Assembly (NCBI GenBank): GCA_903911085.1
Contig: CAIWCC010000120.1
Span: 1-36,984 of the forward strand
DNA length: 36,984 bases
Source: an uncultured Bacteroidales bacterium
GTDB lineage: Bacteria > Bacteroidota > Bacteroidia > Bacteroidales > Paludibacteraceae
Reading direction: 5' to 3'
This document shows, one piece after another, positions 1-36,984 of this stretch (positions within the stretch are counted from its first letter, which is position 1; each line of letters begins with the position of its first letter). Below the pieces are notes generated by a model that was not told where the DNA came from, searched no databases, and saw only the letters and a program-made list of their open reading frames with translations. The position numbers and the translations under genes are program-made.

Positions 1-121
1 ACTCAATAATGGAAGAATGGCGAAAAGCTATTTCAAATATGGGTTGACATTTATTGCTACAACACTTTTAAATCCTAATAATCAATTAAATATAGATATT
101 TTCAGTTTTTTGTCATGTACT
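1..121 (+). mobile_element. Probable right end of an insertion element, cut by the window edge
   Basis: The 16 bases at 106-121 (TTTTTTGTCATGTACT) are identical to 35111-35126, where they form the right end of a complete element (34725-35128) that has a matching inverted left end. Bases just inside (a gatatttt tract) are also shared. A reading frame that stops at 47, about 75 bases before this end, fits a transposase gene running to the edge of its element. The rest lies outside the window, so the family is unknown. Confidence 0.4.
3..47 (+). CDS. C-terminal end of an upstream gene, possibly a transposase
   Basis: Reading frame 3 is open from the window edge and ends SIMEEWRKAISNMG followed by TGA at 45-47. 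Only 14 residues are visible, too few to name a family. Its position just inside the probable end of a mobile element (106-121) makes a transposase plausible, but this is inference from position only. Confidence 0.35.
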   Translation, partial: SIMEEWRKAISNMG

Positions 122-124
122 TAG

Positions 125-241
125 GAGCCCGATTTAAAACCTGAATTGGTAGCGTATTTGGAAAATGTGGATTATGAATGTTATTCGGCTGGATTTATTT
201 GCACTCGAAGGAATGTTCTTAAGTTGTTGAAAACTAGTTAA
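125..241 (+). pseudogene. 3' remnant of an unidentified gene next to the element end
   Basis: Directly after the putative element end (121) the frame beginning GAG at 125 reads 38 residues to TAA at 239-241, including DLKPELVAYLENVDYECYSA and ending RRNVLKLLKTS. The composition looks coding. In the same frame a TAG at 122-124 cuts it off from anything upstream, and it has no start codon of its own near its beginning. The simplest reading is the tail of a gene interrupted by insertion. I do not recognise the family. Confidence 0.35.
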
Positions 242-300
242 TTTAGTTTTATTAAATCAAACAAAACAATCGATTATGCACACATTAGCAAAAAATGTGT

Positions 301-308
301 TACTTTTG
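301..308 (+). promoter_or_regulatory. Bacteroidota -7 box (TACTTTTG) for the carboxyltransferase gene
   Basis: TACTTTTG matches the TAnnTTTG consensus of the Bacteroidota housekeeping sigma factor and lies 62 bases before the ATG at 371. No clear -33 TTTG is seen. Confidence 0.45.
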
Positions 309-309
309 T

Positions 310-323
310 GCTCAAATTTGAGC
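310..323. promoter_or_regulatory. Perfect 14-bp palindrome, candidate operator
   Basis: GCTCAAATTTGAGC is a perfect dyad lying two bases after the putative -7 box, over the expected transcription start. This is where a dimeric repressor of acyl-CoA genes could bind. No regulator gene is present in the window to pair with it. Confidence 0.35.
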
Positions 324-370
324 GGCTATATTGCTACTTATCACTTTAAATTTAATTAAAATAATAATTT

Positions 371-1915
371 ATGTCTTTAAAGAAAAACATTCTAGCATTA
401 CGACAAAAAAAGGCAATTGTTGAGAAAGGTGGCGGCGATAAAGCCATCGAGAAACAAGTAGCTATGGGCAAAATGACTGCTCGTGACCGTATTCTTGCAT
501 TGTTGGACGTCGGTTCATTTCACGAATACGACCTCTTTGTAGAGCACGAAGAACGTAACTTCGGAATGGCCAGTAAAGAATTGGCTGGCGATGGTGTAAT
601 TACTGGTACTGGAACAATGAATGGTGCTCCTATTTGTATTTATGCTCAAGATTTTACCGTAATGGGTGGTTCGCTTGGATTAAAACACGCGCGAAAAATC
701 ACTAAAATTATGGATCATGCATTAAGAATGAAAGTACCATGTATTGGTATTAACGATTCGGGTGGTGCTCGTATTCAAGAAGGTATTGGCGCTTTGGCTG
801 GTTATGGCGAGATTTTTTATCGCAACACAATGGCTTCGGGTGTAATTCCTCAAATTTCTGTAATATTAGGACCATGTGCAGGTGGTGCAGTTTATTCTCC
901 AGCACTTACCGATTTTGTTTTTGTGGTAGAAAATATCTCAAAAATGTTTATCACCGGACCAAATGTTATTGAAACAGTTTTGGGCGAAAAAATTTCGCAA
1001 GAAGATTTGGGTGGTGCTCGTGTACATGCCGAAATTACTGGTAATGCTCATTTCTTTGCTTTAAGCGAAATGGAATGTATTGACCAAATTAAAGAATTGG
1101 TTTCGTTAATTCCACATAGTAACCAACAAAAAGCGGCTAGTGTTGAACCTAAAAAACCAACATTTAAGAAAAATATTGAAAACATTATTCCTGCCGATCC
1201 AAAGCAACCTTATGATGTGCGTGATATTATTTATGCACTTACCGATGATTCTAAATTTTTGGAAGTTCATGAACTTTGGGCAGCAAATATTGTAATTGGT
1301 TTTGGTCGACTCAATGGCGAAACTATTGGATTTGTGGCTAATCAACCAATGTATTTGGCTGGTGTGCTCGATTGTGATGCGTCAGACAAAGCAGCACGAT
1401 TTATCCGTTTTTGCGATGCATTCAATATCCCAATTGTTACGCTTGAAGATATGCCAGGTTATTTGCCAGGTGTTGATCAAGAACATGCTGGAGTTATTCG
1501 TCATGGTGCCAAAATGCTGTATGCATATTCTGAAGCCACTGTGCCAAAAATTACAGTTATCTTGCGTAAAGCTTATGGTGGTGGTTATATAGCTATGAAT
1601 TCGCGCCATTTAGGTGCCGACTTTATGCTTGCTTGGCCAAGTGCCGAAATTGCCGTTATGGGTCCTGAAGGTGCTGCTAACATCATTTTCCGCAAAGAAA
1701 TTATGGAAGCGGAAGACGAAGATGCAATGCGTCAACAAAAAGTGCAAGAATATATCGAAAAATTTGCAAACCCTTATGTTGCAGCTTCTAAAGGATATAT
1801 TGATGCAGTTATCGAACCTTTTGAAACACGCGATATGTTGTTACATGCACTCGAAGTGTCAAAGAATAAAGACGATTTTCGACCTGCAAAAAAACACGGT
1901 ATTCCTCCATTCTAA
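371..1915 (+). CDS. Acyl-CoA carboxylase carboxyltransferase (beta) subunit, propionyl/methylmalonyl-CoA type
   Basis: The product (514 aa) is a full-length biotin-dependent carboxyltransferase of the PccB/MmdA family. These move CO2 between carboxybiotin on a carrier protein and an acyl-CoA such as propionyl-CoA. The N-terminal half has the crotonase-like fold motifs GGARIQEG and GPCAGGAVYSPALTDFVF. The C-terminal half has PGYLPGVDQEHAGVIRHGAK and RKAYGGGYIAMNS, the second acyl-CoA/biotin pocket. The ATG at 371 gives the usual short basic N-terminus (MSLKKNI). A biotin carrier gene follows after 83 bases, so the two probably act in one cytoplasmic complex. The biotin carboxylase subunit is not in this window. 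The enzyme could instead run as a methylmalonyl-CoA decarboxylase; sequence alone does not separate the two. Confidence 0.93.
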   Translation: MSLKKNILALRQKKAIVEKGGGDKAIEKQVAMGKMTARDRILALLDVGSFHEYDLFVEHEERNFGMASKELAGDGVITGTGTMNGAPICIYAQDFTVMGGSLGLKHARKITKIMDHALRMKVPCIGINDSGGARIQEGIGALAGYGEIFYRNTMASGVIPQISVILGPCAGGAVYSPALTDFVFVVENISKMFITGPNVIETVLGEKISQEDLGGARVHAEITGNAHFFALSEMECIDQIKELVSLIPHSNQQKAASVEPKKPTFKKNIENIIPADPKQPYDVRDIIYALTDDSKFLEVHELWAANIVIGFGRLNGETIGFVANQPMYLAGVLDCDASDKAARFIRFCDAFNIPIVTLEDMPGYLPGVDQEHAGVIRHGAKMLYAYSEATVPKITVILRKAYGGGYIAMNSRHLGADFMLAWPSAEIAVMGPEGAANIIFRKEIMEAEDEDAMRQQKVQEYIEKFANPYVAASKGYIDAVIEPFETRDMLLHALEVSKNKDDFRPAKKHGIPPF

Positions 1916-1998
1916 TTAATAAATTGTGGTTTGTTCAAAATTGTTTTGCACAACCATAGATTTGTTAATCTTTTGAAAAATGCACTAAAAACAAAAAT

Positions 1999-2334
1999 AT
2001 GCAAATAGAAAAACCGGAATATGTTGATTTTGCAGTTACGGCACGCAAATATAAAACGCTTTTGACCAAAAAGTACTTGAATAGAAAGCCTTGGGTTAAC
2101 CCAAGCCCGTATGATATTATTTCTATCATACCTGGAACTATTCTTTCAGTATTTGTTCAGGAAGGTGATGTTGTAAAAGAAGGTTCTCCACTTTTAATTT
2201 TGGAGGCAATGAAAATGCAAAATCGTATTCAAATGCCTTTTACGGCTCGAATAAAAAAAATATATGTTGAAGTAGGTGTTAAAATCCCTAAGGAGACATT
2301 AATGATTGAGCTAGAGGCGGCTGATAACCAATAG
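1999..2334 (+). CDS. Biotin carboxyl carrier protein subunit of acyl-CoA carboxylase
   Basis: The product (111 aa) has a biotinyl domain with the classic EAMKMQN motif; Lys72 is the biotin acceptor. The N-terminal part (KPWVNPSPYDIISIIPGTI) is the extension usual for stand-alone Bacteroidota carriers of propionyl/methylmalonyl-CoA enzymes. It would carry carboxybiotin between a biotin carboxylase and the carboxyltransferase encoded 83 bases upstream. It is probably co-transcribed with that gene, since a strong terminator follows only about 20 bases after its stop. No transmembrane subunit (OadB or OadG type) is beside it, which argues slightly for a carboxylase rather than a sodium-pumping decarboxylase. 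Confidence 0.9.
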   Translation: MQIEKPEYVDFAVTARKYKTLLTKKYLNRKPWVNPSPYDIISIIPGTILSVFVQEGDVVKEGSPLLILEAMKMQNRIQMPFTARIKKIYVEVGVKIPKETLMIELEAADNQ

Positions 2335-2356
2335 GATGTAATTAATTTTTTATAAG

Positions 2357-2391
2357 AAAGCTGATCGTGTTATATGGTCAGCTTTTTTTTT
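2357..2391 (+). terminator. Rho-independent terminator after the biotin carrier gene
   Basis: An AAGCTGATC arm pairs with GGTCAGCTT across a short loop, with one G-U pair, and runs into a tract of ten T. It ends the two-gene carboxylase unit. Confidence 0.8.
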
Positions 2392-2481
2392 GTTACAAAG
2401 CCTGAAAAGTTAATGATTCAAATAATGATGCATGTAAACTAAAAAAATGCATACATTCAAATCCTATGCGTAATTATTTTA

Positions 2482-2489
2482 TATATTTG
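2482..2489 (+). promoter_or_regulatory. -7 box TATATTTG upstream of the acyl-CoA ligase
   Basis: TATATTTG, followed by C, fits the TAnnTTTG consensus and lies 36 bases before the ATG at 2526. It gives the ligase a promoter separate from the carboxylase genes. Confidence 0.5.
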
Positions 2490-2525
2490 CGCAGTAAATA
2501 AAATAATGAATTAAATCTACAATTT

Positions 2526-4283
2526 ATGATTCAAGAAAATTTTATACGATTATTTGAAGATGCGTTTCGTGAATACTGGGATTTACCTGCATTTAGTAAT
2601 TATGGCGAAAAGCTAACCTATACGTATGCTGAAGTTTCAAAAAAGATTGCCGAATTGCACATTCTTTTTGAACAATGCAACATCAAGAAAAATGATAAAA
2701 TATCACTTATCGGACGTAATAATGCCAACTGGGCCATTACATATTTAGCAACCGTGACTTATGGCGCAATTGTAGTGCCCATACTTCAAGATTTTAATGC
2801 AAATGATGTGCACCACATTACTAACCATTCCGAGTCCAAATTACTATTTGTTAGTGATATTATTTGGGAAAATTTGGAAGAGGAAAAGTTCACACATATA
2901 AAAGCTGCATTTTCTTTGAATAACTTCGATTGTTTAGCTTTGTTGGTTAAAAAGAAAAGGAACTATCTTGATATTGGTGTTGATAGCGATGTTATTGGTG
3001 AAATAATTGAACCTGAAATTTCTGACGAAACATTGAATTTGTCATTAATTCATTTTGATAATGTAAAAAAGATTTTTGCCGAGCGTTATCCCAATGGCTT
3101 TTTTCGCGATTGCGTTCGATATGCCGATAAACCCAATTCGGAAGTTGTTTCAATAAATTATACGTCGGGAACAACAGGCTTCAGTAAGGGAGTAATGACT
3201 ACAGGAAACGCTTTGGCAGGGAATATCACATTTGGTTTTCGTACAAAATTGATTATGCCTAATTATAAAATTGTTTCATTTCTTCCATTGGCTCACTCTT
3301 ATGGTTGTGCATTCGATTTTTTAACTCCAAGTTGTAGTGGCTGCCATATATATTTTATAGGAAAAACTCCTTCAGCCAAAATCTTACTGAAAGCATTTGC
3401 CGAAATTAAACCAAACGTAATATTTTGTGTGCCGCTTATTATCGAAAAAATTTATCGAAAACAGATTCAGCCAATGCTAGCTAAACCTTCCATGCGGTGG
3501 GTTTTGAGTATTCCTTTTCTCGATCAGCCAATTTTAAGTCAAATTAGAAAGCGGTTAATTGATGCTTTTGGCGGTGAATTTTCAGAAATTGTAATTGGTG
3601 GTGCACCTTTGAATGCTGAAGTAGAGACTTTCTTTAATAAAATAAAATTTCCTTTTACTGTAGGTTACGGAATGACCGAATGTGCACCTTTGATAAGTTA
3701 TTCAAATACCAAGGATTTTGTTCCAAAATCGTCGGGGAAATTATTGGATATAATGGAGGCTAAAATTTTAAATCCCGATAATGAAACAGGCGTGGGCGAA
3801 ATTTGTGTACGTGGTGAAAATGTTATGGAAGGTTATTATAAAAATCCAGAAGCCACAGCTAAAGTGTTGGACAATGACGGGTGGTTACATACTGGCGATT
3901 TAGGCTCAATAGACGAGGAAAATAATATATTTATTCGTGGACGTAATAAAACAATGATATTAAGTGCAAGCGGTCAAAATATATATCCCGAGGAAATAGA
4001 AGCCAAATTAAACAATATGCCATATGTTATGGAAAGTTTAGTTTTGGAAAATAATGGTAAATTAATTGCTTTAGTTTGTCCCGATTATGAAGCTGTAGAT
4101 TTGGAACAAATTGACCAGAATCAATTGGAAGTTTTGATGGAAGAAAACAGAAAAATGCTCAATTCGATGGTTGGAAGTTATGAGTCATTGTTAAAAATTA
4201 ACCTTTATCCACACGAATTTGAGAAGACACCGAAGAAAAGTATTAAAAGATACCTCTATTCAACAAATATTCATTCTAAGTAA
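2526..4283 (+). CDS. AMP-dependent acyl-CoA synthetase/ligase (long-chain fatty acid type)
   Basis: The product (585 aa) is a member of the ANL adenylating enzymes. It would activate a carboxylic acid, probably a fatty acid, with ATP to an acyl-adenylate and then transfer it to CoA. Visible core motifs in order are the phosphate loop YTSGTTGFSKGVM near residues 211-223, GYGMTECAPL, GWLHTGDLG, the hinge FIRGRNKTMILSASGQNIYP, and a C-terminal KTPKKSIKRY lysine region. No signal peptide is seen, so it is cytoplasmic. The length is normal for bacterial FadD-like ligases. The neighbouring carboxylase genes also handle acyl-CoA, but a terminator and a separate promoter lie between them. The exact substrate cannot be read from the sequence. 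Confidence 0.9.
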   Translation: MIQENFIRLFEDAFREYWDLPAFSNYGEKLTYTYAEVSKKIAELHILFEQCNIKKNDKISLIGRNNANWAITYLATVTYGAIVVPILQDFNANDVHHITNHSESKLLFVSDIIWENLEEEKFTHIKAAFSLNNFDCLALLVKKKRNYLDIGVDSDVIGEIIEPEISDETLNLSLIHFDNVKKIFAERYPNGFFRDCVRYADKPNSEVVSINYTSGTTGFSKGVMTTGNALAGNITFGFRTKLIMPNYKIVSFLPLAHSYGCAFDFLTPSCSGCHIYFIGKTPSAKILLKAFAEIKPNVIFCVPLIIEKIYRKQIQPMLAKPSMRWVLSIPFLDQPILSQIRKRLIDAFGGEFSEIVIGGAPLNAEVETFFNKIKFPFTVGYGMTECAPLISYSNTKDFVPKSSGKLLDIMEAKILNPDNETGVGEICVRGENVMEGYYKNPEATAKVLDNDGWLHTGDLGSIDEENNIFIRGRNKTMILSASGQNIYPEEIEAKLNNMPYVMESLVLENNGKLIALVCPDYEAVDLEQIDQNQLEVLMEENRKMLNSMVGSYESLLKINLYPHEFEKTPKKSIKRYLYSTNIHSK

Positions 4284-4379
4284 ATGTCAGATAATGAGTG
4301 GTATAAGTGTTGTTTTGCGGCTTCGAAAAATATTTATAAAAAAAGACTCGAATTATTAATGTATAATAAAAAAATGATG

Positions 4380-4387
4380 TATCTTTG
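4380..4387 (+). promoter_or_regulatory. -7 box TATCTTTG, first lipoprotein gene
   Basis: TATCTTTGCA matches the Bacteroidota consensus and lies 54 bases before the ATG at 4441. The same box and surrounding bases recur at 4804-4811 before the second copy. Confidence 0.65.
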
Positions 4388-4440
4388 CAGCGATTTTGAA
4401 TGACAAGATTAACATGTTAAATTATTAAAGGATTAAAGTA

Positions 4441-4608
4441 ATGAAAAAAGTATTTTTATTTTGTGTGGTAGCTTTGGCTTTCGCATCTTGTGCTCCTAAA
4501 GCAGCTGAGCAAGCTCCTGCTGTAGATTCTACTGCTGTTGTTGTTGATACAGTAGCTGCTGTTGATACTGCTGCTGTTGTTGCTGACACTACTGCTGCAA
4601 AACAGTAA
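4441..4608 (+). CDS. Small Ala/Val/Asp/Thr-rich lipoprotein, copy 1
   Basis: A 55-residue product starts MKKVFLFCVVALAFASC, a lipoprotein signal peptide with a lipobox ending in Cys17. The mature part is only 39 residues, of low complexity, with repeated VDT and AAVV motifs and no aromatic residues, so it probably forms a flexible lipid-anchored tail on the cell envelope. It is nearly identical over the first 30 residues to the product at 4864-5031. It has its own promoter (4380) and terminator (4632), which supports it as a real, probably well-expressed gene. The function is unknown; small abundant lipoproteins of this kind are common in Bacteroidota. Confidence 0.8.
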   Translation: MKKVFLFCVVALAFASCAPKAAEQAPAVDSTAVVVDTVAAVDTAAVVADTTAAKQ

Positions 4609-4631
4609 TTAAATCGTAAATTTATTTACGT

Positions 4632-4667
4632 AAAAGTCTGTTGGAAATTTCTGACGGACTTTTTTTT
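4632..4667 (+). terminator. Terminator after lipoprotein copy 1
   Basis: AAAGTCTGT pairs with ACGGACTTT (one G-U pair) around a loop of about ten bases, followed by a T tract. The stem sequence is closely related to that of the terminator at 5071-5105. Confidence 0.8.
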
Positions 4668-4803
4668 GAACAAACAATCAATTTTTTTATCATTTGGGTG
4701 CTGAAAATTTAGCAAAAGTGAAAGAATATAGTTAAATAACGCCCAAATTAAAAAAATAATAAAAAAAAAACGATATTTATTAATGCAGAATAAAAAAACG
4801 TTG

Positions 4804-4811
4804 TATCTTTG
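4804..4811 (+). promoter_or_regulatory. -7 box TATCTTTG, second lipoprotein gene
   Basis: The same TATCTTTGCA box as in the first copy lies 60 bases before the ATG at 4864. It lies after the in-frame ATG at 4783, which therefore cannot be the start. Confidence 0.65.
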
Positions 4812-4863
4812 CATCGATTTTGAATTGCAAAACAAATATGTTAAATTAAAAATTTTAAAAGAA

Positions 4864-5031
4864 ATGAAAAAAGTATTTTTATTTTGTGTGGTAGCTTTGG
4901 CTTTCGCATCTTGCGCTCCTAAGGCAGCTGAACAAGCTCCTGCAGTTGATTCTACAGCAGTTGTTGCTGTTGATACAGTAGCTCCAGTTGATACTGTTGC
5001 TGTTGCAGCTGACTCTACAGCTAAAAACTAA
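4864..5031 (+). CDS. Small Ala/Val/Asp/Thr-rich lipoprotein, copy 2
   Basis: The 55-residue product has the same lipoprotein signal peptide and lipobox (FASC, Cys17) as the gene at 4441 and the same start of the mature chain (APKAAEQAPAVDSTAVV). The tail has diverged (VDTVAPVDTVAVAADSTAKN against a more Ala/Val-rich version). The start at 4864 is chosen over the ATG at 4783 because the promoter box lies between them and because it aligns with copy 1. The function is unknown. Confidence 0.8.
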   Translation: MKKVFLFCVVALAFASCAPKAAEQAPAVDSTAVVAVDTVAPVDTVAVAADSTAKN

Positions 5032-5070
5032 TTAAAAAAGCTATTGCAAAAAGTAATTCTTGCATGCATT

Positions 5071-5105
5071 AAAAGTCCGTTATTTTAATAACGGACTTTT
5101 TTTTT
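5071..5105 (+). terminator. Strong terminator after lipoprotein copy 2
   Basis: AAAAGTCCGTTATT and AATAACGGACTTTT form a near-perfect stem with a very short loop, followed by further T. It separates the lipoprotein unit from hisG. Confidence 0.88.
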
Positions 5106-5136
5106 GTAAAAGAAACTCGAATCCAAGCATTTTTTG

Positions 5137-5144
5137 TACCTTTG
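5137..5144 (+). promoter_or_regulatory. -7 box TACCTTTG upstream of hisG
   Basis: TACCTTTG fits TAnnTTTG and ends 28 bases before the ATG at 5173. It lies between the upstream terminator and the gene. Confidence 0.6.
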
Positions 5145-5172
5145 TAGTCCCAAAAATATTTAATTTAAAATT

Positions 5173-6024
5173 ATGTTACGAATAGCAGTACAAGCCAAAG
5201 GTCGGTTATACGAAGAAACCATGTTGTTACTTACCGAGTCTGGCATTAAATTAGAATCAGGCAAACGCCTTCTACTTTTACCATCTCGAAACTTTCCTTT
5301 AGAAGTTTTATTTCTTCGCGATGATGATATACCTCAATCTGTAGCTGATGGTGCTGCTGATATTGGAATAGTGGGAGAAAATGAATTTGCAGAAAAAAAG
5401 AAAAATGCCGTTATAGTTAAACGACTAGGCTTTAGCAAATGTCGGTTGTCATTGGCCATACCTAAAGAAATTGATTATTCTGACATTTCGTGGTTCAATG
5501 GCAAAGTTATTGCAACTTCATATCCAGTTATATTGAATGATTTTTTGAAAGAGAAAAATGTAAATTCAGATATTCATGTTATTACAGGTTCGGTGGAAGT
5601 TGCTCCAAGCATTGGTCTTGCTGATGCAATTTTTGATATAGTAAGTTCTGGTAGCACCTTGGTTACTAATCATCTGAAAGAGGTGGAAGTGCTTATGAAG
5701 TCGGAGGCATTACTTATAGCCAACCCAAACATTTCGCTCGAAAAACAGGCTATTCTTGATGAATTACTTTTCAGAATTGAAGCTGTACAAATGGCAGATG
5801 GAAAGAAATATGTTTTGATGAATGTGCCAACCGAAAACATTGATAGAATAATTGAAGTGTTGCCCGGAATTAAAAGTCCAACAATTATGCCGTTGGTAAC
5901 TGAGGGATGGAGTTCACTTCATGTAGTAATTGATGAAAAAAGATTTTGGGATATTATAGGAAAATTGAAAGCATTAGGTGCCGAAGGGATATTGGTTGTG
6001 CCAATTGAAAAAATGATTTTATAG
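5173..6024 (+). CDS. hisG: ATP phosphoribosyltransferase, long form
   Basis: The 283-aa product matches the long HisG class, which does the first step of histidine biosynthesis (ATP plus PRPP to phosphoribosyl-ATP). It starts MLRIAVQAKGRL. The two-lobed catalytic part (about residues 1-210) holds GAADIGIVGEN and the PRPP-binding stretch DIVSSGSTLVTN. The last 75 residues, with SPTIMPL and GAEGILVVPIEKM, form the ACT-like C-terminal regulatory domain that binds histidine, so no HisZ partner is needed. No other his gene lies nearby; the next gene is coaX, 36 bases downstream of the stop. A cytoplasmic enzyme. Confidence 0.93.
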   Translation: MLRIAVQAKGRLYEETMLLLTESGIKLESGKRLLLLPSRNFPLEVLFLRDDDIPQSVADGAADIGIVGENEFAEKKKNAVIVKRLGFSKCRLSLAIPKEIDYSDISWFNGKVIATSYPVILNDFLKEKNVNSDIHVITGSVEVAPSIGLADAIFDIVSSGSTLVTNHLKEVEVLMKSEALLIANPNISLEKQAILDELLFRIEAVQMADGKKYVLMNVPTENIDRIIEVLPGIKSPTIMPLVTEGWSSLHVVIDEKRFWDIIGKLKALGAEGILVVPIEKMIL

Positions 6025-6060
6025 TCGATTGTATTCAATAATTCAATAATTTTGAAAGCA

Positions 6061-6789
6061 ATGAATCTTTGTATAGATCAGGGCAACTCCAGTACTAAAG
6101 TTGGAATTTTTGACCAACAAGTATTAGTTGACAATTTTTCATACAATTTTTTTGGACAAAATGAAATATCAACATTGTTCAACAATTACTGCATAGATTC
6201 ATGCATTCTATCTAGCGTCATTGCTGAAAATTCAGCTTTAATTTCTGAATTGCAATCAATGACTTTAAATTTTATTGAATTATCTCACTTAACACTTTTG
6301 CCAATAGAAAATCGTTATAAAACACCGCAGACATTAGGAAAAGATAGACTGGCTGCTGTGGTTGGTGCCAACTTTATTAAACCCAATACTGATTTATTAG
6401 TTATTGATGCTGGTACTGCAATTACCTACGATTTTATTGATGCAAATAGTGTTTATTTGGGAGGAAATATAGCTCCTGGCTATACCATGCGATTACGGGC
6501 TTTGCATGAATTTACACAAAAATTGCCATTAGTGGAGGAAAAGCTTGAAAGTCCATTATTGGGTAATGATACTCAATCTGCCATTGTCTCAGGTGCATTG
6601 CATGGTATTCTATTCGAGATAGATGGTTATATTAATACATTAAAAATTAAATATCCACAACTTTCTACTTTTTTAACAGGTGGTAGCACTTTTTACTTAA
6701 ATACTAAGCTAAAAAATGCCATCTTTGCAGAAAAAAAATTAGTGTTAATCGGGCTTAACCGCATACTCCAATATAATGTACAAAAATAA
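6061..6789 (+). CDS. coaX: Type III pantothenate kinase
   Basis: The 242-aa product belongs to the CoaX family (ASKHA fold), which phosphorylates pantothenate in the first step of CoA synthesis. Motifs: DQGNSSTK near the N-terminus (phosphate-binding), GKDRLAAVVGA, the second phosphate motif VIDAGTAITYDFID, GGNIAPGYTMRLRALHEFT, and FLTGG near the end. The ATG at 6061 is preferred over a TTG nine bases earlier because it places DQGNSSTK at the usual distance from the start. Its 3' end overlaps the next gene by 14 bases, so the two are translated from one message. Order coaX, outer-membrane protein, lptC recurs in Bacteroidota as far as I know. Confidence 0.92.
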   Translation: MNLCIDQGNSSTKVGIFDQQVLVDNFSYNFFGQNEISTLFNNYCIDSCILSSVIAENSALISELQSMTLNFIELSHLTLLPIENRYKTPQTLGKDRLAAVVGANFIKPNTDLLVIDAGTAITYDFIDANSVYLGGNIAPGYTMRLRALHEFTQKLPLVEEKLESPLLGNDTQSAIVSGALHGILFEIDGYINTLKIKYPQLSTFLTGGSTFYLNTKLKNAIFAEKKLVLIGLNRILQYNVQK

Positions 6790-8038
6790 ATTTTTTCATC
6801 TCGTTTTTATAGCTTTAGTTTGTGTTCAATTTGCTACTAGTCAGAATAATACAAATTCGCCATTTACTCGGTTTGGATATGGCGATATTAATGAAACTAC
6901 TTCGGGCGATCAAAGAGCCATGGGTGGAATTTCTTTAGGAGCGCGTTCACATTTTAATATAAATACAGTAAATCCAGCATCTTATAGCAGTGTTGACAGT
7001 ATGACATTTATGTTTGATATTGGAACTGCTGTATTGGGCTCCCGATTTTCGGACCAAAGTGGAACAAGAAAAACCTTTAATGCTAACTTGGAATATGTAA
7101 CTATGCAGTTTCCATTGTCTAAAGGCGTTGGATTTAGTGCTGGGATTTTGCCTTATTCATTTACAGGGTATAATTTTAGCACTTCACATACTGCAATAAC
7201 TCAAGAATTAGATACGATTGGTTATACTAAAAATTTCAATGGTACTGGCGGTTTTAGTCAAATTTATGCTGGTATTTCAGCCGATTTATTCAAACATATT
7301 TCTCTAGGAGTCAATACATACTATATGTACGGGAATATGATTAACTATAGAAATGTGAATTATGGCAGTAGATCTGGCTTTACTTCAACAACTCAAACAA
7401 ATTCAATTACTGCACGTAATTTTCGGTTTCGGTTTGGTACTCAATTCTATAACACTTTTGCTAAAAAACATGATGTAACTTTAGGTATTATTTATGAACA
7501 AAAAGCAAAATTAAATGGTGATTTTTCGCAAACAACTACAAGTGTGTTGACTGAAACACCTAGTAACAGTTATGATTTTGAATTGCCAACTGTTTATGGT
7601 TTAGGTTTATACTACACTTACAATAAAAAGTTATCTGTTGGTTTGGATTATTCTACTCAGCAATGGAAAGATGCTAAGTATTTTGGAAAAACTGACTCTT
7701 TGAGTAATAAATCAAAAATTGCTTTAGGAATTGAGTATATACCAAATATTATTGGTAGAAAGTTCTCTGATAGAGTTCGTTATCGTGCGGGTGTAAATGT
7801 GAATGATGCATATTATAAGGTAGATGGAGCTATTCCAACTAAAAATATTGGTGTGTCTTTTGGTGTTGGTATACCTTTGCGTAATAGCAATACTGTAATA
7901 AATGCATCTTTTGAATATGGCAAAATTGGTGGTACTAAAATTAGTGGTACAAGTACAAATAGGTTGAATGAAGATTATGTAAAATTTACTTTCAATGCAG
8001 TATTTAATGAGCACTGGTTCTTTAAACGTAAGCTTTAA
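6776..8038 (+). CDS. Outer-membrane beta-barrel protein, FadL/OmpP1-like
   Basis: The 420-aa product starts with a signal peptide (MYKNKFFHLVFIALVCVQFA, cleavage near TSQ). It continues with NSPFTRFGYGDI and GISLGARSHFNINTVNPASY, typical of Bacteroidota barrel proteins with an N-terminal hatch related to the FadL family. The rest alternates short hydrophobic and aromatic strands and ends in a charged FKRKL. It overlaps coaX by 14 bases and lies upstream of lptC, a linkage that suggests envelope biogenesis. The transported substrate, if any, is unknown. Confidence 0.75.
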   Translation: MYKNKFFHLVFIALVCVQFATSQNNTNSPFTRFGYGDINETTSGDQRAMGGISLGARSHFNINTVNPASYSSVDSMTFMFDIGTAVLGSRFSDQSGTRKTFNANLEYVTMQFPLSKGVGFSAGILPYSFTGYNFSTSHTAITQELDTIGYTKNFNGTGGFSQIYAGISADLFKHISLGVNTYYMYGNMINYRNVNYGSRSGFTSTTQTNSITARNFRFRFGTQFYNTFAKKHDVTLGIIYEQKAKLNGDFSQTTTSVLTETPSNSYDFELPTVYGLGLYYTYNKKLSVGLDYSTQQWKDAKYFGKTDSLSNKSKIALGIEYIPNIIGRKFSDRVRYRAGVNVNDAYYKVDGAIPTKNIGVSFGVGIPLRNSNTVINASFEYGKIGGTKISGTSTNRLNEDYVKFTFNAVFNEHWFFKRKL

Positions 8039-8173
8039 TGTTAAATTAATTCGGTCTGTATACAATTGTAATTTTTTTTCTGAGCATGCGTAGTGAACTT
8101 TAAATCGGTATTTCGGTTCTCTCCTCTCATTATAAAAAATGAAATATAAGTGCTACACATTTTAAATTTGACA

Positions 8174-8797
8174 ATGATTGTAAAATACTTATCTAAGCTA
8201 TCCAATTTGATTTGCGTTTTTACATTCGCAATTTTTCTACTTACTGTTAATGCATGTACTAAAGAAGAGCCACTCAAAATTGCAGCAATAAAAAACAGAA
8301 CTTATTTGCCCAAACTTCATGCAACAGAAATTACCACCCTAATTTCTGATTCTGGAATTACTCGATTCCGAATTTCTACTCCACAATGGGATATGTATGA
8401 TAAAGTGGTAGAGCCATATTGGAATTTTCCCAAAGGAATTCATTTTGAAAAATTTAATGCCGAAATGAAAGTTGATGCCAATATCCACAGTCAGTATGCT
8501 AAATTTAAGGAAAATGAACAATTGTGGGAATTGCGCGGTAAAGTAAAAGCAACAAATTTGCAAGGCGAACTATTTGAAACAGAGCTGCTTTTTTGGAATC
8601 AGAGCGAAGAACGAATTTATACAGATAGTTTAATTAAAATTACTCAATTGACGAAAGTTATTACAGGAATCGGTTTTGAATCCAATCAGTCAATGACTCG
8701 CTACACAATTCGTAAACCCAAAGGTAAAATTCCTGTAAATGAAGATGAAAACTCAACTTCAAAAGTCCAGCCAAGCCCAATAAATGCAGCGAAGTAG
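8174..8797 (+). CDS. lptC: LPS export ABC transporter periplasmic protein LptC
   Basis: The 207-aa product has an N-terminal hydrophobic segment ending in a possible lipobox (LTVNAC), then an LptC jelly-roll region: RFRISTPQWDMYD, PYWNFPKGIHFEKFNAEMKV, ANIHSQYAKFKENEQLWELR, GELFETELLFWNQSEERIYT and ITGIGFESNQSM. LptC accepts LPS from the inner-membrane LptBFG transporter and passes it to the periplasmic LptA bridge. The ATG at 8174 is preferred over a GTG at 8150 because the signal sequence follows it directly. A short Asn/Ser-rich tail follows the fold. It lies 135 bases after the barrel gene in the same direction. Confidence 0.85.
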   Translation: MIVKYLSKLSNLICVFTFAIFLLTVNACTKEEPLKIAAIKNRTYLPKLHATEITTLISDSGITRFRISTPQWDMYDKVVEPYWNFPKGIHFEKFNAEMKVDANIHSQYAKFKENEQLWELRGKVKATNLQGELFETELLFWNQSEERIYTDSLIKITQLTKVITGIGFESNQSMTRYTIRKPKGKIPVNEDENSTSKVQPSPINAAK

Positions 8798-8936
8798 AAC
8801 TTTTGTTATAAATATGTTTTATTTTGCCGATTATTAATTTGTTTTTTTTTGATATTAAAAATAATTGAATAAAGTAATGCCATATTGATATTTATACCTG
8901 TTTACTACCTTAGCAACTTCTTTATTTGTTTTGCTT

Positions 8937-11900
8937 ATGAAACGATTTATTAAGTTTGTTTTGTTTTTTGTATTTGCTCTGGTAACAGAACCTGCTTGCA
9001 TTTATGCGCAACAAATTAATTCAGGAAATAGGAGCAAGGCACCTAATACAATTTCGGGAACAATAACAAGTACTTCTACTTCGATTTGTCAAAATGCAAC
9101 AGGTCAATATGTTACGTTAACAGGAGTTGGAGTAACACCGCCATATTCATTTTACTTTAAAATTGATGGGGTTATACAAACTCCTAATCCAACCACTGGA
9201 ACAAATACTTCAGTAACCATTCCGATAATTACCACCACTGCAAAAACATTTACTTTTCAAATTGATAGTGTATTTGATGCAAATGAAAGAATTGCTCAAA
9301 GCAGTAGTGTATCTGTAACAATCAACCCTTTACCCACAATTTCAGGTTCGTTGAAAGTATGTTTGGGTAGTGCTTCACAATTAACTGGTTCTGGAACCGC
9401 CTCTCCAACAACTCCTTGGCAATCATCAAATACTGCTATTGCAACTATTGACAATAATGGTTTAGTAAATGCAAAAACTGCAGGAAGTACTACTATAACT
9501 TATACAAATAGCAATGGATGTGTGGTAACAGCTGAATTAGTGGTAAATGCTTTGCCAGTAGTTGATTTTACGTTTACAGATAATCAATGCTCGGGAAATG
9601 GAGTTCAATTTACTCCAACAGTTATTGGTACAGGAACATATACATATAAGTGGACTTTTGGCGATGGAAGTACTGATACAAGTAAAAGTCCTACGCATGT
9701 GTTTAATTCTTTGGGGTGTGGAACTGCTACTTATAATGTAAGTCTTATCGTAAAGGATGAAAATGGGTGTTCATCTGTTACTCAAACAAAGACGATAACA
9801 ATTAAGCAACAACCAGATGTGAATTTTGAAGATGTAAATGCTGCTGGTGCAAATGCTTTTAGTAATTGCAAGAATGCCTCGGCTTCAAATACAAATTTCA
9901 TTATTACTGTTGGTAATGTTTCAAATAGTTCGTGCGCTACTTTTAGTCTTGATTGGGGTGATGGTAGTTCTCAATCTAACGTAACATTTCCAATTACACA
10001 TACTTATTCCAAGTTGGGAACTTACCCTTTATCAATTACTGCTATTGGTTCAAATAATTGTTCTATTACAAAAGTCTATTCAGTGAAGAACGTTTCGAAT
10101 CCATCAGGGGGAATTAGCAGTCCTGGAAATACACAAAATTTATGTGTCCCGACTACTGATATTCCTTTTACAATTACTGGTTGGGGTAAAAATTCTCCAG
10201 GAACACTATATAATGTGAATTTTGGAGATGGAGGTGAACTTAATTTTACTCAGGAGAAATTAAATAGTTCAACATATTATAATGCCGTAGATCCTATTTT
10301 ATCAGCAAATTATCCAATACCACATTCGTACAAAAAAAGTAATTGTCCGTTAAGTCAATATACTGTAACGTTGACAGTTACTAATTCATGTGGTTCTACA
10401 ACAGGTACGACATCAAATATAACAATTATATCAAAACCAATTGCTAATTTTTCTACTCCTAAATTTGCTTGTGTAAATTCAACAGTTGTATTTAATGACT
10501 CCACAGTATTAGGTTTTGATGGCGGTTGTGATAATTCGACTAAATTTAGATGGGATTTTGGAGATTCAACTCCAATTCAATCATCTGGTTGGATAAAGAC
10601 TAATCAAAATGCATCACATATATATACAACCCCAGGTGTTTACAATGTTACTCTTTTTGCTCATAATAGTTGTGATACAACCTCCAAAACACAACAAATC
10701 ACTATCAACCCACTTCCAACAGCTACAATCAGTGGCGGTACAACTGTTTGTCAGAACTCGCCAGCTCCAGTTATTACCTTTACAGGTGCAAATGGGACAG
10801 CACCTTACACTTTTACTTATACATTAAACGGCACAGCCAAAACTGTAAAAACAGTTTCAGGAAATAATGTTACAGTACCCGCTCAAACTACAACATCGGG
10901 TACATTTATTTATTCATTAATTAGTGTACAAGAAGGAAGTTCGGCGGCATGTTCGCAGCCACAAACAGGCTCGGCTACTGTAGTTGTAAATCCACTTCCA
11001 ACAGCCTCCATTTCAGGTACAAAAGGAGTATGTTTGGGTGATTCACCTGCCCAAATAACACTCACTGGAGCTAATGGAACCGCACCTTACACATTTACAT
11101 ATAATATTGATGGAGGTACTTCTCAAATTATTACCACTACTACAGGTAACAATGTAACTATTTCGGTGCCAACCACTAATGCAGTTACTTTCAAGTATAA
11201 TCTGATAAGTGTAAGTGATGCAAGTATAAATGGAGGATGTAGCCAATTACAAGCTGGATCGGCAATCATAACAGTAAATCCAATTCCAACTGTTGCAGAT
11301 ATTCCTTCACAAACCAAATGTAACGGTGACATGTCTGATGCATTAAATTTTAATGGTGCAGTTGCTGGTACAATTTTTAATTGGACGAATGATAATGTGA
11401 GTATTGGGTTGACTTCTTCAAAAATAGGTAATATTAATTCTTTCAAACTAGTAAACACTTCTGGAACTGTTCAAAAAGCTAATATTACTGTAACTCCAAC
11501 TTATACAAATGCAGGAATAACATGTACAGGAGTACCAAAAACATTTAGTATCACAGTTAATCCTGCACCCACTATTACAAAGCACCCCGTTTCAAGTGCA
11601 GTGTGTAAAAATGGACTTGCTACTCCTTTGTGGGTAGAGTATAAAAATGGAGTTGGAAAGGGGACGTTTCAATGGTATAGTAATCTGATAAATAGCAATT
11701 CTGGTGGAACAAAAATTTCTAGTACAGATTCAATTTTTATTCCTCCAACTTCGATGGTTGATACCTTGTATTATTATTGTGTTGTGACACTTAATATGGG
11801 TGGTTGTTCAATTCTTACATCTAATACTGCAAGTGTGGCCGTAACCGAAATCCCTGCAATACAAGGTCAACCCACCGCATTGCAAAGTATTTGTGTAGGT

Positions 11901-14900
11901 GGTACTATAAAAACGCCTTTAAAAGTAAATTATACCGGTGGTGCTGGTGCTGGAAGTTGTCAATGGTTTACAAATACAACAAATAACAATGTGGGTGGTT
12001 CGCCTATTGCTGGCGCTACAAATCCTATTTACTCACCTCCTGTATTTACTGCCGCTGGCAAGTATTATTTTTATGCCGAAATTACTTTTACTTCAAATGG
12101 TTGTACAAAAATAGTGAGCGATACAGCTAGAGTTGATGTAGTAGCAGATCCAATTATAATCAATTCTCCAAAAGTAAGTCAAACCTTGTGTCAGAGTGCA
12201 ATTCCTGTCGATCTTTCAGTTACGGCAAATGGTGGAATTGGTGCTTTTTCTTATCAATGGTATAGCAATTCGATTAACAATAATAGTACAGGAAATTTGA
12301 TTTTAGGGGCTACGAAAAGTAGTTATACACCACCAACTTCTTTGGTGGGTACATTTTATTATTACTGTATTGTTAGTCAGCTTGATGGTGCTGATTGTAC
12401 AGTAACTAGCTCTACTGCAGAAGTAGTAGTTAACGCTTCTCCTACTTTTACAAAGCAGCCGATTGGGACCGAATTGTGTTTAAATGGCATTCCTACTACT
12501 TTATCGGTTAAAATTACCAATGGCGTTGGTTCAGCAAGTTATCAGTGGTACGCCAGTAAATTAACCTCTAATTTGGGCGCACCTTTAATTGGTGAAATAA
12601 ATGATACCTTGGTGCCTCCGTCAAATGTTGTTGATACAACGTATTATACATGCGTCGTTTCGTTGTCGCAAGGTGGGTGTTCGAGTATTACATCAAATGC
12701 TGCTCGAGTGGCAATCACACCTATTCCTGTTATAAAAAAACAACCACTAGTTTCTCAAGATGTATGTATTGGAGGAACAATAGCACAACCACTTACAGTA
12801 AGTTATACAGGTGGAGCTGGTGCTGCCAGTTATCAATGGTACAAAAATACCACAAATACATCTACGGGTGGAACGTTAATCCCAAATGCAACCAACGATA
12901 GTTTTACTCCTGAGGCTTTCGATAAAATGGGTTTGTTTTATTATTATGTCGAAATAAAATTTGCTGGTAGTGCATGTGGGGTAATTATTAGTGATACAGC
13001 TAGAGTTAATGTGGTTGCCGACCCAACTGTTAGCTTACAACCAATGATATCACAGACTTTGTGTCAGAATGCAAATCCAACAGATTTGGCAGTAGAAACC
13101 ACGGGTGGTATTGGTCAGCCCACTTTTCAATGGTATCAAAATAATTCTAAAAATTATTTTGGTACAGCAATTGCTAATGCTTTGAATAAGATTTATACTC
13201 CTAATACGTCAAGCATTGGAACAGTTTATTATTATTGTGTTGTGACGCAAAAAAATGGTGAGGGTTGTGGGGCGATGAGTGATTTCTCCGAAGTGATAGT
13301 TAAACCTGCACCAACATTTATTACACAACCTGTATCGAGTAATGTTTGTTTGGGGCAAATTCCTTCAGATCTTACTGTGGCATATATTAATGGGACAGGC
13401 ATTCCATCGTATCAATGGTATAGCAATTCAATCAATGAAGTTGGTAGTGGAAGCATCATTCCAAATGCAAATACTTCGACCTTCAAGCCTCCATATAATG
13501 CCGTCGGAAAGTGGTATTATTATTGCACCGTTACTTTGCCATCGGGAGGATGTTCAAGTATAACTTCCAACATTGCAGAAGTTATAGTAAATGAATATCC
13601 AAACATTTCCAGCTATAATACTAAGATTGGAAGTGGACAAATGTTTTCGATTACCCCCAATACTTTAAATGGCGATATTATACCTGCTGGTACAACTTAC
13701 ACTTGGTCGACACCAAATGTTTTACCAGCCAATTCTATTTCTGGAGCATTGGCACAAACTGTACCACAAACTTCAATTAGTCAGTTGTTGACCAACGAAA
13801 CCAAAGCTGTGGGAGTTGTAACTTATACTGTTTCACCACGTTCGGGTAATTGTGTGGGTGCCGATTTCAAAGTGGTGGTAACTGTTAATCCTCCTATTAG
13901 TCCCAATGCAACTGTTACCGATATAACATGCTATGGCTCTGATAATGGAAGCATAACAACGAATATTGTAGGTGGAATTCCACCTTATAACGTTGAGTGG
14001 ACAGGACCAAATGGTTTTATATCGATATTAACTGCTATAACTGATTTAAAAAAAGGTGATTATACTCTTAAAATTACTGATAATGGTGGATTGCCATTTT
14101 CAACAGTTTACACCATAATTGAACCCCAAGATATCATTGTTGCTACTGATATTGAAAAAGATATAACTTGCAATGGTGCTGCCAATGGCGAAATAAAAAT
14201 TTCAGTAACTGGTGGCATTGGTACTTACAAATATACTTGGACCAAAAATAATGTGCTTTTTGCAAATACCGAAGATATTGCTAACCTGAGTCCAGGAGAA
14301 TATAAAGTGGCTGTAACGGACGCAAATAATTGTGTGCCGAAATCGGTTTCGTTTACAATTACTGAGCCGGCTTCGATGATTATTTCTTTAATAAATAAAA
14401 CCGATAATGTGTGTTTTGGTGATTCATTTGGAGCAGTAAATATTGATGTGAAAGGTGGTACGTTAATTGAAATTGCTGCGGGAGTTTTCGATTATCATTT
14501 TGAATGGTCTGGACCAAATGGATTTAGTAGTAATAGTCAGAATTTGAAAAACATACCTTCGGGTAAATATACTTTGATAGTGACGGATAAATTGGGATGT
14601 AATAAATCATTTTCAGTAGAAATTACGCAACCCGAGATGATTGTACTTTCGGCAATTACCACTCCAATAACTTGTTATGGAGCTAATAATGCCACATTGA
14701 AATTAAATATTGCAGGTGGGGTAAAACCATATCAAACAGTATGGGATAATTTTGCTAGTGGTGAATTTCAAGACAATTTATCCGCTGGTGATTATACTAT
14801 AACCGTTATTGATGCCAATAATTGTGAGAAAACCATTAAAGTGAATATACCAGAAGCACCAATTTTTAGAATATTACCTATTGTAAAAAATGTATCATGC

Positions 14901-16493
14901 TATGGGGCAAAAGATGGAAGTATTACGTTGAATTTCGAAGGTGGTAAAAAGCCTATTTCATTGGTTTGGTCTGATAAATCTATTTCAGGAACAACACGTA
15001 ATAATATTGGGCCAGGTACATATACAGTTACAATTTACGATGGTGTTCCTTGTAATATTACTCGTACTTTTACCATTGTTGAACCTCAACCATTGGTATT
15101 ATCAGCCAAAATAACTAATGCATTTTCGTGCGACACTGTTAATAGTGGCGCTATTGATTTATTAGTAAGTGGCGGAACTGCGCCGTATCGTTATGCTTGG
15201 TCCAACGGAGCAACCACACAGGATTTATTAAAGCTTCCTGCTGGAAATTACAGTGTTACCGTTATCGATTCCATTGGCTGTGAGCAAACGGCACAATACA
15301 TTGTAACTCGCCCACTACCAATAAGCATTACACTAAATAGTAAGTTCGATTATTATTGTACTACTCAATACATAAAACAAATATCCACTGCAACGGTTTC
15401 GGGCGGTTTACCACCCTATAAAATTGTTTGGTCGAATGGTAAAGTGAGTGGTGCCAATGCCGAAATTATGGAAACCAACCAAAGTGGTATTGTTGTGATA
15501 AAAGTAACCGACGCTTTGGGTTGTGAGGCAAGTCGCACTTTTGAAGTAATTATTCCTAAACTTGGTGTAGATGCTCAGCTAATAAACTGTGATAAGCATA
15601 TTTATCAATTTAAAGCTGTGGTTGTAAATGAATTAGAATTTTACAGCTGTGCGTGGGATTTTGGCGATGGGGCAAATTCTGCATTTAAAACGGTGGAACA
15701 TCAATATGTCAATCCAGGCAGTTATAAAGTAAAGTTGACAGTGACGAGTTCAACAATGTGCGTGAGTACCTTCACTCAAACTATCGATGTTGAAGCGCCG
15801 CCAGTTGTAGGAATTGACAGAGAAGCAAAATTCTGCGTTGGCGATTCTATATTAATACATGGCACTGGTGCTCACACTTATTTGTGGAGCGACGGTAGCA
15901 AAGCTGACAGTATAATGATTAAAGTGAAGGGTGATTATAGTGTTGTGGGTACTTCTAAGGCAGGCTGTAATACTACATTCAGTTTCAAAGCTGTATATTT
16001 TGAAATGATGAATTACACAATTCAAACTGATAGATTGGAAGTTGCAACAGACTTAAAACCACTTCATTTATGGACAGAGAATATTCCATTTTCTAATTAT
16101 ACTTGGGATTTTGATGATGGTACCACCAAAGGCGATGGATACGATTTGAATCACACATATATTATTACCAAGGACGGATATTTTGATGTGAAGTTGACGG
16201 TTGTAAATCCTTTTGGTTGTGTTGAACAAGCTAAAAAACGTATTTGGATAATTAATAATACAGTTCCAAATACTTTTACTCCAAATGGTGATGGCATAAA
16301 TGATGTTTATTTAAAAGGTTGGCCAATACAGGTTTATAACCGCAATGGAGTTTTGCTTTACGAAGGAAAAGAAGGCTGGGATGCTAATTATAATGGTAGA
16401 CCTGTTGCAAATGACACCTATTTCGTTATAGTTTACTTTTCGGCTGATGGTGGTACTAAATTTAAGACTGATTATGTAACTGTGATTAGGTAA
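8937..16493 (+). CDS. Giant secreted adhesin with PKD, Ig-like and SprB repeats and a T9SS type B sorting domain
   Basis: The product is 2518 aa. A signal peptide (MKRFIKFVLFFVFALVTEPA, cut near YAQ) is followed by a bacterial Ig-like domain, then four PKD-like domains marked by FGDGST, DWGDGSS, NFGDGGE and WDFGDST. A pair of about 95-residue repeats (nt 10710-11279) comes next. Seven Ig-like domains, each with a QWY or QWF strand and a YYYC-type strand, fill nt 11568-13598. Six or seven SprB-type repeats (ITCYG..NG....GG..PY...W) fill nt 13905-15555. Two more PKD domains (WDFGDGAN, WDFDDGTT) follow. The last 80 residues, with TFTPNGDGINDVY and a final YVTVIR, are the gliding motility-associated type B sorting signal. 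It is exported by T9SS and held on the surface; SprB homologues work in gliding and adhesion. The ATG at 8937 is preferred over a TTG six bases earlier. Confidence 0.9.
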   Translation: MKRFIKFVLFFVFALVTEPACIYAQQINSGNRSKAPNTISGTITSTSTSICQNATGQYVTLTGVGVTPPYSFYFKIDGVIQTPNPTTGTNTSVTIPIITTTAKTFTFQIDSVFDANERIAQSSSVSVTINPLPTISGSLKVCLGSASQLTGSGTASPTTPWQSSNTAIATIDNNGLVNAKTAGSTTITYTNSNGCVVTAELVVNALPVVDFTFTDNQCSGNGVQFTPTVIGTGTYTYKWTFGDGSTDTSKSPTHVFNSLGCGTATYNVSLIVKDENGCSSVTQTKTITIKQQPDVNFEDVNAAGANAFSNCKNASASNTNFIITVGNVSNSSCATFSLDWGDGSSQSNVTFPITHTYSKLGTYPLSITAIGSNNCSITKVYSVKNVSNPSGGISSPGNTQNLCVPTTDIPFTITGWGKNSPGTLYNVNFGDGGELNFTQEKLNSSTYYNAVDPILSANYPIPHSYKKSNCPLSQYTVTLTVTNSCGSTTGTTSNITIISKPIANFSTPKFACVNSTVVFNDSTVLGFDGGCDNSTKFRWDFGDSTPIQSSGWIKTNQNASHIYTTPGVYNVTLFAHNSCDTTSKTQQITINPLPTATISGGTTVCQNSPAPVITFTGANGTAPYTFTYTLNGTAKTVKTVSGNNVTVPAQTTTSGTFIYSLISVQEGSSAACSQPQTGSATVVVNPLPTASISGTKGVCLGDSPAQITLTGANGTAPYTFTYNIDGGTSQIITTTTGNNVTISVPTTNAVTFKYNLISVSDASINGGCSQLQAGSAIITVNPIPTVADIPSQTKCNGDMSDALNFNGAVAGTIFNWTNDNVSIGLTSSKIGNINSFKLVNTSGTVQKANITVTPTYTNAGITCTGVPKTFSITVNPAPTITKHPVSSAVCKNGLATPLWVEYKNGVGKGTFQWYSNLINSNSGGTKISSTDSIFIPPTSMVDTLYYYCVVTLNMGGCSILTSNTASVAVTEIPAIQGQPTALQSICVGGTIKTPLKVNYTGGAGAGSCQWFTNTTNNNVGGSPIAGATNPIYSPPVFTAAGKYYFYAEITFTSNGCTKIVSDTARVDVVADPIIINSPKVSQTLCQSAIPVDLSVTANGGIGAFSYQWYSNSINNNSTGNLILGATKSSYTPPTSLVGTFYYYCIVSQLDGADCTVTSSTAEVVVNASPTFTKQPIGTELCLNGIPTTLSVKITNGVGSASYQWYASKLTSNLGAPLIGEINDTLVPPSNVVDTTYYTCVVSLSQGGCSSITSNAARVAITPIPVIKKQPLVSQDVCIGGTIAQPLTVSYTGGAGAASYQWYKNTTNTSTGGTLIPNATNDSFTPEAFDKMGLFYYYVEIKFAGSACGVIISDTARVNVVADPTVSLQPMISQTLCQNANPTDLAVETTGGIGQPTFQWYQNNSKNYFGTAIANALNKIYTPNTSSIGTVYYYCVVTQKNGEGCGAMSDFSEVIVKPAPTFITQPVSSNVCLGQIPSDLTVAYINGTGIPSYQWYSNSINEVGSGSIIPNANTSTFKPPYNAVGKWYYYCTVTLPSGGCSSITSNIAEVIVNEYPNISSYNTKIGSGQMFSITPNTLNGDIIPAGTTYTWSTPNVLPANSISGALAQTVPQTSISQLLTNETKAVGVVTYTVSPRSGNCVGADFKVVVTVNPPISPNATVTDITCYGSDNGSITTNIVGGIPPYNVEWTGPNGFISILTAITDLKKGDYTLKITDNGGLPFSTVYTIIEPQDIIVATDIEKDITCNGAANGEIKISVTGGIGTYKYTWTKNNVLFANTEDIANLSPGEYKVAVTDANNCVPKSVSFTITEPASMIISLINKTDNVCFGDSFGAVNIDVKGGTLIEIAAGVFDYHFEWSGPNGFSSNSQNLKNIPSGKYTLIVTDKLGCNKSFSVEITQPEMIVLSAITTPITCYGANNATLKLNIAGGVKPYQTVWDNFASGEFQDNLSAGDYTITVIDANNCEKTIKVNIPEAPIFRILPIVKNVSCYGAKDGSITLNFEGGKKPISLVWSDKSISGTTRNNIGPGTYTVTIYDGVPCNITRTFTIVEPQPLVLSAKITNAFSCDTVNSGAIDLLVSGGTAPYRYAWSNGATTQDLLKLPAGNYSVTVIDSIGCEQTAQYIVTRPLPISITLNSKFDYYCTTQYIKQISTATVSGGLPPYKIVWSNGKVSGANAEIMETNQSGIVVIKVTDALGCEASRTFEVIIPKLGVDAQLINCDKHIYQFKAVVVNELEFYSCAWDFGDGANSAFKTVEHQYVNPGSYKVKLTVTSSTMCVSTFTQTIDVEAPPVVGIDREAKFCVGDSILIHGTGAHTYLWSDGSKADSIMIKVKGDYSVVGTSKAGCNTTFSFKAVYFEMMNYTIQTDRLEVATDLKPLHLWTENIPFSNYTWDFDDGTTKGDGYDLNHTYIITKDGYFDVKLTVVNPFGCVEQAKKRIWIINNTVPNTFTPNGDGINDVYLKGWPIQVYNRNGVLLYEGKEGWDANYNGRPVANDTYFVIVYFSADGGTKFKTDYVTVIR
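10710..11279 (+). repeat. Two tandem coding repeats (period 282 bp) within the adhesin
   Basis: Both units begin PLPTA.ISG and contain GANGTAPYTFTY followed by a Cys-Ser-Gln stretch. Unit 1 starts at 10710 and unit 2 at 10992, in frame. The first repeat-like region of the protein (from about 9050) is a diverged relative (VTPPYSFYFKIDG). Confidence 0.7.
11568..13598 (+). repeat. Ig-like domain array with an 873-bp three-domain higher-order repeat (ABC-ABC-A)
   Basis: Domain starts, at the Pro of each P-x-I/F/V motif, are 11568 (A1), 11853 (B1), 12150 (C1), 12441 (A2), 12726 (B2), 13023 (C2) and 13311 (A3). The A1-A2, B1-B2 and C1-C2 distances are each exactly 873 bases. Type A carries CVV.L..GGCS, type B carries YTGGAGA and SDTARV.VVADP, and type C carries SQTLCQ.A.P.DL and GGIG. 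The array arose by duplication of a three-domain block, not of single domains. Confidence 0.85.
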
Positions 16494-16668
16494 CTTTTTA
16501 ATTGATATTTGATAATTGATAATTGATAATTGATAGCCGCACTTATTATTCGTGTTATGTTAGGTTGGATTTGACGTGTTCAATTATATATAAATCATTG
16601 ATTCATTTCATTTACAAATTGACTCATTTTCAAATTAACTTTACACTGTAATTTAAATTTATCTTAAC

Positions 16669-16914
16669 CATTGTTGTCCGGTAAAAACAAAAGAAAAAAT
16701 AATGTCGCTCCTAAGGAGCTCTGGTAATACTTGTAACTTGTTGACTATCATAGTGTCGCTTCTCCGAAGCTATTTATAAAAAGTCCCATCGGGACGAAAT
16801 TATGGTAGAAAATATGCAAAAACAAAATCTAAGCCCCATCGGGGCGAAATTATCTCAAAGCATTATTGGAAGCGGTTTTTTGATGCAAAATAAAAAGTTT
16901 ATCGGACTACAATT
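16669..16914. mobile_element. 246-bp MITE-like element, copy 1, with 9-bp target duplication
   Basis: Left end ATTGTTGTCCGGTAAA and right end TTTATCGGACTACAAT are imperfect inverted repeats. The element is flanked by TATCTTAAC at 16660-16668 and 16915-16923. Inside are four GC-rich hairpins: GCTCCTAAGGAGC, GCTTCTCCGAAGC, GTCCCATCGGGAC and GCCCCATCGGGGC. It has no gene. A second copy of exactly the same length lies at 30156-30401 in the same orientation. The stretch before it (16494-16659) holds only AT-rich DNA with a short run of attgata repeats just after the adhesin stop. Confidence 0.85.
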
Positions 16915-16926
16915 TATCTTAACTTA

Positions 16927-17865
16927 ATGAAGAATTTTCTCATCTTAATATTGATTGTTTTTATATTTCAACTGGGTAAAGCTCAGTCGAATATACGCAT
17001 CAATAATTATTGGGAAAATACCTATTATATCAATCCAGCTTCGTTGAATGACGATTACAGAACCGTATTTACCACTTCAGCGCGTAAACAATGGATTCGA
17101 TTTCCAGGTGCGCCAAATACGCTTTTTGCCACTGCGGTATCAAATTTGGATAGAATGCACACTCAATTTGGGATGAAGGCATTTGTTGATAAAATTGGCT
17201 TCACTTCAACTTCCAATTTTGCTCTTTCGTATGCCTATACAGTCACATTGAACAAAAATATACTTATGAATTTGGGTATTAATGCCAATGTTCAAAGTCT
17301 TTCATACGATTTTTCGCAGTCAAATTTAGAAATTATTGGCGACCCAGCCATTTATCGCAATTTGGAGAAACGAAACAATTACAATTCCGATTTAGGAGTT
17401 GAATTTGCATATAAAACATTGATTTTGGGTGCCTCGGCTCAAAATCTTTTCTCGATGTTCAATAGAAAAGATCCCTTACAGTCCAATACCAATATATTTT
17501 ATGGCACCTATCGCGAGTATAGGAGTCAACTAGTAAACATGGGTTTTGGAGCAAGTTTGATCGAAAATTTGGGCGTTTATCAAGCTGAATTAACGGCATC
17601 AACGTACTTTAGAATAACAACTGATCCCAATTTTTTGCAAGTTGGCATCTTTTATCGAACACGCAAAGAGATGGGTGCAATTGTTGGTATAGACATTAGC
17701 AATTCTATGCATTTATCATATAGCTACGACTTTAATGTGGGTGGAATTAGCCGTAGTTCTATTGGAACACAAGAACTTATGCTCATATTTAAATTCCACA
17801 AATATCCCGATTGTCGCCCATGCAGAATGTATGGCGATCATTATGCTCGAAAGAATAGGGATTAA
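16927..17865 (+). CDS. PorP/SprF family type IX secretion outer-membrane protein
   Basis: The 312-aa product has a signal peptide (MKNFLILILIVFIFQLGKAQ), then YWENTYYINPASLNDDYRTV, the NPA motif typical at the start of PorP/SprF proteins. TTSARKQWIRFPGAPNTLFA, GMKAFVDKIGFTS and beta-strand-rich sequence follow, ending in a Cys-containing tail (DCRPCRMYG). PorP/SprF proteins form outer-membrane barrels that help T9SS present large type B sorting-domain substrates, and their genes are typically next to the substrate gene. Here it follows the giant adhesin. A MITE copy lies immediately upstream, with its target duplication ending three bases before the ATG, so the natural upstream region has been displaced. 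Confidence 0.88.
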   Translation: MKNFLILILIVFIFQLGKAQSNIRINNYWENTYYINPASLNDDYRTVFTTSARKQWIRFPGAPNTLFATAVSNLDRMHTQFGMKAFVDKIGFTSTSNFALSYAYTVTLNKNILMNLGINANVQSLSYDFSQSNLEIIGDPAIYRNLEKRNNYNSDLGVEFAYKTLILGASAQNLFSMFNRKDPLQSNTNIFYGTYREYRSQLVNMGFGASLIENLGVYQAELTASTYFRITTDPNFLQVGIFYRTRKEMGAIVGIDISNSMHLSYSYDFNVGGISRSSIGTQELMLIFKFHKYPDCRPCRMYGDHYARKNRD

Positions 17866-17881
17866 TCGAAGATTTGCATTG

Positions 17882-17898
17882 TAATAACAACGTTATTA
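17882..17898. terminator. Possible bidirectional terminator hairpin between convergent genes
   Basis: TAATAAC and GTTATTA form a short AT-rich stem in the 59-base gap between the SprF-like gene and the convergent DUF4435 gene. The T tracts are weak, so this is tentative. Confidence 0.3.
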
Positions 17899-17924
17899 TT
17901 ATCAGAATCTGTGGTTTCTGTTGA

Positions 17925-18884
17925 TTACTTGAAATAGTTTTTTATCTCTATTCCAATTCTTTCAATTTCATCATAACCTTCAAATACAATTGAACTTTCA
18001 AGTTCAAGCTTAAAAGGTCTTGTTCGATTGAATAAAAGACTAATTGCTGTGTTTTTCCCTTCAAGTCGTTGTTTCTCTTCTTTCAGAAGTTTATTGTTTA
18101 CATTGTTGCCAATTTCTACAATCAAATCAAACAAATTATGACCTCGGACAAAAAGATAGGTATTATTTGAAGTTAAACCAAGTTTAATGAAATGTTGTTT
18201 CGTTGCTTCAATATTTCTGTGTGGAAATTGGATTTTTAATGCATTGGTTTTGTTATTACAGCGTATGTTTAATTCATCTAGTATTGCTTTACCATTATTG
18301 TCGATGTCAGAATTTAAAATAACTTGTTGTAAATGAATAATTTCGTTGAATGAGTCTTTTGAAAAAGTGTTTGTGTCTCCACTTTGAAGAAAATGTAGAT
18401 GCCATATAAAAGTATCGTAAACGATTTTTGAATACTGAAGTAGAAAATATTCAAAATCGAAAAATATATTTTCAATCCCAGTACATTTTGCAGATAAAGT
18501 ATTTAGTTTTGATTTATAGCAAAGATGGTTTTCAATAGAATAAGTGTATGTCTGAAAGATATGTTTCGTTGTGTTAATGTTCATATCTTGAAGTATATAT
18601 CGGTAGTCACTATCAATACATATTAAGAAACGCTCACTAAGAAAATTGCTAAATTTTAAGCATTGTGCCGAGCCCGATGTTTCATTATTAGAGACAGAAT
18701 TGGAAGCCCATATAAAATTAAACCTTTTTGCAGGTAAATAATGATTGAAAGTATTTTCCCAAAATACAGCATCATCAAATGCTTCAACATGAACAGTTGC
18801 AGTGCATTCTAATTCATAAGATGCCCCAGCATAATAATTTGCCCAATATTCATAGTGTTCGTTTTCGGTGATAAATGGAATCAT
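17925..18884 (-). CDS. DUF4435 protein, AriB-like effector of a PARIS-like defence pair
   Basis: The 319-aa product carries DUF4435 (Toprim-like) hallmarks: VHVEAFDDAVFW with Glu34 as the likely metal-binding acid, LICIDSDYRYIL with Asp91 and Asp93, and the family motif TYSIENHL around residue 117. In the PARIS system the DUF4435 subunit AriB is a Toprim nuclease that is released and attacks host tRNA when its ATPase partner AriA senses a phage trigger. The gene starts three bases after the stop of an AAA ATPase gene, so the two are co-translated. The rest of the protein is Asn/Lys-rich and I cannot assign it. The pair could also belong to another AAA-DUF4435 type of defence system. Confidence 0.72.
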   Translation of the reverse strand: MIPFITENEHYEYWANYYAGASYELECTATVHVEAFDDAVFWENTFNHYLPAKRFNFIWASNSVSNNETSGSAQCLKFSNFLSERFLICIDSDYRYILQDMNINTTKHIFQTYTYSIENHLCYKSKLNTLSAKCTGIENIFFDFEYFLLQYSKIVYDTFIWHLHFLQSGDTNTFSKDSFNEIIHLQQVILNSDIDNNGKAILDELNIRCNNKTNALKIQFPHRNIEATKQHFIKLGLTSNNTYLFVRGHNLFDLIVEIGNNVNNKLLKEEKQRLEGKNTAISLLFNRTRPFKLELESSIVFEGYDEIERIGIEIKNYFK

Positions 18885-18887
18885 AGG

Positions 18888-19742
18888 TTAATTAATAAAC
18901 AATTTTTCCATAAAGGTTAATTTATCTCCCCAACCTTTTCCAAAAATACTTGGTGAATGAGTCGCAATGATAAGTTGACAATTAGGGTTTAATTCTTGAA
19001 TTGTCATTATCAAATCTTGTTGCCATCCCAAATGTAATGATATTTCGGGCTCATCCATAAGTAATATATAGTTTTTTTTGTCCATTAAGAATACCTTGAA
19101 AAGTATTAATAATAATTGTTTTTCACCAGATGATAAATCTTCAATTTCAATTACTTTATCATCTGTGTTGAATACAATTCTATTGGAAGTATAATCAATA
19201 GAAATTTTTTTGCCTGTATTTTTGAATAATCTATCAATTAAACTGAAGAAAATTGAAATTTGTTTGTTAATTTCATCGGCTTTTTCAATTGCTTGAGTTA
19301 TACGTAATCTGTATTCAGTAAAAGAATTAGTACCTTTTCCTACTTCCAAAATAATTTTCTTAAGTTCGTTGGTTAGCGGACTTTCATTCTGCCCTAATCC
19401 TTTTTTGTCTGATACAGCAACATCAAATGTACTAATGAATTCAAAGTTATTTATAAATTCATCTGCATAACCTACCGAACTTATACTTTTCTTGTTTTTA
19501 GGAGTTGTGTTGATATTATGCCAGTTATTCTGATTTTGAATTTGGGCAGAATCGAATTTGAAATTAGCAATACTTTTTTCATCTCGCGAAATGGCAGCAT
19601 AAATTATTCGCAGCAAAGTTGTCTTTCCACTTCCGTTAATTCCAACCAATATGTTGACATCTGGATTTAGATTATTCCAGACAATATCGTGTTTACCCCA
19701 AAGTTTATTAATCTCAACTCGCTTGATATAATTTGTTGTCAT
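18888..19742 (-). CDS. AAA ATPase (AAA_15/21 type), AriA-like partner of the DUF4435 gene
   Basis: The 284-aa product has a Walker A motif VGINGSGKTTL (near residues 33-43), an ABC/SMC-type signature SSGEKQ (about 204-209), a Walker B YILLMDEPE (about 225-233) and a switch His in IIATHS (about 262). It resembles the OLD/AAA_15 group used in defence systems, not a transporter ATPase. It lacks the long insertion and C-terminal part expected for AriA (about 450 residues, from memory), so it is a compact version. The start at 19742 (MTTNYIKRVE) is chosen because a -7 box covers the upstream in-frame ATG at 19761-19763. It is transcribed first, with the DUF4435 gene three bases downstream. Confidence 0.78.
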   Translation of the reverse strand: MTTNYIKRVEINKLWGKHDIVWNNLNPDVNILVGINGSGKTTLLRIIYAAISRDEKSIANFKFDSAQIQNQNNWHNINTTPKNKKSISSVGYADEFINNFEFISTFDVAVSDKKGLGQNESPLTNELKKIILEVGKGTNSFTEYRLRITQAIEKADEINKQISIFFSLIDRLFKNTGKKISIDYTSNRIVFNTDDKVIEIEDLSSGEKQLLLILFKVFLMDKKNYILLMDEPEISLHLGWQQDLIMTIQELNPNCQLIIATHSPSIFGKGWGDKLTFMEKLFIN

Positions 19743-19760
19743 GGTGAACATTTTTTTTTG

Positions 19761-19768
19761 CAAAGATA
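19761..19768 (-). promoter_or_regulatory. -7 box TATCTTTG for the AAA/DUF4435 operon
   Basis: On the minus strand TATCTTTGCA fits the Bacteroidota consensus, 18 bases upstream of the ATG at 19742. The leader would be only about a dozen bases. This excludes the longer start at 19763. Confidence 0.6.
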
Positions 19769-20075
19769 TTAAATTTCTATGGATTTTTCTTTATCATAAT
19801 TTTATTATTCTTAATTTGCGTAATTTGATGGTTCAGAAAGTTGTTTTACTAAACGTTTTTAATTTAAAATGTATGAGTTTCAATGTTAATACTGATTTCC
19901 AACTCCTTCATAGTTTTAAAAACTAAAATTCCAAATATCTGTCAAGTGTGGTGAAAAGTAAATATGCTCAGTATTTCAGTAATTGATTTCTGGGATCTTA
20001 TATCCAAATGATTGCTAAATCTGATTTTTTTCCTAACTTTGTAACACTAATGATCTATTCAATCGAAGCATTTAT
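19769..20075. other. Gene-free AT-rich spacer
   Basis: Between the defence operon promoter and the repeat starting at 20076 I see no gene, hairpin or clear site, apart from AT-rich DNA that could hold the upstream part of the minus-strand promoter. Confidence 0.5.
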
Positions 20076-20390
20076 AATAGACTTTATATAGATTAAATTG
20101 CTATGCAATTAAAAATAAGATTCTTAACACTAAGTCCATTGAGAAACACTTAGACCCACTAAGGTTTTTTCAAACTAATATAGAACCCTAAGTATAAAAC
20201 ATAAATGTTTTATAATGTGATAATTGTAAACCTTAAAAACATTAATGTTTTTTCTTAGTGTACTTTAATTATCTTGCATTCTTTGTGCACCTATCTGCCC
20301 TTAGTATCTTAGTGGTGAATCTTAATTCGTTGTTTTTGAACATAATATACATTTAACAAATATAAACTCTGATGCATATAAACTCTAATA
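20076..20390. repeat. Dispersed repeat family 2, copy A (inverted-repeat ends)
   Basis: It begins AATAGACTTTATATAGATTA, which is found again at 30115-30134 and with changes at 34336-34355. It ends in a diverged inverted version (ATATAAACTCTAATA). The interior has the words cactaag, aacataaatgtttt and cttagtg that also occur in the other copies, including a palindrome around ACATAAATGTTTT. There is no coding potential. Confidence 0.6.
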
Positions 20391-20414
20391 TAAAAAATTA
20401 GAATCAATTGTTTG

Positions 20415-20461
20415 TAAAAAAAACTAGCTGTGCTTCAATTATCGAAGTTCAGCCAGTTTTG
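20415..20461. terminator. Long hairpin, probably a bidirectional terminator
   Basis: AAAACTAGCTG-CTTC pairs with CGAAG-CAGCCAGTTTT around a six-base loop. A runs lie on the left and T on the right, so it can end transcription on either strand, for example readthrough from the minus-strand GNAT gene. Confidence 0.45.
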
Positions 20462-20490
20462 TTAAATGTAAATGTCTAGTATTATTTAGG

Positions 20491-20828
20491 GCCTGCTGAA
20501 AAACTATTTACAACCACAAAGTGGTTTAATTTGATTAGCCCCGAATGAAATTCGGGGATGAAATGTATTCAAATGGCAGAACTCTGAAGGAGTTCAATAT
20601 CATCAATCAATTGAAATTAAACTCCTTCAGAGTTTTTTATGCCCATACATTTTTAATCCATGGGTTACAACCCATGGCTAATCATATTAAACTCTTTCAG
20701 AGTTATTTGTTGAGAGTACATAAATTTAATGAATAGATATTATTAAATAGGTTGAAAATTGCTTGCATATAAATTTTAAATAAATTTATGTTGTTGTTAT
20801 TGAGTATAATAATAGATTTTCAGCAGAC
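20491..20828. mobile_element. MITE-like element bounded by CTGCTGAAAA inverted repeats
   Basis: Left end GCCTGCTGAAAAA and right end TTTTCAGCAGAC are inverted repeats. The 338 bases between contain hairpins such as AACCACAAAGTGGTT, CCCCGAATGAAATTCGGGG, a repeated AACTCTGAAGGAGTT in both orientations, and CCATGGGTTACAACCCATGG. A 63-codon open frame across these hairpins is not credible as a gene. The right end stops five bases short of the GNAT stop codon. No clear target duplication was found. Confidence 0.5.
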
Positions 20829-20833
20829 ACTAC

Positions 20834-21364
20834 TTATAGTTTATCAATATCATTATTTATCAACCCATATCTATATTCATCACAAATCTTTCCATTTTTA
20901 AATATCGATTTTTCAAATATACATTCTAATTTGAATCCAGCTTTTTCGAGTACTCTTTGCGAAGCTTTATTAAAATCGAATACGCCAGTAAAAATCCTGA
21001 TTAATCCAAGTTCGTTAAATCCATATTTGCAAATCAAACGTACTGCCCTAGTAGTTAATCCCATGCCCCAAAAAGGTTCGCCAATCCAATAACCAATTTC
21101 GGCAGTTAATTTATAAACATCAGACTGTTTAACCAGTCCAATACTACCAGCAAATTCACCATTTACTACTATTGCAAATGTAAGTTGTGGGTTTTCATTC
21201 ACGCAATAATTAACAAACTCGATGGCATTATTCTTTGAATAAGGAAATGGAATATAATCTCGTAAGTTATCCCAAATCTTTTTGTTGTTGCAAAGCTCTG
21301 CAAGTTTATCAATATCAGATGTTGCAAATGGTCTTAGTTTTAATTCATTGTTAATTAATTCCAT
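20834..21364 (-). CDS. GNAT family N-acetyltransferase, RimJ/RimL-like
   Basis: The 176-aa product has the layout of the RimJ/RimL branch of GNAT enzymes: LRPFATSDIDKLAEL at the N-terminus, FAGSIGL, YWIGEPFWGMGLTTRA (acetyl-CoA pyrophosphate-binding loop) and NKASQRVLEKAGFKLE near the end. These transfer acetyl from acetyl-CoA to an amine, often a protein N-terminus or a small molecule; the substrate cannot be read here. It is a complete, free-standing gene on the minus strand, with an inverted-repeat element five bases past its stop. Confidence 0.85.
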   Translation of the reverse strand: MELINNELKLRPFATSDIDKLAELCNNKKIWDNLRDYIPFPYSKNNAIEFVNYCVNENPQLTFAIVVNGEFAGSIGLVKQSDVYKLTAEIGYWIGEPFWGMGLTTRAVRLICKYGFNELGLIRIFTGVFDFNKASQRVLEKAGFKLECIFEKSIFKNGKICDEYRYGLINNDIDKL

Positions 21365-21454
21365 ACACTATTTCTTTTTTGCAGTTTCTACACTAAATTC
21401 TTGGTTGTTATTGCAAATTATTCATTTTTCCAGTTTCGTTTTTTGTATATATTA

Positions 21455-21577
21455 TCAGACTTTCAAACGGTTCTTTCTCAATTTGTCTGATAATGCGTGA
21501 AACTCATGAAGAGCGAACCTAAATCTGGAATCAACGCCTTTCTGCAACAACTTATCAAAACCATTCTCTTTCTCCAT
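21455..21577 (-). CDS. Possible small protein, 40 aa
   Basis: An ATG at 21577 is preceded by AAGGAG two bases away and opens a 40-codon frame, MEKENGFDKLLQKGVDSRFR onwards, ending LRKNRLKV and TGA. The composition is charged and helical, which looks protein-like. It lies in the 333-base gap between the methyltransferase and GNAT genes on the same strand. It may be a small gene or the remnant of a larger one. No family is recognised. Confidence 0.3.
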   Translation of the reverse strand: MEKENGFDKLLQKGVDSRFRFALHEFHALSDKLRKNRLKV

Positions 21578-21697
21578 AACTCCTTTTTTTCCACCACGTT
21601 CGTTGAATGAAATGTCTGCAAGTGGGAAAACGGTTCAATCAACGCTTCCTTGCTGGAAAGGGCAGACAGCAGCAAGCCAAAGAATTAGCACTAGTTC

Positions 21698-22546
21698 TTA
21701 TATTCTAGCAAGCAAGAAAAATTCCCCGCTCGCAGGAATAAGATTGTCGGCTCTGTCTTTAAAATATCTTTCCGTCATATCCTTTGTCGAAACGGTTTGG
21801 ATTTCTTTCAAACCAATTTCTTCCGCTAGTTTCACAATTTTGTCAACCTGATAAAAACTCTTAAACGGCGTTCCAGAAGCAGATGCTCCTTTTATTGACA
21901 TTTCCATTAAATGTTTGTCTTCATCGTCAAGCTGTTCCAATGGCAAATAAAATGCTATTGCAATAGTTGAACCCGTTGCAAGTGAAGTCATTTTTTTCAG
22001 TGTGTCAATAATTGCATCTTTAGTAAGGTAAAGCGTAACTCCAGTGCAAGACACAAAAGTTGTTTGACGGCTGTCAAAACCTTTACTCAATAATTCATCC
22101 CACCATGATGAAGTCTCAAAGTCAACAGGTACGAAATGAAGATTATCAGAAATTTTGTAGCCTTTTTCAATAAGTTTTTCTTCTTTCCAAGTCAATGTGT
22201 CGGGTTGGTCAATTTCATAAATGTCAACTTGCGAACTGATTTCTGTATTTCGTTGGGCAAAACTGTCAAGTCCTGCACCAAGCAAAACATATTGTTTTAC
22301 ACCTTTTTCAATTTGTTCCTTGGCTACATCTTCAACAAAACGGGCTCGGGCAACAATGGAAGCACGAAGTCGTTTTGTGTATTTCATATCAGGACGTTCC
22401 TGCCAATCTTTCTCAGGATTAATTAAGTCATAACCTATACAATCATCAATAATATATGGTTTGTCATCAGTCAAAACGTGTAATGCTCTCCATAAAGCTG
22501 TTCTTTCAGCAGTATTATCTGGTTTTACTATCTTTCTTGTTTCCAT
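21698..22546 (-). CDS. Class I SAM-dependent methyltransferase, TIGR00027/leucine carboxyl methyltransferase-like
   Basis: The 282-aa product has the conserved ARARFVEDVAKEQIEKGVKQ, YVLLGAGLDSFAQR (SAM-binding loop), VDIYEIDQPDTL and FVSCTGVTLYLTKDAI segments of the TIGR00027 group, related to leucine carboxyl methyltransferases. These proteins methylate small molecules or carboxylates; the substrate is unknown. No signal peptide, so cytoplasmic. It lies between a GNAT gene and the restriction system on the same strand, with about 190 bases of hairpin-containing spacer before the restriction gene, so it is probably not part of that system. Confidence 0.85.
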   Translation of the reverse strand: METRKIVKPDNTAERTALWRALHVLTDDKPYIIDDCIGYDLINPEKDWQERPDMKYTKRLRASIVARARFVEDVAKEQIEKGVKQYVLLGAGLDSFAQRNTEISSQVDIYEIDQPDTLTWKEEKLIEKGYKISDNLHFVPVDFETSSWWDELLSKGFDSRQTTFVSCTGVTLYLTKDAIIDTLKKMTSLATGSTIAIAFYLPLEQLDDEDKHLMEMSIKGASASGTPFKSFYQVDKIVKLAEEIGLKEIQTVSTKDMTERYFKDRADNLIPASGEFFLLARI

Positions 22547-22737
22547 TCTTTCCGATTTATAGTTTCTAATTTGTACCTTAAGTTGCTCTTTCTGGTTTTG
22601 TTCGGCGTATAGCTTTTACTTCGCAGCTTTCATTACCTCACGATTTCGACCGTGATAGTTATCGGGAGCTATCGTGGAAGAAGGATGCCGAACCAATTAG
22701 ATTGCTAAACTTGCTACGCATAACGGAGGGATTGGTT

Positions 22738-23811
22738 TTATTTGAATCGTATTTGTAAGTTCAGTTTAAAGAAAAGTTGTCCGTTTGCATCGTAAATTTT
22801 CCCGAATTCGTGTCTTGTACTACTTGCTGTTTCAAGTTTTGTGTTCGCAAATAAATAGTCTTCAAATTGATTCCTGTTATAAATGTGATAACACAAGATA
22901 TCACCATTTTCTTTTATAATCAGATAGCCACCAGTTGCATCATAAATACCAGTCCATACTTTTGATGGTGTCATGCCTAATGCAACATCGGTCAAAAATC
23001 GTTTGATTTTATAGTCGTAAAAAGTGTGTGCAAATTGGGTGTCGTAATTTAGAGGATTGATTTGGTTGATGTTAGCGGTTAAATCCTCTATTGTGCTTAA
23101 ATTTGATGTAAAAAATGTTTTGATAATTTCCGCCAAAATATTTGGTAAAAGACTGTCAATAAGCACTAAATTATTCTTGAAGATGTTTTGCTCGAGAGTT
23201 GTAAAAGTCAGACGTCCACCTTTTTCATTTATAGCTGCAATTCTGTCTTTAATTTTACTTCTTGTGTCAATTTCGTTTATTTCTGAGACTTCTTCGACTG
23301 TTGGGTTGAAGTTGTCTAATTTATATATAAAATTTGTCGTTTTCCCAGCGTTTAAAAGAGTTGCTTCTCCTCCTAATTGAGATTTTATACTGAATCCCAA
23401 TTCGGCTGTTTGATTAATCCTTTGGTCGTGAATTACAATTCGAATATCAGTTTTTGAAGTCGATTTTGCTTTAAGAGTGTGGCAGTTTATGGCTGTCATA
23501 AACTCTTCTGTTTCAGGAATGCTGAATGCACCTGTTGACTTTTTTATTTTGGCTAAAAGAATAGCTGATTGGTCAATAAAGGTACTTACTGGAATTCTTA
23601 ATTCTTCTTTGCCACCCAAAATAATCACTAAATCATCATTTAATGCGTATTCAAAGTTACCTCCACTTTCGTTACGGATTATCTTAATAATCGGATAAAA
23701 TAATTCTTCAACTTTGTTTAAATCTGCGTCTCCCGCAAACAATTGCTTGTCACCAAGCAATTTAAATAATGCATAAATTTCACTCCATTCGCCTTTATTT
23801 CCTGTAATCAT
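22738..23811 (-). CDS. HpaII-type type II restriction endonuclease (predicted CCGG)
   Basis: The 357-aa product, close in length to HpaII, starts MITGNKGEWSEIYALFKLLG, a recognisable N-terminus of the RE_HpaII family. It ends in a segment with HEFGKIYDANGQLFFKLNLQ. It is expected to cut CCGG sites unless methylated. I cannot point to a proven catalytic triad in this family. The gene overlaps the end of the cytosine methyltransferase gene by four bases (ATGA), so endonuclease translation is coupled to, and follows, that of the protecting enzyme. The specificity rests on the partner methyltransferase's resemblance to M.HpaII. Confidence 0.88.
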   Translation of the reverse strand: MITGNKGEWSEIYALFKLLGDKQLFAGDADLNKVEELFYPIIKIIRNESGGNFEYALNDDLVIILGGKEELRIPVSTFIDQSAILLAKIKKSTGAFSIPETEEFMTAINCHTLKAKSTSKTDIRIVIHDQRINQTAELGFSIKSQLGGEATLLNAGKTTNFIYKLDNFNPTVEEVSEINEIDTRSKIKDRIAAINEKGGRLTFTTLEQNIFKNNLVLIDSLLPNILAEIIKTFFTSNLSTIEDLTANINQINPLNYDTQFAHTFYDYKIKRFLTDVALGMTPSKVWTGIYDATGGYLIIKENGDILCYHIYNRNQFEDYLFANTKLETASSTRHEFGKIYDANGQLFFKLNLQIRFK

Positions 23812-25076
23812 TTTGTCTTTTTTAATAGGTCAATTATTTTGCTCGCAGTCGCTTGAATTGCAGGAACGGCAACGGAGTTACCGAATTGTTTGTATGCGGA
23901 AGCATCTGCAACAGGGATATTGAAATTGTCTGGAAAACCTTGAAGTCTAGCCCATTCTCTCGGAGTCATTTTGCGAATTCCATCTCTATTCACAACGCCT
24001 TTAATATGCGTTGTTGGTGTGAAATCCGTAATTCTATTGTCAAGAACTAAGTTTCGTTCTCTACCCATTCCACCAACAACTATTGCGTTTGCAACACCAT
24101 CGTCAGAAATAATTTCAAAACCAAAACCATTACCTTTACTTGCGTGTCGCTCTTTATGGTTGATTAAAGTCTGAACATATTGAGTAGAAAGAAAGTATTT
24201 GGTTGGTGGTACAATTTCTTCTTTTACATCAGCAAATATCACATCCTTATTTGTAGGTTTTGGATATTCAAATTCGTTAATATTTAAGTCTTTGCGGAAG
24301 CCAATAATGTAAATTCTTTCTCGGTTTTGCGGAACTCCAAAATCTCTTGCATTAATTATTTGCGGTTCTGGAACATAATAATCTAAGTCATTACGCAAAA
24401 CATTAAGGATTGTTTCCAATGTTCTGCCTCCGTTATGATTTCTTAGTCCTTTTACGTTTTCAAGAAATATCGCTTTTGGTCTTTTACGTTTAATTATTTC
24501 GGCAACGTCAAAAAATAAAGTTCCTCTTGTGTCGTCAAAACCTCCTCGTTTCCCAGCTATTGAAAATGACTGGCATGGAAAACCAGCACAAAGTAAATCA
24601 AAACCATCTGGTATATAAGATTTTATCTCCTCTTTTGTTATGTCACCAAAAGGAACTTCTCCGAAATTTGCCCGATATGTTCGTTTTGCTTCTTTGTCCC
24701 ACTCGCTCGTAAATACGCATTTCCCACCCAAATTTTGTAAAGCCATGCGGAATCCACCAATTCCAGCAAATAAATCAATAAATTCGAATTTTGGACTTTC
24801 TGTTGGTGGAAATGGAACTTCAAACGTGTCAAAAAGACCATATTGTAAAGCTTCTTCGGCAACAATACTTGTAATACTTTCGTCAGGATATTTATATTGC
24901 AAAATTTCCTTTGTGTACTCAATCGCATCTTTTTTGTAGAATTTAGAAGTGCCATTAGAATGGTTGTGCATATAATGTGTTAAGACTGCATCTTTGTTTG
25001 ATTCAGGCTCTATAACTCTAATTTTAAAGCGTTTTCCACTTATTTCTTCGAGAGAAATCTTTTCTGTAAAATTCAT
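23808..25076 (-). CDS. DNA (cytosine-5) methyltransferase, M.HpaII-like, with N-terminal extension
   Basis: The 422-aa product contains all C5-methyltransferase motifs in order: I (FIDLFAGIGGF), IV (CAGFPCQSFSIAGKRGG, catalytic Cys168), VI (LENVKGL), VIII (QNRERIYIIGF), IX (REWARLQGFPD) and X (QFGNSVAVPA). The recognition region (KHERH-type, GNGFGFEIISDDGVANAIVV) closely resembles M.HpaII as I remember it, so CCGG is expected. Compared with M.HpaII it has roughly 60 extra residues at the N-terminus (MNFTEKISLEEISGKRFKIR onwards). The ATG at 25076 is chosen over an in-frame TTG at 25142. It overlaps the endonuclease gene by four bases and is transcribed first, so protection precedes cutting. 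Confidence 0.92.
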   Translation of the reverse strand: MNFTEKISLEEISGKRFKIRVIEPESNKDAVLTHYMHNHSNGTSKFYKKDAIEYTKEILQYKYPDESITSIVAEEALQYGLFDTFEVPFPPTESPKFEFIDLFAGIGGFRMALQNLGGKCVFTSEWDKEAKRTYRANFGEVPFGDITKEEIKSYIPDGFDLLCAGFPCQSFSIAGKRGGFDDTRGTLFFDVAEIIKRKRPKAIFLENVKGLRNHNGGRTLETILNVLRNDLDYYVPEPQIINARDFGVPQNRERIYIIGFRKDLNINEFEYPKPTNKDVIFADVKEEIVPPTKYFLSTQYVQTLINHKERHASKGNGFGFEIISDDGVANAIVVGGMGRERNLVLDNRITDFTPTTHIKGVVNRDGIRKMTPREWARLQGFPDNFNIPVADASAYKQFGNSVAVPAIQATASKIIDLLKKTK

Positions 25077-25112
25077 TTTCTTTTTGTTGATTAACTCTTT
25101 TATTTTGAGGGT

Positions 25113-25120
25113 GCAATTTA
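25113..25120 (-). promoter_or_regulatory. Possible -7 box of the restriction-modification operon
   Basis: TAAATTGC on the minus strand is one base short of the TAnnTTTG consensus and lies 36 bases upstream of the ATG at 25076. It supports that start over the TTG at 25142, but the match is weak. Confidence 0.3.
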
Positions 25121-25195
25121 GCAATTTTTTTTCGATTTTCAAACCCCAAAATCTTAAAACTGCCTAACTTTGAATATGAAGGTTTTGATTTCCAC

Positions 25196-25364
25196 GATAG
25201 CTCAGGTCTGTGACCTGTGCTATTCAAAAAGAAAGTTTAATATCTTTTACTGTATTGTCACGGTTCACAGAACCGCGCCAGCGGGGGGGCTATAAGGAAT
25301 GCATTATATTTGAATATGGAAAGCGGAGCTTTCCTTCCCACACGACATAGCGAAAGACGCTATG
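25196..25364. repeat. Cluster of four short hairpins between the methyltransferase and porU-like genes
   Basis: Perfect or near-perfect stems: GATAGCTCAGGTC/GACCTGTGCTAT (25196-25224), GGTTCACAGAACC (near 25263), GGAAAGCGGAGCTTTCC (25318-25334) and CATAGCG-AAAGA-CGCTATG (25346-25364). A run of seven G lies among them. Such hairpin clusters are typical intergenic repeats of this genome; one may serve as the terminator of the minus-strand protease gene's upstream neighbour. Confidence 0.5.
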
Positions 25365-25382
25365 CCGAACTGAGGGATATTT

Positions 25383-28300
25383 TTAATCTATAACAATCAA
25401 CTTATTATAGACAGAGCAAATATCGTGTGTATGCGTTTTTAGTGTAATGCAATACATGTAAACTCCAGCTTTTACTTTGCTGCCTGAATCGGCTGACAAA
25501 TCCCAAGTTAAGTTATCTATCGACGATTCACAGATTGATTTGATTTTACGCCCTGAAATATCAAATATATCTACAGTAGCTTTAATAATTGCTTCGACAC
25601 TACTATTATTCACTACAAAACGTGTTTGATTATTAACCGGATTTGGAAAGTTTGCTGCTTTAAAACCAGTCGAACTGGTTAGTTGATGAATGCCACTTTT
25701 CATATCAGTACCTCCTACGATAAAATTTTCGAAATAACCATTTGCTTCATTATTATTGGTTTCATCCTGAGCATAATAAATAATACGTCCGGTTCCAAAA
25801 GTTAAATTAATATCATTAGGCATTTTCAATGGAATACTAAAAGTCCCATCAACAACAGCAACATCTCCAGTATATAATGCCACAGGACGGTCGGAAAACA
25901 CATAAGTAGTGCCATCTTTGTCGTTGTCAAGGGTTGTAATCCTTTGTATCTTATCAAACAATTCCACGTGTAGATTTCCATTAAAGCCTGATACCAGATT
26001 GCCACTTTCATCAGCTATAATGCCCTTAATGGTATTAATTGATTGTGCTTTTAAAGTATCTGCACCAAATACCGTACTTTTATTTATGCTGTTGGTTATG
26101 ACCTTATATTCAGTAGGAAAATTAAGTATTAATGCTGGATCACCCAAATAAGTGTATAACAATTTGTTTATTTCAGGTCCTAACTGATTCTTTGCCAATC
26201 TAATCGCATCTCCCATACGAAGTTGTTTTCCATTCACTTTTTTGAATAAATTACTGCAAAACGCATTATTCAAATTGAAATTCTGAGATGCCCAAGACAA
26301 TCTTGTTGGAGATAGAACTCCAATACCACCTCCTACGGGATTAAGCAATACATTCTCACCAGCTGAAACATTCTTTATATCAAACTTATTGAAATCAGCT
26401 GTTGCACACATCCAAATTGGTAAGTTGGTATTTTTCAAACTTGAAATATCATCAACTGTTATAATTTTCTCGTTTGCCAGCGCATAAGGACCACCATGGC
26501 CGGTATAATTAAACATCAGCAAACCTGATTGTAATAGATTCATCAACTTGGATTTTGCTTCAGGATAAGAATTACCAGTTGATGAATTTTGCCGTTTATA
26601 AGTGTCCATAAAAATTTTATTTATCTTGAAAGCAGGAACAGTTCTTTCTACAATTGCTGCTACACTATCGGCCTGCTTTGCATGTAAACCAGTATCGCCA
26701 TCATCGGCCAAAAAGCAAAGATTATTTTTCCAATTTCCTTTTATCGAATTATTCATATAAGCAATCGTTTTATTAACCACATCAGTTGCTTGTTGAACTG
26801 TTGTTACCGGAAAACGACCAACTCCGATATCCATTAAATCAGAATGTAGTTGAGTTCCTTCATTATCATCCAAAAAAGCAAAATAATCATCTGTTAAATA
26901 AGATAAAACTTCATCCAACGAATTTTCGGTTTGATAAGTCAGAATTAAATTATCGCCCGAATCGGTTAATATCTTTCGGTTGTCAAAAGAACCTCGTCCA
27001 AAAAGCAGCAGATATTTTGGATTTCCAACCGTATTGTTTGCAGTTATCGCACGGTCACGAAGCATTTTCATTATTCGGCGATAAGCTGTGGCATCAGGAG
27101 TTCCCGAAGAGAATTCGTTATAAACCTGATCGGTGGTAACCACTGCCACCGTCATATTATCTTTTTGACGATGAGCTTGTGCCAGCGTTTCTGCCTGAGT
27201 TACAAAATCGGGATGCGTTAAAATTACCATATCGGCTTGTGCAATTCCGTGTAGATTTTGGTTGGGCACTATTCCAACGATTTCTGGTTTTGCAAAACTA
27301 GCAAAAGCTGTCGGGTCAATGGCAATATATTGGTTTACTTCATTACTGGATGCAATAAAACTCACTTTACCATCGATAGTTTCAGTTATCATATTGCCAA
27401 TATTTGCAGGATCAGTTACATCCCAGATTTTAATATTGGCATTCGCATCACTTAATAAGTATTTACTAAATGTATTTGTGCCAAGAAAATCAACGTTTTG
27501 AAATGGCATAACCGAACCGACCATTTTCAGTTGGCATCTGACATTCACTTCGAGATAATTCAAATAACCAATTGAAGCGGATGCTGGTTTATCGTAATTC
27601 AGAGTCAATCCAAAGTTAGCATTTTGAGGTGTAAACGAAAAAACAGAAGAGATACCTTTGCCTTTTTCATAAAAATATCCTAATGCACTTTTTGGAACAC
27701 CAAGTGTTTTAGGCTGTTGTCCGTTTAATTTTAATGTAAATACAGATGCAATGGAAGATGCAGCGGCAACATCAAGCCGTACGATCGTTGAATTTGTTAA
27801 TACGGGATTTGGAAAAGTAAAGGGTAAACTATATGTTGTTACAGCATCAAATATTTCGCCGTAAAATTCTTTCCCAGAATTTGTTATATTTATTAAATCT
27901 TTTTCATATACCTTATAATCAACAAACTCTTCCACTGGATGAATCGTTGGAGACCCCTGCAAAACAATGGTTTTATCCAAAATTTTCTTCCCATGTCCAG
28001 CATCAGAAGTAACAAAATAATATCCAGCATTAGAATACGTATTCGACTGATGAGTAAACATACCTTTGGTTGCATCGTACGACCATCGGTTGACTCCCTG
28101 CGCATAAAATAAAATATAATCGCCAGCATTAAAATCGCCATCTTTTCCTTTTTCCATCCAAATAGCTGTTTCGGGCAAATCATCATCTTTATTCAACGCT
28201 AAACTCTGATTCAAAACTCCTCCTCCATATCCAAAAATACGAACATTGGCAGGATCAATTCCCATCGAAGTCAAATCTTCAAAAGTTAGTTTATAAACTC

Positions 28301-28514
28301 CAGTGTCTGTAATGCGTACTTTTACAAATTTACCTTGTGCTAAAACAGAATTTGCAGAATAAGTTGGAAGTGATTGTATTGATGATTGAACTGCTACTTT
28401 ACAATTCTCAACTTCATTCAAATTTAATTTACTGAGTGAATTCAATAGTAACTGAGCATTTAAAGTTGAATTTATCAATGCCAAAATGGCAATTAGAAAA
28501 ATTTTGTTTTTCAT
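25383..28514 (-). CDS. porU: PorU-like type IX secretion C25 protease with altered catalytic site
   Basis: The 1043-aa product has a signal peptide (MKNKIFLIAILALINSTLNA), a PorU-type N-terminal part (DTGVYKLTFEDLTSMGID, VRIFGYGGG, WMEKGKDGDFNAGDYILFYA) and a gingipain-like C25 domain with YTGHGG (catalytic His673). It ends in a type A sorting domain (NFPNPVNNQTRF, VDIFDISGRKI, KAGVYMY), which PorU is known to keep. PorU is the outer-membrane sortase that removes sorting domains from T9SS cargo. In the place where the family has Cys, WMTASCD or TATCDF type, this protein reads WMCATADF: the aligned residue, 33 after the His as in gingipains, is Ala706, and a Cys lies three residues earlier (Cys703). 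The ATG at 28514 fits the signal peptide; an upstream in-frame ATG at 28622 does not. Confidence 0.85.
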   Translation of the reverse strand: MKNKIFLIAILALINSTLNAQLLLNSLSKLNLNEVENCKVAVQSSIQSLPTYSANSVLAQGKFVKVRITDTGVYKLTFEDLTSMGIDPANVRIFGYGGGVLNQSLALNKDDDLPETAIWMEKGKDGDFNAGDYILFYAQGVNRWSYDATKGMFTHQSNTYSNAGYYFVTSDAGHGKKILDKTIVLQGSPTIHPVEEFVDYKVYEKDLINITNSGKEFYGEIFDAVTTYSLPFTFPNPVLTNSTIVRLDVAAASSIASVFTLKLNGQQPKTLGVPKSALGYFYEKGKGISSVFSFTPQNANFGLTLNYDKPASASIGYLNYLEVNVRCQLKMVGSVMPFQNVDFLGTNTFSKYLLSDANANIKIWDVTDPANIGNMITETIDGKVSFIASSNEVNQYIAIDPTAFASFAKPEIVGIVPNQNLHGIAQADMVILTHPDFVTQAETLAQAHRQKDNMTVAVVTTDQVYNEFSSGTPDATAYRRIMKMLRDRAITANNTVGNPKYLLLFGRGSFDNRKILTDSGDNLILTYQTENSLDEVLSYLTDDYFAFLDDNEGTQLHSDLMDIGVGRFPVTTVQQATDVVNKTIAYMNNSIKGNWKNNLCFLADDGDTGLHAKQADSVAAIVERTVPAFKINKIFMDTYKRQNSSTGNSYPEAKSKLMNLLQSGLLMFNYTGHGGPYALANEKIITVDDISSLKNTNLPIWMCATADFNKFDIKNVSAGENVLLNPVGGGIGVLSPTRLSWASQNFNLNNAFCSNLFKKVNGKQLRMGDAIRLAKNQLGPEINKLLYTYLGDPALILNFPTEYKVITNSINKSTVFGADTLKAQSINTIKGIIADESGNLVSGFNGNLHVELFDKIQRITTLDNDKDGTTYVFSDRPVALYTGDVAVVDGTFSIPLKMPNDINLTFGTGRIIYYAQDETNNNEANGYFENFIVGGTDMKSGIHQLTSSTGFKAANFPNPVNNQTRFVVNNSSVEAIIKATVDIFDISGRKIKSICESSIDNLTWDLSADSGSKVKAGVYMYCITLKTHTHDICSVYNKLIVID

Positions 28515-29174
28515 TCGATTAAGAATTTGATTTAAAATATTAAATTTAAACATATTATATATTAACGCAATTGGGTACAAATTATTATAATTCATAAAAA
28601 GCAAATTTTCTTCCTGTCCCACAGGATATATCCATCATTATATTTGCAAATAATGTTAGTACGTTGTAGTTTTTTTTTCAATCCCAACTTTTATATTCTT
28701 AAGAATCAACACTCAGCGTAGTTAATTTTAATCAGTTCATAAAAAGCTTTTTTTATCGGAATGCAATTCCTCTTAGTACATAGAGTGTGATTGAAAAAAT
28801 CCCGCCCAACAGTGTTCAACTTTAATTAGCTAATCAATACATTCGCGAGGAAAAGATGTATTGTTGATAATATGAAATATATGGTTTTTCTGTAATTTAA
28901 CACGACTAACCATACAGTGATTTATTTTGTTTGAAAAACTATTCAATTTACAAATATTAAATTTCGTCAAAGATAAATACATTTTATTAAATATGCTAAT
29001 TATTTTGAAACTAAATTAATAATGTCAAGTAATCTTTTTTTGATGTTGGAATATGTTGGTTGGAGTTTGGCGTTGTGGTGCATAAATTTATTCAAATTGT
29101 AGTATAAACTGACTATGGTTTAGCTTATTTTGACTGTATATTTTGTATGAAAAACTTTTTAAAACACCAACGGC
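28515..29174. other. Gene-free stretch upstream of the PorU-like gene
   Basis: About 650 AT-rich bases with no credible gene on either strand. The upstream region of the minus-strand protease gene must be here, but I see no clear -7 box. Only short imperfect palindromes such as CCTGTCCCACAGG (near 28612) stand out. Confidence 0.5.
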
Positions 29175-29783
29175 GTAGATGTACGCGGTAGTGTTTGAGT
29201 AACTATTTTGCAGCGGCGTACATGTACAAAACTGCTGATGTTAAAATATTTTGTATTGGCGTACAAGTACGCGGTTATGTTTGAGTAACTAAAATGCACC
29301 TTTGTACATGTACGCCGAAGCTGATGTTAAAAAATATTGCCTTTTGTACATGTACGCAGAGCCCGATGTTAATATATATTGCCTGTTGTACATGTACGTC
29401 GTACCCGATGTTAAAATAAAACATAGTGGCGTACATGTACGCGGGTATGTTTGAGTAACTAAAATGCACCTTTGTACATGTACGCCGAGCCAGATGTTAA
29501 AATAAACATGCTTTTGTACATGTACACCGAGGCCGATGTTAAAAAATATTGCCTTTTGTACATGTACGCCGACCCCGTTGTAAAATAAAACATGCTTTTG
29601 TACATGTACGCGGGTATGTTTGAGTAACTGAAATGCACCTTTGTACATGTACGCCGTGCCCGATGTTAAAATAAAACATGCTTTTGTACATGTACGCCGA
29701 TGGTCGATGTTAAAATAAAACATACTTTTGTACATGTACAAAAATGTAGAATATTAAAATAAGTTGTGTTTTTGTACCTTTTT
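29175..29783. repeat. 42-44-bp tandem array with a palindromic GTACATGTAC core, about 14 units
   Basis: The core GTACATGTAC, a perfect 10-bp palindrome, recurs at 29218, 29304, 29346, 29388, 29431, 29474, 29516, 29558, 29600, 29643, 29686 and 29730. Near-matches are at 29175 and 29261, and a decayed one near 29774. Spacing is 42-44 bases throughout. Spacers are of three related kinds (gcgggtatgtttgagtaact..., gatgttaaaataaaacat..., gatgttaaaaaatattgcc...). The first kind recurs every fourth unit (29261, 29431, 29600), giving a period of about 170 bases. Frames of over 60 codons run through it, but the palindrome reads without stop in every frame. Confidence 0.9.
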
Positions 29784-29890
29784 TTCTACTGTTACTGTCA
29801 TTTTTTTGCTTACTTTTGTGAGATTGGAATTCATAGAATTGCAACTAAGTAATGGACATAATACAATGTCGAATAAATAAAAAAGAATAG

Positions 29891-30098
29891 CACGCGGATT
29901 ACACTGATTAAGCGGATAAATATGGATAATATATTAACGGATTGAGAACTGATTAAAGTCATGTAAACATGACTGATAATAGCTAAGCTATTGTAAATTA
30001 CTTACTAAGTTGATCTTCGAATCCGATTTATCGGAATCAACGGGAGATAATTAAAATCCATTTTTTTTTATCCGCTTAATTTGCGTTTATCCGCGTCC
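29891..30098. repeat. Element with long inverted ends (acgcggatt...agcggataaa)
   Basis: Left arm 29891-29920 (CACGCGGATTACACTGATTA, then AGCGGATAAA) pairs with right arm 30069-30098 (TATCCGCTTAATTTGCGTTT, then ATCCGCGTCC), about 30 bases with a few mismatches. The centre has smaller palindromes (CATGTAAACATG, ATAGCTAAGCTAT, CGATTTATCGG). Similar 'gcggattacgcggata' sequences are widespread intergenic repeats in several phyla. No gene. Confidence 0.6.
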
Positions 30099-30114
30099 CA
30101 TTTTTTTTTAATAC

Positions 30115-30523
30115 AATAGACTTTATATAGATTAGTATACTATGTGATTTAAAATTATTGTTGTCTGGTAAAAACAAAAGAAAAAATAATGTCGCTCCTA
30201 GGGAGCTCTGGCAACACTTGTAACTTATTGACTACCATAATGTCGCTTCTCCGAAGCTATTTATAAAAAGTCCCATTGGGACGAAATTATGGTAGAAAAT
30301 ATGCAAAAACAAAATCTAAGCCCCATCGGGGCGAAATTATCTCAAAGCATTATTGGAAGCGGTTTTTCAGATGAAAATTAAAAGTTTATCGGACAACAAT
30401 AATTTAAAATAAAAGATTAACCACTAAGTCACTAAACTTAGTGTAATTTAGTGTAACTTAGTGTCTAATCTAAAATTTCTGTTTTTGAGAGCTATAAACG
30501 TTTAATCTATATAAACTCTAATA
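30115..30523. repeat. Dispersed repeat family 2, copy B, split by a MITE
   Basis: Starts AATAGACTTTATATAGATTA (identical to copy A at 20076) and ends TAATCTATATAAACTCTAAT, its inverted counterpart. The MITE at 30156-30401 splits it. With the MITE and one target copy removed, it continues GATTTAAAATAAAAGATTAA then CCACTAAGTCACTAA and CTTAGTGTAATTTAGTGTAA, closely matching copy C near 34370-34600. Confidence 0.7.
30156..30401. mobile_element. 246-bp MITE-like element, copy 2, nested in repeat family 2
   Basis: Ends ATTGTTGTCTGGTAAA and TTTATCGGACAACAAT form an inverted repeat. It is flanked by ATTTAAAAT at 30147-30155 and 30402-30410. It has the same four hairpins and nearly the same sequence as 16669-16914. 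The unoccupied target GATTTAAAATAAAA, with matching flanks, is found at about 34368-34381. Confidence 0.88.
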
Positions 30524-30675
30524 AATACGATAATATTTACTTACACTTACTTATGTTATGGCAGGTATTAAATTCAATTGTATAATTTGAAACTTACTGA
30601 TTTGAAACTTTAGTTTTGCGAGTGAACAATAAAATACAAATAACGGTTATTATACAAACAAAAAATATTATTCCA

Positions 30676-31296
30676 ATGAAAAAAATCTTTATTTTATCAA
30701 TTATCACACTTGGTTTAACTCTGTATTCGAATAATTTGGCGGCACAAGAAACCATGATTTCGAAAGTACCAAAACAAATAAGTTTTGAGGCTGGTTATAG
30801 AAATGTGTTTACACTTATCGACAAAAGTGCAATTTCATTTTTGAATCCAACTTCAACAGGTATGAATGAAGCTACTCATGGTTATGGTTTTTTGTTCGAT
30901 TATGCATGGAAGTTGAGTGGACTTGATGGAAAAAAGCCAGCCATATTTATAACTGTGCCAATTGGTTATACGGTAATGATGCCCGATAACAGTGCTTCTA
31001 AAAGTTTATCAATGCTTAATTATGGTTGGACAGTTCGTCATGAATTGGCATGCAATAAAAAAGTTGTACCGTTTGTTGGGTATGGCTTATTGTTGAATAC
31101 TTTGAAGATAGATGGAACTGAGGGTGGGGTAATGGGTCATCAAACACAATTTGAAGGCGGTGTCAATCTTAATACCAATTCCAGACTGAAGTATTTTGCA
31201 AAATTACAATGCAGCTATACCTCTTTTCCCAAACTTGGTGCCAAAGAACGAATTCATTTTATGTTTGCCGATTTAAGAGTTGGGGTAAGATTTTAG
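30676..31296 (+). CDS. Small outer-membrane beta-barrel protein, unassigned
   Basis: The 206-aa product has a signal peptide (MKKIFILSIITLGLTLYSNN, cut after LAAQ) followed by alternating strands (ISFEAGYRNVF, HGYGFLFDYAWKL, MLNYGWTVRHELA, VVPFVGYGLLLN, KYFAKLQCSYTSFP). It ends in MFADLRVGVRF, the C-terminal aromatic residue typical of outer-membrane barrels. It is probably an eight-stranded porin-like protein of unknown role. The ATG at 30676 is preferred over an upstream TTG because it opens the signal peptide. It is isolated, with repeat DNA on both sides. Confidence 0.7.
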   Translation: MKKIFILSIITLGLTLYSNNLAAQETMISKVPKQISFEAGYRNVFTLIDKSAISFLNPTSTGMNEATHGYGFLFDYAWKLSGLDGKKPAIFITVPIGYTVMMPDNSASKSLSMLNYGWTVRHELACNKKVVPFVGYGLLLNTLKIDGTEGGVMGHQTQFEGGVNLNTNSRLKYFAKLQCSYTSFPKLGAKERIHFMFADLRVGVRF

Positions 31297-31460
31297 AACC
31301 TAGACATTAGAGCCAAGAGCAAAGACTTTAGAACAAAGATTTTAGAGCCAAGACTTTAGAGCCAAGAACCAAGATTTTAGAGCCAAGAACCAAGAGCAAA
31401 GACTTAGAACAAAGACTTTAGAACAAAGACTTTAGAACAAAGAACCAAGATTAAAGACTG
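31297..31460. repeat. Purine-rich minisatellite (tttagaacaaagac / ttagagccaagaac)
   Basis: Directly after the barrel gene, short units of about 14-20 bases, variants of ttagaRCcaagaac and tttagaacaaagac, repeat about ten times. It is followed by a run of ttaattatcaatta repeats up to about 31540. No gene is present. Confidence 0.7.
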
Positions 31461-31542
31461 TACAATTGGTTTTGTTTCTACACCCATACCCAAATTACTA
31501 AATATTAATTATTAATTATCAATTATTAATTATTAATTATTC

Positions 31543-34188
31543 TCACATTCCTTGCCTTCTTAAATAGCCCACATACCTGCATATTTCACCGTCTGCCGAC
31601 ACACCTTCAATAATTATAGAATAATTGTTGGCTTTGTCGGCCGTGTAGAATTTTACTTGTACATTTCCAGTACTATCAGTAACTAATCTAGGATTCCAAT
31701 AAATGGTGGTACGCAAGTCGGGTTTGGTGTCTAAGCGCACACTGTCAATTTGATATTTTGGCACATAAAATTCAACTGGCTTCTGGTATCCCAATGGTTT
31801 AACTATAGCTAAACTTGGTGATACGCCAGCTTTTTGAATATAGCCTTTTTTAAGAGTAATAGCTATTACACCATTTCCACCTCGTAGACCAAAAATAGCT
31901 GCGCTTGCACCTTTGAAAACCGTAATTTCTTCAACATCATTAGTGGTAAGGTATGAAATTTCTTCGGTACCTTCGGTTTCGATATTATCAATCATTATCA
32001 TGGGTTGCCCTTGACTACCACGTATTGATATTTGATCGCCCATAACCATTACTCCAGCTATGGTGGACAGAATGCTCATGATGGACATGTTGGGGCTTCT
32101 TTCAAGAGTTTCGGCTGTGAGTTGCGAATCGCCCATTCCCGAATAATAATTTGATTCCGATTCGGACTTCTTTTTTTGTCCTGTAATTGTTACTTCGCCC
32201 AGATTCACTACCCGCATTCCACCTTCGTAATAGTATTTTTCTTTACTCAATCTTAAGTATTCTTTAGGTGCAATGTTTTCAACTCGTGGCGATGGTAGTA
32301 TGTTAAACGGTTTTGGAAACTCGTCATTGTCTGGTATTATTTCTACATCGGTTAGGCTTTTCCGTTTTTTAGCTTTTAAAATAAAGGAAGTGCTATCCGG
32401 AAATTCAATTCCATCTATCAAGTAGCGTCCTAAGCTATCAGTTTGACATAATTTGACTGTGCCTTTGTAGGGCGAAAGCATTATTATGCCACAATTTTTA
32501 GATGGTTTGTTCAGCAAATTCATTACTTTGCCCGAAAGTGCTTGTCCAATTTCCAAATAAAAAGTCGGGGTTTTGTGCTTTCCTTTTACAACTTCAGCTG
32601 TGTTGAATCGCCTCCAAGCTTGGGTGAGCATCAATACGTCCATTTTTTCGCGCGATATGGTGTTGTTTTCCAAAAAATATCCTGCAGGGTTTTCTACATG
32701 TCCTTTTAAGTCGGATGTGAGCAATAAGTTGCTTAAAATATTGTCTGCCAATGAATCTGTTTTCACAGTCTTGCTGTCGGTTACACTTATTGAAAAATTG
32801 CCAACAATAGGTTTTGCAACGTATGAATTAATATTGATATTTAAAATTACTGAGTCGCGTTCGCGGTAAATATCTTTGTTCGATTGTAGTTTAAAAATAG
32901 GTGTTGTAGTTGCTTTTACAAAACAAAGTCGCTCGCAAAGTGTATTTTTGGCTGAGTCCACAATGGCAAATGAAACTATACCTTCGGGAAGCAATGATTC
33001 TGTGATTTGACCCACTAATGTTTTGATTGACTGCATTACAATTACTTTTCCACGAACATGAATTAGCATGAAAAGTGAGTTGTTTGGTATGGATGTTCTG
33101 TTTTGAATTTCGTAAAGAATTTTATCTTTGTTGTATGCAAAATGAATGCTGACTCCCTCGTTTTGCGATGCAGGTAGATTAAAACGTTTTTCATTACCTT
33201 TAGCCGATTTAACTATGGTGTAATAGCTTTCATTGGGTTGTGCCGAAATAATAAATTTCCCCATTCCATTATTAATTGACGAAAATTCTGTAATCTCTTC
33301 GCCTATTTTATTGTAAACTTTTCCTGAAACTTCTACCGATAAACCATCTGTGCCAATAGCTTTAAAAGCCATAGTTTGTAAATAGTTATTTAAAAACACA
33401 CCACTTTCGGGCAAAAATTGCACATCAAAGTCGTTGTTAAGATTCGGCAAATAAAATTTAGCGTTATACTTGTAATTGGGTTCATCTATCGATACTTCAA
33501 TGTTCTTTTTATTTGAAGTATTTGTAGAGTCGATGCTAATTTCAAAAGCTAATTTTCCTTCGGAATCGGTCACCGAGTTAATTTTCTTTTTGGGCGCATT
33601 TTTCCACACTTGGTTTATACGTACTTTTTGTCCAATTATAGGTTGGTCGTTGGCATTGGTTAACGACACCACTACAGGAGTTTTGCCGTTTACGGTAGTT
33701 CCGTAACTAATTTTACTTTGTGTACGGTCATCAATGCTGTTGCCAATATAAACACTTTTATTGAAAAAAAAGTCGCTGGTTGCATTTTGCATCCAATAAG
33801 TATAAGCACGCAAATTATAATATCCCGATGGAAGTTCTGGTTTAAGTTTAATGCAACCAGCAAAACACGACGAATCGTTACGAACTTTTATCCTATAGAA
33901 TGCCGAGTCCGATTTGTCGATAAGTTCTACGTAAATAAATTTGCTGAGTGAATTTGGGATGTGAGTTGTGGCATTAACCAAATAGCCCTTAAACCATATA
34001 TCTTCACCCGCATTGTAGTATGGTTTGTCGGTGTGTAAATACAATTTTTCCTGCGGTTGGTTGATCCATTGTCTGGAAAATTGATTGATTATTTTTGTTG
34101 TAAAGTCCTGTTCGTCAAGTTTCTGAGAATAGGTAGTAATTGGTAATAATAAACAAATAAAAAGTATTGTTTTATGTATATTATTCAT
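31543..34188 (-). CDS. MG2 domain / TonB-receptor plug domain protein
   Basis: The 881-aa product has a signal peptide (MNNIHKTILFICLLLPITTY, cut near SQ). An MG2-like macroglobulin domain follows (KLYLHTDKPYYNAGEDIWFK and GYYNLRAYTYWMQN), then several beta-sandwich regions, a CarboxypepD-like regulatory repeat (SGKVMNLLNKPSKNCGIIML) and a TonB plug domain at about 660-780 (LSTIAGVMVMGDQISIRGSQ and NGVIAITLKKGY). The last 100 residues are a beta domain (YWNPRLVTDSTGNVQVKFYT). There is no 22-strand barrel. Similar proteins are frequent in Bacteroidota and their role is not settled; a periplasmic or outer-membrane partner of nutrient uptake is possible. It has its own -7 box. Confidence 0.8.
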   Translation of the reverse strand: MNNIHKTILFICLLLPITTYSQKLDEQDFTTKIINQFSRQWINQPQEKLYLHTDKPYYNAGEDIWFKGYLVNATTHIPNSLSKFIYVELIDKSDSAFYRIKVRNDSSCFAGCIKLKPELPSGYYNLRAYTYWMQNATSDFFFNKSVYIGNSIDDRTQSKISYGTTVNGKTPVVVSLTNANDQPIIGQKVRINQVWKNAPKKKINSVTDSEGKLAFEISIDSTNTSNKKNIEVSIDEPNYKYNAKFYLPNLNNDFDVQFLPESGVFLNNYLQTMAFKAIGTDGLSVEVSGKVYNKIGEEITEFSSINNGMGKFIISAQPNESYYTIVKSAKGNEKRFNLPASQNEGVSIHFAYNKDKILYEIQNRTSIPNNSLFMLIHVRGKVIVMQSIKTLVGQITESLLPEGIVSFAIVDSAKNTLCERLCFVKATTTPIFKLQSNKDIYRERDSVILNININSYVAKPIVGNFSISVTDSKTVKTDSLADNILSNLLLTSDLKGHVENPAGYFLENNTISREKMDVLMLTQAWRRFNTAEVVKGKHKTPTFYLEIGQALSGKVMNLLNKPSKNCGIIMLSPYKGTVKLCQTDSLGRYLIDGIEFPDSTSFILKAKKRKSLTDVEIIPDNDEFPKPFNILPSPRVENIAPKEYLRLSKEKYYYEGGMRVVNLGEVTITGQKKKSESESNYYSGMGDSQLTAETLERSPNMSIMSILSTIAGVMVMGDQISIRGSQGQPMIMIDNIETEGTEEISYLTTNDVEEITVFKGASAAIFGLRGGNGVIAITLKKGYIQKAGVSPSLAIVKPLGYQKPVEFYVPKYQIDSVRLDTKPDLRTTIYWNPRLVTDSTGNVQVKFYTADKANNYSIIIEGVSADGEICRYVGYLRRQGM

Positions 34189-34241
34189 GTGAATTATTAT
34201 GGGTGAAAAGTAATTATGAAGAACTTATTTTGATAAGATGA

Positions 34242-34249
34242 CAAAAGTA
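34242..34249 (-). promoter_or_regulatory. -7 box TACTTTTG for the MG2/plug gene
   Basis: Minus-strand TACTTTTG fits TAnnTTTG and lies 53 bases upstream of the ATG at 34188. Confidence 0.5.
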
Positions 34250-34296
34250 ATGAAAATTATCATTAATAAAAAAAGAATGTTATTTGGGTTGTGTTT

Positions 34297-34682
34297 TAAT
34301 AGACTTTTTGCAGTTTAAAAAGTTTAATCAATTACAATAGATATTATATAGATTAGTGTACTATGTGATTTAAAATAAAATACTTACCGCTAAGTCACTA
34401 AGTGGATAAAGTTTAGTTACACTTAACGTTGGTTCACTAAGGTTATTTTAATCATTAATTATGAGAACACTAAGTTAAAACATAAATGTTTAAAAAAAAT
34501 CGAATGGTTTAAAAAAACATTTATGTTTTTTGCTTAGTGTTCTTAATTTGTAAAAATATTCTTTGTGAAACTTTGTGTAATTTAGTGTAACTTAGTGTCT
34601 AGTCTTAAATCTTTGTTTTTGAGAGAAATAATATAAACTGTAATAGACTTTCTGCCTATTAAAAAGTTTAATCAATTACAAT
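34297..34682. repeat. Dispersed repeat family 2, copy C, bracketed by a 42-bp direct repeat
   Basis: Copies of TAATAGACTTTTTGCAGTTT then AAAAAGTTTAATCAATTACA lie at 34297-34338 and, with few changes, at 34641-34682. Between them is family 2 sequence (AATAGATATTATATAGATTA from 34336, then the unoccupied MITE target, ACTTAGTG runs and the ACATAAATGTTT palindrome). Confidence 0.65.
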
Positions 34683-34724
34683 GTAAAATAGCTATAAAAA
34701 ACACAATTTTGATAAATACTCCTT

Positions 34725-35128
34725 AGTACATGACAAATTTATTAATTATCATATAATTAGATATAAATCAATTAATTGAGCATGGGGCTTTGCCCCAAAC
34801 CCCACTCACTTTTTTGCCTTGATGCAAAAAAGTAAGCAAAAAAACACCTCACCCGCCTACGGCACCCTCTCCTTCTGGAGAGGGAAAATAGGAATTGAAG
34901 TGTTGGACTTCGTCTGCTTCACTCGAAAAATTAGTCGTTTGTACGCTGAAAACTTTTAAACTCGCACCGACGAAATACGTCGGTACTCAAACACAAAAGT
35001 TTTCTACGCATACTTCACTCCATTTTTCGGCTCACCAGACGATGTCAGTCCAATGCGAGATATGAATAGATAGGTAATGTGCATATTTTCAATAAAATAA
35101 AATTTGATATTTTTTTGTCATGTACTAA
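34725..35128. mobile_element. 404-bp element with AGTACATGACAAA terminal inverted repeats
   Basis: Left end AGTACATGACAAATTT (34725-34740) and right end TTTTTTGTCATGTACT (35111-35126) share a 13-bp inverted repeat. ATAAATACTCCTT at 34712-34724 is repeated as ATAAATACTCTTT at 35129-35141, a 12-of-13 match that looks like a target duplication. The interior has no gene but holds GGGGCTTTGCCCC and the 152-bp palindromic module at 34900-35051. The right end is identical to 106-121. Confidence 0.7.
34900..35051. repeat. 152-bp palindromic module, first copy
   Basis: It contains ACCGACG-AAATA-CGTCGGT inside a larger imperfect palindrome (GAAAACTTTTAAACTCG... and ...CACAAAAGTTTTC). It is repeated in the opposite orientation at 36832-36984 with about 90% identity by eye. 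Confidence 0.75.
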
Positions 35129-35222
35129 ATAAATACTCTTTAAATATTCAGCCTTTAAATGTTTAAAAAAGCTAGTAAAAATTGTTCCAATTATAAAACC
35201 ACAAATAAAAATCGTACTTTTG

Positions 35223-35230
35223 TATCTTTG
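35223..35230 (+). promoter_or_regulatory. -7 box TATCTTTG upstream of rlmD
   Basis: TATCTTTG matches the Bacteroidota consensus and ends 66 bases before the ATG at 35296. It supports that start over a TTG at 35272. Confidence 0.55.
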
Positions 35231-35295
35231 ATTTAAAGTATATATAAATAATTAATATTGTAACTTAAAAGTTGCATACGGAAAATAAGTCTATA

Positions 35296-36708
35296 ATGGC
35301 AAAAAATAAAAAACCGCATCCCATTTTCGAGCAAATAACCATTACTGATGTTGCTGCCGAGGGTAAAGCAATAGCCCGTGTAAATGACATAATTGTGTTT
35401 GTTCCATTTGTAGTGCCAGGCGATGTGGTAGATTTGCAGGTGACGCGCAAAAAAAGCAATTTTATGGAAGCTCGTCCCATCAAGTTTCATAGTTATTCGC
35501 AAGATAGATGTGAGGCAGTTTGCGAGCATTATGGCATTTGTGGCGGTTGTAAATGGCAAATTTTGCCTTATACGGAGCAAATTCGCTACAAGCAAAAACA
35601 AGTTGTTGATAATTTAACTCGTATTGGCAAAATTGAATTACCCGAAATACTGCCAATTATTGGTTCTGCCAAAACAGAATTTTATCGTAATAAATTAGAG
35701 TTTACTTTTTCGAACAAACGCTGGAGAACAAACGAGGAAATTGCTGAAGGCAAAGTGTTTGAAACCATGAATGCAGTTGGTTTTCACATTCCAGGCGCAT
35801 TCGATAAAGTATTGGATATTAATAAGTGCTGGTTGCAAACCGAAGATTCTAACGAAATTCGCAACGAAGTACGCCGCTATGCATTAGAACACAATCTTAC
35901 ATTTTTCGATTTGCGTAGCCAAGAAGGTTTTCTTCGCACATTGATGATACGTACCACCTCAACAGGGGAATTGATGGTAATAATGATTTTCTTTTACGAA
36001 GATGTAGCTGCTCAAAATGCTATTTTACAACATATTGCCGATAAGTTTCCACAAATAACTTCCTTGTTATATATTATTAATTCCAAAGCTAACGATACCA
36101 TAACAGACCAAGAAGTGCTTGTTTTTAAAGGAAACGAATGTATATACGAGGAGATGGAAGGCTTGAAGTTTAAAATTGGTCCAAAATCATTTTACCAAAC
36201 CAATTCCGAACAGGCCTATGAACTTTACAAAGTAACACGCGATTTAGCACAACTTACTGGTAATGAGTTGGTGTATGACCTATATACAGGAACTGGAACT
36301 ATTGCTAATTTTGTGTCGCATAGAGCCAAACAGGTGATTGGAATTGAGTATGTACCCGAAGCTATAGCCGATGCCAAAGTAAATTCAAAGCTGAATAAAA
36401 TAGACAATACATTGTTTTATGCCGGCGATATGAAGGACATTTTGAATACAGCATTTATAGAGCAGCATGGTAAACCCGATGTAATAATTACCGACCCACC
36501 ACGTGCCGGAATGCACGATGATGTGATAAATGCCATACTTTTTGCTGAACCAGAGCGCATTGTGTATGTGAGCTGCAATCCGGCTACGCAAGCGCGCGAT
36601 TTGAATTTACTCGACATAAAATATAAAGTGAAAACTGTACAGCCAGTTGATATGTTTCCACATACACATCATGTCGAAAATGTAGTGTTGTTAGAAAAGA
36701 AATTGTAG
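35296..36708 (+). CDS. rlmD: 23S rRNA (uracil-5)-methyltransferase RlmD-like
   Basis: The 470-aa product is a TrmA-family RNA methyltransferase. The N-terminal TRAM domain (about 8-65; VAAEGKAIARVNDIIVFVPF) binds RNA. The iron-sulphur ligands CEHYGICGGC, plus a further Cys in NKCWLQ, follow. The SAM domain has YDLYTGTGTIANF, ITDPPRAGM and the catalytic Cys in VYVSCNPATQ. It would methylate C5 of a 23S rRNA uridine (position 1939 in E. coli numbering, by family). No substrate-deciding feature can be read beyond this. The gene has its own promoter and lies between inverted copies of a 152-bp palindromic repeat. Confidence 0.9.
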   Translation: MAKNKKPHPIFEQITITDVAAEGKAIARVNDIIVFVPFVVPGDVVDLQVTRKKSNFMEARPIKFHSYSQDRCEAVCEHYGICGGCKWQILPYTEQIRYKQKQVVDNLTRIGKIELPEILPIIGSAKTEFYRNKLEFTFSNKRWRTNEEIAEGKVFETMNAVGFHIPGAFDKVLDINKCWLQTEDSNEIRNEVRRYALEHNLTFFDLRSQEGFLRTLMIRTTSTGELMVIMIFFYEDVAAQNAILQHIADKFPQITSLLYIINSKANDTITDQEVLVFKGNECIYEEMEGLKFKIGPKSFYQTNSEQAYELYKVTRDLAQLTGNELVYDLYTGTGTIANFVSHRAKQVIGIEYVPEAIADAKVNSKLNKIDNTLFYAGDMKDILNTAFIEQHGKPDVIITDPPRAGMHDDVINAILFAEPERIVYVSCNPATQARDLNLLDIKYKVKTVQPVDMFPHTHHVENVVLLEKKL

Positions 36709-36831
36709 TGTTTGCATATAAATCGATTAAATTAAAAATAATTTCTTATTCAATTAGTCAATGACATAAAAGTATTGTTTAGTAATGTGTTGAAATTAAA
36801 TAATTTATTATGTAAGCGACTATTGATAACC

Positions 36832-36984
36832 GGACTGACCTCGTCCGATGAGCCGAAAAATGGAGTGAAGTAGGCGTAGAAAACTTTTGTGTTTGAGTGC
36901 CGACGTATTTCGTCGGTGCGAGTTTAAAAGTTTTCAGCCTACGAACGACTGATTTTTCGAGCGAAGTGGGCGCAGTCAAACACT
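36832..36984. repeat. 152-bp palindromic module, inverted second copy, reaching the window edge
   Basis: It reads as the reverse complement of 34900-35051 (GAGCCGAAAAATGGAGTGAA, then TTTTGTGTTTGAG, CCGACG-TATTT-CGTCGG and AAAAGTTTTCAG). About 120 bases of AT-rich spacer separate it from the rlmD stop. It may continue outside the window. Confidence 0.75.

Follow-up and report, generated by a model that had tools for sequence, protein, structure and literature searches.

The window, by which we mean the whole stretch of 36,984 bases analysed (contig C120 of a 6.25-Mb draft assembly in 269 contigs), contains an array of 14 dyad cores that forms the upstream part of a dispersed, non-coding element of about 0.95 kb with an outward predicted promoter in its leader. 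Judging from its layout and conservation, we read the array as a phased operator array for a putative dimeric protein acting on a cassette-type promoter, a reading whose chances we consider evenly balanced. The leader promoter would drive the first leftward gene, a dimeric DNA-binding protein would fill many cores cooperatively, with neighbours nearly on one face, and the resulting nucleoprotein stretch would activate or silence the leader promoter. Counted for the operator reading are the three copies of the element, a fixed 200-bp geometry, conservation of the cores, homology of the leader to a recombinase-linked region, the different cassettes joined at one G|TT junction, the promoter match past the recombinase stop in relatives, and GTACNNGTAC arrays with 21/42-bp periods in other Bacteroidota. 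Counted against it are the absence of the array in the relatives searched and at the peptidase loci checked, the lack of a recognisable attachment-like site in the window copy, the weak difference between cores and spacers in the C63–C142 comparison, the small number of copies, the loss of phase at 10.5 bp/turn, and RNA folding beyond that of spacer-shuffled controls, which an operator array does not need. The features concerned are as follows.

25383..28622, minus strand: first gene downstream of the predicted promoter, a peptidase of family C25 (PF01364, 4.5e-104)
28893..29170, minus strand: leader, non-repetitive, homologous to the integron-like platform promoter region (from alignment; approximate boundaries)
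28968..28975, minus strand: match to the Bacteroidota -7 promoter motif, TATCTTTG, reading left (consensus match)
29175..29739, no strand: array of 14 dyad cores GTACATGTAC at 42–44 bp spacing (motif count)
29261..29717, no strand: 170-bp four-unit block, about 2.7 copies (TRF 29257–29717)
29740..29841, no strand: tail common to the three copies, after which homology ends (alignment of copies)

As the motif count shows, GTACATGTAC is exact in 12 of the 14 cores and carries one mismatch in those at 29175 and 29261, in agreement with the original prediction of some 14 palindromes at 42–44 bp. The cores start at 29175, 29218, 29261, 29304, 29346, 29388, 29431, 29474, 29516, 29558, 29600, 29643, 29686, and 29730, and their spacings are 42, 43, or 44 (mean 42.7, sd 0.6). 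Across the 36,984 bases, 16 matches with at most one mismatch are seen, 14 of them inside the array; 100 dinucleotide shuffles of the window gave a mean of 0.87 matches and a maximum of 4. The array had been drawn as far as 29783, but the cores stop at 29739 and the next candidate, at 29768, has 3 mismatches. A four-unit order near 170 bp had also been described. TRF recovers it in the window (period 170, 2.7 copies, 88% match), where the TATGTTTGAGTAACT spacer recurs at 29261, 29431, and 29600, with a variant also at 29175, but it is absent from the two other copies of the array, on contigs C63 and C142, in which this spacer type is found at units 1, 3 (variant), and 8. The 170-bp order is a local block duplication, limited to the window copy.

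Neighbouring cores lie about four turns apart and are nearly in phase, as had been proposed, but the extension of this claim to all cores on one face of the helix does not hold at 10.5 bp/turn, where the whole-array phase resultants are 0.38, 0.30, and 0.35 in the three copies. At 10.67 bp/turn they are 0.89, 0.87, and 0.82; placement of the entire array on one face requires about 10.6–10.7 bp/turn. A CRISPR array, for which unique spacers would be expected, was rejected: the spacers recur in a few types and are, as had been noted, unlike those of CRISPR. A coding repeat was rejected as well, because the 42/43/44 spacings shift the frame and the units hold plus-strand stops. A Pfam search with the reverse 150-aa frame over the array returned no match.

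The element of which the array is part spans about 28893–29841 (~950 bp), and it is not a solitary locus, since two further copies lie on C63 and C142. Exact GTACATGTAC occurs 35 times in the genome: 12 times in the window, 10 on C63, 10 on C142, and as 3 singles elsewhere. Alignment of the three loci gives one element, with leader, array, and tail in every copy. The window leader is 89% identical to that of the C63 copy and 88% to that of the C142 copy; C63 and C142 share 90% identity across 840 alignment columns, and the window copy is about 77% identical to either. There are 14 cores in the window copy and 11 in each of the others, three further units forming an additional stretch in the window array; on C63 and C142, two or more spacer types follow one another in a conserved order. 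With the approximate end positions used, the best end-to-end match for terminal inverted repeats did not exceed that of shuffles in 3 of 3 copies. A phage or plasmid origin was rejected, the 971-base element having no match in either collection in distant mode; four viral contigs share the paired core pattern as their sole common feature with it. Each of the three array copies has on its right a dispersed palindromic repeat (TCCCATCGGGACGAAATTA and relatives); repeats of this type are located at 16784–16852 and 30271–30339 of the window, at ~11955–12074 of L016, and at ~2060–2200 of L017.

Comparison of the copies shows that the cores are kept better than the spacers, and the array better than its flanks, in a sample of three copies, two of them 90% alike. 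Over 10 matched units per pair, chosen from the copy alignment, the window and C63 differ at 3/100 core and 49/327 spacer positions (p 7e-4), and the window and C142 at 1/100 and 54/327 (p 4e-6); window units 5–8 and unit 5 of C63/C142, which lack a one-to-one partner, were excluded. In the comparisons with the window, the pairing of unit 3 may be wrong. Without unit 3 the counts are 2/90 vs 33/294 for window–C63 (p 0.006) and 0/90 vs 39/294 for window–C142 (p 3e-5); when units 1 and 3 are both dropped, the counts become 0/80 vs 31/261 and 0/80 vs 36/261. In the case of C63 and C142, substitutions are seen at 2/110 core, 20/330 spacer, 37/280 leader, and 25/101 tail positions (cores vs leader plus tail, p 9e-6; spacers vs leader plus tail, p 2e-5; cores vs spacers, p 0.08). 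Gene conversion could explain why the array is kept better than its flanks, but not easily why cores are kept better than spacers. Neutral drift is disfavoured because the cores change less than the spacers between copies.

The leader carries a minus-strand match to the Bacteroidota promoter consensus, TAnnTTTG as given in the available text of PMC7366714, and in 3 of 3 copies exactly 200 bp separate this match from the first core. In the window, the gene predicted to follow is the C25 peptidase, whose sorting tail for type IX secretion (PF18962) scores 26.4 bits, below the cut-off of 27; at the other copies the first leftward gene encodes an outer-membrane protein or a methyltransferase. Sorting tails and PorP/SprF occur among the flanking proteins scanned, and together with the promoter type they point to a host within the Bacteroidota. 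No array cores were found upstream of C25 peptidase homologues at 5 of 5 loci in the genus. A run of minus-strand genes, 17925–28622, ends at the element, and within it, at 22738–25142 on the minus strand, an HpaII-type restriction enzyme (PF09561) adjoins a C5 cytosine methylase (PF00145). Dispersed elements that end in GTTCGGCATAGCG and CGCCGAAC lie between neighbouring genes at 22530–22760 and 25120–25400 of the window and at 2500–7080 of L016. On the other side, at 31287–31443, lies a minisatellite (AGAACAAAGACTTT type) whose periods are 14, 21, and 35 bp.

The leader itself probably goes back to the region of cassette promoter and attachment site in an integron-like platform that this lineage carries. 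Parts of it recur in the genome without the array, on C93, C2, C215, C111, C113, and C106, and a leftward-extended leader query finds C206, which has the same promoter and a further conserved site. On C206, a recombinase gene to the right of these occupies the slot that the array takes in the window (L151:314–2065 and 2066–2420); the gene ends about 30 nt from the promoter, with promoter and site directly after the stop. This integron trait, a tyrosine recombinase beside a promoter and an attachment site, is present on C206 only, and the three array-bearing copies have no recombinase gene. The conserved attachment-like site terminates in GGTG|TTA. On C142 (L017:1–560) the site adjoins a methyltransferase cassette (TTACCAGC...) and on C206 a third gene; on C77 (L150) it adjoins two other cassettes and an attC-like site, which leads to the methyltransferase cassette found on C142. 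Between C142 and C77, then, one attachment site meets different cassettes at a G|TT junction. Junctions such as those on C142, C77, and C206 are the expected trace of integron-type exchange, although a mixture of strains or a misassembly could produce part of the same pattern. On C159 the promoter and site come with yet another cassette; the stretch read there holds no recombinase gene and no array.

In the window copy an attachment-like site is not recognisable, and the platform reading therefore rests on the C142 and C63 copies. Folding of one strand into a hairpin gave z values of -2.34 for the C77 attC, -0.84 for the C63 attC-like site, and -0.78 and -0.44 for two attI-like sites. Derivation of the array from attachment sites was rejected, the similarity being no better than that of shuffles in 12 of 12 comparisons.

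The C206 tyrosine recombinase is of IntI/Xer type (583 aa; PF00589, 1.4e-42), and its best solved relative is IntI4 (2a3v, 1.4e-36). IntI4 aligns in two stretches, 14–182 and 246–319, with residues 183–245 opposite only 20 residues. The protein scores 209.5 bits with the NCBIfam integron integrase model TIGR02249 (cut-off 265) and 218.2 bits with the XerA/integron-integrase model NF040815 (cut-off 220). According to the available part of PMC9668308, a recombinase is called an IntI by its IntI-specific additional domain. Neither the IntI4 alignment nor the NCBIfam models reveal this domain in the C206 recombinase, which by this criterion is not an IntI. At E up to 1e-90 the recombinase is found in 21 of 100 relatives searched, the source genome included. 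The gene end is readable at 19 of 22 loci, and in 12 of these 19 a TAnnTTTG lies 29–36 nt past the stop; in base-shuffled sequence, the chance of this motif anywhere within 120 nt is 2–18% per locus. The sites after the promoter match differ in their repeated motif between genomes among these relatives (L163–L183).

The array was absent from the 35 same-genus and 24 other same-order genomes searched; two of the same-genus genomes (G020 and G021) gave one short match each, with no GTACATGTAC in the locus. A survey of 84,980 genomes for pairs of exact cores lying 38–48 bp apart yielded 46 stretches, mostly labelled Bacteroidota, with some labelled Treponema, Saccharibacteria, Clostridiales, and others. 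In 27 of the 46, at least one spacing is exactly 42. At least five GTACNNGTAC-like sites stand in a chain in 24 of them; in 20 of those, a gap of 21 or 42 is the most frequent, in one case level with 6 and 15. In some arrays the GTAC halves are kept while the centre varies, as in L033 (8 of 12 units with another centre) and L035 (5 of 7). Within Porphyromonas, GTACNNGTAC pairs occur in 1 of 26 species, P. loveana, where 8/8 are at 42 bp, in five places; several of the P. loveana spacers (L043, L057, L059) have an A-tract/T-tract dyad near the midpoint. A search for a gene family common to the neighbours of arrays elsewhere gave a few pairwise matches and no common gene. Judged by title, none of the 19 papers found to contain GTACATGTAC deals with a bacterial repeat array.

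These surveys bear on the view that the array is a neutral minisatellite within a dispersed element, functionless in itself, in which slippage and unequal exchange multiplied a 43-bp unit that arose by chance. The unit number does vary (14, 11, 11) and a four-unit block has been duplicated, which bears out part of the earlier suggestion of a recombination-prone satellite, and neither the other loci nor the relatives searched retain the array. GTAC-free minisatellites of 21 or 42 bp are present in the same genomes, indeed in the same stretches, as GTACNNGTAC arrays, and pairs of the reversed control core CATGNNCATG are found in 42 of 247 genomes of the order, compared with 6 of 247 for GTACNNGTAC; because of such control pairs and GTAC-less minisatellites, the period is not unique to the GTACATGTAC core. 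However, the control matches listed have, by eye, mostly a coding or codon-repeat look with spacings in multiples of three, the promoter distance is fixed, and core substitutions are far rarer than those of the spacers, when homogenisation by exchange should affect both. We consider a neutral origin rather unlikely. That the array is transcribed and works as a structured RNA, or that it insulates the promoter by a series of terminator-like hairpins, seems to us decidedly unlikely. The minus strand folds with z -9.2 vs shuffles, and relative to controls with cores kept and spacers shuffled (25 each) z is -5.3, -5.8, and -6.7 on the plus strand and -2.7, -4.2, and -4.2 on the minus strand; terminator-like matches also lie within the array. 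Tandem copies in both orientations, however, fold well for trivial reasons. Consensus folding, with 3 sequences only, gives no covariation support (term +3.1 and +5.0), both-side changes are seen in 4/186 and 3/159 pairs, and no Rfam family matches the window at gathering score.

The position of the array in the recombinase slot of the platform and the spread of three copies would also suit a site for recombination or element spread, for example a recombinase-binding or transposition enhancer region. We hold this very improbable; the array resembles attachment sites no more than shuffles do, terminal inverted repeats were not found, and GTACNNGTAC is absent from 22 of 22 recombinase loci examined. 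A role in segregation or the nucleoid, also put forward in the original prediction, gains no support from the flanking proteins scanned (a subset of the ORFs), among which there is no partition protein; a partition site of parS/parC type was rejected on the same set, with no partition gene beside the array. Control of the element, another of the roles suggested, fits best because the array heads an integron-like cassette promoter. As for the multi-site array for a dimeric protein, the conservation of cores over spacers and the 200-bp promoter distance argue for it indirectly, and the protein is putative.

Among known systems, BrickBuilt of Porphyromonas gingivalis is the closest kind. In the available text of PMC4596501, it is a minisatellite within a MITE, with promoter activity in leader and tail. 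Both are dispersed intergenic elements of leader, tandem repeats, and tail, with copy-variable repeat number and narrow host range. BrickBuilt, however, has 23-nt repeats without spacers, small terminal inverted repeats, and 19 copies (PMC4596501, same text), whereas the element here is made of 42–45-bp units built on a 10-bp dyad core, occurs in 3 full copies, yielded no terminal inverted repeats, and has a leader homologous to an integron-like promoter region. Promoter activity of our element is predicted from a consensus -7 match. The 464/PgRS elements of P. gingivalis, with 41-nt tandem repeats, have a nearly equal period; the same text describes their flanks as themselves repetitive, and the likeness noted is one of period in a dispersed Bacteroidota element (PMC4596501). 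The platform is like an integron in its promoter and attachment site beside a tyrosine recombinase, its unidirectional cassette genes, and its G|TT joins (available portions of PMC8618304, PMC9024848, PMC9668308), and unlike one in that its recombinase has no IntI-specific additional domain (PMC9668308, as above). Those portions of the integron literature describe no phased palindrome array at a cassette promoter (PMC8618304, PMC9024848, PMC9668308). The putative protein would resemble BldC, several copies of which occupy regular promoter sites and form a filament; according to the excerpted text of PMC5859096, the BldC sites are direct repeats one turn apart, whereas the array here consists of dyads about four turns apart over 565 bp.

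Should the array work as an operator, whole sets of captured cassette genes could come under the control of one multi-site regulator, and the array would be a defined bait for finding its protein. The results also point to an integron-like platform, in a Bacteroidota lineage, whose recombinase is non-canonical; for Bacteroidetes, the available text of PMC9024848 gives one complete integron (Salinibacter ruber M1), an earlier survey having found only In0. Finally, they raise the question of whether the exactly double-turn dyad arrays of other Bacteroidota are one class. We offer as a speculation, one that we think unlikely, that Bacteroidota have a nameless class of dispersed intergenic dyad arrays at exact double turns (21/22 or 42 bp), with a genome-specific core (GTACNNGTAC in several, CATGSSCATG in G134), read by a putative fast-evolving, filament-forming dimeric protein; the window array would be a member hitched to an integron-like cassette promoter, with captured genes under that protein. 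In G134, CATGSSCATG pairs 22 bp apart occur in at least five places (among the 8 listed of its 21 pairs). On contigs C1, C13, C52, and C58 of this genome the pairs have differing spacers, a possible second dyad core. A Saccharibacteria genome has a 40-bp unit, GTACATGTACGC plus an inverted repeat, in two copies at each of three places (L049:3461–3546, L051:56–141, L072:2109–2194).
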